Shown piece after piece: positions 1 to 64,000 of a DNA stretch of 64,000 nt. This DNA comes from an uncultured Shimia sp. (GTDB lineage: Bacteria; Pseudomonadota; Alphaproteobacteria; Rhodobacterales; Rhodobacteraceae). The stretch is from NCBI RefSeq assembly GCF_947498095.1, contig NZ_CANMJE010000004.1:186001-250000 (forward strand). Direction: 5' to 3'. Below the pieces are notes generated by a model that was not told where the DNA came from, did no database searches, and saw only the letters and a program-made list of their open reading frames with translations. Positions within the stretch are counted from its first letter, which is position 1. Each line of letters starts with the position of its first letter. Both the position numbers and the translations under genes were made by a program.

Positions 1-287
1 ACCGCTATTGATTGCCGGGTGAAAGATGCGTGCGAGGGCAAAGGCAGGTAGCTGTCGATGCAGCGGACAATAGCCCGCAAGGAATTGCAGCCTTCCAATG
101 GAAAGCAAGTCGGACTCTGTCGGTCCGACGCCTTGCATTTGCGTCGCCTTCGCTGACATGCTCAATGTACCTGCCTGCCCCGTTTTTTTGGTGGGGTCTT
201 GCGAACAAGATAGTGCAGTGCGAATCACATGTCAAAAAGACAAAAGACCCGCCAGGGCAGGTCCATCAGGTCGGCTATCAGGCCGGT
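1..287. other. No gene seen; one imperfect hairpin
   Basis: I see no convincing coding region here. An inverted repeat at 105-136 (arms GTCGGAC at 109-115 and GTCCGAC at 123-129, with outer arms GCAAG and CTTGC) is the only structure noted. It has no T-tract, so it is a weak terminator candidate at best. The stretch lies downstream of the minus-strand complex I subunit gene. Confidence 0.4.
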
Positions 288-599
288 TTAATGCGTCCAC
301 GGACCTTTGCGGTTCGTAGCAAAGTTTTCACCATAGCCACCGGCACGAATGTTGGGCTTGCGCTTGTTGGGATCAACAACCTGAGCGTCGATGCCATTTT
401 CTTTGGCATAGTCCAACGCGGCCTCTTTGCTTGTAAAGCGCATCTTAATCTGGCTTTGCGTGTCGCCCGAGCCTGTCCATCCCATCAACGGATCCACTTC
501 GCGTGCCTCGGCAGGGGCGAACTCCAGAACCCAGTTCCTAGTTTTTGCCTGACCAGACGTCATGGCGTTGCGAGCGGGCTGATAAATACGGGCGATCAT
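288..599 (-). CDS. ETC complex I accessory subunit (NDUFS4/AQDQ family)
   Basis: A 103-residue protein matching the conserved region of the alphaproteobacterial and mitochondrial 18-kDa complex I subunit (NDUFS4). The N-terminus ([14 protein letters not shown]) and the block [19 protein letters not shown] at about 37-55 are family hallmarks, and the C-terminus ends in GPWTH. Known role of the family: a supernumerary subunit on the peripheral arm of NADH:ubiquinone oxidoreductase near the NADH-oxidising module, on the cytoplasmic side of the membrane. The start is supported by AGGAG six bases upstream. It stands alone, away from any nuo operon, as is usual for this gene in alphaproteobacteria. 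The assignment rests on motif recognition. Confidence 0.93.
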
Positions 600-1152
600 T
601 GCAATCTCCTAGGGTCTGAGAACCTTATCCGGGATTCAAGCCGGGCGGGCAAGTCTGGATTGTGAGGTTTTCGGCAATTTGCGTGGGCAAAAGTGCCGCA
701 AGCAGCCTTGACGACAGATCAAACCACGGGGAGCGAGGGGTGTGAATGCGGCCCAGCCCGTCGCCAAGTCTGCTGCTTGCCCCTTGACCATACCGAGCCA
801 GCAATTTCGATAGCAAGCGGGCAAGTCAATTTATTTCATCTTTGGTGCGATTTCTTTGCAATTCTTACCGGACCGGCCAGATAGTTTGACCAATTTCACG
901 AAATCCAAGGGACAAAACCACCGATTTTGGCAGCTGCAGCGCCGCTTATTCGCCCCACTGAGTGACCTAGGGTCAAGGAGATTCGAAATCGCGGCAGTTT
1001 CGGACAGTCAATTGACACAAACCCGATCGCATTTTCTGGCCATAAAGACGAATTGAGGCCCTCCTGACAATTAATGACAGCAGACCTTGGAAACAGGGCT
1101 TGAACCAGAACAAAAAGAGATCAAATCTAGGGAAGATCAAGGAATCCCCGTA
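600..1152. other. Long intergenic region between nduF-like gene and uvrB
   Basis: About 550 bases without a credible gene or tRNA. It must hold the divergent promoters for the complex I subunit gene and uvrB. I looked for an alphaproteobacterial SOS box (GTTC-N7-GTTC or its complement) before uvrB and did not find one; GAAC occurs at 1102-1105 and 1108-1111, but only two bases apart. Confidence 0.5.
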
Positions 1153-3339
1153 ATGCCCCATGTCCACACCGACTCGTCACTGCCAATGACGCAACCCATC
1201 CCGGCACGTCCCAAGCTGGAAGGTGGCAAGCAATTTGTTATGGCCACCGAGTTTGAACCCGCAGGCGATCAACCCACCGCCATCCGGGAACTCTCTGAGG
1301 CGATCACTGAAGGCGAGCGCAATCAGGTGCTTTTGGGCGCCACGGGGACGGGCAAGACCTTTACCATGGCCAAGGTGATCGAAGAGACTCAGCGCCCTGC
1401 CATCATCCTCGCGCCCAACAAGACGCTTGCGGCGCAGCTTTATGGTGAGATGAAAGGGTTCTTTCCCGACAATGCCGTGGAATATTTTGTCAGCTTCTAC
1501 GACTACTACCAGCCCGAGGCCTATGTCGCGCGCAGCGACACCTATATCGAGAAAGAAAGCCAGATCAACGAACAGATCGATCGCATGCGCCACTCGGCCA
1601 CGCGGGCATTGTTGGAACGCGATGACGTCATCATCGTGGCTTCGGTCTCTTGCATCTATGGCATCGGATCGGTTGAAACTTACTCGGCCATGACACAGGA
1701 TCTGGTCGTCGGCAAAGAATACGATCAGCGCGCGGTGATGGCCGAATTGGTCTCGCAACAGTATCGCCGCAACGATCAGGCGTTTCAGCGCGGGTCGTTC
1801 CGGGTGCGCGGTGACAGTTTGGAAATCTTTCCAGCCCACCTTGAAGATCGCGCCTGGAAACTGTCGTTTTTTGGCGAAGAACTGGAGAGCATTACCGAGT
1901 TTGATCCCCTGACCGGCGAGCGCACCGGCACGATGGAGAAAATCCGCGTCTACGCCAACTCTCACTACGTGACGCCCAAGCCGACGCTCAACCAGGCCGT
2001 CATCTCGATCAAGGAAGAGCTGCGTCAGCGGCTCGACATCCTTGTAAACGAAGGCAAACTGCTAGAGGCGCAACGCCTTGAGCAGCGCTGCACCTTCGAC
2101 ATCGAGATGCTCGAGGCCACCGGTCATTGCAACGGGATCGAGAACTATTCGCGCTATCTGACAGGGCGCGCGCCCGGTGAGCCGCCCCCAACGCTATTTG
2201 AATTCATCCCCGACAACGCGATTGTGTTTGCGGATGAGTGCCACGTTTCAGTGCCTCAGATCGGCGGAATGTACAAAGGCGACCACCGGCGCAAATTCAC
2301 GCTGGCCGAACACGGGTTCCGCCTGCCGTCTTGCATGGACAACCGCCCGCTGAAGTTTGAGGAATGGGACGCCATGCGCCCGCAGTCGGTCTTTGTCAGC
2401 GCCACCCCTGCCAAATGGGAGATGGAGCAGGCCGGCGGTGTTTTCACCGAACAGGTGATCCGCCCCACGGGTCTGCTTGATCCGCAGGTCGAAATCCGAC
2501 CGGTTGAGATGCAGGTTGATGACCTCTTGGACGAGGTTCGCAAGGTCGCCGCTGATGGCTTCCGCACGCTTGTCACCACGCTGACCAAACGCATGGCCGA
2601 AGATCTGACCGAATACCTGCACGAACAGGGCATTCGCGTGCGTTACATGCACTCGGACATCGACACGTTGGAACGGATTGAGATCCTGCGCGACCTACGG
2701 CTGGGGGCGTTTGACGTGCTGGTCGGCATCAACCTGTTGCGCGAAGGGCTGGATATTCCTGAATGCGGGCTGGTGGCCATCCTCGACGCGGATAAAGAGG
2801 GCTTCCTGCGCTCGGAAACCTCGCTGATCCAGACTATCGGCCGTGCGGCGCGCAACGCCGAGGGTCGCGTCATCATGTACGCCGACCGCATCACAGGGTC
2901 GATGGAGCGCGCATTGAATGAGACCGACCGCCGCCGCGCCCGCCAGATTGCCTATAATGAAAAACATGGCATCACCCCGGAAACGGTGAAAAAGAACGTC
3001 GAGGACGTTCTGGCCGGGCTCTATCAGGGCGACACCGACATGAACCGCGTTACGGCCAAGGTCGACAAACCCCTGCACGGCGCGAATTTGGAAGCGGTCC
3101 TCGACGGCCTCCGCGCCGACATGCGCAAGGCGGCTGAGAACCTCGAATTCGAAGAAGCCGCCCGCTTGCGGGACGAGGTCAAACGGCTGGAAGCCGTCGA
3201 CTTGGCCGTCGCGGATGATCCGATGGCTCGGCAATACGCCGTTCAGGCTGCAAGCGACGCCGCCAAGAAGGCCGGTGGTCGGTCAACCGCCGGGCGTGGC
3301 GGCATGCGCGGTGGGAATGTGAAGCGGCGGGGGCGGTAA
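1153..3339 (+). CDS. uvrB: UvrABC excision nuclease subunit B
   Basis: A 728-residue UvrB, the helicase-like damage-verification subunit of nucleotide excision repair, which is loaded by UvrA and recruits UvrC. Visible features: Walker A GATGTGKT at about 62-69, the beta-hairpin region YDYYQPEAY at 116-124, the DEAD-like box DECH at 361-364, helicase motif VI-type sequence QTIGRAARN, and a C-terminal UVR/UvrC-binding coiled coil at about 655-681 ([17 protein letters not shown]). I start at the ATG at 1153 because AAGGA lies 10 bases upstream; an in-frame TTG at 1087 has no ribosome binding site. The tail after residue 695 is Gly/Arg/Lys rich. Its stop is only five bases from the stop of the convergent DUF3800 gene. 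Confidence 0.98.
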
Positions 3340-3344
3340 GCAGG

Positions 3345-4148
3345 CTAGCCTCTGCGCAACGGAAAAGCCCGAAGAGTCTCCAACTGCTCCTTTACGTCTT
3401 CGTCTAACTTTAAGTCGTCTATTGAATGGATACACTTCAGTCCATTCTCAATGATTTTGCCGTAACGGTCTGCGCCAAAACGCTTGTGCAGTTCGGTGAA
3501 ATACCGTGGCTCCGGGATATTCATGTTTGTTCGCGTCTTGTTTGTACATTGGTAGGTCGCGTGAGCGGCCAAGTCCGCAAACTTCAGCAATGGCTCTTCA
3601 TCTTTTCCTTTCTCAAAAAACGCAAATGGATTGAATACCCTCAAGTTCTTTGCCTCTTCATGTAAGGGGTTGTCCTTGATGGACACTACATATCGGCGAA
3701 GCGCGTCGTATTTATGATTGCGTCTTTCGAAAATGACATTTGGAATGTGGTGGTCCAACCCTTTCCCGATCAAGTACTTTCCAACCTTTTCCAAAAGGTA
3801 GACTGTGCACTTATTATAGAATTTATCCGGGTTGTTTTTAATCATTATCGAATAGTCACCGAGAGTTTCCTTATTTGAGACGACAGCAAACATCCGGCAG
3901 TTCAGCTTAGCGGCCTCGCGCGACCAGAAGACGGTTTGAGCGTGGTTCAAGTCAGTCGCATGTGACCACTTCTTCTTAGGAATAACCTTATTTACATAGT
4001 CCAACGTTTCCAAAGCCGTCTTGAGCTCTTCTTCGGGAAAAACAACCGCTGCCAAGACGAAGTACGGCGACGAACCTCCAGTCGTCTCAGTACGTACTTT
4101 GGCAATCCCGGCTTCGCCACTTTCGTCAATAAGAACCGTGTAACCCAC
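3345..4148 (-). CDS. DUF3800 domain protein (probable accessory gene)
   Basis: About 267 residues with the DUF3800 signature: an N-terminal IDESGEAG box just after the start, and near the C-terminus a conserved LKFADLAAHATYQ segment. These acidic residues fit an RNase H-like fold proposed for the family, which often occurs on mobile or defence-linked DNA; its activity here is unknown. I prefer the GTG at 4148, with GAGGG just upstream, which places DESG at the usual distance from the N-terminus. An ATG at 4178 lies inside a perfect palindrome and has no ribosome binding site. The gene is visibly more AT-rich and Lys/Asn-rich than its neighbours, and sits tail to tail with uvrB with a 5-base gap, suggesting an inserted accessory gene. 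Confidence 0.85.
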   Translation of the reverse strand: MGYTVLIDESGEAGIAKVRTETTGGSSPYFVLAAVVFPEEELKTALETLDYVNKVIPKKKWSHATDLNHAQTVFWSREAAKLNCRMFAVVSNKETLGDYSIMIKNNPDKFYNKCTVYLLEKVGKYLIGKGLDHHIPNVIFERRNHKYDALRRYVVSIKDNPLHEEAKNLRVFNPFAFFEKGKDEEPLLKFADLAAHATYQCTNKTRTNMNIPEPRYFTELHKRFGADRYGKIIENGLKCIHSIDDLKLDEDVKEQLETLRAFPLRRG

Positions 4149-4161
4149 TAGACCCTCGAAT

Positions 4162-4181
4162 CTGATGCTGATTAGCATCAG
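4162..4181. repeat. Perfect inverted repeat upstream of the DUF3800 gene
   Basis: CTGATGCT and AGCATCAG form an 8-bp perfect stem around GATT. With the GTG start at 4148, the palindrome ends 13 bases upstream of the start codon on the minus strand, inside the leader or promoter. It could be an operator, a leader hairpin or a scar of the insertion; the sequence does not decide. Confidence 0.8.
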
Positions 4182-4276
4182 AATGGTAACCCAAGACTAT
4201 AGGTTCAACCCCAAACTGCGCCCGATCCGATGGGTGGGTGCGGAACACGCCCGCCCAGTGGGGCGGGTCGGGCGCG

Positions 4277-4299
4277 TGCATGATGCGGGGCATCATGCA
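4277..4299. repeat. Perfect 10-bp inverted repeat, 3-base loop
   Basis: TGCATGATGC and GCATCATGCA flank GGG. It lies between the DUF3800 gene and the formate/nitrite channel gene, upstream of the FNR-type box. No T-tract follows on either strand, so a regulatory or boundary role is as likely as termination. Confidence 0.8.
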
Positions 4300-4329
4300 T
4301 TCGGGGTGATGTTGGGGACCCATTCAACC

Positions 4330-4343
4330 TTGATCCGGATCAA
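4330..4343 (+). promoter_or_regulatory. FNR/FixK-type box before formate/nitrite channel
   Basis: TTGATCCGGATCAA matches TTGAT-N4-ATCAA at all ten defined positions and is fully palindromic. The centre is 41.5 bases upstream of the A of the channel gene's ATG. If this is a class II site, transcription would begin at the ATG itself; CATCCT at 4366-4371 sits where the -10 should be (three of six consensus positions). No Shine-Dalgarno precedes that ATG, which fits a leaderless message. FNR-type control of FNT-family channels is well known. Confidence 0.8.
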
Positions 4344-4377
4344 TCCGGTGTGCCACGAAATCCGTCATCCTTGTGGC

Positions 4378-5160
4378 ATGACGCAGGACAACCCCACCGG
4401 GCTTGACGCCTATAAACCCGCCGAGATCGCGCATTTGGTTGAAACTGCAGGTGTGGCCAAGGCGAAACTCGGGCTTGCGCAGACGCTGTGTCTGGCTGTG
4501 CTGGCCGGGGCTTTCATCGGCTTTGGCGGGGCCGCCTACACAATGGTGATGACCGGGGCCGATCCGGGTTTTGGACCTGCGCGCCTCTTGGGTGGCGTGG
4601 TGTTCTCACTTGGGTTGATCCTCGTGGTCGTCGGTGGGGCCGAGTTGTTCACCGGCAACGCACTGATGGTCATGGCCGCGGTGGATCGCAAGATCACGCG
4701 CGCCGCACTCTTCAGGAATTGGGGCATCGTGTTTGTGGGCAACCTGATCGGTGCGGTCGGGCTGGCCGTTGCCTTTGGCATGACCGGGATACTGGACGGG
4801 CCGATGGGCGCTACCGCACGGGCCATTGCCGATGGCAAGGCAACCTTGACACCGATTGAGGCGTTGGTGCGCGGTGCGCTGTGCAACGCGCTGGTCTGTC
4901 TCGCGGTCTGGCTGACCTTTGCCGCCCGAACAGCGGCCGGTAAGATCCTCGCCATTCTATTTCCCATATCGGGCTTTGTGATGCTTGGCCTCGAACACTC
5001 CATCGCCAATATGTATCTCTTCCCCCAAGGCATCGCGGCTGGGTCGGATGTCACTGCGTGCGCCATTGTCGGCAACCTGTTCTGGGTCACATTGGGCAAT
5101 ATCATCGGGGGGGCTGGCGGCGTCGCGCTGTCATATCGCTTTGCCTATCTGCGCGGCTAG
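4378..5160 (+). CDS. Formate/nitrite transporter (FNT/FocA-NirC) family channel
   Basis: A 260-residue integral membrane protein with about six hydrophobic segments and the FNT signature GAELFTGN at about 87-94, followed by a second conserved motif in LVCLAVWLTFAART and LGLEHSIANMYLFPQG. Family members are pentameric channels for formate, nitrite or related monovalent anions across the inner membrane. No formate or nitrite metabolism genes are adjacent, so the substrate is open. Start ATG at 4378, which lacks a visible Shine-Dalgarno; the upstream FNR-type box centred at -41.5 suggests low-oxygen induction and possibly a leaderless transcript. An upstream in-frame extension to 4165 is not protein-like. 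Confidence 0.92.
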   Translation: MTQDNPTGLDAYKPAEIAHLVETAGVAKAKLGLAQTLCLAVLAGAFIGFGGAAYTMVMTGADPGFGPARLLGGVVFSLGLILVVVGGAELFTGNALMVMAAVDRKITRAALFRNWGIVFVGNLIGAVGLAVAFGMTGILDGPMGATARAIADGKATLTPIEALVRGALCNALVCLAVWLTFAARTAAGKILAILFPISGFVMLGLEHSIANMYLFPQGIAAGSDVTACAIVGNLFWVTLGNIIGGAGGVALSYRFAYLRG

Positions 5161-5206
5161 CAAGCCGGCCTTTGCCAATCGCGCTCACCGCCCTATCCTC
5201 CCCTTC

Positions 5207-5635
5207 ATGCGCACGCTCCTCTTCGCCCTCACTCTCGCCGCCCCTGCCCATGCGTGGGAGGCCACCGTAGGCGAGATTTGCACGCTTTCGCACGACACAG
5301 AGGCCGCGCATATCTTTCTGACCTTTGATCCTGCGAAACCGCTCTATACCCTCGCGATCACCCGCAAGGACACAGCGTGGACTCCCGCGCAGTGGTTCGC
5401 CATGCGCTTTGAGGGAGGGCAGGAGATCACCATCTCGACGCAGTATCATAGGCTCTCGGATGACAACAAAACGCTGAACGTCGCCAACAGCGGTTTTGGC
5501 AATGTGCTGAACGGCTTGTTTTTCAACACAACTGCGCTGGCCTTTACGCAGGATCAGCGGGTCAGCTTCCCCCTGAACGGGGCCGCGCCCGAGGTGCAGA
5601 AGTTTCGCGACTGTGCAGCCCCGGCGGTGTCTTAA
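5207..5635 (+). CDS. Hypothetical exported protein
   Basis: 142 residues beginning with a clear signal peptide (MRTLLFALTLAAPAHA, cleavage predicted before WEA). The mature protein contains two cysteines (CTL near the new N-terminus and CAA near the end) that could form a periplasmic disulfide. I do not recognise the family. It follows the FNT channel by 46 bases in the same direction and could be co-transcribed, but the composition (pyrimidine-rich leader) does not settle this. Start chosen at the ATG at 5207 because the signal peptide begins there. Confidence 0.75.
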   Translation: MRTLLFALTLAAPAHAWEATVGEICTLSHDTEAAHIFLTFDPAKPLYTLAITRKDTAWTPAQWFAMRFEGGQEITISTQYHRLSDDNKTLNVANSGFGNVLNGLFFNTTALAFTQDQRVSFPLNGAAPEVQKFRDCAAPAVS

Positions 5636-5692
5636 GGCGTCCACGCAGGCTCATGTCGCGTGACATCCGGACGATCAACATCGCGGTGTCGG

Positions 5693-6508
5693 CTATTGTG
5701 CCAGCCCAAGGCTTTCGAGGTAGCTCACGCTCTCAATCAACCGGTCAAAATCGTTGATCTCGACAATCAGATGCGGGTTGGCCTTGGTGTCCTTGATCGC
5801 CTCCATCACCCCGTGCCACGGGATATTGCCCGCGCCCAGATGCCAGTGGCGATCCGCATAACCATCAGTGTCTTGCAGGTGCACATGCCCCAGCTTGTCC
5901 CCTGCCAGACCAATAAAGCGATCCGCGGGAGGTGCACCGCACATCGTGTGTGCCCAATGGGCATGACCGGTATCCACCGACAGACGCAAGGCCGGGCTGT
6001 CGGCGGCCTCGACCACCATCATGCGGTCACGTGGCTCGCAATCTTTGATGTTCTCCAGAACCAGCGTCACACCCTGATCTTCCGCACGCCTTAGCGCGGG
6101 TTTCAGGTTTTTAACAATTGCCGCCGCGCGGTTTTCACGGGTCTTAGGACGCAGATCCAGATTGTCACGATCCCATGGATCATAGGGCGAATGGATCACC
6201 ATTTGCACCGCGCCCAGCTTGTCGCAAACGTCCAGTGCCTGATCCATGCGGGTCTGGATGACGGCCTGAATGTCGCGATCCCCGCTATGCAGGTCGAACC
6301 CGGAGAACGGCCCGTGAATGCCCAAACGACCGTCCCAGCCGTCCAGTTTCTCGCGGGCCATGTCAATGAACACATCCGGGCTGCGCAAAATGTCCGCCAT
6401 GCAGAACTCGGGCAGTTCGAGATCGCGGTTTTTCTCAAACAGCCAGTCGCGGTAACGATCCAGATCGAGGACTGTTAGCTGCGCGCCGACAACGGGTAAA
6501 TCGCTCAT
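5693..6508 (-). CDS. Sugar phosphate isomerase/epimerase-like TIM-barrel protein
   Basis: 271 residues of the xylose isomerase-like/AP endonuclease 2 fold. Metal-ligand-type motifs of the family are visible: LGIHGPFSG, MVIHSPYDP, VLENIKD, RLSVDTGHAHW, LGHVHLQDTDG and LIVEINDF, spaced as in the barrel's strand ends. Such proteins act in the cytoplasm on phosphorylated sugars, inositols or keto acids using two divalent metals. The substrate cannot be read from the sequence and no pathway genes are adjacent. It is transcribed alone or followed by nothing obvious; the next gene upstream is a small exported protein. Confidence 0.85.
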   Translation of the reverse strand: MSDLPVVGAQLTVLDLDRYRDWLFEKNRDLELPEFCMADILRSPDVFIDMAREKLDGWDGRLGIHGPFSGFDLHSGDRDIQAVIQTRMDQALDVCDKLGAVQMVIHSPYDPWDRDNLDLRPKTRENRAAAIVKNLKPALRRAEDQGVTLVLENIKDCEPRDRMMVVEAADSPALRLSVDTGHAHWAHTMCGAPPADRFIGLAGDKLGHVHLQDTDGYADRHWHLGAGNIPWHGVMEAIKDTKANPHLIVEINDFDRLIESVSYLESLGLAQ

Positions 6509-6542
6509 GCCACCTCCCAGTGTTTTGCTCAGAGCCCTAGCG

Positions 6543-7055
6543 TTATTGCGGTATGGCGTCTTTGTACTTGCCTACCAGTTCGGCGATCGGCTCAAAGTAC
6601 TTGGTTTCCGCGGCGGACCCGGAGCGCAAAATGTCCTCAGCCTTGGCCGCATTGTCCCGATAAAGCGCGCCCGCCTCTGGCAGGCTGCTTGCGGTGACTG
6701 CCTTAAGGCGAAACCCGCCCTCTCTGATCCGGTCCGCACTGCTGTCGCCGTTGGCCCGTACAAAGTTGTAGAGATTGCGACCCACCCGGGTCAAAGCCAC
6801 TTCTGCTTCCCAGTAGCCCGCGTTGTTGCTGAGCAACCGTGCGCCGCTGCGATAAACCTGCTGAAAACAATCCGGTCGATAGGCAATTTCGACTCCCGCA
6901 CAGGTCTCAAGACCGGGCGCCATCTGCGAAAGCACGCGGTTGGTTTGGGTGTCAGATAACCCCATCCCATCCCCGTCTTGGGCGTTGCCGGCACCGCCAA
7001 AGGCGGCAAGGGCCGCAAACACGGCCCCGCTTAACACGTTCCTGGTTTTGACCAA
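6543..7055 (-). CDS. Hypothetical exported protein
   Basis: 170 residues with an N-terminal signal peptide (hydrophobic stretch about 8-20, ending GGAGNAQD). The mature part carries a cysteine pair at about 52 and 63 (TCAG and DCFQ) and a helical C-terminal half. I do not recognise a named family. It lies just downstream of the two universal stress genes (12-base gap to the second), in the same direction, so it may be the last gene of that FNR-type transcript. Confidence 0.7.
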   Translation of the reverse strand: MVKTRNVLSGAVFAALAAFGGAGNAQDGDGMGLSDTQTNRVLSQMAPGLETCAGVEIAYRPDCFQQVYRSGARLLSNNAGYWEAEVALTRVGRNLYNFVRANGDSSADRIREGGFRLKAVTASSLPEAGALYRDNAAKAEDILRSGSAAETKYFEPIAELVGKYKDAIPQ

Positions 7056-7067
7056 GTGATACGCTCC

Positions 7068-7475
7068 TTACCTCAGAACATGCACCGCACACTGCGCGTG
7101 GCGCACAACGCGACTTGCAGTTGATCCCAGAAAATAGTTGCTGAGATCAGGACGGTGCGAAGCCATTACGATGCAGTCAACACCGTGTTCCTCGGCCCAG
7201 TCAAGGATCGTCCGACCAGAATGGCCCGAAACAACCTCAACTTTGATGTCACCTGCCGCGTCCAAGGCAGAATGTAGTCCGCCCTCGATGGACTTCATAT
7301 TCTTTTCAATCTGGCCCTCTGGCAGTTGTGTTGCGATGTATTCCGGGATCATTTCAACCACGGTAAGAGCTGTGAGTGTTGCTCCATCGCTGGCCAGCCG
7401 GCGCGCAACATCTAACGCGCGCTCGGTCTCGGGGTCATGGTCCGACGCAACTGGGATCAGAATATTCTTATACAT
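7068..7475 (-). CDS. Universal stress protein (UspA family), second tandem copy
   Basis: 135 residues forming one Usp domain: strand MYKNILIPVA, and at the end the ATP-binding-type motif GSTASRVVRHAQCAVHVLR (pattern G-x2-G/S...S...V, with GHSGRTILDWAEEHGVD before it). Usp proteins are small cytoplasmic alpha/beta proteins that bind ATP and support survival under starvation or low oxygen. The start at 7475 has GGAGA nearby; an upstream in-frame extension runs into the first copy and is not protein-like. Its sequence from GHSGRTILDWAEE to the C-terminus is nearly the same as in the neighbour, so this is a tandem duplication. Confidence 0.93.
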   Translation of the reverse strand: MYKNILIPVASDHDPETERALDVARRLASDGATLTALTVVEMIPEYIATQLPEGQIEKNMKSIEGGLHSALDAAGDIKVEVVSGHSGRTILDWAEEHGVDCIVMASHRPDLSNYFLGSTASRVVRHAQCAVHVLR

Positions 7476-7495
7476 GAGAGTTCTCCTTTCGCGCA

Positions 7496-7903
7496 TCAGC
7501 GCAATACATGGACCGAGCACTGCGCGTGTCTGACGACCTGCGAAGCAGTGCTGCCCAGAAAATAGTCCTGCAAACCGGGGCGGTGCGAAGCGATCACGAT
7601 CAGATCCGGGCCATTCTCTTCGGCCCAATCCAGAATCGTGCGCCCGGAATGACCTTCAACAACCACGCTTTCGGCATTGCCAATGTCGCCTGCCATAGCA
7701 TCCATCGACGCGGCGATGGCCACCTTGGCATTGTCATGGAACCCTTCGGGGACGTAATTCACCGCGTAAGATGGGATTTGCTCCATGACATGAAGCAGGG
7801 TAATCCGCCCGGAGGCCGACACCATTTTGCGCGCAATTTCCAGGGATTGCGTGGCATTTCGGTCATCATCAAAAGACACGGGTACAAGGACATGGTCGTA
7901 CAT
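7496..7903 (-). CDS. Universal stress protein (UspA family), first tandem copy
   Basis: 135 residues, the same length as its downstream paralogue. It begins MYDHVLVPVSFDDD and ends with GSTASQVVRHAQCSVHVLR; EGHSGRTILDWAEENGPDLIVIASHRP is shared almost unchanged with the other copy, while the middle differs. This supports duplication with the ATP-binding end under strong constraint. An AGGAGG ribosome binding site lies six bases before the ATG. It is the first gene of a likely usp-usp-exported protein operon, headed by an FNR-type box (7957-7970) in class II position, consistent with known FnrL/ANR control of usp genes in proteobacteria. Confidence 0.94.
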   Translation of the reverse strand: MYDHVLVPVSFDDDRNATQSLEIARKMVSASGRITLLHVMEQIPSYAVNYVPEGFHDNAKVAIAASMDAMAGDIGNAESVVVEGHSGRTILDWAEENGPDLIVIASHRPGLQDYFLGSTASQVVRHAQCSVHVLR

Positions 7904-7956
7904 ATCGATCCTCCTGTTTCACAACCTCACCTTATGAGAGGTAGCAACACAGAACC

Positions 7957-7970
7957 TTGATTCAAGTCAG
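7957..7970 (-). promoter_or_regulatory. FNR/FixK-type box before tandem usp genes
   Basis: Read on the minus strand: CTGACTTGAATCAA, one mismatch from TTGAY-N4-RTCAA. A -10-like TAAGGT (plus-strand 7929-7934) starts exactly 22 bases after the box, the class II FNR spacing. The predicted start of transcription near 7922 leaves a 19-base leader with AGGAGG. Confidence 0.65.
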
Positions 7971-7980
7971 ACCGGATCGG

Positions 7981-8298
7981 TCAAAATGCAGCGGCCACAT
8001 CATACATCACAGGTTCAAAGCTGCGGCAGAGTTGATTGATATTGCGGTTGCGTTCGCGCATCTCAGGGGTGCGTAGCATTGCCTGAAAGTCTTCGCGCCG
8101 CTCCCATTGCGAGTAGTTGGCAATGCGCGTTTGCGCGTCGTTGACATGCAGCCCGGCAGCGATGAACCCCGGCTGTTTGGAAATAAAGTCTTCATAGGCG
8201 GATGTCAGGGCATCCAAAAGATCCTGGCACGTGCCCGGGGTCATCTCAAATGTCGTAATGACGGTCTGTAGGGTGGCATCCTTGGAAATCGTTGGCAT
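7981..8298 (-). CDS. Antibiotic biosynthesis monooxygenase (ABM)-like domain protein
   Basis: 105 residues with a single dimeric alpha/beta-barrel ABM-type domain: ATLQTVITTFEM, then PGFIAAGLHVNDAQTRIANYSQWERREDFQAML, the usual strand-helix pattern in which a conserved W follows NYSQ. Family members include small quinol or polyketide monooxygenases, haem-degrading enzymes and proteins of unknown role; no specific substrate can be named here. The start at 8298 has a strong AGGAGG; the upstream extension is out. It lies upstream of the usp operon, whose FNR-type box begins ten bases after this stop codon. Confidence 0.8.
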   Translation of the reverse strand: MPTISKDATLQTVITTFEMTPGTCQDLLDALTSAYEDFISKQPGFIAAGLHVNDAQTRIANYSQWERREDFQAMLRTPEMRERNRNINQLCRSFEPVMYDVAAAF

Positions 8299-8436
8299 GG
8301 CGTCCTCCTTTGCATTGAGCTTAGACCAGCCCCTTGCGGACTGACCAGTGTCTTTGGCGCCGGCACTTCGGCTGTTCGTTAAAATTAACCGAAAATTCAG
8401 GAATTCTCTCAATTAGTTAACGAGAGGTTTTCTTGA

Positions 8437-9081
8437 ATGCGCTTGGCTATCGTGTTTATTTTGTTTTGTACCGCCGCGTCCGCTGGCCCTTGGTTGCGCG
8501 CGCCCGGTCAGCAATTCCTGTCGCTCAGTGTTGAGGCCGATCTTAAAGGGGATCGCGCCGAAGCCTTGGGCTTGGCCTATTATGAACTGGGTCTTACGCC
8601 AAACATCACTCTTGGTATCGACGCCGGGGCCGACAGCTGGGGGCAATCCAGCACCCTGGCCTTTGCGCGATTTCCATTGCTTCGAAGTGACACCGGCCAC
8701 GTGATCGCGACCGAGATTGCGCTTGGGCCTTACACGGGTACGACGGTCTCTGATTGGGTGATCCGTCCCGGCCTGTCATGGGGGCGCGGATTGGATTTCT
8801 GGCAGGGCGGTTGGATCATGGTGGACGCGCAATATGCCTATCTGATCGAAACCGGATTGGGGCGCAGCAAGCTAGAAACGACCCTTGGGCTAAATCACGG
8901 AAACAGGATCAAGTCTTTGCTCCAGATAACGGTTGAAAAAACAGATGGCGTCGACATTACTGTATCCGTCACCCCCGGCCTCGCGTGGCGCATCAGCGAA
9001 CAGATACAGTTGGTTGGCGGGGTGATTTGGCGCAGCGATAGCAGCTCGGCGCTAAAGCTGGGGCTATGGCGTGAGTATTGA
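8437..9081 (+). CDS. Hypothetical exported protein, probable outer-membrane beta-barrel
   Basis: 214 residues with a signal peptide (MRLAIVFILFCTAASA, cleaved before GPW). The mature part is built of short alternating amphipathic strands (LGLAYYELGLTPNITLGIDAG, WIMVDAQYAYLI, IQLVGGVIWRS) and ends in an aromatic residue (LGLWREY), both features of outer-membrane beta-barrels. No named family recognised. It is divergent from the ABM-like gene; the promoter space between them (8299-8436) is AT-rich and contains several GTTAA/TTAAC elements. Confidence 0.75.
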   Translation: MRLAIVFILFCTAASAGPWLRAPGQQFLSLSVEADLKGDRAEALGLAYYELGLTPNITLGIDAGADSWGQSSTLAFARFPLLRSDTGHVIATEIALGPYTGTTVSDWVIRPGLSWGRGLDFWQGGWIMVDAQYAYLIETGLGRSKLETTLGLNHGNRIKSLLQITVEKTDGVDITVSVTPGLAWRISEQIQLVGGVIWRSDSSSALKLGLWREY

Positions 9082-9211
9082 CGCGAAACACCACGTCACT
9101 GTGAATTGAAATCATCGCCAAGCTACGCCATACTTGCACCAAGGCACCAGAATGCGGCACTACATCGTGACAACACGGGACCAAGTCGCGCCACATGATC
9201 GAGGCAGATCC

Positions 9212-9532
9212 ATGAAGACAGTTTTTTGCGCCATTCTCATGGCAGGCCTGATGGTATCCATCGCTCCGGCGCCAGCCGCAGCCGGCACGATGTCCAACGC
9301 CTGTATGAAATCAGACCGCAAGGCCAAATCCCGCAAACTGTGCCGCTGCATGCAGCAAGTCGCCGACAGGGAACTGTCGCGCCGCGATCAAAAACTGGCA
9401 GCCAGCTTTTTCAAAGATCCGCAAAAGGCGCAGGACACCAGACAATCCGACAAGCGCAGCCAAGAGCAATTTTGGAAACGGTACAAAGCCTTTGGGAACA
9501 CCTTTGCCGCGTCCTGTTCGCATCTGAAGTAA
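9212..9532 (+). CDS. Small exported protein with conserved cysteines
   Basis: 106 residues: a signal peptide (about 1-24, ending APAAAG) followed by a basic, helical mature domain with Cys in SNACMKS, CRCMQQVAD and the C-terminal AASCSHLK. The pattern suggests a small disulfide-bonded periplasmic protein. I do not know its function. The start at 9212 is chosen because the signal peptide starts there and a GAGGCAGATCC leader precedes it; a longer reading frame from 9134 would bury the signal. Confidence 0.7.
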   Translation: MKTVFCAILMAGLMVSIAPAPAAAGTMSNACMKSDRKAKSRKLCRCMQQVADRELSRRDQKLAASFFKDPQKAQDTRQSDKRSQEQFWKRYKAFGNTFAASCSHLK

Positions 9533-9634
9533 AACAACGTCGCATTTCAATCTCTGAAAATTACCCAGCCAACACAGGTGACGTTTCGACCCCGAAAACG
9601 CTTACCTGCATAGCTACATATCACAGTCTTTCCC

Positions 9635-9658
9635 TTGACGTCTCTCTGTGTCAAATTC
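9635..9658 (+). promoter_or_regulatory. Candidate LysR-regulator site upstream of its own gene
   Basis: TTGACGT (9635-9641) and TCAAATTC (9651-9658) recur exactly at 12243-12249 and 12253-12260 in the divergent promoter of the neighbouring demethylation genes, with a different spacing. TTGAC and GTCAA here also form an inverted repeat with a 10-base spacer. The site begins 54 bases upstream of the LysR start codon. Confidence 0.4.
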
Positions 9659-9688
9659 ACAAAAAGCAAAACTGTTTGGGAATGACAC

Positions 9689-10654
9689 ATGCTGATGAAG
9701 GGCGTAACCCTGCGTGGTCTCGAAGTATTCGAAGCGCTTGCGGCGTCGGGCTCGGTGGCTCAGGCCGCCGAAGTCACCGGCCTGTCGCAACCCGCTGTCA
9801 GCCAGCAAATCCGTAATCTCGAGGCCGCGCTGGGGATCGACCTCTTGGATCACAGCAAGCGCCCCATGCAGCTCACCCCGGCTGGGCGTAGTTTCCTGAC
9901 GCGAACAGGCAGTGTTCTGTCAGAATTACGACTGGCACAGTCTGAGTTGACGGTGATGGACCTGACGCACCTCAGCACACTCAACATGGGGATCATCGAT
10001 GATTTCGACAACGATCTCACGCCGCGTCTGGTAACCATTCTGGCAGAGAGCCTGACCCGCTGTCGGTTCAAGCTGATCACCGCCCCCAGCCATGAGATCA
10101 CAGACGCCATGAAAGCGCGGCGCCTGCATATCGGCGTGTCGGCCTCGACCGGAGAGATGCTGGATGGTGTGACCGAATACCCTTTGGTGCGCGACCCCTT
10201 TATCATCGTCGCTCCACGTGGGTTGTTGCCGCCCGGCCCCTTTGACAAGGCTCTGCTGAATGACATCACGTTGTTGCGCTATGAAAAGGAACAACTAATC
10301 AGCCGCCAGATCGAAGCGCATCTGGCCCGCCAAAAGCTTGACTTTTCGGAGCGCTTTGAGATCGGCAGCCACCTCTCCCTGATGGCGCTGGTCGCCCGTG
10401 GGATCGGTTGGGCAGTGACCACGCCACTGGGTTACATGCGGGCGACGCGGTTTCACGACGAGATCGAGGCGCACCCCCTGCCCTTTAACCCGTTCAGTCG
10501 CAACATCTCGCTTTATGCCAGCGCGGACTGGGCTGACCGTGTGCCGCGCGACGTGGCGGGAACGGTGCGGCGCCTGGTGCAAAGCCAGATGATCGACCCG
10601 GCGCTGCGACGGTTGCCTTGGCTTGAGGGCGATCTGCGGGTTCTGGATGGGTAA
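9689..10654 (+). CDS. LysR-family transcriptional regulator
   Basis: 321 residues. A winged helix-turn-helix covers about 6-65 (LRGLEVFEALAASGSVAQAAEVTGLSQPAVSQQIRNLE), followed by a LysR substrate-binding domain from about 95 (NMGIIDDFDNDLTPRLV). LysR proteins usually regulate an adjacent or divergent operon in response to its substrate. Its neighbours are an MttB-family methyltransferase (convergent, 4-base gap) and an FAD/GcvT demethylase, so the probable inducer is a betaine or methylated amine; this is inference. The start at 9689 follows GGGAATG; an overlapping ATG at 9682 is out of frame. Confidence 0.93.
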   Translation: MLMKGVTLRGLEVFEALAASGSVAQAAEVTGLSQPAVSQQIRNLEAALGIDLLDHSKRPMQLTPAGRSFLTRTGSVLSELRLAQSELTVMDLTHLSTLNMGIIDDFDNDLTPRLVTILAESLTRCRFKLITAPSHEITDAMKARRLHIGVSASTGEMLDGVTEYPLVRDPFIIVAPRGLLPPGPFDKALLNDITLLRYEKEQLISRQIEAHLARQKLDFSERFEIGSHLSLMALVARGIGWAVTTPLGYMRATRFHDEIEAHPLPFNPFSRNISLYASADWADRVPRDVAGTVRRLVQSQMIDPALRRLPWLEGDLRVLDG

Positions 10655-10658
10655 ACCT

Positions 10659-12179
10659 TCAGAGTCGGATGTCGAACCGGGCGCGGACGGCGCGTTCTGA
10701 TGCGGCATCCAGATAGCCGGGGTCAGGTTTTGCCAATAGCTCTCTGGCGCGTGCATTGGCACGAGCCCAAGCAGCCTTGCGCCCCATTTCAGACCACGTG
10801 ATGGGGGGATCGCGGTCGGCAAGATCTGGGTAAAAGTAATCGCGCTCCATCGCCGCCATGGTCTGGGCGCCGCCCAGGAAATGCCCCTCGCCTGTGACCG
10901 CCTGCACGATGTCGTCATACCCCAAGGTCTCGGGCGTGACTTCGACCCCACGCAGTGCGCGGTAGATATGCGCCAGCATGTCGTTATCCAACAAAAAGGC
11001 CTCGAACGACGCGCCCAACAATGACGCGGTCATGCCCGCGCTTTCGTAGATGAGGTTGCCACCGGCCAACCCGGCCGCCATGGCCGAGATCCCTTTTTCC
11101 ATGCCGTATTGCGCGTCGAGCGCCTTGGCATCGGTCATCGAAGACGCGACCCCGGACACCAGCCCCAGCCAGTTTGAGATTTGCGCCGATGCCGCGTTCA
11201 TCACGCTGATCTCGCCGCCACCGCCGCAAAAGGCCCCGGTGCGCAGGTCAATCACCAACGGCCAGTTGGAAAACACCATGGGATAGCCCGGCTCATAGAC
11301 ATGCACCATCACAAGGCTGGCCAGCGTTTCGGCCAAGGATTGCGCCAGAAACCCCGCCAGAGTTGCAGGGGCCGTAGCTCCCGACTGCGCGGCAGTGATG
11401 CAACTCATCGGCACGCCATGCCGGATGCATTCCAACGTCACGTCCACCGCGTCTTCGCCATAACGCATCGGAGAGATCACTGGCGAGATATGCGCCTTGA
11501 TCCAAGGATTGCGTGCAAAACTGCCCACCCCATCGACCATGTCGACCATCTCAATAATCGGCGCGACATGTTCGGCCAGAGTAAAGGACGTTGCGACCGG
11601 CTTTGTCGTGCCCTTGAGCAGGGCAAAGACCGTGTTGACGTCCAGTGTCCACTCATCCGGCATGTCCGTCGCCACACAGCAGCGGGTGAACCAGCTGACA
11701 TTCTCCAGCCCGTCTTGAAGCCGGGTAAAGTCGTAGAGGTCGCGCAGCGTGGTTGGCCGATAGTCGCCGCTGTCCAAGTCCAGCACCTGCACCGCCGCAC
11801 CACCGGTGCCAAAATGTACACGGTCGTCGCCAACTTGAATGGCGCGTTTGGGATCCCGGCCATGCAGAGTAAACGCGCTGGGGGCCGCTGCAATCGCTGC
11901 CTCAACCAGTGCCGGCGGCAATTGCACCCGCTCGCCTTTCAACCTCGCGCCATGGGCCACCAGTTGGCCCTGCAAAGTTGCCGGGACTTCGCCCATGCCG
12001 AGATCATCCAGCAATCGCAACGCCGTGTCATAGATCGCACGGCATTCCCGTTCTGTGAGTGGGTTGTAGGTGCCGCCGACCTGCCCTGGCGGACAAGGGT
12101 TCACCGCAACAGGCGCCGCCCGCTGAGCCAGCTTTTCTTTACGCCCCGACCGGCGTTTAGCATTCCTTGGCGTATCCAT
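10659..12179 (-). CDS. Trimethylamine/betaine methyltransferase (MttB family, non-pyrrolysine)
   Basis: 506 residues of the MttB (COG5598) family. It is read through without an internal amber codon, so it belongs to the non-pyrrolysine group, which includes glycine-betaine:corrinoid methyltransferases. Features: basic N-terminus (RNAKRRSGRKEK), then a TIM barrel with HFGTGGAAVQVLDLDSGDYRP, MSCITAAQSGATAPATLAG and CGGGGEISVMNAASAQ. Expected reaction: transfer of a methyl group from a quaternary or tertiary amine to a corrinoid protein. No corrinoid partner gene is in the window. I start at the ATG at 12179; an in-frame ATG at 12242 would place the start inside the shared regulatory palindrome. 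Divergent from the FAD demethylase, and so probably co-regulated with it. Confidence 0.88.
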   Translation of the reverse strand: MDTPRNAKRRSGRKEKLAQRAAPVAVNPCPPGQVGGTYNPLTERECRAIYDTALRLLDDLGMGEVPATLQGQLVAHGARLKGERVQLPPALVEAAIAAAPSAFTLHGRDPKRAIQVGDDRVHFGTGGAAVQVLDLDSGDYRPTTLRDLYDFTRLQDGLENVSWFTRCCVATDMPDEWTLDVNTVFALLKGTTKPVATSFTLAEHVAPIIEMVDMVDGVGSFARNPWIKAHISPVISPMRYGEDAVDVTLECIRHGVPMSCITAAQSGATAPATLAGFLAQSLAETLASLVMVHVYEPGYPMVFSNWPLVIDLRTGAFCGGGGEISVMNAASAQISNWLGLVSGVASSMTDAKALDAQYGMEKGISAMAAGLAGGNLIYESAGMTASLLGASFEAFLLDNDMLAHIYRALRGVEVTPETLGYDDIVQAVTGEGHFLGGAQTMAAMERDYFYPDLADRDPPITWSEMGRKAAWARANARARELLAKPDPGYLDAASERAVRARFDIRL

Positions 12180-12240
12180 GACCGATCCGTTGCCCCTTTT
12201 TTGCAATTCAGAAAGCACTCGAGCACCTTCGGGCAAGCTC

Positions 12241-12260
12241 ATTTGACGTGTTTCAAATTC
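12241..12260. promoter_or_regulatory. Dyad in the divergent mttB/demethylase promoter
   Basis: ATTTGA (12241-12246) and TCAAAT (12253-12258) make an inverted repeat with a 6-base spacer, LysR-box-like. Another TCAAAT at 12261-12266 and TTTGAT at 12275-12280 add half-sites. TTGACGT and TCAAATTC within it are shared with the LysR promoter at 9635-9658. TTGACGTGTTTCAA also resembles an FNR box with one mismatch, but the shared words favour the LysR reading. Confidence 0.45.
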
Positions 12261-12358
12261 TCAAATCCATCATTTTTGATTTCCTTAATCTGCAAAATCA
12301 CCATTGCGCCGGGTCATGCCAATCCCTGAAATCATCCGAACAGATTTAGGAGGCTTCC

Positions 12359-14761
12359 ATGAAATCCACCACTCGGGTTGTTGTAATCGGCGGCGGTATT
12401 GCCGGATGTTCCGCGCTCTATCACCTCACACAAGAGGGCTGGAGCGACGTCGTTCTGGTCGAACGCAACGAACTGACCAGCGGTACAACGTGGCATTCAG
12501 CGGCGCAGGTCACCAATTTTGGCATGAACCAAACCATGGTGGGTTTGAAATCCCATTCGATCGAGCTTTACCGCGATCTTGCCGCTGATCCGGATTACCC
12601 GGTGGGCTATCATTATGGCGATGGCGGCATCCGACTTGCCAATACCGAGGCACAGATGGACGGCTACCGCCACTTTGTCAGCCAAGCTGCCGCCATGGGC
12701 GTTGAGTTTGAGGTGATCGACGCCGAAGAATGCGCCCGCCGCCATCCGTTGATCTCAACCGACAACCTCGTTGGCGGCCTCTGGGACCCGCATGATGGGG
12801 ACATCGATCCGGCTCAGCTGTGCCAGGCACTTGCCCGACGCGCCCGCAAGGCAGGCGCGGAAGTCTATCGCAACACGCCCGTCACTGGCCTGACCCAACA
12901 TCCCGATGACAGCTGGACCGTACACACCGAACACGGCGATATCGATTGCGAAATCGTGGTCAACGCCTGTGGCTACCGTGTGAACGAAGTGGGGGCCATG
13001 ATGGGCGTACATCACCCGGTGACCTCAATGGAGCATCAGTACTTCCTGACCGAAGATATCCCGGAAATCATTGAAGCTGGCCACCGCATGCCATTGTTGC
13101 GCTGCCCGATCAGCGACTATTACAGCCGTCAGGAAAAGAACGGCCTCTTGGTCGGCTTTTACGAACAAGACTGCAAGACTTGGGGCATGGACGGTATCGA
13201 TCCGAACTTTGTCAATGCGCTCTGTCCGGATGACCTTGACCGTGTGATGGACGTTCTGGAAGGGGCTTTTGCCCGCATGCCGGCCCTCGCTGAAACCGGT
13301 ATTCGCACAATCGTGAACGGACCCATCACCTATACGATTGATGGCGCGCCTCTGGTTGGCCCGATCCCAGGGAAAAAGAATGCCTTTTGCATCATTGGCC
13401 TGCGCGCAGGCCTTGGAGAGGGCGGCGGGCATGGCTGGATGCTGGCGCAACAGATCGTTCATGGCGAAGCTTGCTATGATACATGGTGCATCGACCCACG
13501 CCGCTTTGCCGGGCACACCAACGTCGAGCTATGTACCTTGAAGGCCATCGAAGACTATCAGAACGAATTCCGCTTTCACTTCCCGCATGAACATCGCCCC
13601 GCCGGGCGCTTTGCCAAAACCACGCCCCTGACCCCTGTTCTGCAGGCCGAGGGCGCGGAATTCACACCCGTCAACGGCTGGGAGCGCACGGATTACATCA
13701 AGCCCTCACCGGATTTCCACGAGACCCACGGCTATCGCTTCAACGAAGCATTCGACGTGGTCGCGGCTGAGGTTAAAGCCGTGCAATCAGGCGTTGGCCT
13801 GACCGAGGTCAACGGCTTTAACCGTTTTGAGATCGAAGGAGACGGCGCGCGCGACTGGCTGGACACCATGTTCTGCGGATTTGTCACGCGCAAACCGGGG
13901 CGCGTGGGGTTGGGTTACCTCCTGAACCACCACGGCTGCATCAAATCCGAGGCCACCATCGCTAACCTGCCTGACGGGCGCATCTGGTATGGCTCTGCCG
14001 CAGCGTCGGAGCTGCATGACATGGATTGGTTGACCGCGCACGCACCCAAAGGCGTCAGCATTCGCAGCCTGACCAACGAACATACCATCCTTGTGCTCGC
14101 GGGCCCTCGCGCTCGAGACGTGCTTGGCGCGGTTTCTCGCGACGATTGGTCTGTCGAGGCCTTCCCCTGGCTGTCCGTTCGCAATGCCTTTGTCGGCTAT
14201 GCCCCGGCCGTGGTCATGGCTGTCAGCTTCTCGGGTGAATTGGCCTATGAAATCCACGTCCCCAACGCTTCGCTCTATGCGGCCTACACCGCCCTGCGTG
14301 AGGTCGGAGCCGAGCACGAATTGACCCTGTTCGGAGCCCGGGCGGTTGAGTCGATGCGCCTTGAGAAAGGCTATCGCCACTGGAAGGCAGACCTGATCAC
14401 CGAATTTGATCCGTTTGAGTCTGATTTGGCCCGGTTCGTGAAAATGGGCAAAGCTGATTTTATCGGCAAATCCGCGCTGCAGAAACGGCTGGACACACCC
14501 TCAGGCAAGACTTTTGCTACGCTCCGGCTCGCCACCACGGAAGCCCCGGCCCAGCCCGGCGCGTCTATTCGTGCGGGCGGTCAAATCGTCGGAACAATCA
14601 CTTCTGGGGACTGGGGTCACCGGGTCAATGAAAACCTCGCCATGGGCTTTATCGACAAAAGTGATGCACCCCTTACCGTCGACATTCTCGGCCAACCCGT
14701 CGCTGCCGAGATCGTCCCGGCCTGCCGCTATGATCCGGACAATACACTAGTGCGCAGCTAG
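12359..14761 (+). CDS. FAD-dependent demethylase with GcvT domain (dimethylglycine/sarcosine dehydrogenase-like)
   Basis: 800 residues in the order DAO-type FAD domain (about 1-370), linker, and aminomethyltransferase GcvT domain (about 410-800). The dinucleotide motif GGGIAG is at 11-16. The sequence SGTTWHSAAQV (W45-H46) matches the site where dimethylglycine and sarcosine dehydrogenases bind FAD covalently through histidine. Members oxidise N-methyl groups and pass the one-carbon unit to tetrahydrofolate in the GcvT half. With the divergent MttB-type methyltransferase and LysR gene it forms a plausible betaine or methylamine demethylation locus. GGAGGCTTCC precedes the ATG. The substrate (dimethylglycine, sarcosine or another) is not fixed by sequence. 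Confidence 0.92.
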   Translation: MKSTTRVVVIGGGIAGCSALYHLTQEGWSDVVLVERNELTSGTTWHSAAQVTNFGMNQTMVGLKSHSIELYRDLAADPDYPVGYHYGDGGIRLANTEAQMDGYRHFVSQAAAMGVEFEVIDAEECARRHPLISTDNLVGGLWDPHDGDIDPAQLCQALARRARKAGAEVYRNTPVTGLTQHPDDSWTVHTEHGDIDCEIVVNACGYRVNEVGAMMGVHHPVTSMEHQYFLTEDIPEIIEAGHRMPLLRCPISDYYSRQEKNGLLVGFYEQDCKTWGMDGIDPNFVNALCPDDLDRVMDVLEGAFARMPALAETGIRTIVNGPITYTIDGAPLVGPIPGKKNAFCIIGLRAGLGEGGGHGWMLAQQIVHGEACYDTWCIDPRRFAGHTNVELCTLKAIEDYQNEFRFHFPHEHRPAGRFAKTTPLTPVLQAEGAEFTPVNGWERTDYIKPSPDFHETHGYRFNEAFDVVAAEVKAVQSGVGLTEVNGFNRFEIEGDGARDWLDTMFCGFVTRKPGRVGLGYLLNHHGCIKSEATIANLPDGRIWYGSAAASELHDMDWLTAHAPKGVSIRSLTNEHTILVLAGPRARDVLGAVSRDDWSVEAFPWLSVRNAFVGYAPAVVMAVSFSGELAYEIHVPNASLYAAYTALREVGAEHELTLFGARAVESMRLEKGYRHWKADLITEFDPFESDLARFVKMGKADFIGKSALQKRLDTPSGKTFATLRLATTEAPAQPGASIRAGGQIVGTITSGDWGHRVNENLAMGFIDKSDAPLTVDILGQPVAAEIVPACRYDPDNTLVRS

Positions 14762-14763
14762 GT

Positions 14764-14792
14764 CTTCATTTTGGCGCAAGTACTCCCGCCGG
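14764..14792 (-). repeat. Dispersed intergenic repeat, copy 1
   Basis: On the minus strand it reads CCGGCGGGAGTACTTGCGCC then AAAATGAAG. It begins two bases after the stop codon of the FAD demethylase. Related copies lie at 17649-17673 and 43956-43981. Confidence 0.6.
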
Positions 14793-14822
14793 AGGCACCC
14801 TGTTCTTGCCTTCGGCGCTATC

Positions 14823-15257
14823 TCACGTGATCGCAGCCGCCAATCCCCGCGAACAGTGCTCCACAAGATCAAGCGCCCCGTCGAAGTCGCGCGTGTAATA
14901 GGGATCAGGCACTTCCTGGGCGCCACTTTCCGGAGCATAGTCCGTGAACAGACGTACTGGCGTCTCATTCCCGGCAGGGCGCAACCGTTCGATGTTTGAG
15001 ATGTTACTCGCGTCCATTCCAATGATCAGGTCAAATTGGTCAAAGTCCGCTGCTACAAACTGGCGCGCGCGCAGATCTGTCAGATCATAGCCGCGATCCC
15101 TTGCTGCCGTTTGCATCGGTCCATAAGGCGGCTCACCGACGTGCCAACTTCCGGTGCCAGCACTGTCCGTTTCCACATCTGCAGCCATCGTACGAAAGAC
15201 ACCTTCGGCGGCTGGTGATCGGCAAATATTCCCAAGACAGACAAACAGAACTCTCAC
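14823..15257 (-). CDS. Low-molecular-weight protein tyrosine phosphatase
   Basis: 144 residues with the catalytic P-loop CLGNICRS at 7-14 (nucleophile C7, R13) and the general-acid loop PDPYYT at 117-122 (D118), both as in the LMW-PTP family. The cytoplasmic enzyme removes phosphate from protein tyrosine, or serves as an arsenate-reductase relative; nothing nearby tells which. The start is a GTG at 15257 with GAGG six bases upstream, which puts the P-loop at the usual position; the upstream extension to 15362 is not protein-like. It is divergent from the sirtuin gene. Confidence 0.92.
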   Translation of the reverse strand: MRVLFVCLGNICRSPAAEGVFRTMAADVETDSAGTGSWHVGEPPYGPMQTAARDRGYDLTDLRARQFVAADFDQFDLIIGMDASNISNIERLRPAGNETPVRLFTDYAPESGAQEVPDPYYTRDFDGALDLVEHCSRGLAAAIT

Positions 15258-15376
15258 TGAACACCTCTCATCATCCCGTACGACCGGTATTGGCCCAATC
15301 CAAACAGGCGTCAAGCCCGCTTGCCGCTCTGTGCGAGACCTGCCACCTTGGGAGCAAACCAAGCAACGAGGACCAC

Positions 15377-16075
15377 ATGGCGCATGAGAAGATCGTCATC
15401 CTGACTGGCGCAGGCATCTCGGCCGAAAGCGGGCTGGGTACGTTTCGCGACGAGGGCGGGCTTTGGGCGCAGCATCGGATCGAAGATGTCGCCACACCCG
15501 AAGGATTTCACCGCAACCCCGATCTAGTGCATGCGTTATACAATGCACGCCGGGTTCAAGCGGCTGAGGCCACACCAAATGCAGCCCATCACGCATTGGC
15601 AGAACTCGAACGCGACCACCCCGGTGAGGTCGTCATCGTGACCCAGAACGTCGACAGCCTGCATGAAAAGGCGGGCGTGCAATCTGTCCTGCACATGCAC
15701 GGGCATCTCGCGGGCGCACTTTGTGGCTCATGTGGGCATAGATGGGAGGCCCCCGCGAACATGCACAAGACAGACAGCTGCCCAGCCTGCCAGCGCACCA
15801 GCACCCGGCCAGATATTGTCTGGTTTGGTGAGATTCCCTATTTCATGGACGTGATCTGGGATCACCTCGACAGCGCCGATTTATTTGTGGCCATCGGGAC
15901 GTCGGGCGAGGTTTATCCCGCCGCAGCTTTCGTGCAAGAAGCCCAACGCGCAGGCGCACATACGATCGAGTTGAATCTGGAACCCTCTTCACGGGTTTCT
16001 GACTTTGCAGAGACCAGTTTCGGACCCGCCACGGAAATTGTCCCCCTTTGGGTCGCTCAAGAGCTTTCCCGGTAA
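15377..16075 (+). CDS. cobB: NAD-dependent protein deacylase (CobB-type sirtuin)
   Basis: 232 residues with all sirtuin landmarks: GAGISAESG at 11-19, TQNVDSLH at 89-96, catalytic His108 in HMHGH, a four-cysteine zinc site (C116, C119, C135, C138), GTSGEVYPAA, and ELNLEPS. Tyr55 and Arg58 in YNARR match the pair that gives E. coli CobB and human SIRT5 affinity for succinyl- and malonyl-lysine, so deacetylase plus desuccinylase activity is predicted. The protein is cytoplasmic and uses NAD+. The start at 15377 follows ACGAGGACC. A hairpin terminator (16094-16117) follows. Confidence 0.95.
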   Translation: MAHEKIVILTGAGISAESGLGTFRDEGGLWAQHRIEDVATPEGFHRNPDLVHALYNARRVQAAEATPNAAHHALAELERDHPGEVVIVTQNVDSLHEKAGVQSVLHMHGHLAGALCGSCGHRWEAPANMHKTDSCPACQRTSTRPDIVWFGEIPYFMDVIWDHLDSADLFVAIGTSGEVYPAAAFVQEAQRAGAHTIELNLEPSSRVSDFAETSFGPATEIVPLWVAQELSR

Positions 16076-16093
16076 CGGCTGGCACAATGCAAA

Positions 16094-16117
16094 CAGGCCG
16101 GAAAATCTCCCGGCCTG
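16094..16117 (+). terminator. Hairpin after cobB
   Basis: CAGGCCGG and CCGGCCTG form an 8-bp GC-rich stem with an 8-base loop, 19 bases after the cobB stop. The following tract is only CGTTTC, so it is a moderate factor-independent terminator, possibly serving both convergent genes. Confidence 0.6.
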
Positions 16118-16164
16118 CGTTTCAATGAGGGCTTCCCGCGGGAGCCTGAGGTGGAACCCACCCC

Positions 16165-16632
16165 TTAGTGATTCATCTTGCCATGCATTGGCTTGCGCTC
16201 AAGGTCGACCGGGATCGACACTTCAACCTCCCCGGCCTTTTCAAATACCAGCGTCACATTAACCGTGTCACCATGTTCCAGCGCACGGGTTAGTCCCATG
16301 AACATCACGTGGTCTCCACCGCGCATCAACATATGCGAGCCACCCGCGGGGATGGCAAAACCTTCTTCGACGTGCATCATCTGCATCACGCCATCTGCGG
16401 TTTCCTTGTGCGTGTGCAATTCAACGCGCTTGGCCACATCGGACCGTGCCTCGATCAACTGGTCGTCCTCTGCCCCATGGTTCATCAGCGTCATGAACGC
16501 CGCGCCAGTTTTGGCAGATTTACCTGCCGTGCGGGCATAGGGGTCATCGACCATGATCATGCCATCGGCAAAAGCAGGCAGAGCAAAGGTGAGGGTCGCC
16601 GCAGCGATGGCGGCAATGGATTTCAGCGACAT
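16165..16632 (-). CDS. Periplasmic copper chaperone PCu(A)C
   Basis: 155 residues with a signal peptide (about 1-23, ending AFA). The copper-binding pattern H-x10-M-x21-H-x-M is complete: H75, M86, H108, M110. PCu(A)C proteins carry Cu(I) in the periplasm and, with Sco-type proteins, deliver it to the CuA/CuB sites of cytochrome oxidases. The His/Met-rich tail (HGKMNH) may add metal binding. The start at 16632 has AGGAG eight bases upstream; a GTG three codons earlier is too close to that site. It is followed upstream by a small anchored protein with a His/Cys motif, which may be part of the same copper pathway. No oxidase genes are in the window. Confidence 0.93.
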   Translation of the reverse strand: MSLKSIAAIAAATLTFALPAFADGMIMVDDPYARTAGKSAKTGAAFMTLMNHGAEDDQLIEARSDVAKRVELHTHKETADGVMQMMHVEEGFAIPAGGSHMLMRGGDHVMFMGLTRALEHGDTVNVTLVFEKAGEVEVSIPVDLERKPMHGKMNH

Positions 16633-16695
16633 CAGTGTCACTCCTGTAAAAATTCGTCGTGTGTTGGGGGTTCGTCGAGATCAGAGCAAGATTAC

Positions 16696-17043
16696 TCAGG
16701 ACGCGCGCGGCGGTGCGCGGGCTGACGCCTCGACGGCTCGAATCACACCGAGCGAAACGTCATGAACACTGGTTATCTTCTGCCCGCGCGTCTCAACCGG
16801 AACCGCCAGCGCAGGGACAGGCGCTACGGCGTCCATCAGAGACAGGCTGAATTCAGGGCAGATATGGGTATGGCCGGTCGGATTGCCCTCGGCATCGACC
16901 GCAATCATCACGGGGCCGCTGCCGGTGCACAGTTCCATCACCCCCGAGGCCGTCGGCATGCCGCGCGCAATGGCCATGCTGTGCCCAGTCAACACCAAGA
17001 CAGCCACCAATAGAATCGCGATTTGCTTGCGAAGCCGTATCAT
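16696..17043 (-). CDS. Small membrane-anchored/exported protein, possibly DUF2946-like
   Basis: 115 residues with an N-terminal hydrophobic segment (about 7-27), then MELCTGSGPVMIAVDAEGNP followed by HTHICPEFSL. An LC-(G)-V-DAEG-H-C pattern like this occurs in DUF2946-type proteins that often sit beside copper-handling genes. The neighbour downstream on the same strand is PCu(A)C (63-base gap), which supports a copper-related role; this is inference. The protein has only two cysteines, fewer than some relatives. Confidence 0.6.
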   Translation of the reverse strand: MIRLRKQIAILLVAVLVLTGHSMAIARGMPTASGVMELCTGSGPVMIAVDAEGNPTGHTHICPEFSLSLMDAVAPVPALAVPVETRGQKITSVHDVSLGVIRAVEASARAPPRAS

Positions 17044-17092
17044 GTCGCCAATCTAAACCTTCCTCCGCAGGAAGCCATAGCGACAAAAGGAA

Positions 17093-17124
17093 ACAGCCCC
17101 GGCGGAGTGTCCGCGCGGGGCTGT
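17093..17124 (-). terminator. Factor-independent terminator after rpmB
   Basis: ACAGCCCC pairs with GGGGCTGT around a GC-rich inner region. On the minus strand the stem is followed by TTTCCTTTT, as expected 26 bases beyond the rpmB stop. Confidence 0.8.
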
Positions 17125-17149
17125 CTTCACTGTCCGATCGTCAAGTGGT

Positions 17150-17440
17150 TCAGGCGTTTGCAGCCTGTGCCTTGGCAATCTCTTTTTTCACTTTCAGCGC
17201 GTTTGCCGACAGCTCTTCGTCTTTGGATTTCGCCATGAAGGCATCCAGACCACCACGGTGATCGACGGTGCGCAGAGCAGCTGCTGAGATGCGCAGCTTA
17301 ACGCCGCGACCCAGAATTTCGGACTGCAGGGTCACGTCATTCAGGTTCGGCAGAAAACGGCGGCGGGTACGGTTCTTTGCGTGGCTGACATTGTTGCCAG
17401 TCATCGGGCCTTTTCCGGTCAGTTCGCAACGACGCGACAT
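17150..17440 (-). CDS. rpmB: 50S ribosomal protein L28
   Basis: 96 residues starting [20 protein letters not shown], the classic L28 N-terminus, with [17 protein letters not shown] and the region [20 protein letters not shown]. It is a component of the large ribosomal subunit. Its length is typical for the longer alphaproteobacterial form. It is a single-gene unit with a terminator 26 bases downstream (17093-17124). There is no zinc-ribbon CxxC pair, so this is the cysteine-poor, zinc-independent type. Confidence 0.97.
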
Positions 17441-17648
17441 GGGTTCATCCTCGTTTTTCGGTCCACGGGGTCAGACCCCGACAATACTAAAGGGCGCCGT
17501 CACGGCAGCGCCCGGAAATTCGTTCGGGGTGATTAGGCCGAAAAACAGGGGGCGTCAAGTGATTCAAGGCAAGGTTTTTGGCGAAACACTGCCGTTTACC
17601 TGATTTGTGGCAAGGGGCGCTGCCCCTCGCGCCTCATGGGCGCACACC

Positions 17649-17673
17649 CCGGAGTATTTTTGGCAATACGAAG
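17649..17673 (+). repeat. Dispersed intergenic repeat, copy 2
   Basis: CCGGAGTATTTTTGGCAATA then CGAAG. It sits two bases beyond the meaB stop codon, in the same orientation relative to the gene end as copy 1 at 14764-14792. Confidence 0.6.
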
Positions 17674-17675
17674 CT

Positions 17676-18659
17676 CTAGTGAGCGGAGACGTCCAGAATG
17701 GACAAGACCTTGTCTGCCGCGCTCGACGGCGTCACCTCACCTGCAGCTACGCGGCCTTCGAGGGCCGCCAACGCCTCTTGTACGTCACCTTGTTGCAACC
17801 GTGCGAGCAAGCCCTGCTTGACCTCTTCGTGGAACCAGAACTGAGCCTGTTGAGCGCGGCGCCTTTCCCAATGGCCGTTTTCACGCCGCCAGTCTGTCAA
17901 TGCGGTCATCTCGTCCCAGGCTGTATCCAGACCATTTTCCTCAACGGCAGAGACAGTCATCGCCTTTGGAAACCCAACTGGATCTTGTGGTCGTTTTCTC
18001 AGCAGACGCAAGGCGCCTGCATAATCGGCACAGGTGCGCATGGCGGCAGGCTTCAAGTCGCCGTCGGCCTTGTTCACCAGAATGATGTCAGCCATTTCCA
18101 TGATGCCGCGCTTGACACCCTGCAATTCATCACCGCCCGCCGGAGCCAGCAATAGCAGGAACAAATCGGACATTTCTGCGACAACGGTTTCAGACTGCCC
18201 AACACCCACGGTTTCGATCAGGACAACGTCAAACCCAGCCGCTTCACACAAAGCCACGGCTTCGCGAGAACGCCGCGCCACGCCCCCCAGATGCGATTGG
18301 CTGGGCGATGGGCGAATGAATGCGTTTCTGTCACGGCTGAGGCGCTCCATCCGGGTTTTGTCTCCCAGAATGGAGCCACCAGACCGCGTCGAGGATGGAT
18401 CAACCGCCAGCACAGCGACGCGCTTGCCTTGCGCTGTCAGCATCATGCCAAAGCTCTCGATAAAGGTGGACTTGCCGACACCGGGTGTTCCTGACAAGCC
18501 GACTCGCAACGCCTGCTTGCCCTCACCACGCAAGGCTTCGAGCAGCTCGGCCGCCTGTGTGCGATGATCCGCGCGGGCACTTTCGACAAGTGTGATCCCC
18601 CGGGCCAGCGCCCGACGGTCCTGTTTCAATATCTTGTCTCGCAGCTCTTCGATATTCAT
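17676..18659 (-). CDS. meaB: Methylmalonyl-CoA mutase-associated GTPase MeaB (ArgK family)
   Basis: 327 residues of the G3E-type MeaB family: Walker A GTPGVGKS at 57-64, DPSSTRSGGSILGDKTRM (switch region), ETVGVGQSE, and the base-recognition NKAD. MeaB protects and reloads adenosylcobalamin-dependent methylmalonyl-CoA mutase. The epimerase of the same propionate pathway (mce) lies about 28 kb away in this window; the mutase itself is not seen. The start at 18659 has GGAAG five bases upstream; a reading-frame extension to 18923 lacks protein character. Cytoplasmic. Confidence 0.95.
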   Translation of the reverse strand: MNIEELRDKILKQDRRALARGITLVESARADHRTQAAELLEALRGEGKQALRVGLSGTPGVGKSTFIESFGMMLTAQGKRVAVLAVDPSSTRSGGSILGDKTRMERLSRDRNAFIRPSPSQSHLGGVARRSREAVALCEAAGFDVVLIETVGVGQSETVVAEMSDLFLLLLAPAGGDELQGVKRGIMEMADIILVNKADGDLKPAAMRTCADYAGALRLLRKRPQDPVGFPKAMTVSAVEENGLDTAWDEMTALTDWRRENGHWERRRAQQAQFWFHEEVKQGLLARLQQGDVQEALAALEGRVAAGEVTPSSAADKVLSILDVSAH

Positions 18660-18960
18660 GGCAACTTCCAAACTGTCCGGCGCGTGCGCTTTGGTGTCTC
18701 TGCGGTGGTTACATGCCTTGCCCGCACTACAAAAGTCCAGAGCGTCCGGGTCGCACCCCAATCGCTTGCATCGACTTTTGTGCAGTGAGCACTGGTCACG
18801 AATATCGCGAAGCATTCCTGTGGAGCACCGTGATACCGACACGGGTCCTGCACAATGCGTCACCGCATGGATCCTTCGCTGCGTGCGACGTAGCTCTGCG
18901 GTGGGAACAGGCCGCTGAAGCACACTGGACCCGCCCTGCCCATTGCCAGATAAGGGTCAC
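18660..18960. other. Divergent promoter region between meaB and hrpB
   Basis: 300 bases with no credible gene. A 9-bp inverted repeat (ACAAAAGTC at 18729-18737, GACTTTTGT at 18773-18781, 35-base spacer) is the only structure seen and could be chance. Confidence 0.4.
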
Positions 18961-21405
18961 ATGAGTGTTTTGCCGATCCACGATGTGATTGCCCCGCTGA
19001 TGACCGCGCTGAAAACGCGCGGCCGGGCCGTCTTGCAGGCACCGCCCGGGGCCGGAAAAACCACGGTTGTTCCGCTGGAAATTCTCAAGGCAAACCTGAC
19101 CGACAAGCGCATTTTGATGCTGGAGCCGCGACGGCTTGCGGCCCGCGCGGCGGCAGAGCGGATGGCAAGCACCTTGGGTGAGAAGACAGGCCAGACCGTC
19201 GGATATCGCGTCAGAGGCGAAAGCCGGGTCAGCGCCGATACACGCATCGAGGTGGTGACCGAGGGCATTCTGACCCGCATGATCCAGTCTGACGCCGAAC
19301 TCAAAGGCATCGGTGTGGTGATTTTTGACGAGTTTCACGAACGCTCACTGAATGCTGATTTGGGGCTGGCCCTGTGTCTTGAGATCAGCGACGCGTTGCG
19401 CGAAGACCTGATCCTGTTGGCAATGTCGGCCACTTTGGACGCCGAGCCGGTGGCCGTGTTGATGGGCGACGCCCCCGTCATCACTTCTGAAGGGCAAAGC
19501 TATCCGGTTGAAACGCGCTGGCTTGAGAAACCCATGCGCAAAGAGGATCGGTTGGAACAGGCGACCGCGCGGCTGGTGCAACAGGCGGTGCAGGAAACCA
19601 ACGGGGGCGTGCTGGTGTTTCTGCCGGGTGAAGGTGAGATCCGCCGGGTGAAATCTCTCTTGTCCCTGCCAGAAGACTGCCACCTGCGCCCTTTGTTTGG
19701 CGCAATGCCCTTCAAAGATCAGCAAGCTGCCATCCGACCCGCGGAAACGGGACGCAAAGTGGTTCTGGCCACGTCGATCGCGGAAACTTCGCTGACCATT
19801 CAGGACATTCGCGTGGTTGTTGACGCAGGCCGCGCACGCCGCGCCAGATTTGACCCAGGTTCGGGCATGTCGCGTCTTGTCACCGAGCGCGTTACCCGTG
19901 CCGAAGCCACCCAGCGCCGGGGCCGTGCGGGCCGGGTTGCTGAAGGAACGTGTTACCGGCTGTGGACCAAGGGCGAAGAAGGCGCGCTCTTGCCCTATCC
20001 GCCCGCCGAAATCGAAGCCGCAGACCTGACTGGCTTGGCATTGGAACTGGCCCTCTGGGGTGCCAAGCCAGAAGACCTCGGGTTTTTGTCTCCTCCCAAT
20101 GCCGGGACTTTTGCTGAAGCCCAGACCGTGCTGCGGATGTTGGATGCCTTGGACAAAGACAACCGCATCACCGCCCATGGTCGCCAGCTCGCCGCCCTGC
20201 CCCTGCACCCGCGCCTGTCTCACATGCTGAAACTGGCGGGCCCCGAGGCCGCGCCGCTCGCGGCTTTGTTGGCAGCCCGCGACCCCTTGGGTCGCACGGC
20301 CCCCGTGGACCTGTCCTTGCGACTGGAGGCCTTGCGCGACCCCAAGGGTTTTGCCGAGCGACGCCCCTACCAGTTGAACCGCGCGGCGCTGAACACCATT
20401 CGTGACGAGGCCCGGAGGTTGGCCAAATCCACCAAAACCCCGGCAGGGGCACCCATGAGCCCGGCTGAAATGGCAGCGTTGGCGTATCCTGATCGCGTTG
20501 GCCTGCACCGCAAAGGCGATGCTGCGCGCTTTGTGTTGTCTGGCGGCAAAGGCGCCGTGATGCAAGACACCGATCCTTTGGCCGGTGCCCGGCTGATCGT
20601 GGTCACTGATACAGATGGCAACCCGCGCGAAGCCCGCATTCGACAGGCCATCCAGATCACCGAAAGCGAAATCCGCGACCGTTTTGGCGATCAGATTGCT
20701 TGGGTAGATCAATGCGCTTGGTCCAAACGCGAGCGCCGTGTGGTGGCGCGCCGCCAAGAGATGTTTGGCGCCATAGCCCTGGATGATCGCGCGTGGAACG
20801 ACGCCCCGGACAGCGCCATAGCCTCGGCGATGTTGGAAGGCGTGCGCGATCTCGGCTTATCCTTGTCTGACGCGGCACGACGCTTTGTCGCGCGGGTGAC
20901 GTTGCTTCGCGAAGCAGGACATGATCTGCCGGACATGTCTAATGAGGCGTTGCTCACAACGATCGACACTTGGCTCTTGCCGCATCTGGGCGGGGTGAAA
21001 ACCGCGGAACACTGGAAGCGGTATGACGTACTGGATGCGTTGCGCGGCATGCTGGACTGGTCCCAAATGCAATTGGTAGACTGGCTGGCACCTGCGCATT
21101 TCACGACGCCGCTCGACCGGCGAATTCCAATTGATTACGCGGGGGAACACCCTGAGATTTCGCTGCGGCTGCAAGAAATGTTTGGCCAGACCAGCCACCC
21201 GATGGTCGGCAACACGCCATTGCGTGTGACGCTGTTATCACCAGCCGGGCGCCCGGTGCAGACCACTTTGGACATCCCCGGTTTCTGGGCCACATCCTAT
21301 GTTGATGTGCGCAAGGACATGCGTGGCCGTTATCCGAAACATCCATGGCCCGAAGACCCGACACAGGCCGATCCCACGCTTCGCGCAAAGCGCCGAAAAA
21401 GCTGA
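18961..21405 (+). CDS. hrpB: ATP-dependent helicase HrpB
   Basis: 814 residues of the DEAH/RHA superfamily 2 helicases: Walker A GAGKT at 30-34, DEFHER at 123-128, SATLD, then the second RecA domain with TSIAETSLTI and the motif VI sequence QRRGRAGR, followed by HA2 and the HrpB-specific C-terminal domain ending near TSYVDVRKDMRGRYPKHPWPEDP, a recognisable HrpB tail. The helicase acts in the cytoplasm on RNA; its biological role remains poorly defined in the family. The start at 18961 is preceded by AAGGG. The tail is basic (RAKRRKS). Confidence 0.95.
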   Translation: MSVLPIHDVIAPLMTALKTRGRAVLQAPPGAGKTTVVPLEILKANLTDKRILMLEPRRLAARAAAERMASTLGEKTGQTVGYRVRGESRVSADTRIEVVTEGILTRMIQSDAELKGIGVVIFDEFHERSLNADLGLALCLEISDALREDLILLAMSATLDAEPVAVLMGDAPVITSEGQSYPVETRWLEKPMRKEDRLEQATARLVQQAVQETNGGVLVFLPGEGEIRRVKSLLSLPEDCHLRPLFGAMPFKDQQAAIRPAETGRKVVLATSIAETSLTIQDIRVVVDAGRARRARFDPGSGMSRLVTERVTRAEATQRRGRAGRVAEGTCYRLWTKGEEGALLPYPPAEIEAADLTGLALELALWGAKPEDLGFLSPPNAGTFAEAQTVLRMLDALDKDNRITAHGRQLAALPLHPRLSHMLKLAGPEAAPLAALLAARDPLGRTAPVDLSLRLEALRDPKGFAERRPYQLNRAALNTIRDEARRLAKSTKTPAGAPMSPAEMAALAYPDRVGLHRKGDAARFVLSGGKGAVMQDTDPLAGARLIVVTDTDGNPREARIRQAIQITESEIRDRFGDQIAWVDQCAWSKRERRVVARRQEMFGAIALDDRAWNDAPDSAIASAMLEGVRDLGLSLSDAARRFVARVTLLREAGHDLPDMSNEALLTTIDTWLLPHLGGVKTAEHWKRYDVLDALRGMLDWSQMQLVDWLAPAHFTTPLDRRIPIDYAGEHPEISLRLQEMFGQTSHPMVGNTPLRVTLLSPAGRPVQTTLDIPGFWATSYVDVRKDMRGRYPKHPWPEDPTQADPTLRAKRRKS

Positions 21406-21505
21406 TTTCCTTTGGAATCAAAGGCTAGGGTTGAATTTTCTGCGACAGCATTGTATATACAAAGCACAGACATCACGCGAACAATACGAGCAGTCGGAAA
21501 AACCG

Positions 21506-21964
21506 ATGACAGATACACTGATAAATGCGCTGCAAAGCGTGGTGACGCCATTGCTGCGTCGCCCCAAAAGGCTACAGGTCGCGGCACTGTGCCATCGCAC
21601 CGAAGCTGGCACCAAAAAAGTGCTGCTTGTCACCAGCCGGGACACAGGCCGTTGGGTCATTCCAAAGGGCTGGCCAATCGATGGCAAAAACGCTGCCGAA
21701 AGCGCGTTGCAAGAAGCCTGGGAAGAGGCTGGCGTGAAAAAGGCAGAAGTTCTGGACGAAGCGCTTGGCACCTATGACTACGACAAGGAACTCAAGAGCG
21801 GCCTGCCGGTCCGAGTTGAGACCGTCGTGTTCTCGGTCAAAGTTGATCGGTTGAGCGACAAATACCCCGAGGCCAATGAACGTACGCGTAAGTGGGTCAC
21901 GCCGCAAATCGCTGCGAACATGGTCGACGAACCGCAGTTACAGGAATTACTGCGTAGTCTGTGA
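21506..21964 (+). CDS. Nudix hydrolase (DIPP-like subgroup)
   Basis: 152 residues with a Nudix fold. The box runs GWPIDGKNAAESALQEAWEE and then AGV: the central glutamates of the metal site (QEAWEE) are kept, but the family's first Glu is Lys and the Arg is Gln. This variant, with PKGWPIDG before it, looks typical of a DIPP-like group in Rhodobacterales rather than a decayed enzyme. Substrates of that group are nucleoside polyphosphates, dinucleotides or inositol pyrophosphate-like compounds; the actual one is unknown. The start at 21506 begins the conserved MTDTLINALQ. It precedes pit by about 90 bases. Confidence 0.88.
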   Translation: MTDTLINALQSVVTPLLRRPKRLQVAALCHRTEAGTKKVLLVTSRDTGRWVIPKGWPIDGKNAAESALQEAWEEAGVKKAEVLDEALGTYDYDKELKSGLPVRVETVVFSVKVDRLSDKYPEANERTRKWVTPQIAANMVDEPQLQELLRSL

Positions 21965-21992
21965 CACTTTTGTAATGTTTTTATGACAACCC
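21961..21992. promoter_or_regulatory. Pho-box-like repeats before the PiT gene
   Basis: On the minus strand, 7-base units TTGTCAT, ACATTAC and GTGTCAC follow each other with AAAA spacers. The first and third resemble CTGTCAT, the PhoB half-site, at six and five of seven positions; the middle one does not. PhoB repression of a pit gene is known in Sinorhizobium, so the location is sensible, but the match is imperfect. Confidence 0.3.
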
Positions 21993-22055
21993 GCTTGCTA
22001 TGCAGAAGCGGCTCGCCTAGTGCGGGCTCAATTCTGCTGCCGAGGGGGACAACTT

Positions 22056-23540
22056 GTGAGCAATCAACCCAACGATGCCGATCATCTGGAAACACTTGAT
22101 CGCGACCTGCACCGCTTTTCTCATCTGGAAACCGCCACACAATATGTGTCGCGCCCGCTGGTAGGTCTGGGCATTGCCCTGATCTTTATCGTTTCAGCCG
22201 GGCTTGTCGCCGGGTTGTTCTACGGCGACTACCCCTCGAACATGATCGTGATCACTGCAGCCGCCTTTGGCGCCTATATGGCGATCAATATTGGCGCCAA
22301 TGATGTTGCCAATAATATGGGCCCTGCGGTGGGCGCCAACGCGCTGACCATGGGCGGCGCCATCGTGATTGCTGCCCTGTGCGAAAGTGCCGGTGCGCTT
22401 TTGGCTGGCGGAGACGTGGTGTCGACAATTTCCAAGGGCATTATCGACCCGGCAGGCATTGCAGATTCCAAAATCTTTATCTGGGCAATGATGGCGGCGC
22501 TGATTTCCTCGGCGCTTTGGGTCAATCTGGCCACCGTTTTTGGCGCACCAGTTTCTACGACGCACTCGGTTGTTGGTGGCGTTATGGGCGCTGGCATCGC
22601 GGCGGCAGGTTTTACCGCCGTGAACTGGCCCACGATGGGTAAGATTGCGGCCTCTTGGGTGATCTCTCCGGTTCTGGGCGGCGCCATCGCCGCAGCATTC
22701 CTGGCCTTCATCAAAGCCAAGATCATCTATCAGGACGACAAGATCGCCGCTGCCCGAAAATGGGTGCCTGTTCTCGTTGGTATCATGGCCGCAGCCTTTG
22801 CCTCTTACCTGGCGCTCAAAGGGCTGAAGCGGATCGTCAAGATCGACATCACGACAGCGCTGATGATCGGTGTAGTGGTTGGTGCCATCACCTATGTGAT
22901 CACTGCACCGCTGATCCGCAAACAGTCCGAGGGGCTGGAGAACCGCAACAAGTCGCTCAAGGTTCTGTTTGGCCTGCCTTTGGTCTTCTCGGCGGCGATG
23001 TTGTCTTTTGCGCATGGCGCCAACGATGTGGCAAACGCGGTTGGTCCTCTGGCGGCCATCGTGCACGCGTCGGAATTTGGTGACTTTGCTGCCAAGGTTT
23101 CGATCCCGACATGGGTGATGATTATCGGCGCCTTCGGCATCTCGTTTGGTCTGTTCCTGTTCGGCCCCAAACTGATCCGCATGGTCGGTGAACAAATCAC
23201 CAAGCTCAACCCAATGCGCGCCTATTGTGTGGCTCTTTCAGCTGCAATCACAGTTATTGTGGCGTCGTGGCTGGGCCTGCCGGTCTCTTCAACCCATATC
23301 GCCGTTGGTGGTGTGTTTGGGGTTGGCTTCTTCCGGGAATGGCATGCCGAGCGCCGCCTGCGCAAATCGGCCGCCACGCGCCCTGATACCAAACGGATTG
23401 CCCCTGAGGAGCGTCGCCGCCGCAAGCTGGTGCGCCGCAGTCACTTTATGACCATCGTCGCAGCCTGGGTCATCACGGTCCCTGCTGCCGCGATCATGTC
23501 CGGCGTGATCTTCCTGATCATCAACGCTGTGGTCAGCTAA
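22056..23540 (+). CDS. Inorganic phosphate transporter, PiT family
   Basis: 494 residues with about 10-12 membrane segments and the duplicated PiT signature GANDVANNMGP (N-terminal half) and GANDVANAVGP (C-terminal half), plus the paired PVSTTHSVVGG and PVSSTHIAVGG motifs. It is a low-affinity, proton- or metal-phosphate-coupled carrier in the inner membrane. I choose the GTG at 22056 because GAGGGGG lies seven bases upstream; the alternative GTG at 22020 has no ribosome binding site. A basic cytoplasmic loop lies near 440-465. Its 3' end overlaps the convergent gnd gene by eight bases. Confidence 0.94.
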   Translation: MSNQPNDADHLETLDRDLHRFSHLETATQYVSRPLVGLGIALIFIVSAGLVAGLFYGDYPSNMIVITAAAFGAYMAINIGANDVANNMGPAVGANALTMGGAIVIAALCESAGALLAGGDVVSTISKGIIDPAGIADSKIFIWAMMAALISSALWVNLATVFGAPVSTTHSVVGGVMGAGIAAAGFTAVNWPTMGKIAASWVISPVLGGAIAAAFLAFIKAKIIYQDDKIAAARKWVPVLVGIMAAAFASYLALKGLKRIVKIDITTALMIGVVVGAITYVITAPLIRKQSEGLENRNKSLKVLFGLPLVFSAAMLSFAHGANDVANAVGPLAAIVHASEFGDFAAKVSIPTWVMIIGAFGISFGLFLFGPKLIRMVGEQITKLNPMRAYCVALSAAITVIVASWLGLPVSSTHIAVGGVFGVGFFREWHAERRLRKSAATRPDTKRIAPEERRRRKLVRRSHFMTIVAAWVITVPAAAIMSGVIFLIINAVVS

Positions 23541-24954
23541 CAGGGTCTTCGGGATCAGCCCAGGGTCCATGATGGGCACCGGGCTGATCCAATCTTTCAA
23601 ATCCATGACGACCAAAAAAGTCGCGCTGTGCCTGAATGACGTTGGCCGTGCCGCGGGCCTGCCGCAGACTGTCGTACCAACTGAGAACCGCGCTCATTGC
23701 GGGTGCAGGCAGACCATCCGTCACCGCAGCTGCCACAACCCGGCGCAAGGACGGGATCGCGGCGTTTAAACGCTGTGAGATGGCTGGCGCAAGTACTAGT
23801 GCGCCATGCGGCGGGTCGGTTCGGATGGCCTCGGCCAAATCATCCAGAAGGGCCGATCGGATGATGCAACCCGCGCGCCAGATTTCCGCCACCCGCGCCA
23901 GATCAAGGTCCCATTCAAACGCCTCGGACGCCGCTTGCAGAACCGCAAACCCCTGTGCGTGCGACAGAATCCGGGCGGCCTCGAACGCACGTTCAAGATC
24001 ATCCAGCGTCGGCAACTCTTGCGCGGACGTGCCTGCTTCCAGAACTCTTGAGGCCGTATCGCGCAAGGCGATGTCCGAAGACCACCCCCGAGCCCCAACC
24101 GCAGCCTCGACCCCACTGGCTGATTGCCCAAGCTTAAGCGCTTCAATCACGGTCCAGCGCCCGGTGCCTTTTTGGCCCGCCTTGTCCTTGATGACATCGA
24201 CGGCTGGCACCTCTGTTTCTGGATCCGTCGCAGCCAAAACCTGCGCGGTGATCTCAACCAAGTAGCTTTGCAGAGGGCCAGCGTTCCATCGGTCAAACAC
24301 CCGACCAATGCGCGCCGCGTCCCAATCCGCGCCATCCCGCAGCAGGCCGTAGACCTCGGCAATGATCTGCATGTCGGCGTATTCGATGCCGTTGTGCACA
24401 GTTTTCACAAAGTGCCCGGCACCGTCCGGCCCCAGATGCGCTGCACAGGGCTGGCCTTCATATGACGCGGCGATGGCCTCGACCATCGGACTTAGCCGCT
24501 TCCAGCTGGGCGCACTGCCGCCAATCATCAGGCTAGGGCCGTGACGTGCACCCTCTTCGCCGCCAGAAACTCCCATCCCGACGAAATGCAAACCTTTTTG
24601 GCTGAGGTCTTTGAAACGCCGGCGCGTGTCGTTGAAATCGGCATTACCAGCATCAATCAGCGTATCCCCTGCATCAAGAAGCGGCGCCACTGAGGCAATC
24701 ATCTGATCTAATGGGGCTCCCGAAGGGATCATGAACAGAACCAGCCTTGGCGGCTTTAGAGCTGAGATGAACTCTGCGAGGTCCGCATGCGCGTGAATAC
24801 GCGGCGCAAGGCCCCCGGCCTCTTCCACGAAGGGTGCAAGCCACTCAGCTTCACGGTTACTGACCGCGACATCAAAGGCTTTTTCAGCCAGGTTTAGCGC
24901 CAATGCGCTGCCCATTGTGCCAAGCCCATAGATCCCGATGTCCGCTTTCGTCAT
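23533..24954 (-). CDS. gnd: 6-phosphogluconate dehydrogenase, decarboxylating
   Basis: 473 residues, the full length of the long-form enzyme. Motifs: Rossmann GLGTMG at 10-15, GVSGGEEGARHGPSLM (catalytic region), HNGIEYADMQ, DKAGQKGTGRW, and the C-terminal substrate-binding tail RDFFGRHGFERLD...GAHHGPW. It converts 6-phosphogluconate to ribulose 5-phosphate and CO2 with NADP+ in the oxidative pentose phosphate pathway. No other pentose phosphate genes are adjacent. It converges with the phosphate transporter gene, overlapping by eight bases with no room for a separate terminator. Confidence 0.96.
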   Translation of the reverse strand: MTKADIGIYGLGTMGSALALNLAEKAFDVAVSNREAEWLAPFVEEAGGLAPRIHAHADLAEFISALKPPRLVLFMIPSGAPLDQMIASVAPLLDAGDTLIDAGNADFNDTRRRFKDLSQKGLHFVGMGVSGGEEGARHGPSLMIGGSAPSWKRLSPMVEAIAASYEGQPCAAHLGPDGAGHFVKTVHNGIEYADMQIIAEVYGLLRDGADWDAARIGRVFDRWNAGPLQSYLVEITAQVLAATDPETEVPAVDVIKDKAGQKGTGRWTVIEALKLGQSASGVEAAVGARGWSSDIALRDTASRVLEAGTSAQELPTLDDLERAFEAARILSHAQGFAVLQAASEAFEWDLDLARVAEIWRAGCIIRSALLDDLAEAIRTDPPHGALVLAPAISQRLNAAIPSLRRVVAAAVTDGLPAPAMSAVLSWYDSLRQARGTANVIQAQRDFFGRHGFERLDQPGAHHGPWADPEDPVS

Positions 24955-25022
24955 GTACCCACTCGCAAAGCTGTTTATGAGGTCAACTTTGCGCTGGATT
25001 GGCTATAGCTGCAAGCTTAGCC

Positions 25023-26057
25023 TCAGCGGTGATGGCGGATCTCATGTGCGGACAGCCCCGGTGGTCCGTCCCCCCGCCGTTCGGCTTCGCGGATCAGTTC
25101 CGCCGCGTTCTGATTTAGAGGGGCGGTCATGCCGTTTTCGCGCGCCAGCTCAACGATCATCCCCTGCAATTCCTCAATCTCTGTTGGGCGTCCCTGTTCA
25201 AGGTCTTCCCACATTGAACTGCGCGCCTGCGGATCAATCGTCAGCATTGAGCGCGCGATCCGACGAAACAGCGGCGACGGCAGGCGGAGTATCTTGGGGA
25301 TGAACCGCATGGGAATGGGCGTGCCCAAAGGTGGGGCAGTCTCAATCCCTGCCTTTTCCAGTACGCGCAGCGCTTCGGCCATCTGGTCCGACATCAATCG
25401 TCGCCAAGGCATGCTATCCAACTGTTCGCGCAAGGTTAATCCCGACAAGGCATTCAGTGCATTGTTGAGATTTATCAGCAGTTTGCCCCATTGAATCTGG
25501 ATCATGGACTTGCGCTCATGAAAGGTCAAATCCATCACGCTCAGCGTGCGAGCCACGTGCCCTGGACCCTTTTGGATCAGGATGTCACCACTGGTGCCGC
25601 GATGAAACCGGCCCCCACCCAGGTTGACAACGTTGAAGGAAACCATGCCAGCGCGAACATCACGCTCGGGCAGCATGTCTTTGAGGATACCGGCATTACC
25701 CACGCCGTTTTGCAGGCTAACAATCACGGCATCTTCGGACGCGTATTGCGCAATCAAGCGCCCCATCTCTTCTGTGCTACCGCTTTTGACGGTGACAAGG
25801 ATGATGTCAGCCTTGGCCAGACAGGACGGGTCAGTCTGAATACCAAACATGTCCGGAGACAACTCTTCGTCCATTCCCGTAAAACTGGTGAGTGTCAGAC
25901 CTTGCCGCAAAAGGGTCTCGGCCAAAGCCGGACGGAGCAAGAGAGTTACGTCATAGGCGCCTCGGGCCAAAAGCCCGCCAACGAAGCAGCCAACGCTGCC
26001 GGCCCCCGCAACGACAATTTGTGGGCCCCCATGTTTGTTCATCGGTGCGTCGTTCAT
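25023..26057 (-). CDS. 2-dehydropantoate 2-reductase (ketopantoate reductase family)
   Basis: 344 residues with a Rossmann GAGSVG at 18-23, TVKSGST (the conserved Lys region), LQNGVGN, and the C-terminal ApbA domain with QWGKLLINLNNALNALSG, where K and N are the catalytic-type residues. It would reduce ketopantoate to pantoate with NADPH in pantothenate and CoA synthesis. The family contains related reductases of other 2-keto acids, so panE is likely but not proven. It is 236 bases downstream of argF, separated by the argF terminator. Confidence 0.87.
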   Translation of the reverse strand: MNDAPMNKHGGPQIVVAGAGSVGCFVGGLLARGAYDVTLLLRPALAETLLRQGLTLTSFTGMDEELSPDMFGIQTDPSCLAKADIILVTVKSGSTEEMGRLIAQYASEDAVIVSLQNGVGNAGILKDMLPERDVRAGMVSFNVVNLGGGRFHRGTSGDILIQKGPGHVARTLSVMDLTFHERKSMIQIQWGKLLINLNNALNALSGLTLREQLDSMPWRRLMSDQMAEALRVLEKAGIETAPPLGTPIPMRFIPKILRLPSPLFRRIARSMLTIDPQARSSMWEDLEQGRPTEIEELQGMIVELARENGMTAPLNQNAAELIREAERRGDGPPGLSAHEIRHHR

Positions 26058-26240
26058 GTCTGTCCCCAGAAGCCAAACACATCAGCCTCACAAAAGAGAA
26101 AACCAAGAAACAAAACACTGGTCACAAAAGTCACAAGACCGCGGCAGTTCGCGACTCGCGAGATTGGGTAGAGAATAGGGCATTTTTGTGTCTTTTACTT
26201 CGAAAAAGCCGCAAGCACCCTGACATTTCTGCAAAATATA

Positions 26241-26268
26241 AACGGCCCTGCCCCAGGGCAAGGCCGTT
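26241..26268 (-). terminator. Factor-independent terminator after argF
   Basis: AACGGCC and GGCCGTT close a long GC-rich stem with an inner TGCCC/GGGCA. On the minus strand TATATTTTGC follows. It lies 26 bases past the argF stop. Confidence 0.85.
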
Positions 26269-26293
26269 CATATCTTGCATTTTTGGCTGTGTG

Positions 26294-27220
26294 TTACTGA
26301 CCGAGGCACCACCGCATGACCGCTTTTTGCGCATGCATACGGTTTTCGGCCTCGTCAAAAATCACCGAATGTGGACCATCCATAACGGCGCTGGTGGCCT
26401 CTTCGTCGCGGTGCGCAGGCAGGCAATGCATGAACAAAGCATCGGGCTTGGCATGCGACATCAACTCTTCGTTGACCTGATAAGGGCGCAGTTGGTTGTG
26501 GCGGCGCTCGCGCGCGGATTGCGCGTCATGCATGCTGACCCAGGTATCGGTGACCACGAGGTCGGCACCTTCGACAGCTTTAACCGGATCGCGCTCGATT
26601 GAGACTGTCACGCCCTTGCTGCGCGCTTCGGCGACAAAGACATCTTCGGGGTCCAGCACCGCAGGCCCGGTAAACGTCAGGTCGAACCCGAACTGGCCAG
26701 CGGCATGCAGGAAAGAAGAGCAAACATTGTTGCCATCCCCCGACCAGACAACCTTTTTGCCTGTAATCGGGCCGCGATGCTCTTCGTAAGTCAGAATGTC
26801 CGCCATGATCTGGCAGGGATGCGAGCGATCGGTAAGGCCATTGATCACTGGCACGTCGGCATACTCGGCAAGTTCTAACAGGACCTGTTCCTCAAACGTC
26901 CGGATCATGATGAGATCGACATAGCGGCTGAGAACCCGCGCGGTGTCGGCAATGGTCTCGCCATGCCCCAACTGCATTTCCTTGCCCGACAGCACCATCG
27001 TCTGACCACCCATCTGACGTACGCCCACGTCAAAACTAACGCGGGTCCGGGTTGATGGTTTTTCAAAGATCAACGCCACCATGTGGTCCTTGAGCGGCTG
27101 CTCGTCGTCCAGTGCCCCTTTGGGACGCCCCAGACGCGCCGTTTTCATTGCAAGTGCGCTGTCAATCATGCCCCGCAGGTCGGCGACCTCGGTCTTGTTG
27201 ATATCGAGAAAGTGTTTCAT
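26294..27220 (-). CDS. argF: Ornithine carbamoyltransferase
   Basis: 308 residues with the carbamoyl-phosphate site STRTR at 56-60, HPCQ at 134-137, and the ornithine-site HCLPAHR near 263. It makes citrulline from ornithine and carbamoyl phosphate in arginine synthesis. Start at 27220, with AAGGA inside the end of argD; the two genes are separated by four bases and form an operon argD-argF, supplying ornithine steps in sequence. A terminator follows at 26241-26268. carB, which makes the carbamoyl phosphate it uses, is also in this window at 55-59 kb. Confidence 0.97.
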
Positions 27221-27224
27221 CGGA

Positions 27225-28406
27225 TTAATCCTTTTTCGCGGCAACAGCTGCGGCCGCAGTTTCCAGCCGTTTGACGGCCTCGGAAATCTCGTCATCGGAA
27301 ATATTCAGTGGCGGCAACAGGCGCACCACGTTGTCTGCAGCAGGCACGGTCACAATCTCGGCGTCATAGCCCGCAGTCACAATATCCATATTGGATGCGT
27401 AGCATTTCAGCCCCATCATAAGCCCGGACCCGCGCACCTCTTCAAAGAGGTCTGGATATGAGGCAACCAGCCCCTCTAGTTTCTGACGCAACAGCCCCGC
27501 TTTGCGGTTTACGTCGTCCAGAAAGTCAGGCGTCGCCACGGTGTCCATAACGGCGCAGCCGACGGCACAGGCCAGCGGGTTGCCGCCATAGGTCGACCCA
27601 TGCGTGCCTGCGACCATGCCACTCGCGGCCTCTTCACTGGCCAGTACGGCGCCCAAGGGAAAGCCGCCGCCAATGCCCTTGGCGACCATCATGATGTCCG
27701 GTGTGATACCCGCCCATTCGTGGGCAAACAGCTTGCCAGTCCGGCCCACGCCGCATTGCACCTCGTCCAAAATCAGCAGAACGTCGTTTTCCTTACAGAT
27801 ATGGGCTAGCTCTTGCAGGTCGCCATCGTCCATCGGACGAATACCACCCTCGCCCTGCACAGGCTCGACGATCACTGCCGCGGTTTCCGGCGTAATCGCT
27901 TCGTTCACCGCGGCAACGTCGCCCCATGTCAGGTGTTTAAAGCCCGGTAGAAGGGGCCCGAAGCCCTTGGTCAGCTTTTCACCACCCGCCGCCGCGATGC
28001 CAGCAGACGAGCGACCATGAAAGGCCCCGTCAAAGCCGATGATCTCGACCTTTGCGGGTTGGCCTTTTTCATACCAGTATTTGCGGGCCATTTTGACGGC
28101 CAACTCGCAGGCTTCCGTGCCGGAATTGGTAAAGAACACCGTATCAGCAAAGGTTGCATCGACCAGCTTGTCGGCCAATGCCTCTTGTTGGGTGATGTTG
28201 TAGAGATTTGAGACATGCCACAGCGCATTGGCCTGTGTTGTCAGCGCATCAACCAGCACCGGGTTGGCGTGGCCAAGAACGTTCACCGCAATGCCTGCAC
28301 CAACGTCGAGAAAACGTCGCCCATCCGCCTCGATCATCCATGCGCCTTCGCCTTTGACAAAGGTCAGCGGTGCCCGGTTATAGGTCGGTAAAACAGATGG
28401 GATCAT
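27225..28406 (-). CDS. argD: Acetylornithine aminotransferase
   Basis: 393 residues of class III PLP aminotransferase: [17 protein letters not shown], the GRSSAGIAA loop, [12 protein letters not shown], and the Schiff-base Lys243 in [12 protein letters not shown]. It converts N-acetylglutamate semialdehyde to N-acetylornithine in arginine synthesis, and may also act on succinyldiaminopimelate. It is the first gene of the argD-argF unit, with GAGGACAGG before the ATG. The promoter should lie in the 304-base divergent region toward the EamA gene. Confidence 0.95.
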
Positions 28407-28710
28407 GGTCCTGTCCTCGTATTCAGAAGCCCCGTGGTTGCCCCACGCGAGCGATCAAGTCAACAATGTGAAAGTGAGATGCGCGCATCCGGCGCAATTT
28501 ATGGGAAGATGCTGCGCCTTGGGCGCAACGAAACGAACCGCTGCCGGGTTATCGGCGTCGGTTGCGTCGTAGGCGTCGAGCGCCGAAATATGCGTACTGG
28601 TTTCCCATGCGGCGTGCATAGCGGCCTTGGATGACCTTGAGAACCCCAAATTTGAGACAGCGACATATTTAGCCTTGTGCGACCCAGTGTCAGGGGCCAA
28701 TCGTCAGCAC
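28407..28710. other. Divergent intergenic region argD / EamA transporter
   Basis: About 300 bases with no credible gene. It must hold the argD promoter on the minus strand and the transporter promoter on the plus strand. No clear operator, riboswitch-like element or terminator was seen. Confidence 0.45.
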
Positions 28711-29586
28711 ATGACGCGCACGCCCCAAAACCCTGTTCTTGCCGCTTCGCTGACGGTGCTGGCCTCGGGCTTTGTGGCTGGGACAACCCTCTTGGCCAAA
28801 GCGCTCGGAACAGGAGCACTCGGCGCGCCGCTGCACGCATTGCAAATCAGTCAGGGGCGGTTCCTGTTTGCGTTTATGCTCATCTCGACAAGCGCAATCA
28901 TTCTGCGCCCCCGATTGCAGCACCCGAATTGGGGGCTCCATCTGGGCCGGTCGAGTCTGGGATGGGGCGGCGTGACCATGATGTTTGCAGCCGCAGCTTT
29001 TATCCCTCTCTCGGATGCCACCGCCATCAGCTTTCTAAACCCGGTCTTTGCGATGATGCTGGCGATCCCTTTTTTGGGCGAGCGGGTCGGTCCTTGGCGC
29101 TGGCTGTCCGCCGTGATTGCCCTATTGGGTGCTGCAATCCTGATGCGCCCGAGTGCAGGTGCCTTGCAAGTCGGAGCCCTGATCGCGCTGGCCTCGGCCA
29201 TGCTTCTGGGCGCTGAGCTGATCCTGATAAAACGCCTGTCTTCCCGGGAAAGCCCGTTCCAGATCCTGTGGGTGAACAACCTTTTGGGCGTGTTTCTGTC
29301 CAGCGCTGCGGCGAGTTTCGTTTGGATTGCCCCCACCCCTGCACAATGGGTCGCATTGGCCGGGATCGGAGGCTTGATGGCACTTGCCCAAACTTGTTTT
29401 GTCAACGCAGTGCGATTGGCCGACGCCAGTTTCGTCTCTCCGTTCTTCTACACAACGCTGGCATTCGCAACGCTCTATGACGCGGTGACTTTTCAGGTGG
29501 TGCCCGATCCGGTCTCATGGGCAGGTGCGGGACTGATCCTGACGGGTGCCGCGGTCTTGGCCTGGCGGGAATCGCGACGTCGCTGA
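28711..29586 (+). CDS. DMT-superfamily (EamA) transporter
   Basis: 291 residues with about ten hydrophobic segments in two EamA repeats. Typical features are SFLNPVFAMMLAIPFLGERVGPWRW at the end of repeat 1 and the matching region in repeat 2. These are inner-membrane metabolite or drug exporters; the substrate is unknown. The start at 28711 is the first ATG in frame; it lacks a good ribosome binding site, and a TTG at 28627 would add 28 residues of unlikely sequence. It is convergent with the ABC-2 permease gene, with a 4-base gap. Confidence 0.88.
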   Translation: MTRTPQNPVLAASLTVLASGFVAGTTLLAKALGTGALGAPLHALQISQGRFLFAFMLISTSAIILRPRLQHPNWGLHLGRSSLGWGGVTMMFAAAAFIPLSDATAISFLNPVFAMMLAIPFLGERVGPWRWLSAVIALLGAAILMRPSAGALQVGALIALASAMLLGAELILIKRLSSRESPFQILWVNNLLGVFLSSAAASFVWIAPTPAQWVALAGIGGLMALAQTCFVNAVRLADASFVSPFFYTTLAFATLYDAVTFQVVPDPVSWAGAGLILTGAAVLAWRESRRR

Positions 29587-29590
29587 GGCG

Positions 29591-30391
29591 TCAACTCTTA
29601 AGGCGAAAGCCAGTCTTCAGCATGGCCCAAGCCACCGTGCCCAAAACCAGTATCACCGCGACGACGACGATCAGCCCCAACTGAGGCGCGCTATCTGACA
29701 CACCGATCATACCAAAGCGCAGCCCATCAATCAGGTAAAAGATTGGGTTGAAGCGGGTGACGGTCTGCAACACTGGCGGCAACGCTGTGACGGAATAAAA
29801 CGTCCCTGACAAAAAGGCCAAGGGCGTGACAATAAAGTTTGTGATCGCGGCCATCTGGTCAAACTTGTTGGCAAACAATCCGGCGATGATGCCCACGATC
29901 CCCAACAGCGTACCGCCCAAACCAACAAACGCCAGCGCCCACAGCGGATGCGCAACGCCGATCCCGAGAAACAGCCAAAGCCCCAACGTAATGGCCAGCG
30001 CCACCAAAGTGCCGCGCACAACACCGCCCGCCAGATACCCCAGCACCAGTTCCAGCGGTGCCAACGGCGGCATCAGCGTGTCAACGATATTGCCTTGCAC
30101 CTTAGAGATCACCAGCGACGACGATGTATTGGCAAAACTGTTCTGGATCACCGTCATCATCAGAATGCCCGGGGCCAGAAACTCGATGAATGGCACGCCC
30201 ATGACCTCGCCCCGCCGCGACCCCACAGCGATGGTAAAGATCATCAGGAACAATCCGGCTGTGACCAATGGTGCCAAAAGCGTCTGCGTCCAGACCACTA
30301 CGAAACGCGTAATTTCGCGCAAAGCCAGTGTATATAGCCCCAGCCAGTTCACCCGACCAAAGCGGCGCACGCCCATTTCAAGCTGATTCAT
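29591..30391 (-). CDS. ABC-2 type transporter permease
   Basis: 266 residues with about six membrane segments and an ABC-2 layout: a cytoplasmic N-terminus (ALREITRFVVVWTQTLLAPLVTAGLF), then ISKVQGNIVDTLMPPLAPLELVLGY, and near the C-terminus FIVTPLAFLSGTFYSVTALPPVLQ, the conserved ABC-2 segment with LSGTFY. These permeases export polysaccharides, drugs or lipids with a separate ATPase. No ATPase gene is adjacent, so its partner must be encoded elsewhere. The next gene upstream, gcrA, is divergent. Confidence 0.9.
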   Translation of the reverse strand: MNQLEMGVRRFGRVNWLGLYTLALREITRFVVVWTQTLLAPLVTAGLFLMIFTIAVGSRRGEVMGVPFIEFLAPGILMMTVIQNSFANTSSSLVISKVQGNIVDTLMPPLAPLELVLGYLAGGVVRGTLVALAITLGLWLFLGIGVAHPLWALAFVGLGGTLLGIVGIIAGLFANKFDQMAAITNFIVTPLAFLSGTFYSVTALPPVLQTVTRFNPIFYLIDGLRFGMIGVSDSAPQLGLIVVVAVILVLGTVAWAMLKTGFRLKS

Positions 30392-30516
30392 GGCGTCCCT
30401 GCCCCGTTTCGCTGATTCTCTGCCTTGTAACTCGGACAGGGGTGACTACAATAGGCCCTCGACCAAGAAATGAAGGGCGGTCCGTCGGGGCCGCTTTATT
30501 AGTTAGGGAAGTTGCG

Positions 30517-31083
30517 ATGTCCTGGACCGACGAGCGCGTAGAGCTTTTGAAAAAGATGTGGGGCGAAGGCCAGTCTGCAAGCCAGATCGCCAAGGAACTC
30601 GGCGGCGTGACCCGCAACGCGGTGATTGGCAAAGTCCACCGGTTGGGCCTGTCGAACCGCGCGACCAAATCTGACGCCAAACCCAAGGCCGAGGCAAAAC
30701 CCAAGGCAGCCCCCAAGCCCAAGGCAGCGGCAAAACCCTCTGCGCCCAAGGCCGAGCCAAAGCCCGAGCCAGCACCGGCCAAACCGGTGATGTCTGCAGC
30801 CCGCAAGGCGATCATTCCCGCCGGCCAACCCCTGCCGCCGCAACCATCGGCCAATGAGATTAGCCCCGAGGCGCTTGCCAAGGTCAGCGAGATTGAGAAA
30901 TCGGCCAAGAAGCTGTCGCTGATGGAACTGACCGAGCGCACCTGCAAGTGGCCGGTCGGAGACCCTGCAACCGATGATTTCTGGTTCTGCGGTTTACCGG
31001 TTCAAGCGGGCAAACCCTATTGCGATGCCCATGTCGGCGTGGCGTTCCAGCCCATGAGCGCACGACGCGACCGCAAACGCTAA
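30517..31083 (+). CDS. gcrA: Cell-cycle transcriptional regulator GcrA
   Basis: 188 residues. The N-terminal helix-turn-helix (SWTDERVELLKKMWGEGQSA, then SQIAKELGGVTRNAVIGKVHRLGL, about 2-45) is the GcrA DNA-binding domain. A long Lys/Ala/Pro-rich linker (about 50-95) follows, and the C-terminal sigma70-interacting domain has RTCKWPVGDP...FWFCGLPVQAGKPYCDAH with paired cysteines. GcrA activates sigma70 promoters that carry CcrM-methylated GANTC sites and couples transcription to the cell cycle in alphaproteobacteria. The start at 30517 follows AGGGAAGTTGCG. A strong terminator (31105-31140) follows. Confidence 0.96.
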   Translation: MSWTDERVELLKKMWGEGQSASQIAKELGGVTRNAVIGKVHRLGLSNRATKSDAKPKAEAKPKAAPKPKAAAKPSAPKAEPKPEPAPAKPVMSAARKAIIPAGQPLPPQPSANEISPEALAKVSEIEKSAKKLSLMELTERTCKWPVGDPATDDFWFCGLPVQAGKPYCDAHVGVAFQPMSARRDRKR

Positions 31084-31104
31084 GACTCAATCACTAAAAC
31101 CTGT

Positions 31105-31140
31105 AACCCCCGTGGTCCTCAGGCCGCGGGGGTTTCCTTT
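31105..31140 (+). terminator. Factor-independent terminator after gcrA
   Basis: AACCCCCG with CGGGGGTT, loop TCCTCAGG and flanking GG/CC pairs, followed by TTTCCTTTT. It overlaps the last codons of the convergent TyrA-like gene (stop at 31119), so the hairpin is partly coding on the other strand. Confidence 0.9.
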
Positions 31141-31898
31141 TGGTAGCTGCCTTCTTCGGCCTCAAACCGTGTTCGCAAGTCTTCAGCACCTGCAAAAAAC
31201 GCTTCACGCACCACAGCGGCAAAGGGGTTGGCCGCCTCAATGGCGTGCAGCACAGTGGGTGGGTCATCCTTCACCATACCCACAGCTTCGGCCAACAGGT
31301 CAAAGCTGGCGGTGGTCATGCGATGTGGTAAGGGGCCCATCCCGGTCAAAACCTTGGCGATCAAATGCGTCAGCCCCTGTACCATGGCCGCCTCTCGGTC
31401 ATGGGCTTCTGCGCTCTCAACAATGACGTCCAACCCCAGCCAACGCAGGAAGGCCGCCACTTGCCGCCACGCCGCACCTCGGACCGGGCAGACTACCACC
31501 TTACGTCCCCCGATCCCCTCAGCGGCACTTTGTGGCCCAAACAAGGGGTGGGTTCCAACGATCTGAACATGATCTGGTAGGGCGTCACGCATGGCCACAA
31601 TCGGCGCAAGTTTGACCGAGCCGACGTCAATCACCACGGCGCCGTGTTTTAAGAAAGGTGCGATCTCGGTGCAAAGGTGCCGCATCCTTGCCACCGGTAC
31701 AGCCAGCACAACAATGTCCGACGCGGCAATCTCTTCCAACGATCCCATGGGAAGATCGCGACCGTCTGGCAATCTGGCCTGCCCATAGGCGGGATCAAAC
31801 ACGCGCAGATCAAAGTGCGCGATCAGGGATTGCGCGGCAAGGCGCCCAAAAGCACCAAATCCAAAAAGGCCCAAACTGGGCGGGTGTGAATGGCCCAT
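31119..31898 (-). CDS. Prephenate/arogenate dehydrogenase family protein
   Basis: 259 residues with an N-terminal Rossmann motif GFGAFG, VVLAVPV, IDVGSVK, GTHPLFGPQS (the TyrA catalytic His and substrate region), and a helical C-terminal dimer domain. It oxidatively decarboxylates prephenate or arogenate toward tyrosine. It is shorter than E. coli TyrA because the chorismate mutase domain is absent, as is usual in this group. The final codons overlap the gcrA terminator. Whether arogenate or prephenate is preferred cannot be told. Confidence 0.85.
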   Translation of the reverse strand: MGHSHPPSLGLFGFGAFGRLAAQSLIAHFDLRVFDPAYGQARLPDGRDLPMGSLEEIAASDIVVLAVPVARMRHLCTEIAPFLKHGAVVIDVGSVKLAPIVAMRDALPDHVQIVGTHPLFGPQSAAEGIGGRKVVVCPVRGAAWRQVAAFLRWLGLDVIVESAEAHDREAAMVQGLTHLIAKVLTGMGPLPHRMTTASFDLLAEAVGMVKDDPPTVLHAIEAANPFAAVVREAFFAGAEDLRTRFEAEEGSYQKETPAA

Positions 31899-32083
31899 CG
31901 TGTGGCTCCGTCATCAGGGCCGCGTGTTTGGATGGATGTTCTGCCTCTTGATGCTCAACCCGCCGTCACGCGGCGGTTAAACATGCTGAAAGCCCCGCCA
32001 CTTATGTGATCAAGGGATAATAGACAACTGAGGTGAGGCATGTACGTGTCATGGGGCCAGATGTCACGATGGGCGCGATGGTG

Positions 32084-33283
32084 TCAATAGGTTGCGCCTT
32101 CGCGCAGATCGATGTGACGCACATAAAGCGCAGCCAGAAACGACACCAGAACCGACCCCAAAATAATCAGAAGCAATCGCAGTGCTGCGGTTTCCGGCGT
32201 CAAAAGCGCGCCTGTGAGGCTGGTGAGCAACGCCCCTCCTGCCACGGCCATCCCCCCCGACAATCCCGAGGCGCTGCCTGCAAGGTTAGGTCGCACCGAC
32301 ATGACGCCGCTTGAGGCCGACGGCAGGGTCAACCCGTTGCCAAGCCCAACAAACATGATCGCCCCGGTATAAGTCACAGGGTGCAACACCCCGGATGCCA
32401 TAAGACTAAGCCCGAGGATCACGCCAAACATCGCCGAAACGCGTCCTGCGATGACCATCCAGAAAAGTGGCACACGGCTGGCAAATCGCCCGGACAGGTA
32501 GCTGCCCAGCGCAAAACCTCCGGTGATCGCGCCAACCGCAATACCGATGGATGAGGTGGACAGTTTGAACTCGGCGGCCCCAACCAGCGCGGCGCCAGTC
32601 ACGTAGACGTAAAAAGCCCCAAGCGAGAATGTCTGGCAGATCGAATACCCCCAGAAACGGCGTGAGCGAAACAGGTCTGGGTAAGTGCGGAACTGACTGA
32701 GGATGGTTTTGGACTTGTTCATATTGGTTTCGCCCAGATCCCACCAACACAAGGCTGTCAGCGCCACGCCGACCACCGCAAAGAACAAGAAATTCGACCG
32801 CCAGCCAAACAGTTGATCCAGAAAGCCGCCAAACATGGGCCCGGTCATGGGCGCCACCGCCATCGCCAGAGAGATATAGCCCATCAGGGATGCCGCCGAA
32901 CGTTCGTCATGCATGTCTCGCACCACCGCGCGGCTCAGCGCCATGCCTGCCACGATGGCGCCCTGAAACATGCGGAACACCAGAAAAACCCAGATATCTT
33001 GCGCAAACAGGCATCCAAACGACGCAACCGTGTAGATCAGCAACCCCGCCATCAACAAGGGGCGTCGCCCGTAGCGATCCGAAAGCGGTCCCATGATGAT
33101 TTGCAAACATGCGGTGATCGCCAGATAGCCGGAAATCGACAGGTTCGCCATTGCATAGCTGACCTCAAAATCCTGGGCGATATGGGCCAGCGACGGCAAG
33201 TACATGTTGAGCGAGAGAACTGACACCGCCGTCATTAGGACCAGCGTTGACACCCGCGGCGGTGAGGTCGCGGCTTTCAGCAT
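32084..33283 (-). CDS. MFS drug resistance transporter, Bcr/CflA family
   Basis: 399 residues with 12 predicted membrane segments. The Bcr/CflA-type start (LMTAVSVLSLNMYLPSLAHIA) is followed by GPLSDRYGRRP, the MFS signature between segments 2 and 3, and RMFQGAIVAGMALSRAVVRD. This is a proton-driven exporter of drugs or metabolites in the inner membrane. The start at 33283 is the first ATG; a TTG at 33313 would overlap asmA. No Shine-Dalgarno is visible, so translation may be coupled to the stop of the upstream asmA-like gene 16 bases away. Confidence 0.9.
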   Translation of the reverse strand: MLKAATSPPRVSTLVLMTAVSVLSLNMYLPSLAHIAQDFEVSYAMANLSISGYLAITACLQIIMGPLSDRYGRRPLLMAGLLIYTVASFGCLFAQDIWVFLVFRMFQGAIVAGMALSRAVVRDMHDERSAASLMGYISLAMAVAPMTGPMFGGFLDQLFGWRSNFLFFAVVGVALTALCWWDLGETNMNKSKTILSQFRTYPDLFRSRRFWGYSICQTFSLGAFYVYVTGAALVGAAEFKLSTSSIGIAVGAITGGFALGSYLSGRFASRVPLFWMVIAGRVSAMFGVILGLSLMASGVLHPVTYTGAIMFVGLGNGLTLPSASSGVMSVRPNLAGSASGLSGGMAVAGGALLTSLTGALLTPETAALRLLLIILGSVLVSFLAALYVRHIDLREGATY

Positions 33284-33299
33284 GAGAGTTGTCGCATTA

Positions 33300-35228
33300 T
33301 CAGTCGCCGCCAAACAGTTTCAGAAGTTGGTCTTTGACCTCATCCTCAACCGCATCTTGAACAGCTTCTTCTGTCGAGCGCGTATCATCCGGCGCAAGGT
33401 TCAGTTCTTTTTCGACCTTTTCTTGCAAGTACTGGTCGGCCTCTTCTTTCAGTTTTTCCTTTTCCACCTCGAGATCAACGCCGAGAGCCTTGTCCAGCTC
33501 GGGGCGGATCGAGGGGTCATCCCAGCTGCCTTTGATGCGTACGGGAATGGCCAGACCCTGTTCATCCGACGATCGGATTTGCGGGGTAAACAGATAGTTG
33601 ATGGTCCGCTCACCCAGACCCACGACACCTTCGCCTTTGGCCAAGACATTGGGTAACTCGAGCAACAGGTCGTCATTGCTCAGTACACCTGCCGCAATGG
33701 TCGCGGTTCCTGTCAGCGCGTCAAACACCGTTGTGCCGCCGCCAGGTTTGCCACGAAGCAGGCGATCAAGATCAAGTCCATCTATCGTGCCCTGCCCGAC
33801 CTCAACCGACGCATCCCCCTTGAGCGAGTTCATGATCGCATGCACCGACTGGCCAACCCCGAGGAACGACAGGCTCAACCCCGCCTTGCCGGTAAATCGG
33901 TCAATGTCCATTGTGTCAGTCAGCAGACCTTTGAGCGCCATGCCCTGTGCTGTCATTTTGCCGCCCACTGACAGGCCACTGCGGTTGTTGGCGACGAATT
34001 GCCCGGTGATCTGCCCGTCATAAGCGTTAATTTCACGCAAAGTGAAAACAGCACGTGCATTGTCGACATTGACCGCCATGCGCGAGCGGCCCAGCTTTAG
34101 GTTGCCAAGGTCAATTGCCTCGGCCGCCAAAACAATCTCACCATCAAATGCGGCCAGCCCACTGGCATCAATCGGCGCCTTGGACCATCCGCTGTCTCCT
34201 GATCCGCTGGTGTCTGCGTTCGATCCATCGCTTTCACCGAATTGGCTAAGGTCCAGTTTTCCCGAAACAAATTGGGCAGTCACGACGGGTTTCGCGCCTG
34301 CTATCAGCACATCCGCCTGGGCGCTTAAAGAGTTGCCCAGTGCTGTCAGACTGCCATCGCGCAAGGTAAATCGCCCGTCTTGGGTATAGGTGATCTGGCC
34401 CCGCACCGACGCGGGTCCCTCGATCCCGGCCGCAGGCAGGCCAAGGGCGGCCATCAACTTGTCCGGGTTCGGCACGGACGCATCCAGCAAGCCCCCCAGC
34501 TGTGGCGTAATGCCGGCGCGCCCGTCAAACGAGAGGGTTGCGCCTGCCGCGTCCATCTTGGCCACGATCCCCGATACTTTCCCGGCCAACAACGTCTCAA
34601 GATCGGCAACAGTGGCCGTCACGGACACATCCGCGCCTGCCGGGCGCAGGATCAATGCCACATCCGCAGGTTTCCGCGGATCCGGCCATTTCAACCGCGC
34701 ATCCACATCGGCGATCTCAAAACTGTCTCCGCCATGATCGATATAGCGCAGACGCGCGTCGCGGATCACCAGATTTTCAAGGATCAGCGCCCCACCACTT
34801 TCGTTCTGCCCGGCCTCTGCCGGAGCATCAGTGGCAGCCGCGCTGCCGAACAGTTCCCAGTTGGCGCGACCATCCTTGGCCACTTCCAACAGCACATCCG
34901 GGCTGACCGCCTCGATGCGCGTCACCCGGATGTCGCCGCCGATCAGGCTCATCACATCAACACCGATGGCAGCACTTTCGGCGCGGAACATCGGGCCCGC
35001 ATCGGACCACTCAGCATTGCTTAAAGACACCGGCCCCGTCGCCACACCAAAGACCGGATACCAGCTGATCCCGACAGCCCCATCAAAGACCAGATCACGG
35101 CCCGTATAGGATTTCACCTGATCCGCCGCAATTTTCGCAATCCGCTCGCCGGGCAAGGCCACGACCAGCACCACAAGGCCGATCACCAACAGAACAACCG
35201 CAACCAACAAAACCCGGATCAAACGCAT
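33300..35228 (-). CDS. AsmA family protein
   Basis: 642 residues with an N-terminal membrane anchor ([20 protein letters not shown], about 3-22) and a long periplasmic region of AsmA type: [20 protein letters not shown] (N-terminal AsmA domain), and toward the C-terminus [20 protein letters not shown] and [21 protein letters not shown] charged, helical tail ([19 protein letters not shown]) follows. AsmA-like proteins are tied to outer membrane lipid transport and assembly. The start at 35228 has GAGGTG upstream; a TTG at 35240 is less likely. The MFS gene follows directly downstream. Confidence 0.92.
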
Positions 35229-35362
35229 GGGACACCTCAACGTATACTGCTCAATCCCAGCCTAGACCCGCCCGGGGTCGTCAGGCAATGGGGATTGGGT
35301 CACGGGGTGGTGAGGCGCGATCTCTCTTTGCCTTCAATCCACCGATCCCCTATACGGCCCCC

Positions 35363-36748
35363 ATGACCCAGAACCCGCCCGATCTGCGCCCCGATCTCGC
35401 CCGAGCCCAAGTCCGTGACACCGCCCGCCCCGGTCAGCCGACCGTGGGGATGGTCAGCCTTGGCTGCCCCAAAGCGCTGGTCGATAGTGAACGTATCCTC
35501 ACGCGCTTGCGTGCCGAAGGGTACGGCGTTTCGCCCGACTATTCCGGCGCCGATGCGGTGATCGTAAACACCTGTGGCTTTCTCGACAGCGCCAAGGCCG
35601 AGAGCCTTGAGGCAATTGGGGAAGCGCTGAATGAAAACGGTAAGGTCATCGTCACCGGCTGTCTGGGCGCAGAACCCGAATACATCACCGGCGTCCATCC
35701 CAAGGTTTTGGCCGTCACCGGACCGCATCAATACGAACAGGTGCTGGACGCCGTGCACGCGGCAGTACCGCCTGACCCCGACCCCTTTGTCGACCTGTTG
35801 CCCGCCTCGGGCGTCTCCCTGACCCCGCGCCACTACAGCTATCTCAAGATTTCCGAGGGTTGTAACCACAAGTGCCGGTTCTGCATTATCCCCGACATGC
35901 GCGGCAAGCTGGCCTCGCGCCCCGTTCACGCGGTGCTGCGCGAAGCAGAGAAACTGGTCGAAAGTGGTGTGAAAGAACTCTTGGTCATCTCTCAGGACAC
36001 TTCGGCTTATGGCCTCGATCGCAAGTATTCGTCCCATCCGTGGAAAGACCGCGAGGTACGCAGCCACATCACCGACCTCGCCCGCGAGCTGGGCCAGTTC
36101 GATGCCTGGGTGCGGCTGCACTATGTCTACCCTTACCCGCATGTGCGCGAGTTGATCCCGCTGATGGCGGAGGGGTTGATCCTGCCCTACCTCGACATCC
36201 CGTTCCAGCATTCTCACCCGGACGTGCTGAAACGCATGGCCCGGCCCGCCGCTGGCGCCAAAACGCTGGACGAGATCGCCAAATGGCGCGAGGTTTGTCC
36301 GGACATCACCCTGCGCTCGACCTTTATCGTCGGCTATCCGGGCGAAACAGAGGCCGAGTTCCAACACCTTCTGGATTGGATGGACGAGGCACAATTGGAT
36401 CGCGTCGGCTGTTTTCAATACGAAAACGTCGATGGCGCGCGGTCAAACGATCTGCCGGATCATGTGCCGGGCGAAGTCAAACAAGACCGCTGGAACCGCT
36501 TTATGGAAAAAGCCCAAGGTATCTCCGAGGCCAAACTCGCCGCCAAGGTCGGTCAGACAATGGACGTGATCGTGGACGACATAGACGCCGACGGCGTGGC
36601 CACCTGCCGCACAAAAGCTGACGCGCCCGAAATTGATGGCAACCTGTTCATTGATGTGGGAACCGAAGGGTTGTCAGTCGGCGACATCGTCTCGGTTGAA
36701 GTCGATGAGGCAGGAGAGTATGATTTGTGGGGTGCGCTTCGGCCCTGA
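35363..36748 (+). CDS. rimO: Ribosomal protein S12 methylthiotransferase RimO
   Basis: 461 residues in the MTTase order: UPF0004 domain with Cys35 ([12 protein letters not shown]) and the cysteines of NTCGFLD and TGCLGAEPE, which bind the auxiliary cluster; radical-SAM domain with CNHKCRFC at 167-174 (C167, C171, C174); and a C-terminal TRAM domain. The [11 protein letters not shown] sequence separates RimO from MiaB (GCQMN). It methylthiolates Asp of ribosomal protein S12 using two Fe-S clusters. Start at the ATG at 35363. Confidence 0.96.
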
Positions 36749-36974
36749 CAACGTCAGGCAAATGATCTGGGTGACCATGTAAGTAACGAGCGGGTGGAGT
36801 CTCACTTGTTTCAGAGATCAATAAAAAAACGACGATCGCAGGTCTACCGTTGAACAACCAAGCTAGCGAAAGCGTATCGTCCACAACGATACAAGTTACC
36901 TGACACACCAAAACCTTGCATCCAATCTCCCACCCCATACGTATCCTCTAGGACCCTTCACCTAAGAGGCCCCC

Positions 36975-37277
36975 ATGCCCACCGAAACCCGCGTCCTTTA
37001 CAATGCCGAATGCCCCGTCTGCGACGCCGAGATCTGCCATTACGCGGCCTACACCTCGAAACGCGACCTTCCCGTTCGCTATGACGATCTGAACACTGAG
37101 GCCCGCGAGGCATGGGGCGTCGACGCCACCACCGCCGCGCAACGTCTGCACGTGATGCACAACGGTGAGATCCACGCCGGCCTTGATGCCTTCCGCATCC
37201 TCTGGTCGCAGATGCCCCGCTATCGCCCTCTCGCGTGGATCACCGGTCTCCCCGGCCTCTACTACGTGTTTAGCTGA
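36975..37277 (+). pseudogene. DUF393 (DCC-type thiol-disulfide) gene with premature TGA
   Basis: The 100-residue product opens MPTETRVLYNAECPVCDAEI, with the family's CxxC as C13-P-V-C16. It then stops at TGA (37275-37277) after GLPGLYYVFS. In the same frame beyond the stop the sequence continues LYDHALAPALYNRHLRRQKR, the expected conserved C-terminus of DUF393 proteins, to a second stop at 37377-37379. A read-through product would have about 134 residues, the usual family length. So the gene is either freshly broken by one base (for example TGG to TGA) or affected by a sequencing error. The family is thought to have thiol redox roles; the truncated form keeps CxxC but loses its C-terminal helix. 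Confidence 0.82.
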
Positions 37278-37479
37278 CTCTATGATCACGCGCTCGCCCC
37301 GGCTCTATACAACCGCCACCTCCGGCGACAAAAACGAACCAGCGATGATCTGGCGAAAAAATCCAATTCAGCTTCGTGAAACCACTTGTTTCCATCGCAT
37401 CGACAAGTGCCCTTAAAAGCCCTGCGGCAGAGCTGTTCAACCGGGCATGTGGTGATCGTGAAGGGGGTCTGAGACCGTT

Positions 37480-38490
37480 CTACCCGGTGTCCGAGCGATC
37501 ACGGAACACACCACCGGTTCGGATTCTATTCGGCGAGAGGCCGTATTGCGATTTGTAAGCGCTCGAGAGCGTGCCGGTCGACCCAAAGCCACAAGCCAGC
37601 GCAATATCTATCAGAGGCATCTTGGTGCTGGTGATCAGGATATGCGATTTCTTGACCCGAAGCTGTTTGTAGTATCGGGCGGGGGACGTATCCAAAACGG
37701 TTTGGAACAGACGTTCCAGGTGGCGAATTGAGACGTTAATGCGCTGGGAAATCTCAGTTGTCGACAAGGGCTCGGCAAGGTTGTCTTCCATCACGCGGAT
37801 CGCGTGCTCGACCAGAGGATTAAACATGTTGGTCAGGAAGCTGGTGCCTTTGGGTTGCTCAGCGGCGGTGTCTCTGATTGTTTCAATCTGCAAAAGGCTC
37901 GCCAGTTCGGCAATCTCGTTGCGCGACAAGTGTTTGGCGACCAAATGCAGCGTCAACTCTGGTGTAAACCCAACCCCAGCGCAGGTCATAACGCCATTCG
38001 CGGTTTCCAGATAGCTGGTATTCAGGGCTGAATATGACCCCTCTTCGTTCAAGAGCGTGACATCGCGCCAATGGGTTGTCACCGGCAGATCAAAGGCTTT
38101 GGCGGCTTTGATATAGGCCGTCGCCGCATCGGACAGAACCGCGATGGGCCGTCTATGGCGCTGCATCGCCCGCACGCGGCCCAGCCACCCCTTTGGATCG
38201 CAGTTTTCGCCGCCGACAACGATCAGAATATCTGCGAGCGCGTGGTCAAAGATAGCCGGCTCTGCCCGTGCGAGAGTCCCGCAGGCCGCGGTCACAAAGC
38301 CCGGAACATCAGACACAACGTTCCAGCCAAACGCGACTGTGTTCGAGATCCTGTTGGCATAGTTCAGAACTGTGAGGATGGACGACAACTCAAATTCAGA
38401 GAACCCCGGTTGCACAAATACCTCGACCGAGATTGGCTCGGGCGCGCCGCCGCCTGCAGGTTTTTGGTGATGGCGCACGGAATTACTCAT
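37480..38490 (-). CDS. GlxA-family AraC-type transcriptional regulator
   Basis: 336 residues. An N-terminal DJ-1/PfpI-like domain (about 18-190, with SVEVFVQPGFSEFELSSILT and the region LIVVGGENCDP) precedes two AraC helix-turn-helix units (about 228-325: STTEISQRINVSIRHLERLF and IDIALACGFGSTGTLSSAYK). Regulators of this build control carnitine, glycine betaine, dimethylglycine and arginine catabolism in other proteobacteria. That would fit the demethylation genes at 10-15 kb, but no target is adjacent. The nucleophilic Cys of DJ-1 does not appear as in active peptidases, so the domain probably senses a ligand. Confidence 0.92.
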   Translation of the reverse strand: MSNSVRHHQKPAGGGAPEPISVEVFVQPGFSEFELSSILTVLNYANRISNTVAFGWNVVSDVPGFVTAACGTLARAEPAIFDHALADILIVVGGENCDPKGWLGRVRAMQRHRRPIAVLSDAATAYIKAAKAFDLPVTTHWRDVTLLNEEGSYSALNTSYLETANGVMTCAGVGFTPELTLHLVAKHLSRNEIAELASLLQIETIRDTAAEQPKGTSFLTNMFNPLVEHAIRVMEDNLAEPLSTTEISQRINVSIRHLERLFQTVLDTSPARYYKQLRVKKSHILITSTKMPLIDIALACGFGSTGTLSSAYKSQYGLSPNRIRTGGVFRDRSDTG

Positions 38491-38561
38491 GCTGATACGA
38501 CCATGGTGCCAATGTTTGTGATCTCAAGGACGGTGTGCACACGATCAAACAACAATCAGAC

Positions 38562-38924
38562 CTAACCGCATGCTAACCGTATCAACACCACCACCCAGGC
38601 AACCCCGGCGGCCAGTGCGCTTACGAAGACCGCTCCGCTGCCGCAATCTTTGGCAGCCTTGGCCTTGGGGTGCTGTTCATCCGAGATGTAGTCGACCACC
38701 TCTTCGATCGCGGTGTTGACCAGTTCAAAGGCCATAACCAAAACACCCAGTGCCAGGATCAGGGCGCGTTCTCCGGGTGTGAGGGGGAGCGCGAGGGCGA
38801 GAGCGGCCGAGATGAGGTTGGCCCAAACCCAACTGCGGAACGAATGCTCTTGGCGCCAGGCATGCACGATACCTGCCCAACTCCAAATGATCCGATGATA
38901 CAATCGCGTGAAGAAATACCGCAT
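38562..38924 (-). CDS. dgkA: Diacylglycerol kinase (prokaryotic DgkA type)
   Basis: 120 residues with three membrane segments and the DgkA core ELVNTAIEEVVDYISDEQHP followed by KAKAAKDCGSGAVF, which carries the catalytic Glu and the metal/ATP-binding Asn and Glu. It phosphorylates diacylglycerol to phosphatidic acid in the inner membrane, recycling lipid from periplasmic glucan or lipid A modification. It lies 61 bases after the four DUF6455 genes in the same direction and may share their transcript. Confidence 0.94.
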   Translation of the reverse strand: MRYFFTRLYHRIIWSWAGIVHAWRQEHSFRSWVWANLISAALALALPLTPGERALILALGVLVMAFELVNTAIEEVVDYISDEQHPKAKAAKDCGSGAVFVSALAAGVAWVVVLIRLACG

Positions 38925-38985
38925 GTCGCCTCCTCCGGCACAAGATGGACCGGAGCGGCGCGCGGTTCAAGCGGCAAGCGGGGCG

Positions 38986-39240
38986 TCAACCCTCGGCAAG
39001 TTTGCCCAATAGCCCTCGGTTCAGGCAATAATCCGGGGCTTGCGGAGCACTGTCATGTTCGGCCAACCAACCTTTGCATTCGCCCACATCTTTGCAGTGC
39101 GTGCAGGTCATTACGGCGTTTCTGTACTCTTTGACCATTTCCGGGTTTTCAACCAGAACCTCTGACCAGTTCACGCCGACCTTACCTGACATAGTGCCCA
39201 TCAGGTTCGAATGATCGTCAATTTTCTTAAACAGTTTCAT
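38986..39240 (-). CDS. DUF6455 family protein, fourth of tandem array
   Basis: 84 residues, no signal peptide. Cysteines at 46, 49, 55 and 72 in CTHCKDVGECKGWL and PDYCLN match the pattern shared by all four array members. The N-terminal half is helical and contains GVNWSEVLVENPEMVKEYR. The pattern suggests a small metal or Fe-S site, or a redox pair; the function is unknown. Its start overlaps the stop of the upstream member by four bases (ATGA). It is the last member before dgkA. Confidence 0.85.
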   Translation of the reverse strand: MKLFKKIDDHSNLMGTMSGKVGVNWSEVLVENPEMVKEYRNAVMTCTHCKDVGECKGWLAEHDSAPQAPDYCLNRGLLGKLAEG

Positions 39241-39530
39241 GGTTTTCTCCTCCCGGCTGGGGGTGTCGGATGCTTAAGCGCCTGAAACAAGTCGGCATGC
39301 TGGCAACATGCCGGTGCGGCGTCGGCGCGGTGGCTTTGTTGGCCAAGCCAGGCTTCGCACTCATGCACAAAATGGCAGGATCGACAGCGTGTGACCAAAT
39401 CGGCATAGGCTTTTTGAGACAAGTTGCCCTCGGCCATAGCCTCGCTCAGCGATACACCCATTGCCCGCGCGACACTGCGTGTCATCCAAAAGTGGCGCGC
39501 TGGATCGCCCAACGGCAACACGTTGCTCAT
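39237..39530 (-). CDS. DUF6455 family protein, third of tandem array
   Basis: 97 residues: DPARHFWMTRSVARAMGVSL at the N-terminus, resembling the next upstream member (QNAHFWLVQRMAQLTETDL), then CRSCHFVHECEAWL (C49, C52, C58) and PACCQH (C75/C76). Overlaps its neighbours on both sides by ATGA, so all members should be translated together and in similar amounts. The basic tail (PPAGRRKP) is specific to this copy. Function unknown. Confidence 0.84.
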   Translation of the reverse strand: MSNVLPLGDPARHFWMTRSVARAMGVSLSEAMAEGNLSQKAYADLVTRCRSCHFVHECEAWLGQQSHRADAAPACCQHADLFQALKHPTPPAGRRKP

Positions 39531-39805
39531 GTCTCAATCTCCTCTAGGGCCGCCCGAAGGGCGGAGAAACGTTCTTGATTGCGGCAGGTGTCGGGCGCCT
39601 CTTCAACCGGCACGCCTTCTCGCAGGGCGAGGAACTTGCGGCACTCGCTGGTCCAGTCACACCCTCGGCATTCCTGAACCATCGCGGCCCAGTCCTCTTG
39701 GGTGAGTTTTGCGGCGTCCATGGCGGCGACCAGATCAGTTTCAGTCAGCTGCGCCATACGCTGTACCAACCAAAAATGTGCGTTCTGATCACCGAGAGGT
39801 TTCAT
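39527..39805 (-). CDS. DUF6455 family protein, second of tandem array
   Basis: 92 residues starting MKPLGDQNAHFWLVQRMAQL. C46, C49 and C55 (CRGCDWTSECRKFL) and C74 (PDTCRN). The start at 39805 is chosen because its ATGA overlaps the stop of the first member and the N-terminus then aligns with the third member; a longer frame to 39931 would run through the first gene. Function unknown. Confidence 0.84.
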   Translation of the reverse strand: MKPLGDQNAHFWLVQRMAQLTETDLVAAMDAAKLTQEDWAAMVQECRGCDWTSECRKFLALREGVPVEEAPDTCRNQERFSALRAALEEIET

Positions 39806-40065
39806 CCATGTGCCTCTTGCAGCCGTCGGATCAATTGGGGATTGGTACAATGATCCGGAGGGGGCGCTGTCGCCACGTCCACGCGCTTGAGCCACAATGC
39901 GCAATCGTCGGAATGTCCGCAGCCTTGACACCTGATCACGGCTTCAACCGCATCATTCAACGAAGCGCGTGCCGAACTGGCAGACTGTCGTTGGTGTGTT
40001 GTCGGCCCCCGCCCCTTGCGATCGGGCTGGATCGTCGGGCGTGAATTCTTAAGAGGCATCGTCAT
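39802..40065 (-). CDS. DUF6455-like protein, first of tandem array
   Basis: 87 residues. The C-terminal half carries the array pattern, CQGCGHSDDCALWL (C46, C49, C55) and PDHCTN (C73), at the same positions as the others. The N-terminal half (about 1-35) is basic, rich in Ser, Thr and Arg, and unlike the HFW-type N-termini of members two and three, so this copy is divergent. GGAG lies seven bases before the ATG, the only free ribosome binding site of the array. The FNR-type box at 40125-40138 stands upstream. Confidence 0.8.
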   Translation of the reverse strand: MTMPLKNSRPTIQPDRKGRGPTTHQRQSASSARASLNDAVEAVIRCQGCGHSDDCALWLKRVDVATAPPPDHCTNPQLIRRLQEAHG

Positions 40066-40124
40066 TGGCAGGCTCCAGTTCGCGTTCTCGGTGTGAACGC
40101 TATCATGGGCGCGGGAAATTCCCT

Positions 40125-40138
40125 TTGACCTGCATCAA
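40125..40138 (-). promoter_or_regulatory. FNR/FixK-type box before the DUF6455 array
   Basis: On the minus strand: TTGATGCAGGTCAA, a full match to TTGAY-N4-RTCAA. TAGCGT (plus-strand 40097-40102) begins exactly 22 bases after the box, as in class II FNR promoters. The predicted transcription start near 40090 leaves a 25-base leader with GGAG well placed for the first DUF6455 gene. Confidence 0.72.
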
Positions 40139-40145
40139 CCGCCGG

Positions 40146-40502
40146 TCAGGCGTTGACCGCCTCGACGTAGGCGCGCACGCAATCCTGCACTCGGCGAAAC
40201 CGATCTCCACCGAGTTTTGTTCCTCCATACCAACGGGTTACGACAACAATTTGATCGTACAAGCCTTCGCGTTCGAGCATGCGGACGATCACCATTCCGG
40301 CACCGCTCTCGCCATCATCGCCCTTGAGTGGCGTCCCGTCAGACCAAAGAACTGCCCAAGTATTGTGCGTCGCCTTGGCAAACTTCTTGTCCCGTTTGAG
40401 GGTCTTGAGAAATGAGTCGACATCAGAGCGGTTTTTCACCGGACCGCCAGAAACCGCGTATTTCGATCCGCGATCCGAAACCACCCCTGTCAGTTGCAGC
40501 AT
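40146..40502 (-). CDS. YigZ/IMPACT (UPF0029) family protein
   Basis: 118 residues. The IMPACT N-terminal domain signature is complete: ATHNTWAVLWSDGTPLKGDDGE and then RWYGGTKLGGDRFRR. Typical YigZ proteins have about 200 residues with a second ferredoxin-like domain; only the first domain is here, as in some alphaproteobacterial short forms. The family is linked to translation control but has no settled biochemical role. It starts five bases after the M48 gene, so the two are co-transcribed. Confidence 0.85.
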   Translation of the reverse strand: MLQLTGVVSDRGSKYAVSGGPVKNRSDVDSFLKTLKRDKKFAKATHNTWAVLWSDGTPLKGDDGESGAGMVIVRMLEREGLYDQIVVVTRWYGGTKLGGDRFRRVQDCVRAYVEAVNA

Positions 40503-40507
40503 GCGCG

Positions 40508-41221
40508 TCAGAGACCCGCCGCTGTCTTCTTGACCACGGCTATACGTTGCGAGTTTGGCGGGTGCGTTCCGAGGAACTGGTTGCCCGGATCAGGAATACG
40601 ATTGAAATACTCGACACCCCGTATCGGATTGTAACCTGATTTGTGCGTGATGACGGTTCCCAGACGGTCGGCCTCAAGCTCATAGTTCTTGGAATAGGCC
40701 CGTGACCCCACCGTGGCACCAACATCCATTGCCGCATCAATCACTGAGGCATCCGCCCCTGCTGCTGCGGCCAGAATGCCCACAATCACGGCCCCTGCCA
40801 TCGCGTCATTCTGCGACCGTCCGATGTGACCCATCATGTGATGCGCGGCCTCATGGCCCATCACAAAGGCAAGTTCGTCGTTATTGCGGACCTCGGAGAT
40901 CAGGGCCGAGGTAAAGGTGATCGTCGGGCGGCCGGCCTTGGTAAGTGACTGAAACGCGTTTGGCGGCGCATTGGGGTCTTTGTACACCTGAATCAGGAAA
41001 TCACAGTTCATACCCTCGGTGCGGGCGCGGCATTCGCGCTCGGCAATCGGCTCCATCCGCGCTTTGATCGGCGCAAGTCGGGCATTGGCTTGCGACACGC
41101 TCAAGCGTGTGACGGTGCTTTGTTTTGGCGCGGCCTGTGGCGTGGGACTTGTGGTCGTCGTTTCACATCCGGCAACGGCCAGAAAAACAGCAGATAACAA
41201 GGCAATCAGGGAAACACGCAT
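40508..41221 (-). CDS. M48-family metalloprotease, lipoprotein
   Basis: 237 residues with a lipoprotein signal (lipobox VAGC, Cys19) and a zinc-protease motif HEAAHH at 123-128 (H123, E124, H127). A downstream Glu-containing segment (YSKNYELEADRLG) supplies the third zinc ligand, as in M48/Oma1-BepA-type proteases. It is predicted to be tethered in the periplasm and to act on misfolded envelope proteins. It begins the likely M48-yigZ unit; the DUF6455 array follows but has its own FNR-type promoter. Confidence 0.93.
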   Translation of the reverse strand: MRVSLIALLSAVFLAVAGCETTTTSPTPQAAPKQSTVTRLSVSQANARLAPIKARMEPIAERECRARTEGMNCDFLIQVYKDPNAPPNAFQSLTKAGRPTITFTSALISEVRNNDELAFVMGHEAAHHMMGHIGRSQNDAMAGAVIVGILAAAAGADASVIDAAMDVGATVGSRAYSKNYELEADRLGTVITHKSGYNPIRGVEYFNRIPDPGNQFLGTHPPNSQRIAVVKKTAAGL

Positions 41222-41330
41222 GGGTAAGCTCTTGAACTATGGCAAATACAGGCACTTAGCCTAGGCCCTGCACGCCAAGAGTCCAAGCCTTAATGCTTGC
41301 ACGTCGCGTGTAAGGCGCTAGGCTGAAACC

Positions 41331-41573
41331 ATGTTCAGCATAGAGCACGAATTTGACGCCACGGTTGTGACCCTCGTTGACGAGGGCAGCACGAACCTGA
41401 CCGAAGATGTCACCATCAACATGTTCGAAGACTGCGTGACGGTCGAGCAATACGATCCGCGCACGGACAAGGTCCACAAGATCACCTTTTCCCTGCACCA
41501 GGTTCAAGAACTGGCGGCTGCGCTGGATCTGCCCGAAGGGGTCTACAAGTTACAATTGGATGGCAAAGACTAA
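41331..41573 (+). CDS. Small conserved hypothetical protein
   Basis: 80 residues, acidic, no signal or membrane segment: MFSIEHEFDATVVTLVDEGS and later DCVTVEQYDPRTDKVHKITF. I do not recognise a named family. The sequence looks well structured (alternating strands then a helix, LHQVQELAAALDLPEGVY), which supports it being a real gene. Its 3' end overlaps the convergent DUF167 gene by four bases. Confidence 0.72.
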   Translation: MFSIEHEFDATVVTLVDEGSTNLTEDVTINMFEDCVTVEQYDPRTDKVHKITFSLHQVQELAAALDLPEGVYKLQLDGKD

Positions 41574-41821
41574 GAATTGATGCGAAACACCTTGTCTCGC
41601 GAGGTTTGCCCTCGAACAAGCGTGATATGCGATTTTGCAATCCCCATCGCCTTGGCCAAAAGCTTCTGTACCGCGGCATTGGCTTTGCCGTTTTCCGGCG
41701 CTGAAGTGACATAGACGCGAATTTGCGTGTCATCGACGGTGACTTTGTTGCGTGAGGCTTTGGGCGTCACCCGAACAACAATCTCGGATCCGGGTACAGC
41801 GAAGTGTGTCAGATCAGTCAT
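41570..41821 (-). CDS. DUF167 (YggU) family protein
   Basis: 83 residues with the DUF167 core VRVTPKASRNKVTVDDTQIR and SAPENGKANAAVQKLLAKAM, then the closing strand ITLVRGQTSRDKVFRI. Family members are small alpha/beta proteins of unknown function, often next to yggT. Start at 41821, with GAGG upstream. The stop falls inside the last codons of the convergent 80-residue gene. Confidence 0.88.
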   Translation of the reverse strand: MTDLTHFAVPGSEIVVRVTPKASRNKVTVDDTQIRVYVTSAPENGKANAAVQKLLAKAMGIAKSHITLVRGQTSRDKVFRINS

Positions 41822-41876
41822 GTTGCCTCGAGAGGTGGCAGGTCGGACAAGATTGTCCGACCTACAGAGTTCGGGA

Positions 41877-43802
41877 TCAGCCTTTGGGCGAATACCAGAT
41901 GGGCGATGTATAGGCACGTTCCTGATGGGTGAGTTGTGCACCTTCAGGAATTTCAACACCCATGCGCAGCCTGTCATAGACGACCCAACGTGGGGTTGGG
42001 ATCTCGATCACACGGGCATAATAAAAGGCATTCTCGCTCGCGTCGAAATCTGGATCCGTCCAGACCGTGGCCAGTTCGGGCGCGCCGATGGTGTTGGTGT
42101 AGCTGGCGGCCTCAAGATCAACGGTGCTGCCGACATCAGGCACCTTGCCGTCCGCCGTCCTGTCACGACCGTCTGACCAGACGACGTCGTAGACCTTTTC
42201 ATGCAGCCCCCCGTCGGCGTCGATCCAACCTTTGACGACTTGAATACGGTCAAGGTTGGCGCCAATCGGATCGCGCAGGGCATAGACCATGAAGGTGGGC
42301 GCCGATGCACCGTCGGGCGCGCTCCGCATGTCACCGCCCATGGGCACGCCCCGTTCATACCCCGCGAAAGCCGGCTGGCGGCCACGCAGATCATTTTCAG
42401 TGTAATCCCACCCACCAAAGAAGCGCACGGCCATGCGTGGCCCGGTGGTGGCATAGGTTTCTCGCCGCTTCATCGCATCCCAGAGCGATTTGCGGGTGTT
42501 TTCTTCGGCCCAGACGCCGGTGTAACCGGACGCCACCAATTCGTAGCCTTCAAAGGTTCCCTGATCTGTTTTGGTAAAGGGATGCGCCATGCGGGTGGGT
42601 GACGGTTCCGCATTGGTCGCTTTGCCAAAGTAATTGTCGCTGTCGGCCGTTGCGAGCGACGTATGGCTGTCGGTCGCACCAGAGGCTCCGAACTTGTAGG
42701 GGTTCACGCCCAGTTTGCGCTCCAGTGCCAGCCCCTGTTTCAGCGCCTCGCGAGCGTATTCGCCCTTGAGCATTTCAGGCGTCTTGGCCTCGGTCAGGTC
42801 GAGGTTGCCTGCGTCCCAGGTCTCATAGTCGGCAAAATCGTCCTCGGGGCTGAGTACCGGGTGAGCCTCGCCGTCACCTTTGATCTGGGTGAACTCGTAA
42901 AGTGGCTCCCATTTGGCGCGAAGGCGCACGTAATTTTCATCAATCGGCGCACCGGTGAACTGCTGTTCCGTTGGGAACATCATACCATTGGACAGGTTGC
43001 CGTTATGGGCCAGTGCCAACGCCCGCCCCCCGGTTTTGGCTTCGTAATTCTCAAGCCATTGGTAAAGAGCCAGGGGATCGATTGAGCCAACAGGCTCTTG
43101 TGTCACCATGGGTTCGACCATCAGCGCCTTGTCACCATTGTCGCGCAAAACGACATTGCGGTGCAGGTTGTTGCCTTTGAAAAGCGAGGTCCATTCATAG
43201 CCGATCAGGGCGGTGAACACGCCGGGTTGATTGTATTCCTCGGCCTTTTCCACTGTGGTTTCCCAGACCGACGCATAGATCGGCGACCCGGGGGAATACT
43301 GCGCCATCAGCTCTGGATCGATTGTGCCTTGGGCAAAATTCGTGATCAGGTCGAGAGCGGCGGCAGCACTGTCCTCACCGCCAGCGGCCAGCCCTTCGGC
43401 CCAGCGACGTGATTGTTCAAAGGCCATGATGTTTTGCTTTTGATCGACCATGTCAAAGATCATGCCCATGCCATCAGAGTGATCCGTCAGAACCATCCAA
43501 TCGAGCGGTCGCGACAGTTTCACAGGCTGGCCAGAGGCAGCCATGACCTCTTCGCCGCGGGCAAAGCGGTAGGCCGTGTCATGGCCGGTGGTGTTGCCAA
43601 AGAGGCCCGCATCGACGGAAAAGCCGGTGTGCAGATGGGTATCCCCCCAGAACACCTGAGACGGGAACCCCCGTTGGGCATAAGGCGAGTAGGCTTTGCC
43701 CGGATAAAGACCGTCAAGGGACTCTTTGGAAGGGACGAACTGCGCGACGGCGGGCAACGCGGTGGTGGTCAGAAAAGCGGCAATACAAATGGAACGAAGC
43801 AT
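41877..43802 (-). CDS. DUF3604 family exported protein
   Basis: 641 residues: signal peptide (about 1-21, ending LPAVAQ), then WGDTHLHTG at 52-60, which opens the DUF3604 domain and resembles PHP/amidohydrolase metal sites. Later landmarks are [36 protein letters not shown], and the C-terminal PIWYSPKG. His/Asp sites at the positions of PHP phosphoesterases suggest a periplasmic metal-dependent hydrolase; no substrate is established for the family. Start at 43802, with GGAG nine bases upstream. Confidence 0.9.
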
Positions 43803-43955
43803 CTCATAATCTCCCGGATGATCTGAGAACATTATGATTGTGTCGAGGCGACTTGGGAACAGATTTTTGATCGCGACACCTTGGCCCAAAAGTATTGGCG
43901 CTCGCTGAGCACCATCGGTTAGGTGATGACCTCTTGCGGGGTTGAGCGCCTTCGG

Positions 43956-43981
43956 CGAGAGTATTTCGGGAAAAGATGAAG
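43956..43981 (+). repeat. Dispersed intergenic repeat, copy 3
   Basis: CGAGAGTATTTCGGGAAAAG then ATGAAG, preceded by GAGCGCCTTCGG, which also has counterparts beside copies 1 and 2. It ends 16 bases before the ATG of the HDAC-like gene, unlike the other two copies, which follow stop codons. Confidence 0.6.
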
Positions 43982-43997
43982 ACGAGGGAGAGGTCAG

Positions 43998-45119
43998 ATG
44001 GCGACGGGTTTTTTCTGGGATGAGCGGTGTTTCTGGCATTCAGGCGGCAATTACGCGCTGACCCTGCCGGTGGGGGACTTTGTGCAGCCACTGGCAGCAG
44101 GGGGGCTGCCAGAAAGCCCCGAAACCAAGCGGCGGTTGAAGAACCTGCTGGACGTAAGCGGATTGGCAGCGGAACTGGAGATGCGGTCTGCGCCGGAAGC
44201 GACTCGGGAAGATCTGGAGCGGGTGCATCCCGGGGCGTACCTTGACCGGTTCAAGGACATGTCGGATGCCGGTGGCGGAGAATTGGGTCTGCGCACGCCC
44301 TTTGGCAAAGGCGGCTATGAGGCCGCAACGCTTTCGGCGGGACTGGCCAAGGAGGCCGTGCGTGCGGTCTTGGCCGGAGAGTTGCAGAACGCCTATGCTC
44401 TGTCGCGACCACCGGGGCATCACTGTCTGCCAGACTGGCCAAACGGGTTTTGCCTGTTGAACAATATCGGCATTGCGATTGAGGCCGCGCAGGCAGCGGG
44501 AACGGCACGGAAAGTCGCGGTGATTGACTGGGATGTGCATCACGGCAATGGCACCGAAGCCGTGTTTCTGCGCCGCGATGATGTGCTGACCATCTCGTTG
44601 CATCAAGAGCGGAACTATCCGCTGGACACAGGGGGCGTCGCGGATCGTGGTGACGGCGATGGTCAGGGCCACAACATCAACGTGCCATTGCCACCGGGTG
44701 CCGGTCACAATGCCTATATCGAGGCGATGGGTAAGATTGTGCTGCCCGCACTCGAACGGTTCCAGCCGGATCTGATCATCGTTGCCTGTGGCTATGACGC
44801 GGCAGCCTTTGATCCTCTGAGCCGCATGCTGGCAACGGCCGAGACCTTTCGGGTTATGACCTGTCAGGTGATGCAGGCAGCCGAGGCGCTGTGCGACGGC
44901 AAACTGGTTCTGGTGCACGAGGGAGGATACTCCGAGGCCTATGTGCCGTTTTGTGGTCATGCCGTGATGGAAGAGTTGTCAGGCAGCCAGATTCACGTGC
45001 CAGATCCCATGGCCGAGACTCTGGCGATCCGCCAACCAGACGCGCGCTTTGATGGCTTTGTCAGCGAATTGATTGATGAAATGGCGGAAATCTTCGCGAA
45101 AATGCCGGAGGGCGGTTGA
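43998..45119 (+). CDS. Class II histone deacetylase family protein
   Basis: 373 residues of the HDAC/acetylpolyamine amidohydrolase fold: [20 protein letters not shown] (charge-relay His pair) near 138-157, [16 protein letters not shown] (zinc ligands Asp and His) at about 175-190, and [13 protein letters not shown] with the third ligand. Bacterial members act on acetylated lysines, polyamines or other amides in the cytoplasm. It starts with GAGG before the ATG. A CobB sirtuin is also encoded in this window, so two unrelated deacylases are present. The following gene is a nitroreductase. Confidence 0.92.
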
Positions 45120-45176
45120 AACTGACCCGGCGATGGCCGACATCACTTGCGACGCAATTGAGTGACGGAACCTAAC

Positions 45177-45758
45177 ATGCCCGAAGCCAACCCTGAGGCG
45201 CTGGCGTTCTTGCTGAGCAGACGCTCGCGCCCAGCCAAGACCCTGACCACGCCGGTGCCCAGCCGTGAAGAACTGGCGCCAATCCTTGAGGCGGGATTGC
45301 GCGCGCCCGATCATGGCAAGTTGGAACCCTGGCGGTTGATCGTGATCGAAGGCCGCGCCGTAATGGATCGCCTCGCAACTCTGGCGCAGACCCGAGGTGA
45401 AGCGCTGGGTTTGGATGACGAAAAAATCGGCAAGGGCCGTGGGCAATTTGACATGGGCAATCTGGCCGTGGTCGTCGTGGAAAGCCCGGTGATTGCCGAA
45501 AAGGTTCCCGAAATCGAACAAACCTATTCCGCGGGTGCCGTGTGCCTGCAACTGCTCAATGCAGCCTTGGCGGCTGGGTGGGGCGCAAACTGGCTGAGTG
45601 GTTGGGTGTCGCACGACCGAGACTTTTTAACCGAAGGTCTGAGACTGTCCCCACATGAACGCATCGCCGGCATTATTCATATCGGCACCGAAAAATCGGC
45701 ACCACCAGAGCGGCCACGGCCCGACATGGAGAAAAAGGTCACATGGGTATCACGCTGA
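45177..45758 (+). CDS. Nitroreductase family protein (YdjA-like)
   Basis: 193 residues. FMN-binding signatures of the minimal nitroreductase group: RRSRPAKTL at the start, LRAPDHGKLEPWRLIVIEG, and WGANWLSGW. A lone-domain form of this size resembles E. coli YdjA, which reduces nitroaromatics poorly and whose natural substrate is uncertain. I use the ATG at 45177; a GTG at 45162 has no ribosome binding site. Its end overlaps the next gene by 16 bases, so they are co-translated. Confidence 0.9.
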   Translation: MPEANPEALAFLLSRRSRPAKTLTTPVPSREELAPILEAGLRAPDHGKLEPWRLIVIEGRAVMDRLATLAQTRGEALGLDDEKIGKGRGQFDMGNLAVVVVESPVIAEKVPEIEQTYSAGAVCLQLLNAALAAGWGANWLSGWVSHDRDFLTEGLRLSPHERIAGIIHIGTEKSAPPERPRPDMEKKVTWVSR

Positions 45759-46474
45759 TCCTGTCCTCGTTTTTTAGCGCCATCGGGCAGCTGGGAGACA
45801 AGCGTTTTCGCCGTGTTTTATGGCTGGGTGTTGGCCTGACCTTTGCGCTGTTGGTCGCGGCCTATGCCGGATTGTTATGGATCATCGACTTTTTTGTCGG
45901 ACCAGAAGCCTACGTGCCCATACTGGGCGAGGTGACATGGCTTAACGATCTGCTCGGGATTTCGAGCTTCATTTTCATGATGGTTTTGTCCGTGTTTCTG
46001 ATGGTGCCGGTCGCCTCGGCGATCACCTCGATGTTTCTGGACGACGTGGCGCAGGCAGTCGAAGACAGGCACTATCCGCAGCTACCTGACGTACCGCGCG
46101 TGCCGTTTTCAGATGCGCTGCGCGACACACTAGGGTTTCTCGGCGTGCTGATCGGGGCCAACCTTTTGGCCTTTATCATCTACGCGTTCTTACCAATGTT
46201 CTCGCTGTTTATCTTTTGGGCGCTCAACGGCTATCTGCTGGGCCGAGAGTACTTTCAACTGGCCGCCATGCGCAGGATCGGCCGCGAGGGCGCCAAGGCT
46301 CTGCGCAAGCGGCATACCGGAACGATTTGGATCGCTGGCACATTGATGGCTATGCCACTGTCGGTCCCGTTGGTAAACCTGTTGGTGCCGATCTTAGGTG
46401 CTGCGACCTTTACTCACCTGTTTCACCAGATACAGGCGGCAGACGGTCCATCCAGTCAAAATCACGCACGGTGA
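45743..46474 (+). CDS. EI24/CysZ-like membrane protein
   Basis: 243 residues with about four to five membrane segments (LTFALLVAAYAGLLWIIDFF, FIFMMVLSVFLMVPVASAI, LGVLIGANLLAFIIYAFL) and the EI24 domain region MFLDDVAQAVEDRHYPQLP. The relative CysZ carries sulfate; other members have unknown roles. It overlaps the nitroreductase gene (16 bases) on one side and converges with the DUF1467 gene over 65 bases on the other. Start at 45743 with an AAAAAGG leader. Confidence 0.85.
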   Translation: MGITLILSSFFSAIGQLGDKRFRRVLWLGVGLTFALLVAAYAGLLWIIDFFVGPEAYVPILGEVTWLNDLLGISSFIFMMVLSVFLMVPVASAITSMFLDDVAQAVEDRHYPQLPDVPRVPFSDALRDTLGFLGVLIGANLLAFIIYAFLPMFSLFIFWALNGYLLGREYFQLAAMRRIGREGAKALRKRHTGTIWIAGTLMAMPLSVPLVNLLVPILGAATFTHLFHQIQAADGPSSQNHAR

Positions 46475-46700
46475 TAATCTCGTAGGTAATGATCCACCAC
46501 AGGATCACCCACATCACCGCGGCCAGGGCAAAGGTGATCTTGGCCTTTTTCTTGAGGTTGTGATTGTGCGGCGCGCCGGCATGCGTACCGGGCACCACTT
46601 CGCCCACGTCACCTTGGGTTTGCAGGCGGATGGGGATCACGATCAGAAATGTCAGGAACCACAGGACGGCATAAAGCACGATGGCGGAAGTGATCGACAT
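46410..46700 (-). CDS. DUF1467 family membrane protein
   Basis: 96 residues with two membrane segments (AIVLYAVLWFLTFLIVIPIR and ITFALAAVMWVILWWIITYE) separated by VVPGTHAGAPHNHNLKKKAK, the DUF1467 hallmark. Function unknown. It is beside and downstream of mce, a neighbourhood seen widely in Rhodobacterales. Its 3' end reads 65 bases into the convergent EI24 gene, an unusually long overlap in which the same bases code on both strands. Confidence 0.88.
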   Translation of the reverse strand: MSITSAIVLYAVLWFLTFLIVIPIRLQTQGDVGEVVPGTHAGAPHNHNLKKKAKITFALAAVMWVILWWIITYEIITVRDFDWMDRLPPVSGETGE

Positions 46701-46777
46701 GTGTAAGTCTCCTGTGTCCTAACACGTCAGGGTGCGGGCGGCGAACACGCCCGCACACCTAATGTGCCAGATATGGG

Positions 46778-47182
46778 TCAAACTTGCTCGAGTTCCACGA
46801 GACAGCCGTTAAAATCTTTAGGGTGCAGGAACAACACGGGCTTGCCATGTGCGCCAATCTTGGGCTCACCCGAGCCCAGAACCCGCGCGCCGGTTTCCTG
46901 CAGATGGTCGCGGGCGGCGAGAATGTCGTCAACCTCGTAACACACATGGTGAATACCGCCCGAGGGGTTCTTTTCCAAAAAGCCGTTGATCGGGCTGTCG
47001 TCGCCTAGTGGGTACAAGAGTTCGATCTTGGTGTTGGGCAATTCGATGAACACCACGGTGACGCCGTGATCGGGTTCGTCCTGAGGTGCACCAACTTTGG
47101 CGCCCAGTGCGTTGGCATATTGGGCCGAGGCGGCCTCGAGGTCCGGTACGGCAATGGCCACGTGATTAAGACGTCCGATCAT
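46778..47182 (-). CDS. mce: Methylmalonyl-CoA epimerase
   Basis: 134 residues of the glyoxalase/VOC fold: MIGRLNHVAIAV with metal-ligand His7, FIELPNTKIELLYPLGDDSP, SGGIHHVCYEVDD (second His), and FLHPKDFNGCLVELEQ (Glu ligand). It interconverts the (R) and (S) forms of methylmalonyl-CoA in propionyl-CoA breakdown and works with the mutase that MeaB, also in this window, protects. Start at 47182; an upstream extension to 47377 overlaps the response regulator gene and is not real. Confidence 0.95.
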   Translation of the reverse strand: MIGRLNHVAIAVPDLEAASAQYANALGAKVGAPQDEPDHGVTVVFIELPNTKIELLYPLGDDSPINGFLEKNPSGGIHHVCYEVDDILAARDHLQETGARVLGSGEPKIGAHGKPVLFLHPKDFNGCLVELEQV

Positions 47183-47347
47183 GTCCTGTCCTTTCGGGTT
47201 TCCTGATTTCCTGCCGTTATGGGCAAGGCCTGAACGTGATGCAAGCGACAGGGGGTCGCGCTGTGCTGGGAACGCGGCGGTATGCCTTAACCTCTTGTTC
47301 ACCATCTCTGCACTAGCGTTGGACAAAGCTGCCTGAAGGAGATCCCC

Positions 47348-48064
47348 ATGGATGAGTTTGACCGCATGACCGCACATCGGTTGCCAACGCCAACGCGCCC
47401 GCTGCTGGGCCTGACGGTCCTTGTGGTCGAGGACAGCCGATATGCTTGCGACGCGCTACGACTATTGTGCCTGCGCAGCGGCGCTCGGATCAGACGGGCC
47501 GACTGCCTGCGGTCCGCGCGACGTCACCTGCAGCTCTATCGCCCATCAGTTGTGATCGTCGATATGGGATTGCCAGATGGCTCAGGGGCGGAACTGATCG
47601 AGGAGCTGGCAGGCGCAACCCCGCGCGTCAGCGTGTTGCTGGGCATTTCCGGTGACAGTTTTGTCGAAGATATCGCCATCGCTGCCGGGGCCGATGGTTT
47701 CCTCAGCAAACCTTTGAATAGCCTCGCAGATTTCCAGCAAGCCGTGCTGACCCGCCTGCCCGCCGACCAACAACCATCAGGCCCCCGCGTGCTGCCGGAT
47801 GATACCATCAAACCTGATCCGGTCGCCTATCGTGATGACCTGTGCCATGCCGCTGACACGCTTTCCGAAGGCAAGCAGGACGAAGTCATTGAATATGTGG
47901 CGCAATTCCTTGCGGGCATTGCAAGGAGCGCCCAAGACATGTCACTTGCCAACGCGGCCGAAGCAATCACAAACGCCTATGCGAAAGGCAAAGTTCTGAA
48001 TGCGGATGTCGTAAGACTGAACCAGATGGTTCAAGACCGGTTAGAGCGCGAACCCGCCATCTGA
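47348..48064 (+). CDS. Response regulator with unrecognised C-terminal domain
   Basis: 238 residues. Receiver domain at about 22-135: acidic pair E28-D29, phosphoacceptor Asp72 (VIVDMGLPDGSG), Ser101 and Lys121 (SKPLN). The C-terminal 100 residues (VAYRDDLCHAADTLSEGKQD and on) are all-helical and match no output domain I know; there is no helix-turn-helix or GGDEF/EAL motif. It may work through protein contacts or as an Hpt-like helical bundle, although I see no phosphorylatable His motif. No sensor kinase is adjacent. AAGGAG lies nine bases before the ATG. Confidence 0.88.
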   Translation: MDEFDRMTAHRLPTPTRPLLGLTVLVVEDSRYACDALRLLCLRSGARIRRADCLRSARRHLQLYRPSVVIVDMGLPDGSGAELIEELAGATPRVSVLLGISGDSFVEDIAIAAGADGFLSKPLNSLADFQQAVLTRLPADQQPSGPRVLPDDTIKPDPVAYRDDLCHAADTLSEGKQDEVIEYVAQFLAGIARSAQDMSLANAAEAITNAYAKGKVLNADVVRLNQMVQDRLEREPAI

Positions 48065-48071
48065 AACAAGA

Positions 48072-48788
48072 TCAGAACAGTGAGGGATCGTCGCTGACGC
48101 GGGCCAGTTGAGTCATATCGCCCAACCGTTCAATCTGACGTCCATCTGAGTCAAAATTTGCAGGCGATAACCATACATCATAGGCCGTGGACAAGGCTGG
48201 CCAATCCTTGTCAATCGCCGCGAACCATGCGGTGTCACGATTACGGCCTTTGACCACGACATGCTGGCGGAACACGCCTTCATAGCTCAGCCCCAAACGC
48301 TGTGCAGCACGGCGCGAGGGTTTGTTCAGCGCGTCACACTTCCATTCAAATCGACGATATCCCGCCTCAAACGCCCATTTCATCAACAACACAAACGCTT
48401 CGGTCGCCGCGCGAGTCCCCTGTAGCTGTGGTGAGAGGTTGATATGCCCGGTTTCAATGCTGCCGACTTCAGGTTGGATTCGCATCAGCGTTGCCACGCC
48501 GCCCCACGCGCCGCTGTCTTTGTCATAAATCGCATAGAAAAAAGGATCGGGTTGCTCAGCGATTGAGCGAACCCAACGGTGGTAGGCCGCAGCGGAATGA
48601 AACGGGCCATAGGGAAGATAGTCCCAAACCGCGTCCTGTCCCTCATAGGCCCGGAACAAAAGCGCGGCATGTTTCTCGGCGTTCAAAGGTTCGAGCCGGG
48701 CATACCGCCCTTCAATCACATCCTTGGATGGCACCGGAGGCGGCGTCCAGTTTTCCAGCACAGTGCCCAAAGGTCTTGCGTCTGCCAT
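48072..48788 (-). CDS. GNAT family N-acetyltransferase
   Basis: 238 residues, RimJ/RimL type: IEGRYARLEPLNAEKHAALL, the middle HINLSPQLQGTRAATEAFVL (acetyl-CoA pyrophosphate-type loop QGTRAA), and the C-terminal FEWKCDALNKPSRRAAQRLG followed by LSYEG, a signature of this subgroup. It probably acetylates an amine or protein N-terminus; the acceptor is unknown. Start at 48788, with GGGAG seven bases upstream. It converges with the response regulator (7-base gap). Confidence 0.92.
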   Translation of the reverse strand: MADARPLGTVLENWTPPPVPSKDVIEGRYARLEPLNAEKHAALLFRAYEGQDAVWDYLPYGPFHSAAAYHRWVRSIAEQPDPFFYAIYDKDSGAWGGVATLMRIQPEVGSIETGHINLSPQLQGTRAATEAFVLLMKWAFEAGYRRFEWKCDALNKPSRRAAQRLGLSYEGVFRQHVVVKGRNRDTAWFAAIDKDWPALSTAYDVWLSPANFDSDGRQIERLGDMTQLARVSDDPSLF

Positions 48789-48852
48789 TGTCAATCTCCC
48801 AACGCTGTGCCCAGAGTTGCACAAACTTGGTCAACTTTCCAAGACCCTGATT

Positions 48853-50079
48853 TCAAAGAAGCATATTGGGATCGTCTGCAAGGTCGAGCCCCGGGAAAAC
48901 CACTCGTTCCAGATGATCGCGCGACAGGCCGAAACTGCCGCGCATTGCCCAGGCCGCCCAGCGCCGCACATCGTCCGTTGGCATCAGATCGCGGCGGTCA
49001 TAAAGTGCTGCCTCAGACAGCCCGGGCCAGCGACCATAGACCTTGCCACCCCGCAACGCCCCACCAGACAAAACCATGACCCCACCCGTTCCGTGGTCTG
49101 TACCCTTGGTGCCATTTTCGCGGACCGTCCGGCCAAACTCGGTCATGGCGATGACCGTGGTCTTACCCCAGACGTTCGCCCCTACCCCGTCTTTCAATCG
49201 TAGAATGGTATCTGCCAGTTTGCTGAGAGGTTTTGCCAAGACACGGGATTGATTGGCATGTGTGTCCCAACCTCCGATGGAAAACGAGGTGATCCGCGCG
49301 TCCTGTCTCAGCTGCTGGGCTGCGAAGTCTGCAATGCGCTCGTGACTTTTGGAGCCTTTCAGGACCTTTTGATCGGCCGCCATGCCCTCCATCATGTCCT
49401 GTTCGTCGGCCATGACCACCGGATCACCATCCTGATCGGCCAGGTTCACAGCCTGCGCCATCGCTTGGGCCAGCATGGGATCATCCTGCATGGTCAATTC
49501 CATCAGCATTAGCCCTTGCGCGCTCAGTCCGATATCCACCTCGGGTGTCCACCTTAGCACAAGAGCTGCACCACGGGTCAGCAACATGTCTTCACGTCCG
49601 ATCGCATAGGTGGTGTCTGCGGTGACGTTCGGAACCCCCTGTAACATGCGGTTCAACCACCCGTCACGCAAACCTCCTTCGCGTGAGGCCAAACCGGCCT
49701 CCAGCAAATCCTGGCCGTCAAAATGGCTGCGCTTGTCGCGATAAGGTTGCGAGGCCGCGTGAACAAATCCCAACTCACCCGCCTGCCATAGTGGCATAAG
49801 TGGTGCGAGCGCGGGGTGCAGACCAAAATAGTTGTCCAGCGCCAGCGCCGGATCGCGTTCTGTAGCCAAACTGGGCCGTGCGTTAACGAAATCTGGATCA
49901 CCCCAAGGCCGCACCGCGTCCAAGCCATCGAGCCCGCCTCTCAGGATGATGACCACCAAGCGGTTGTCCCATGGAGCCGATGCGAACGTCATAGGCGTCA
50001 CCAAGGGGCTGGCGGCAAGAGAGCAACCGATTGCGGCGCTCCGCATCATGAACCCTCGACGTGACAGGATATGTGTCAT
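48853..50079 (-). CDS. DUF1501 protein with Tat signal
   Basis: 408 residues starting MTHILSRRGFMMRSAAIGCS, a twin-arginine signal (R7-R8), so it is exported folded. The mature part has the DUF1501/sulfatase-like landmarks LVVIILRGGLDGLDAVRPWGDPD, GLHPALAPLMPLWQAGELGF, and NGTKGTDHGTGGVMVLSGG. It is 11 bases downstream of a DUF1800 gene, the standard pairing for these families. No activity is established; the alkaline phosphatase-like fold hints at a hydrolase. Confidence 0.92.
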   Translation of the reverse strand: MTHILSRRGFMMRSAAIGCSLAASPLVTPMTFASAPWDNRLVVIILRGGLDGLDAVRPWGDPDFVNARPSLATERDPALALDNYFGLHPALAPLMPLWQAGELGFVHAASQPYRDKRSHFDGQDLLEAGLASREGGLRDGWLNRMLQGVPNVTADTTYAIGREDMLLTRGAALVLRWTPEVDIGLSAQGLMLMELTMQDDPMLAQAMAQAVNLADQDGDPVVMADEQDMMEGMAADQKVLKGSKSHERIADFAAQQLRQDARITSFSIGGWDTHANQSRVLAKPLSKLADTILRLKDGVGANVWGKTTVIAMTEFGRTVRENGTKGTDHGTGGVMVLSGGALRGGKVYGRWPGLSEAALYDRRDLMPTDDVRRWAAWAMRGSFGLSRDHLERVVFPGLDLADDPNMLL

Positions 50080-50090
50080 CTCTCGCTCTC

Positions 50091-51476
50091 CTAGTGCCTC
50101 TGAAACGCCGGTGACATCAAAACAAGCGCGATGCCCTCCCGGCGGCTCTCGGCAGCCCCGGCTGCAAAGACAACCCGCTCGGGCGCATCCGGACCAAGCG
50201 CAACACGGACAAACTCGCGGGGGTCTGGCCTTGCTTGAGGAAGGATCTCAGGCAAGCTCAACGCCCATTGCGGCCGCGCGGCCAACCCTTGCGGTGAGGC
50301 CCATTGCTGATCGTCCTCGGACCAACCATCAGGGCCAGTTGCTCCCTCCCAAGGCTGCCCCATAAGGAGGAGAGGCGCCAGAAACTGCGTTTTGACATTT
50401 TTGTCTTCAAGCGCAGTGGCATCACTTTGTGCGAACCCCAACGCTCGCAAAGATGATCCTACAAATTCAACGGGTTGCTTCACATTGCCAGCGCCTTGCC
50501 AGGACAGAGTATGGGACAGCATGGCGTGATAGACCGCTGGCAAATGCCCGTCTGTATCAAGATATGCGGCTTCGATGGCTCGCACCAAAGCGTCGTCAGG
50601 CGCATCAGAGACAAAGTGCACGGCGAGCTTATGCGCAATATGCCGCGCCGTGGACGGATGTCGTGCCAAATCGCGCAGAACTGCATGGATATCCGCCAAT
50701 TGCCCTTGCTGGGATCCGTACCATTTTCCCAAAACCCGCTCTGCCCCTGGCTCGGCGATTTCAGGTCGGTAGGCCAACCCAACATCAGTTTTCCATTGCA
50801 GCCCCGCAAACAGTTCCGCCAACTGGCGTACATCAGTCTGACTATATGGGCCTGCAACCCCCAGCGTGTGCAACTCAAGAACCTCTCGGGCGAGGTTTTC
50901 ATTCAAACCAAACTGTTTTGCCTGACGTTTGAGGGCAAAAGGACTGGCGGGGCCAACCGACTTCTCTTGATCCAGGAAACTGAGCATCAACGGATGTGTG
51001 ACCGCCGCGATCAGCATGTCCTCGAACCGCCCTGTTAGATGAGGGCGGATTGCGCTTTCGGCATAGGGGGCCGACGAATAGCGAAGCGCCTGCCTCTTGC
51101 CTTTGGCCGTAAAGTGATCGGCCCAGAAAAACGCCAATCTCTCGCGAAACCCCGCATCCGTTGAACTACGACGTAGCATGGATTGCACAAGCCAATGCCT
51201 CTGATCCACAGCACTCGCGCGCAAAAACACACGAAGCTGTTTTCGAAGCTCTTGAGCCTTATCCGGTCCGTTCTTTGCCCGAATTTTCTTGCGCGCCTCG
51301 CCCAGCACTAAAACACGCGTCAGATAGTGGTCAAAACTTGCAATCGGATACTGGGTTTCTACGTGACTGGGTTGGCTCGTGCCATCCAGAATCTCCGCAA
51401 TCGTTTCTGGCGGCCTGACCACAGGAGATAGCCCACATCCAAAGCGGGTTTCCGCAATGATCGGATCAAAAGCCAC
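50091..51476 (-). CDS. DUF1800 family protein
   Basis: About 461 residues. Family motifs: FDPIIAETRFGCGLSP near the start, LAFFWADHFTAKG, NENLAREVLELHTLGV, and VRQLAELFAGLQWKT. DUF1800 and DUF1501 occur as a two-gene unit in many bacteria, with the DUF1501 partner exported; the role is unknown. I use the GTG at 51476, with AAGGGCGG upstream and the family's usual N-terminus; the ATG at 51509 adds a short basic lead without a ribosome binding site. Confidence 0.85.
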   Translation of the reverse strand: MAFDPIIAETRFGCGLSPVVRPPETIAEILDGTSQPSHVETQYPIASFDHYLTRVLVLGEARKKIRAKNGPDKAQELRKQLRVFLRASAVDQRHWLVQSMLRRSSTDAGFRERLAFFWADHFTAKGKRQALRYSSAPYAESAIRPHLTGRFEDMLIAAVTHPLMLSFLDQEKSVGPASPFALKRQAKQFGLNENLAREVLELHTLGVAGPYSQTDVRQLAELFAGLQWKTDVGLAYRPEIAEPGAERVLGKWYGSQQGQLADIHAVLRDLARHPSTARHIAHKLAVHFVSDAPDDALVRAIEAAYLDTDGHLPAVYHAMLSHTLSWQGAGNVKQPVEFVGSSLRALGFAQSDATALEDKNVKTQFLAPLLLMGQPWEGATGPDGWSEDDQQWASPQGLAARPQWALSLPEILPQARPDPREFVRVALGPDAPERVVFAAGAAESRREGIALVLMSPAFQRH

Positions 51477-51572
51477 GTGACCGCCCTTTCGTTTACGCCT
51501 ACCACCCATTCTAACGCAGGATAGGCTGCTTTGGTGGTCACATCCACGACATTGGCCAAAACGTGCGAAAAC

Positions 51573-51601
51573 AAAAAAGGGCCGCCAGTCTGGCAGCCCT
51601 T
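51573..51601 (-). terminator. Factor-independent terminator after aspS
   Basis: AAGGGC...GCCCTT with an inner GCCA/TGGC pairing. On the minus strand it is followed by a run of six T, 20 bases after the aspS stop. A clear terminator. Confidence 0.9.
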
Positions 51602-51620
51602 ACAATGGATTTTTGATCGC

Positions 51621-53471
51621 CTAGTCTTGCGGGATGACCCGCAGTCCCAGCTCCATCAACTGATCCGAGGTCGGATCAGAAGGCGCGTTCATCATCAGGT
51701 CTTCGGCGCGCTGGTTCATCGGGAACATCACCACTTCACGAATGTTCTGCTGATCGGCGAGCAGCATGACGATGCGGTCGACACCGGCAGCACAGCCACC
51801 GTGCGGCGGCGCGCCGTATTTAAAGGCGTTGACCATGCCACCGAAACGCTTGCGCACTTCGTCTTCGCCGTAACCGGCAATCTCAAACGCCTTGAACATA
51901 ATCTCTGGCTTGTGGTTCCGGATCGCACCGGACACCAGTTCATAGCCGTTACAAGCAAGGTCATATTGGAAGCCTGTCGCCGAAAGCGGATCGTTTTCCA
52001 AAATATCCATGCCGCCCTGTGGCATCGAGAACGGGTTGTGGTCGAAGTCGACCGCGCCGGTTTCCTCGTCTTTCTGGAAGATCGGGAAGTCGACAATCCA
52101 TGCGAAAGCAAAGCGGTCTTCGTCCAGGAGCTTCAACTCTTTGCCAATCACGTCGCGGGCACGGCCTGCAACGCCTTCGAAAGCTTTGGGTTTGCCGCCA
52201 AGGAAGAAGGCCGCGTCGCCGACACCCAGACCCAGTTGCTGACGGATGGCTTCGGTGCGCTCGGGGCCGATGTTCTTGGCCAGTGGGCCTGCAGCTTCCA
52301 TGCCACCGGGGACTTCACCGGATTTCAATTTGGCCTGCGCTTCCTTAACCGGAATACCCAGTTCCTGCGCCACGCTATCGGCAGTCTTATCGCGCCAGAA
52401 GATATAGCCCATGCCGGGCAGACCCTGTTCTTGCGCGAATTTGTTCATACGGTCGCAGAACTTGCGACCACCGCCGGTTGGGGCGGGAATGGCGCGCACT
52501 TCGGTGCCTTCCTGCTCAAGCAGTTTGGCAAAGATCGCAAAGCCCGAGCCACGGAAGTGTTCGGAGACTTCCTGCATTTTGATCGGGTTGCGCAGGTCGG
52601 GTTTGTCGGTGCCGTACCACTTGGCGGCATCGGCATAGGAAATTTGCGGCCACTCCTGATCGACCTTGCGGCCTTCGCCGAACTCTTCAAACACGCCTTG
52701 CAGCACCGGCTGGATCGTGTCGAACACGTCCTGTTGGGTAACAAAGGACATCTCCATGTCGAGCTGGTAGAAGTCGGTCGGCGAGCGGTCGGCGCGCGGG
52801 TCTTCGTCGCGGAAGCACGGCGCGATTTGGAAATACTTGTCGAACCCTGCGACCATCATCAGCTGTTTGAACTGCTGCGGGGCCTGAGGCAGGGCATAGA
52901 ACTTGCCCGGATGCAGACGCGAGGGCACGAGGAAGTCGCGCGCACCTTCGGGGCTGGAAGCCGTGATAATCGGTGTCTGATACTCGCGGAAATCCTGCTC
53001 CCACATGCGTTTGCGCATCGACATCACAACGTCCGAGCGCAGTTTCATGTTGTCTTGCATGATATCGCGGCGCAGATCGAGGAAGCGGTACTTCAGGCGG
53101 GTTTCTTCGGGGTATTCCTGATCGCCAAACACCATCAGCGGCAATTCATCCGCGGCGCCCAGCACTTCGAGATCACGAACGAACACTTCGATTTCACCGG
53201 TCGGAAGCTTGGGGTTGATCAGGTCTTCATCGCGGGCCTTCACATTGCCGTCGATGCGAATGCACCATTCCGAGCGCACCTTTTCCATCTCGGCAAAAAC
53301 CGGGCTATCGGGGTCACACAAAACCTGCGTCATGCCATAGTGGTCGCGCAAGTCGATGAACAGGATGCCACCATGATCTCGGATACGGTGTACCCAACCC
53401 GAAAGGCGCACGGTGTCGCCGACGTTGGATTTGTTCAGATCGGCGCAAGTATGGCTGCGAAAAGCGTGCAT
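51621..53471 (-). CDS. aspS: Aspartyl-tRNA synthetase
   Basis: 616 residues, class II synthetase: N-terminal OB fold ([20 protein letters not shown], anticodon binding), catalytic core with [20 protein letters not shown] (motif 2 region: RDED), a bacterial-type insertion domain, and the motif 3 [18 protein letters not shown]. It is likely the non-discriminating or discriminating bacterial type; the sequence alone does not decide. Start at 53471, with GAGGGAGC four bases upstream; an extension to 53516 is not aligned to the family. A terminator follows. Confidence 0.97.
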
Positions 53472-53575
53472 GATAGCTCCCTCGGACGGGTGAAGTGTGA
53501 AGTCGCGCCGATACACCTCTTTAGGGGGGCAAAGTCAAGGGAGGTTGGGTCGAAGTTGCCGCAAAGGCGGTGATT

Positions 53576-54226
53576 TCAGCGCTTAAGCCGGACTGGGATC
53601 AACCCGCGCAAGGAATTCCCCACATGAATGGCCTTGGCCGATTGCAGCATGGGCAGGTCGATGACGCCTTCTTGTACGTCCCCGGTCTCGAGCAAAGACT
53701 GACGTAAGACACCCGGCAAAAGCCCGCAGGACAGGTGCGGTGTGACCCTTGCCCCTGTTTCCAGTGTGACAAAGAGATTGGTGATTGTGCCTTCACACAG
53801 CTCACCGTGCTCATTGAGAAATAACAGCTCATCCACGCCCTGCGGCAATTCCTTGCGCGCCAGATCATAAACCGCGCGCTGCGTGGTTTTGTAACGCAAC
53901 CAAGGATCGTCCGAGTGCAGGGGTTGATCCGCAATGGCGACGTGCCAGATCGCGGCGGTCTGAGATGAGAGTTCCGCCGTGGTGATTTCACTGGCACCGT
54001 CCTCAGACAGCGTTAGTCGACACCGCAAGTCAATTTGCCCACTCAAAGCCATAATGCAGGCCTGAAGCGCTTGGGCGTCGACTGGAAAGCCCATAACGCG
54101 CGCGGATCGCTCTAGCCGTGCCAAATGCAAATCCAATCGGGGCACCGATTGCGTCGCCGCGCAAAACCGAAAGGTTTCGATCAGGCGGGTTCCGGCAGGA
54201 ATTGGCGCGCGAAACGGGCTTTCCAT
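53576..54226 (-). CDS. Aminotransferase class IV, aminodeoxychorismate lyase-like
   Basis: 216 residues. Catalytic Lys113 in RYKTTQR, and FLNEHGELCEGTITNLFV, the class IV PLP pattern. It is shorter than the usual 270-residue PabC because the N-terminal segment is reduced, a form seen fused or adjacent to pabB in alphaproteobacteria. It overlaps pabB by 46 bases at the upstream side, so a role in 4-aminobenzoate (folate) synthesis, eliminating pyruvate from aminodeoxychorismate, is the likeliest. Other class IV substrates cannot be excluded. Confidence 0.85.
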   Translation of the reverse strand: MESPFRAPIPAGTRLIETFRFCAATQSVPRLDLHLARLERSARVMGFPVDAQALQACIMALSGQIDLRCRLTLSEDGASEITTAELSSQTAAIWHVAIADQPLHSDDPWLRYKTTQRAVYDLARKELPQGVDELLFLNEHGELCEGTITNLFVTLETGARVTPHLSCGLLPGVLRQSLLETGDVQEGVIDLPMLQSAKAIHVGNSLRGLIPVRLKR

Positions 54227-55305
54227 AGAGCTTCCTCAAATTCTGATGTGGCTGTGCTGTCCCACACAACACCCCCGCCTACGTTCAACGTGGCGGTGTC
54301 ATCTTCGATCATCAGGGTGCGAATGGCGACGTTGAATTCGGATCTGCCGTCTGGCGCGGCCCATCCGATCGTCCCACAATAAATGTCGCGCGGCCATGGC
54401 TCTAAGTCGTTCAGGATTTCCATGGCGCGCAACTTGGGCGCTCCAGTGATCGACCCGCAGGGGAAAAGTGCGCGGAAGATGTCGGACAGGGTTGCATCCT
54501 GTTTCAATTGGGCTGCGACGGTTGAAACCATCTGGTGCACCGTCGCGTAGGTCTCAATCCTGAACAGATCGGGCACATGCACGCTGCCTGCCATAGCGAC
54601 GCGACTGATGTCATTGCGCAAAAGATCAACGATCATAAGGTTCTCAGCGCGATTTTTCTCATCCTGAACCAACCAGAGTTTGCGACGTGCGTCCTCTTGC
54701 GGATCAATGGAACGGGGTTGCGTGCCTTTCATGGGGCGGGTCTCGATGCGCCCGGACGTATCCGTGCGGAAAAACAATTCCGGAGAGCGGCTCAGAAAGG
54801 TCGGAAGCCCCGGCTGCTGGATGTAGGCGCCATGGCCGACCGGTTGTCGCCGCGCCAGCGCATTGTAGAGCGACAAGGGATCGCCACGAAAGGCGGCTCG
54901 CATCGGAAACGTCAGGTTGGCCTGATAGATGTCGCCCTGCCCGATCAGGTCGCGCACTTTTTGAAAGGCTTGCTCATAGGCCAAGCTGCTCCAATTGGCG
55001 GCAAAGCTTCCAAGGTCAAAAGGCAATTCATGAAACTGCGGGATGATTTCGGGCGCATCAAAGGCTCCGAAACAGATCAGAGGAACGCGCCGATGTGCCG
55101 GCATTCTCTTTGAAAGACGCGGCTCCAGCGCATAGCCCATCTCATAACTGGCATATCCCGCCAGCCAGAAACCGTCCTGCCGCGTCTGGTCCAGGCGCTC
55201 AAGTGCTGCGGGGACATCCGCTTGAGTTTCGGCTACGATAAACCTCTTGGCAGCATGAAAAAACATGCCGCCTTGCCGTGGTCCCTGATCAAAACGAATC
55301 TCCAA
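54181..55305 (-). CDS. pabB: Aminodeoxychorismate synthase component I
   Basis: 374 residues of the chorismate-binding family: RPMKGTQPR (191-198, with the Lys typical of PabB rather than anthranilate synthase), ENLMIVDLLRNDISRVA, and PCGSITGAPKLRAMEI. It converts chorismate with ammonia to aminodeoxychorismate for folate synthesis. The glutaminase partner (pabA) is not adjacent. The start is a TTG at 55305, chosen because no ATG precedes the conserved region. It forms a unit with the class IV gene downstream (46-base overlap). Confidence 0.9.
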   Translation of the reverse strand: MEIRFDQGPRQGGMFFHAAKRFIVAETQADVPAALERLDQTRQDGFWLAGYASYEMGYALEPRLSKRMPAHRRVPLICFGAFDAPEIIPQFHELPFDLGSFAANWSSLAYEQAFQKVRDLIGQGDIYQANLTFPMRAAFRGDPLSLYNALARRQPVGHGAYIQQPGLPTFLSRSPELFFRTDTSGRIETRPMKGTQPRSIDPQEDARRKLWLVQDEKNRAENLMIVDLLRNDISRVAMAGSVHVPDLFRIETYATVHQMVSTVAAQLKQDATLSDIFRALFPCGSITGAPKLRAMEILNDLEPWPRDIYCGTIGWAAPDGRSEFNVAIRTLMIEDDTATLNVGGGVVWDSTATSEFEEALWKARFARQFLPEPA

Positions 55306-55497
55306 CGAAGCCCCCGATTAAGAATCTGCGTTTTGTGTAGGCTGATCTGCGAAAATGCCTATATTGGAAAGCGGCAATTTGTGTCACTGAACCGATCCCC
55401 CTTGCACCTTGCCCCGCGATAGTTATAACCCACGACAATTTGCGATTTCGGGCGACTCCCTCTCTGCTGCGGCTCGCCCCTGAACCCGAGGTCTGCC

Positions 55498-58400
55498 ATG
55501 CCCAAAAGAACCGACATCTCCTCGATCATGATCATCGGGGCTGGTCCCATTGTGATTGGACAAGCCTGCGAATTTGATTACTCGGGCGCTCAAGCCTGTA
55601 AGGCGCTGCGCGAGGAGGGTTACCGGGTGGTTCTGGTCAACTCGAACCCGGCCACAATCATGACCGACCCGGAACTGGCAGACGCAACGTACATCGAACC
55701 GATCACGCCCGAAGTGGTGGCCAAGATCATCGAGAAAGAGCGCCCCGACGCACTATTGCCGACAATGGGTGGGCAGACGGGCCTAAACACCTCGCTCGCG
55801 CTGGAAGAAATGGGCGTTCTGGACAAGTTCGGCGTTGAGATGATCGGTGCCAAGCGGGGCGCGATCGAAATGGCCGAAGACCGCAAGCTGTTCCGCGAAG
55901 CGATGGATCGCCTTGGTATTGAGAACCCGCGCGCCTCGATCGTGACGGCTCCGAAGAAGGACAATGGCGAGGACGATCTGGACGAAGGCATCCGATTGGC
56001 GTTGGAGGAACTGGAAGACATTGGTCTGCCTGCCATTATTCGCCCGGCCTTTACGATGGGCGGCACCGGCGGTGGGGTTGCCTATAACCGCGAAGATTAC
56101 ATCCACTTTTGCCGCACCGGCATGGACGCCAGCCCGGTCAACCAGATCCTGATCGACGAAAGCCTGCTGGGTTGGAAAGAGTTTGAGATGGAGGTTGTGC
56201 GCGACAAGGCCGACAACGCCATTATCGTCTGTTCCATCGAAAACGTTGACCCGATGGGCGTGCACACCGGGGACTCGATCACAGTGGCCCCTGCCCTAAC
56301 GCTGACTGACAAAGAATACCAGATCATGCGCAACCACTCGATCGCGGTTCTGCGCGAGATTGGCGTGGAGACAGGCGGATCGAACGTACAGTGGGCCGTG
56401 AACCCCGCAGATGGCCGCATGGTTGTGATTGAGATGAACCCGCGGGTGTCACGCTCGTCCGCGCTGGCTTCGAAGGCAACGGGCTTCCCGATTGCAAAAA
56501 TTGCCGCGAAACTGGCCGTTGGCTTTACGTTGGACGAGCTGGACAACGACATCACCAAGGTGACACCTGCGTCGTTCGAACCCAGCATCGACTATGTCGT
56601 CACCAAGATCCCGAAATTTGCCTTTGAAAAGTTCCCGGGATCTGAGCCTTATCTGACCACAGCAATGAAATCTGTGGGTGAGGCCATGTCGATTGGCCGG
56701 ACGATCCACGAAAGCCTGCAAAAAGCACTGGCCTCGATGGAATCAGGCCTGACCGGTTTTGACGAAATCGAGATCAAAGGCGCACCGGACAAGGCCGCCG
56801 TTATCAAGGCGATCAGCCAGCAGACTCCAGATCGGATGCGCACCATCGCGCAAGCCATGCGCCACGGGCTGACCGACGACGAAATCCACAATGTCACGAT
56901 GTTCGACCCGTGGTTCTTGTCGCGCATCCGCGAGATCGTCGACACCGAGGCATATGTGCGAGAACACGGGCTGCCCTCGGATGAGCGCGGCCTGCGCAAG
57001 CTGAAGATGATGGGCTTTACCGACGCGCGACTGGCACATCTCACCGGCTACAGCGAACGCGATATCCGAAACAAACGGGTCAACGCAGGCGTCACCGCCG
57101 TCTTCAAACGCATCGACACCTGTGCCGCCGAGTTCGAGGCGCAGACGCCTTATATGTACTCGACCTATGAAGCCCCGATGATGGGTGACGTCGAATGCGA
57201 AGCCCGCCCCAGCGACCGCAAGAAAGTCGTCATTCTGGGCGGTGGTCCGAACCGGATCGGCCAGGGGATCGAGTTTGACTACTGCTGCTGTCACGCCTGC
57301 TACGCGCTGACCGATGCGGGTTACGAGACCATCATGGTCAACTGTAACCCCGAGACCGTGTCGACGGACTATGACACCTCGGACCGCTTGTATTTTGAGC
57401 CGCTGACCTTTGAACACGTGATGGAGATCCTGCGCGTAGAACAGGAAAACGGCACGCTGCACGGCGTAATCGTGCAGTTCGGCGGTCAGACCCCTCTGAA
57501 ACTCGCCAACGCGTTGCATGACGAGGGCATTCCGATCCTCGGCACCACGCCAGACGCCATCGATTTGGCCGAAGACCGTGAACGCTTCCAGGCGCTGGTG
57601 AATGAGCTGGGGCTCAAGCAACCCAAGAACGGCATTGCCTCCACCGACGCCGAAGCGCTTCATATTGCAGAAGAAATCGGCTTTCCGCTGGTGATCCGCC
57701 CATCTTATGTTCTGGGTGGCCGCGCCATGGAAATCGTGCGCGACATGGCGCAACTGGAACGCTACATCGCTGAAGCAGTTGTGGTGTCGGGCGACAGCCC
57801 AGTTCTGCTCGACAGCTATCTGGCTGGCGCAGTAGAGCTGGACGTAGACGCCTTGTGTGACGGCAAAGACGTGCATATCGCAGGCATCATGCAGCACATC
57901 GAAGAGGCTGGCGTGCACTCGGGCGACAGCGCCTGTTCGCTGCCGCCCTACTCGCTAGAAGCCGAGATGATAGACCGGATCAAGGAACAGTCTGTCGCGC
58001 TGGCGCTGGCTCTGAATGTCGTTGGCCTGATGAACGTACAGTTCGCGATCAAGGACGATGAGATTTACCTGATCGAAGTAAACCCGCGCGCCTCGCGTAC
58101 GGTGCCCTTCGTGGCGAAGGCAACTGACAGCGCGATTGCCTCGATTGCCGCGCGCTTGATGGCCGGAGAGCCCCTGTCGAACTTCCCGTTGCGTGCGCCC
58201 TATTCTGAAGGTGCCGACATTACGACACCGCAGCCCATTGCTGACCAGATGACCCTCGCAGACCCGATCATGCCCTGGTACTCGGTTAAAGAGGCCGTGA
58301 TGCCGTTCAACCGCTTTCCTGGTGTCGATACGATCCTTGGGCCGGAAATGCGCTCAACCGGAGAAGTCATGGGCTGGGATCGGTCCTTTGCCCGCGCCTT

Positions 58401-58830
58401 TCTCAAGGCACAACTGGGCGCGGGGATGATCCTGCCGACCGGTGGCAAAGCGTTCATCTCGATCAAGGATGCGGACAAAACCGATCAAATGGTAGAAGCC
58501 GCTCACACGTTGACAGGCATGGGCTTTGACATTGTCGCCACCTCGGGCACGGCCAAATGGCTCAGCGAGCAAGGTGTGGCCTGCAAACGCGTCAATAAGG
58601 TCTACGAAGGCCGCCCAAACATCGTGGATGAGTTGAAAAACGGTGATGTCTCGTTGGTGATGAACACCACCGAAGGGGCGCAGGCGGTCAATGACAGCCG
58701 TGAAATCCGCTCGGTCGCCTTGATGGACAGAATCCCCTATTTCACCACCGCCGCAGCCAGCCACGCCGCTGCCCGCGCCATGAAAGCGCGCGAAGAAGGT
58801 GAGATCGAGGTCCGCAGCCTGCAGGGCTGA
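55498..58830 (+). CDS. carB: Carbamoyl-phosphate synthase large subunit
   Basis: 1110 residues: two homologous ATP-grasp halves (N-terminal carboxyphosphate and C-terminal carbamoyl-phosphate sites; [20 protein letters not shown] and [20 protein letters not shown] are the paired motifs) separated by the oligomerisation domain, and a C-terminal methylglyoxal-synthase-like allosteric domain (about 970-1110). It makes carbamoyl phosphate for pyrimidines and arginine. Its 1110 residues exceed the usual 1070-1080 slightly. carA is not adjacent, which is common in Rhodobacterales. A terminator follows. Confidence 0.97.
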
Positions 58831-58854
58831 TGCCACCTCTGACGTTTTGGATGC

Positions 58855-58887
58855 AAAAGGCCCCCGCAAAAATTGCGGGGGCCTTTT
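58855..58887. terminator. Bidirectional terminator between carB and tauC-like gene
   Basis: AAAAGGCCCCCGCAA and TTGCGGGGGCCTTTT make a perfect 15-bp stem with loop AAA. T-rich tracts follow on both strands, so it can end both the carB transcript and the convergent ABC transporter operon. Confidence 0.93.
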
Positions 58888-58910
58888 TGTTGTGACTTTT
58901 AGGGCTTGGA

Positions 58911-60218
58911 TCAGCCTTTGCCTTTCCAAGGTACCAGCACCCGCTCGGCCCAGCGCATCAGCATGTCGATGCCAAAGCCGATTATGCCGATCAGGATGAT
59001 CCCCATGATGACGATATCGGTCAGCTGGAACTTGGACGCGACCATGATCATCATGCCCGTGCCTTGCGACGCGGCGACCAGTTCGGCGGCAACAACCGTG
59101 CCCCAACAGACCCCCATCGCCACCCGGGCACCGGTAAAGATTTCCGGTAGCGAGTTGGGGATAATCACGTGGCGCATGATCTGTGGCTTGTTTGCCCCCA
59201 GACTATAGGCCGCATGCACCTTGGAGATGCTGACACCCGACACCCCGGATCGCGCGGCAATCGCCATGATCCATAGAGCAGCTAAGAACAAGAGAATAAT
59301 CTTGCCCACCTCTCCAATCCCGGCCCAGATGATCACCAGCGGGATCAGGGCAAGTGGCGGTACCGGACGCATGAACTCTACGATCGGGTCAAACCAACCG
59401 CGGAACCAGTCACTGAGACCCATCGCATACCCCAAAGGAATGCCAACAAGCGCGCCAAAGAAGAAACCAACAATCACACGAAACAGCGAGTAGCCCAGAT
59501 GTTCCAGCAGGGTCGAGCCCTGATATCCGTCAGAAGCGATTTCGATAAAGCGGTACCAGACAGCTTCAGGGGGCGGCAGCCAGATCGGCTCCATCTGCAT
59601 ACCCTTGGAGGGTGAGATGCTAAGCGCACCCTTGTCGGTAAAGGTCACAGTGCCGTTTTCGACTTGGACTTCAGGCTTGGTGTCGATGATGTTGTCATTG
59701 GCATCACGACGGTTGTGATCGAACTTAACCGGCTGCCCGTTGATCGCGACAATAAGAGCGCCGTCTTTGCGAGACGTAGCATCGTTCTTGTCCCAGCGGA
59801 GCTGCCCGCTGCGATACTTGCGGATCAGAACAGAGTCGTTCAGAGCCGCACCATCACCTTCGGGGGCATCGGGGGCGACGCCATCTTCGGTGTCAGAGAC
59901 ACGCCAGAACACTGTGGCATCATCGGTCGTGCCATCCGGTGCCTGAACCGTGATTTCAAACTGTCCGTCGCCAACATAAGGCCCGGGCATGTGCAAGAAG
60001 GATGGCAACAACACCGACCCCGTGAATGTGCCCCACATGAAAAAGATCGTCACGATCGAGATGATCGAAGCCGTCCGGTTTGACCGCACAGCGCTTTCGT
60101 CCCCGAAGGTTACAGTCTTCAGCGAGGTATAATCCTGAATCGCGGTGCGATGATGGATGAAGCGGACGATGTAGAATGCGCCGATAAAAATACCGGCATA
60201 GAGGAGAAACGGTATCAT
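58911..60218 (-). CDS. tauC: ABC transporter permease, TauC-like, with long periplasmic insertion
   Basis: 435 residues, against about 280 for a standard TauC/SsuC. The C-terminal 230 residues are a normal BPD-transport permease with the EAA-type loop SLGANKPQIMRHVIIPNSLP. Before it come one or two N-terminal membrane segments and an acidic, polar region (about 75-210: VQAPDGTTDDATVFWRVSDT...) that should sit in the periplasm. This enlarged form is known from roseobacter taurine transporters. Last gene of the binding protein-ATPase-permease operon, overlapping the ATPase gene by ATGA. Confidence 0.88.
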   Translation of the reverse strand: MIPFLLYAGIFIGAFYIVRFIHHRTAIQDYTSLKTVTFGDESAVRSNRTASIISIVTIFFMWGTFTGSVLLPSFLHMPGPYVGDGQFEITVQAPDGTTDDATVFWRVSDTEDGVAPDAPEGDGAALNDSVLIRKYRSGQLRWDKNDATSRKDGALIVAINGQPVKFDHNRRDANDNIIDTKPEVQVENGTVTFTDKGALSISPSKGMQMEPIWLPPPEAVWYRFIEIASDGYQGSTLLEHLGYSLFRVIVGFFFGALVGIPLGYAMGLSDWFRGWFDPIVEFMRPVPPLALIPLVIIWAGIGEVGKIILLFLAALWIMAIAARSGVSGVSISKVHAAYSLGANKPQIMRHVIIPNSLPEIFTGARVAMGVCWGTVVAAELVAASQGTGMMIMVASKFQLTDIVIMGIILIGIIGFGIDMLMRWAERVLVPWKGKG

Positions 60219-61021
60219 TGCGCGGCCTCCGTACGTCCCATGATTTCTTCTTCCATATCCCAGATCATGCCGAGGATCTCCTCGCGCCGTTCTGCGAATT
60301 CGGGATGCTTTTTGACGTCGCGAAGATCCTGCCCGACGCCCATGTCAGCAAATGGCAGCTGGTACTCTTTGTGAATACGCCCTGGACGCGGCGCCATAAC
60401 GATCAACCGTTCCCCCAGCAACAGGGCCTCTTCAACCGAGTGGGTGATGAGGATGATGGTCTTGCCTGTCTCTTTCCAGAGTTTCAGAACAAGGCTCTGC
60501 ATTTTTTCGCGGGTCAGCGCATCCAGCGCGCCGAGCGGTTCATCCATGAGGATGACATCAGGGTCGTTTGCGAGGCACCGAGCCAGTGAGACACGCTGTT
60601 GCATGCCACCTGACAGCTCATAAACCGCCTTTTCCTTAAAGTCCTGAAGACCAACGATATCCAACAGATGGTCAACGATTTCGGCTTTGTCGAGCTTGGG
60701 CATGCCCTTCATCGACGGGCCGAAGCCTACGTTCTCACGAACGCTCATCCATTCGAACAATGCGCCCTGCTGGAACACCATGCCGCGTTCTGCGTCGGGT
60801 CCCTGAACCGTATGACCATTCATTACGATCTGGCCCTCGGTCGGAGCAAGAAAGCCAGCAACGATGTTGAGCAAGGTCGTCTTACCGCAGCCCGAAGGCC
60901 CCAGCACGCTTAGCAACTCGCCTTCTTTGAGATGCAGGCTCACATCCTTCAGCGCTTGCACATGCCCACCGTCGGGCAAATCAAAGCGCATGGAAAGGTT
61001 CTCGATCGACAGTCCGGTCAT
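60215..61021 (-). CDS. tauB: ABC transporter ATP-binding protein, TauB-like
   Basis: 268 residues: Walker A GPSGCGKTT at 41-49, Q-loop VFQQGAL, signature LSGGMQQR at 136-143, Walker B VILMDEP at 156-162, and the switch His in ILITHSVEEAL. It powers uptake of taurine or a related sulfonate or nitrate-type anion; the neighbouring binding protein points to taurine. The ATG at 61021 follows AAAGGCGG; an extension to 61069 is unlikely. ATGA overlap with the permease. Confidence 0.93.
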   Translation of the reverse strand: MTGLSIENLSMRFDLPDGGHVQALKDVSLHLKEGELLSVLGPSGCGKTTLLNIVAGFLAPTEGQIVMNGHTVQGPDAERGMVFQQGALFEWMSVRENVGFGPSMKGMPKLDKAEIVDHLLDIVGLQDFKEKAVYELSGGMQQRVSLARCLANDPDVILMDEPLGALDALTREKMQSLVLKLWKETGKTIILITHSVEEALLLGERLIVMAPRPGRIHKEYQLPFADMGVGQDLRDVKKHPEFAERREEILGMIWDMEEEIMGRTEAAQ

Positions 61022-61094
61022 GGTCCGCCTTTCACTATGTATTGTTGTTTTGGCAGGGCCTGACGGCACACCCGCCGAGTACGTCTAAAGGAGT

Positions 61095-61118
61095 GGGGGC
61101 GCATCGTCGTGCGCCCCC
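61095..61118 (-). terminator. Intraoperon hairpin between tauA and tauB
   Basis: GGGGGCGCA and TGCGCCCCC, a perfect 9-bp stem, 14 bases after the tauA-like stop. On the minus strand only CTCCTTT follows, so it is probably a partial terminator or a message-stabilising hairpin that gives more binding protein than permease. Confidence 0.65.
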
Positions 61119-61131
61119 GTCCATAGTGCAA

Positions 61132-62133
61132 TTACATGCTGCTTGCGGCGGTCAAAGGTGCGGCGTTCACAGCACCTTCGTAGCTGTCCAGCGCAGCATC
61201 GATGCTACCTGCACCCACGAAGACGTCAGCGACACCCTTCATGAATGTCGCAGCGCCACCACCGAGCCATTTGTCACCCAGCTGATCTGCTGCGCTTGGG
61301 AACGTAAAGGTCGCCATGGTCGCTGCCGCATCGGCTTCGTCCATACCTGCGTCTTTCGCGATCACCGGCAGCATTTTGGCCGCGGCATCACCACCAGCAT
61401 TCCACATGTCATTGGCATCTGCCGTGACTTTCAGGAACTTAGCCAGCAATTCGCCTTCTTCAGCGACAAAATCGGCAGGTGCCGTGGTCGCGTCAAATAC
61501 GAGAATGCCCAGAGCTTCTTTTTCTGCACCGGTGAGCAACACATTGCCGTGCTCGACCATGCGGCGCAGAGCACCACCCCAGCCACACGCCATGTCGACC
61601 GAGCCTTGTGCAAGTGCAGCAGCACCTTCGGCAGGCGCCATGTCAACCACGTCAAGACCACTGACATCCACACCAAAGTGGTTCATCTGGCTCAGGAAGC
61701 CAAAGTGCGCTGCGGTTCCGAGTGGAACGGCCACTTTCTTACCCGCCAGTTCACCGGCACTGTCTTTGTCGATTTCAAGCGCTTCTGATACGACGCAGTT
61801 GTCGTTCTCGGAATAGCTGACAGCGATGTCGACAACCTGAATGTCCTGACCAGCAGATGCGGCAACCACGAAGGGCGGCACACCTTGGCTTACCGAGATA
61901 TGCACGTCGCCTGACGCCATTGCTGCGCTCATGGCTGTACCTGTGTCAAAGCTGACCCAGTTAATCTTGACGCCCATTGCTTCTTCATAGGTGCCCATAA
62001 CTTTGGCGTACTGGAACGGCATCGGCCATTCGAGGAAATACGCGACAGTGATCTCTTCCGAGATCGCCGCCTGAGCGCTTGTCAGCAGGGCCAATGCGGC
62101 TGCTGCGCCGGCGAATTTCTGTTTAAATTTCAT
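61132..62133 (-). CDS. tauA: Taurine-type ABC transporter substrate-binding protein
   Basis: 333 residues with a signal peptide (about 1-23, KFKQKFAGAAAALALLTSAQA). The mature part resembles roseobacter TauA: VAYFLEWPMPFQYAKVMGTY, NWVSFDTGTAMSAAMASGDV and SYSENDNCVVSEALEIDKDS. It captures taurine, or a close sulfonate, in the periplasm and heads the operon tauA-tauB-tauC. Start at 62133, with GGGAG six bases upstream. The usual roseobacter tau partners (tauR, tpa, xsc) are not in the window, so the substrate is by similarity only. Confidence 0.87.
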   Translation of the reverse strand: MKFKQKFAGAAAALALLTSAQAAISEEITVAYFLEWPMPFQYAKVMGTYEEAMGVKINWVSFDTGTAMSAAMASGDVHISVSQGVPPFVVAASAGQDIQVVDIAVSYSENDNCVVSEALEIDKDSAGELAGKKVAVPLGTAAHFGFLSQMNHFGVDVSGLDVVDMAPAEGAAALAQGSVDMACGWGGALRRMVEHGNVLLTGAEKEALGILVFDATTAPADFVAEEGELLAKFLKVTADANDMWNAGGDAAAKMLPVIAKDAGMDEADAAATMATFTFPSAADQLGDKWLGGGAATFMKGVADVFVGAGSIDAALDSYEGAVNAAPLTAASSM

Positions 62134-62601
62134 TGTAGTCTCCCAAGTTGGTCTTTGCAGGTGCGCGGTTTTTGGAACAGGCCTATTTAGCTTTTTGACT
62201 TCGGACTGCTCCCCACGCCTTCCTGACCATGCATTGAGCCGCAAAAAAGCACGTGCAAGCAAATCATTTTTTTCACGGCCCAATCCGCGACGACACCTTC
62301 CTCAGACGAATTCAAAGGTTCATGCCATTCATTAGTCGTTCTTTTTCAACACACTATTGGAATAGCGTTGCTTCAAAATGCCTCATCCCAAAGATTTCTG
62401 GACTCACAATGAAAAGCCATCTGGACACATCACTGCCCAAGAGGTCGCAACCATGCCCGAATTTCTTGCAGCCCGGGGAAACAGGGGCACTTTCAGAAAC
62501 GGCGCTAAGGACAAGCGTGCATGCGCAGACCACCGGGCACACGGCCCATTTTCTATCATGCCGCAGACATCCCGATGGGGACTTGGATGGCGAAAATATG
62601 T
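62134..62601. other. Long divergent intergenic region tauA / MarR gene
   Basis: About 470 bases, more AT-rich than the genes, with no credible open reading frame: the longest frames have composition unlike proteins here. It must hold the tauA promoter on the minus strand. No TauR site could be recognised. Confidence 0.45.
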
Positions 62602-62636
62602 ATTTGCATGAAATTATTTGCAAATGGAAATAATTT
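62602..62636 (+). promoter_or_regulatory. Candidate MarR operator (overlapping inverted repeats)
   Basis: ATTTGCA (62602-62608) and TGCAAAT (62619-62625) form one inverted repeat. AAATTATTT (62611-62619) and AAATAATTT (62628-62636) form another, overlapping the first. The block ends 55 bases before the MarR start codon, the common position for autoregulation by MarR-family repressors. Confidence 0.55.
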
Positions 62637-62691
62637 TCGGTAACTTTCTGCGAGCCCAAGACCGTTAACACGGCTTACATCGCGAGACTAC

Positions 62692-63159
62692 ATGACCGAA
62701 ACCGCCTCAGACCTCCGGCTGGAAGACATCGAGTTGGACAGTTTTGCCCCCTATCTGATGAACCGCATCATGGGGCGCTACAATGCGTCCATGCGCAACG
62801 ACATGGCGCAGCTTGGCCTCACGACACCCAAGGTCAGAACCCTTGCTGTGCTGGCATCGCGCGACGGCATCCTGATCGGGCAGCTTGCGGTCTATGCAGT
62901 TGTTGAACACTCGACCCTGTCTCGGGCGCTGGACGGGCTTGCGGCAGACAAACTGATCCGCCGCGTCCCAGATCAGGAAGACGCGCGCGCGACACGCGTC
63001 TTTCTCACCAAAACCGGTCGCGAAACCTTTGATCGCCTTTGGCCCGGCATGGAAGGGTCGGTCGCGCAGATGTTTGACGGCATCTCATCCGAGGAGCGAT
63101 CGGCCTTTGTGGCAACCCTACAGCGCGTCTTGAAGAACGTGCGCCACCACGACTTTTGA
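62692..63159 (+). CDS. MarR-family transcriptional regulator
   Basis: 155 residues: LMNRIMGRYNASMRNDMAQLGLTTPKVRTL and the winged helix with VVEHSTLSRALDGLAADKLI and the wing RRVPDQEDARATRVFLTKTG, standard MarR. MarR proteins are dimeric repressors of aromatic-acid and drug-response genes, released by small ligands. It precedes an indolepyruvate oxidoreductase-like gene by 48 bases and may control it; the ligand could then be an aryl-pyruvate or aryl-acetate, which is inference. Confidence 0.92.
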   Translation: MTETASDLRLEDIELDSFAPYLMNRIMGRYNASMRNDMAQLGLTTPKVRTLAVLASRDGILIGQLAVYAVVEHSTLSRALDGLAADKLIRRVPDQEDARATRVFLTKTGRETFDRLWPGMEGSVAQMFDGISSEERSAFVATLQRVLKNVRHHDF

Positions 63160-63207
63160 CCCCTTCCGGAAATCCTCCGGGCGCTTTCAATCCAGATAAG
63201 GACAGAC

Positions 63208-64000
63208 ATGGCCGAACGTTCATTTAAGAAAGAAGTTGAAGAGCTTCGCGCCGGGGCGGGAGAGACCTTTACCGGTGAAGGTATTCTGGCCCTGACCAAG
63301 GCGCTGTTGGAAAACGGGGTTGGTTATGTCGGCGGATATCAGGGCGCGCCGATATCGCACCTGATGGATGTGCTGGCCGATGCACAGGAACTGCTGCAAG
63401 AGCTGGATGTGCGATATGAAGCCAACGCCTCGGAGGCTGCCGCCGCCGCGATGCTGGCCGCATCAGTGCACTATCCGATCCGTGGCGCCGTAACCTTTAA
63501 AGGCCCTGTTGGTGTCAACGTAGCCTCAGACGCGCTGGCCAACCTGTCGTCCTCTGGCGTAGCGGGCGGCGCCATCGTGATCGTCGGCGAGGATTATGGC
63601 GAAGGCTCGTCCATCATGCAGGAACGCAGCCATGCGTTTGCCATGAAGTCTCAGTTCTGGCTCATGGACCCTCGACCCAATCTGCCCTCCATCGTGAAAT
63701 CCGTGGGTGACAGTTTTGAGCTGTCCGAAGCTTCGAACACACCGGTGATGTTGATGGTGCGCATCCGCGCGTGCCACGTGACCGGCAGCTTTGAATGCCG
63801 CGACAATCAGCGGCCGGACTTGACGGTCGAGGACGCGCTGAGCAATCCACGCCGGGATTGGAATCGCGTGGTCCTGCCCCCGATGTCCTATGCGCATGAA
63901 CAGGACAAAATCACCACGCGCTGGCCCAATGCCCAGAACCACATCATGGAGCGCGGCCTGAATGAGGTGTTTGGTCCAGAAAGTGGAGAGTTGGGCATTA
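63208..64000 (+). CDS. Indolepyruvate ferredoxin oxidoreductase alpha-like subunit (5' part)
   Basis: 264 residues visible; the gene runs off the window. The N-terminal pyruvate:ferredoxin-type domain is recognisable: GVGYVGGYQGAPISHLMDVL (thiamine-enzyme start), ANASEAAAAAMLAASVHYPI, VTFKGPVGVNVASDALANLS, and VIVGEDYGEGSSIMQERSHA. The family oxidatively decarboxylates aryl-2-oxoacids to CoA esters, passing electrons to ferredoxin. Subunit composition (fused or separate beta subunit) is beyond the edge. The ATG at 63208 follows AAGGAC. It probably forms a unit with the MarR gene. Confidence 0.85.
   Translation, partial: MAERSFKKEVEELRAGAGETFTGEGILALTKALLENGVGYVGGYQGAPISHLMDVLADAQELLQELDVRYEANASEAAAAAMLAASVHYPIRGAVTFKGPVGVNVASDALANLSSSGVAGGAIVIVGEDYGEGSSIMQERSHAFAMKSQFWLMDPRPNLPSIVKSVGDSFELSEASNTPVMLMVRIRACHVTGSFECRDNQRPDLTVEDALSNPRRDWNRVVLPPMSYAHEQDKITTRWPNAQNHIMERGLNEVFGPESGELGI

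Follow-up and report, generated by a model that had tools for sequence, protein, structure and literature searches.

The FnrL regulon of the Rhodobacterales includes cco, hemA, hemN, uspA and other genes, and the locus described here resembles these targets in carrying the same site, in the class II position, in a genome where the regulator is present. Its genes encode small proteins of the family DUF6455 (PF20056). As the first-pass annotation stated, no function is established for this family; the Pfam entry gives none, and neither do those parts of the literature that were searched. There, DUF6455 appears by name in one of 5.39 million papers, as a row in a table of PMC11819568 (a log2 change of 1.67 with ethylene in Azospirillum, in the portion of the paper seen), and PF20056 does not appear. 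The main-text passages seen of the FnrL regulon papers PMC2908626 and PMC5398030 do not name DUF6455; its locus tag may stand in their supplementary tables, and the former lists one FNR-core "hypothetical protein" set (2905). The sections seen of PMC4999443, PMC12281610 and PMC10890935 likewise hold no description of it. Tandem DUF6455 subfamilies and their control by FNR are not described in the portions of the literature searched.

A second likeness lies in the cysteines of these proteins, which are spaced C-x2-C-x5-C. The same spacing occurs in the [4Fe-4S] sites of WhiB-like proteins and of endonuclease III. It is also that of C20, C23 and C29 in E. coli Fnr, as given in the part of PMC5398030 seen. 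The genome comparisons below, in which gene order and promoter site are largely retained across a bacterial family, suggest that the uncharacterised DUF6455 regularly belongs to the low-oxygen response.

A four-gene DUF6455 array in Shimia

The window, a stretch of 64,000 nucleotides from an uncultured Shimia sp., carries four DUF6455 genes (g1 to g4) head to tail on its minus strand, with an FNR-type box ahead of g1. The features are as follows:

40146-40502, minus strand: UPF0029/YigZ-type gene (Pfam PF01205), upstream neighbour of g1 on the same strand
40125-40138, minus strand: FNR/FnrL-type site TTGATGCAGGTCAA before g1, palindromic, an exact loose box common to 103/124 arrays
40097-40102, minus strand: predicted -10 element TAGCGT (TAnnnT), its letters matched to the consensus of 102 promoters
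39802-40065, minus strand: g1, 87 aa, DUF6455 subfamily A (tree), with an aberrant N-terminal half and all four Cys kept
39527-39805, minus strand: g2, 92 aa, DUF6455 subfamily B (tree), ATGA overlap with g1
39237-39530, minus strand: g3, 97 aa, DUF6455 subfamily C (tree), ATGA overlap with g2
38986-39240, minus strand: g4, 84 aa, DUF6455 subfamily D (tree), ATGA overlap with g3

The box sits in the 80-bp gap that separates the UPF0029/YigZ-type gene from g1, and by this evidence that gene is a neighbour, outside the unit formed by the array. The likeness of the four proteins to DUF6455 consists in scores above the Pfam curated cut-off of 23.7 bits, which we used as the threshold for membership (g1 45.2, g2 85.8, g3 78.1 and g4 81.1 bits; 4/4 above). 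No other gene of the host genome exceeds this cut-off, the three further matches having E values of 0.7-0.9. The translations agree with the first-pass description of four small proteins sharing C-x2-C-x5-C and a later fourth Cys. The triplet stands at residues 46, 49 and 55 in three of them, as described, namely g1, g2 and g4, and at 49, 52 and 58 in g3, and the fourth Cys follows 16-18 residues past the triplet in all four. The ATGA overlap reported for every junction is indeed found at 3/3.

Among named relatives, those nearest to g3 come from four Shimia genomes (68-79% identity), followed by Salipiger genomes (53-57%). A search with g3 at E 1e-5 of 72,556 plasmid records, from which near relatives of the host genome are possibly absent, gave no match. 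We built a midpoint-rooted tree of 264 DUF6455 domains from the host's bacterial family and defined the subfamilies as the largest groups holding one anchor only, the anchors being g2 (B), g3 (C), g4 (D) and a Shimia orthologue of g1 (A). Supports are 0.93 for B, 0.87 for A, 0.76 for D and 0.53 for C, which is weakly supported. The g1 of the window itself falls in subfamily A.

Along the 85 positions of the DUF6455 profile, g2 matches 1-84, g3 4-83 and g4 1-84, while g1 matches 28-84 only. Its first 27 residues (window 39985-40065) lie outside both the Pfam match and the match to the subfamily A profile, and are also unlike the relatives aligned; the reading frame is open throughout this interval and the Cys half is normal. 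The g1 orthologues in four Shimia loci (L038-L041) have a normal N-terminal half. A frameshift was considered as the origin of the odd half and found no support, since neither of the other two frames gave a useful score with the subfamily A profile.

Of 101 loci of the host's bacterial family with flanks, 61 have at least one of three ORFs near the array, an HExxH ORF with the size of M48, one of the UPF0029 type or a RimO-like one, as assigned by motif and clustering and not by Pfam in each locus. These recurring neighbours mark a conserved chromosomal address and give no functional clue. In six loci (L086, L097, L109, L124, L146 and L171) an ORF for a CDGSH-type iron-sulfur protein is found on the opposite strand, 0.5-1.3 kb downstream of the point where the first domain starts, with the Pfam match checked in L171 only.

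An FNR-type box is conserved ahead of DUF6455 arrays

One loose box alone is weak evidence, because the window holds five TTGA-N6-TCAA matches where 1.3 are expected, two of the five fitting the stricter TTGAY-N4-RTCAA. We therefore rely on its conservation before related arrays. The sample comprises 124 distinct arrays from 121 loci of the host's bacterial family, taken from the window, higher-scoring DUF6455 matches and relatives of g3; it is not random, and weak members are under-represented because arrays were drawn mostly from higher-scoring matches. In 103/124 of these arrays an exact TTGA-N6-TCAA is found no more than 300 nt ahead of the first domain, against about 0.6 expected, the background being 22 other boxes in 1,332,871 bp of the same loci, or 0.0047 per upstream window. 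In 97 of the 103 box-bearing arrays the nearest box is 82 to 120 nt ahead of the first domain. The strict form, sought in a 70-nt window, is present exactly in 97/124, with at most one mismatch in 115/124 and with at most two in 119/124, compared with 1, 5 and 87 of 1216 background windows. The box before these arrays is therefore not a product of chance. The first-pass annotation had proposed an FNR-type box in class II geometry before the first gene and had named absence of the box from related genomes as evidence to the contrary; it is instead found in most of the related arrays, and 102 promoters aligned on the box support the geometry as well.

In this alignment, base 5 of the half-site is C or T in 102/102 promoters, and 99/102 have A or G at the mirror position. 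The search pattern left this base free, so its conservation is an independent check. Furthermore, a G follows the box flank at +8.5 in 98/102, and a TAnnnT element is apparent at a fixed distance from the box centre (T at +29.5 in 52/102, A at +30.5 in 69/102 and T at +34.5 in 74/102). A -10 element would lie at this position for a box with its centre at -41.5, which supports the class II geometry; the box centre in the window would then lie at -41.5 from a predicted transcription start near 40090.

The host genome encodes FnrL (NF045989, 463.8 bits, cut-off 300) and contains 31 TTGAY-N4-RTCAA sites, TTGATGCAGGTCAA among them, against 3 for a reversed control pattern. One strict site lies 15 bp ahead of the first matched codon of fnrL. 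Elsewhere in the window, a perfect FNR palindrome, TTGATCCGGATCAA (4330-4343), precedes a gene for a formate/nitrite transporter (about 4378-5160, plus strand; TIGR00790 at 207.5 bits, short of the cut-off of 232.3) by about 41 bp, measured to the likely gene start; this gene is probably another FnrL target.

DUF6455 outside the host's bacterial family

A class-wide sample yielded a match in 19/385 genomes, four of the 19 belonging to the host's bacterial family; two of the outside matches are below the cut-off and their ORFs are doubtful. In two other alphaproteobacterial families DUF6455 occurs in 10/18 and 11/75 genomes. Of 38 outside ORFs with the motif, some of which are the same gene met again in overlapping loci, 15 have an FNR-type box in the 650 nt before the first Cys, against 1.6 expected. 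The counts are 9/12 in family f66, 1/16 in family f93 and 5/10 in the remainder.

Most outside members have a Pro directly after the fourth Cys (CPN). A Pro after Cys is also found in many ferredoxins. Thirteen outside loci were viewed with their flanks, and their neighbours vary between genomes by eye. Two of them are beside iron-sulfur genes: in one the DUF6455 gene stands before the gene for ErpA (L158:6658-7062), and in the other it lies about 1.4 kb after the gene for IscS, with a TenA-type gene between (L157:3756-5015). The other 11 have no iron-sulfur neighbour by eye.

In one outside genome (L058, L159) an ORF for a family-4 glycosyltransferase ends in DUF6455 as its C-terminus, and the outside proteins of L057, L059 and L067 have an apparent N-terminal membrane helix by eye. 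Tandem DUF6455 pairs occur in another alphaproteobacterial family (L191, L193 and L194), with no FNR box there. A DUF1127-like N-terminal extension was considered for outside members and rejected (E 0.09 in 1/10 proteins).

Four conserved cysteines and a putative metal site

Four Cys are present in 263/264 domains of the host's bacterial family, the remaining domain being truncated, and no domain had been excluded beforehand for absence of Cys. The spacing C-x2-C-x5-C with a later Cys is found in 249/264. In 14/78 subfamily C domains, which are counted among the 263, the second Cys has moved to give C-x4-C-x3-C with a later Cys (L174, L109 and L086 are examples). In a 50-row alignment a Pro and a Leu are invariant besides the four Cys.

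The AlphaFold model of g4 (pLDDT 95.5, pTM 0.84) consists of five helices (3-20, 25-31, 35-46, 52-61 and 75-83), and Cys 46, 49, 55 and 72 are in loops or at or near helix ends, which in this model is the placement that a metal site would need. The model of g3 is weaker (pLDDT 79.0). Foldseek against the PDB returned nothing significant, the best E being 6.8 for g4, with g3 unmatched. A search of PDB sequences with the DUF6455 profile found no solved relative (best E 0.15, a zinc finger peptide), and a Pfam search of 50 members gave no significant match to an iron-sulfur family, with 1/50 matching Zn_ribbon_RPAB4 at E 0.026. DUF6455 proteins are likely to bind a metal, and for the Cys4 site our preference would be an iron-sulfur cluster over zinc, given a ligand spacing like that of FNR, the setting, and the neighbours found outside the family.

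Structural zinc would instead make these proteins zinc-knuckle adaptors for protein or nucleic acid, induced by FnrL and not themselves oxygen-sensitive. Four invariant Cys in a small domain would suit such a site, as would the ability of the second Cys to shift in subfamily C, and the chance-level matches just described are to zinc fingers. The CPN motif at the fourth Cys of most outside members and the two members adjoining iron-sulfur genes point the other way, neither of them decisively. We regard zinc as rather unlikely, though a serious competitor, and keep an iron-sulfur cluster as the preferred ligand of the site.

DUF6455 tracks FnrL across genomes

Among 295 genomes of the host's bacterial family, 174 have DUF6455 and 259 have FnrL. 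DUF6455 is present in 172/259 FnrL-positive genomes versus 2/36 FnrL-negative ones (Fisher p 8e-13, uncorrected for kinship). Both FnrL-negative carriers are incomplete genomes (84% and 71% complete), and among the 260 genomes of good quality (completeness of 90% or more, contamination of 5% or less) DUF6455 occurs in 156/231 with FnrL and 0/29 without. DUF6455 is not essential to having FnrL, since 87/259 FnrL-positive genomes are without it. Control of the array by FnrL is well supported by these distributions and by the promoter comparison.

The box could alternatively serve a NO-sensing regulator of the Dnr/Nnr type in place of FnrL, with the proteins belonging to denitrification. Anr and Dnr sites are indistinguishable according to the part of PMC5398030 seen, and the host genome has NosZ. 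DUF6455 is indeed present in 60/73 NosZ-positive versus 114/222 NosZ-negative genomes (p 2e-6), and among FnrL-positive genomes only the association has p 7e-4, both values being uncorrected for kinship. However, 114/174 DUF6455-bearing genomes have no NosZ, and the tie to FnrL is tighter. We consider this reading unlikely and retain FnrL as the probable regulator.

Array composition and probable separate partners

The first-pass annotation suggested that gene order be compared across relatives. The order A-B-C-D is mostly kept and the set is not obligatory. Among the 124 arrays, the patterns are A-B-C (32), A (18), A-C (16), D (11), A-B-C-D (8), C (6), A-B, B-C and B (5 each) and others (18), and 8/124 depart from the order (A-C-A 2, A-C-A-C 1, D-C 2, D-B 2 and B-A 1). 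A single gene of a single subfamily makes up 40/124 arrays, counted per place, so that the same genome may hold another subfamily elsewhere.

With the g1 of the window left out, mean identity between subfamilies is 0.22-0.33 in the N-terminal half and 0.32-0.41 in the Cys half, and within subfamilies 0.34-0.48 and 0.37-0.45, a comparison that is partly circular because the tree that defined the subfamilies was built from these very sequences. The earlier view that each copy has a different N-terminal half while the Cys part is kept stands in the sense that N-terminal halves are specific to subfamilies. Its wording has to be corrected: g2 to g4 match nearly the full length of the DUF6455 profile, and g1 does not. 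Diversification for distinct partners, which was proposed from the same observation, is a reading that subfamily-specific N-terminal halves fit and do not demonstrate. Separate partners are favoured here because the N-terminal halves differ and single-subfamily arrays are frequent.

The earlier annotation also proposed a multi-subunit system of even stoichiometry, that is, an obligatory complex of four subunits in equal numbers made by coupled translation. The three ATGA overlaps of the window are compatible with coupled synthesis here, and the A-B-C (32/124) and A-B-C-D (8/124) arrays speak for such a complex. As a general rule, however, translational linkage does not hold, because four-base overlaps occur at only 60/140 array junctions and are absent at 80/140. 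Even stoichiometry is further weakened by the many arrays with one gene of one subfamily and by those with A-C alone, and the g1 of the window lacks a normal N-terminal half. An obligatory complex is thus quite improbable, and separate partners remain the preferred reading. Least likely by far is an accessory role in low-oxygen photosynthesis, with bacteriochlorophyll or carotenoid genes: FnrL controls bacteriochlorophyll genes in Dinoroseobacter shibae (in the part of PMC5398030 seen), but among 80 genomes DUF6455 occurs in 16/32 with reaction-centre genes and 30/48 without (p 0.36, no association), and this role is already disfavoured.

Discussion

Our best explanation, which we hold to be probable but by no means secure, is that DUF6455 proteins are metal-binding adaptors induced by FnrL at low oxygen, with iron-sulfur rather than zinc as the metal and with separate partners for each subfamily. 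The four genes would form one transcription unit that is turned on at low oxygen by FnrL, which is active when oxygen is absent, and the conserved promoter anatomy suggests that FnrL binds the box 41.5 bp before the transcription start for class II activation. The products would be ancient paralogues, none identical to another, of a small domain built wholly of helices, in which the four invariant Cys, C-x2-C-x5-C-x(about 17)-C, presumably form one metal site, more likely iron-sulfur than zinc. Subfamilies A to D have different N-terminal helices, which in each of them probably hold a different partner. Each protein would thus be a separate low-oxygen adaptor or redox-labile effector and not a subunit of a fixed four-part complex.

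Some observations count against this adaptor reading or sit uneasily with it. The shifted Cys spacing in part of subfamily C is not what an FNR-like cluster would obviously lead one to expect, and the lack of a profile or fold link to any iron-sulfur or zinc protein in our searches counts against an iron-sulfur adaptor. The single box among the 16 motif ORFs of f93 also counts against the adaptor reading, as do the 87 FnrL-positive genomes without DUF6455 and the 11 outside loci without an iron-sulfur neighbour. A family found in 174 of the 295 genomes sampled has no assigned function and no solved relative found by these searches, and with its strongly conserved promoter site and an occurrence that follows FnrL it stands out as an unusually consistent unexplained output of the low-oxygen response.

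The C-x2-C-x5-C core of DUF6455 is common to the [4Fe-4S] sites of FNR, WhiB-like proteins and endonuclease III, which place their fourth Cys differently and with which we found no sequence or fold similarity. A bolder proposal, which we put forward tentatively and consider unlikely, is that DUF6455 proteins are a new class of free-standing, single-domain [4Fe-4S] mini-sensors, with the ligand spacing of FNR and without a DNA-binding domain, that would be made under FnrL and switched or destroyed by O2 or NO, each form gating a different partner. If this is true, the mini-sensors A to D would add, beneath FnrL, a second layer that responds to oxygen or NO, in principle much as the Wbl proteins do in actinobacteria.
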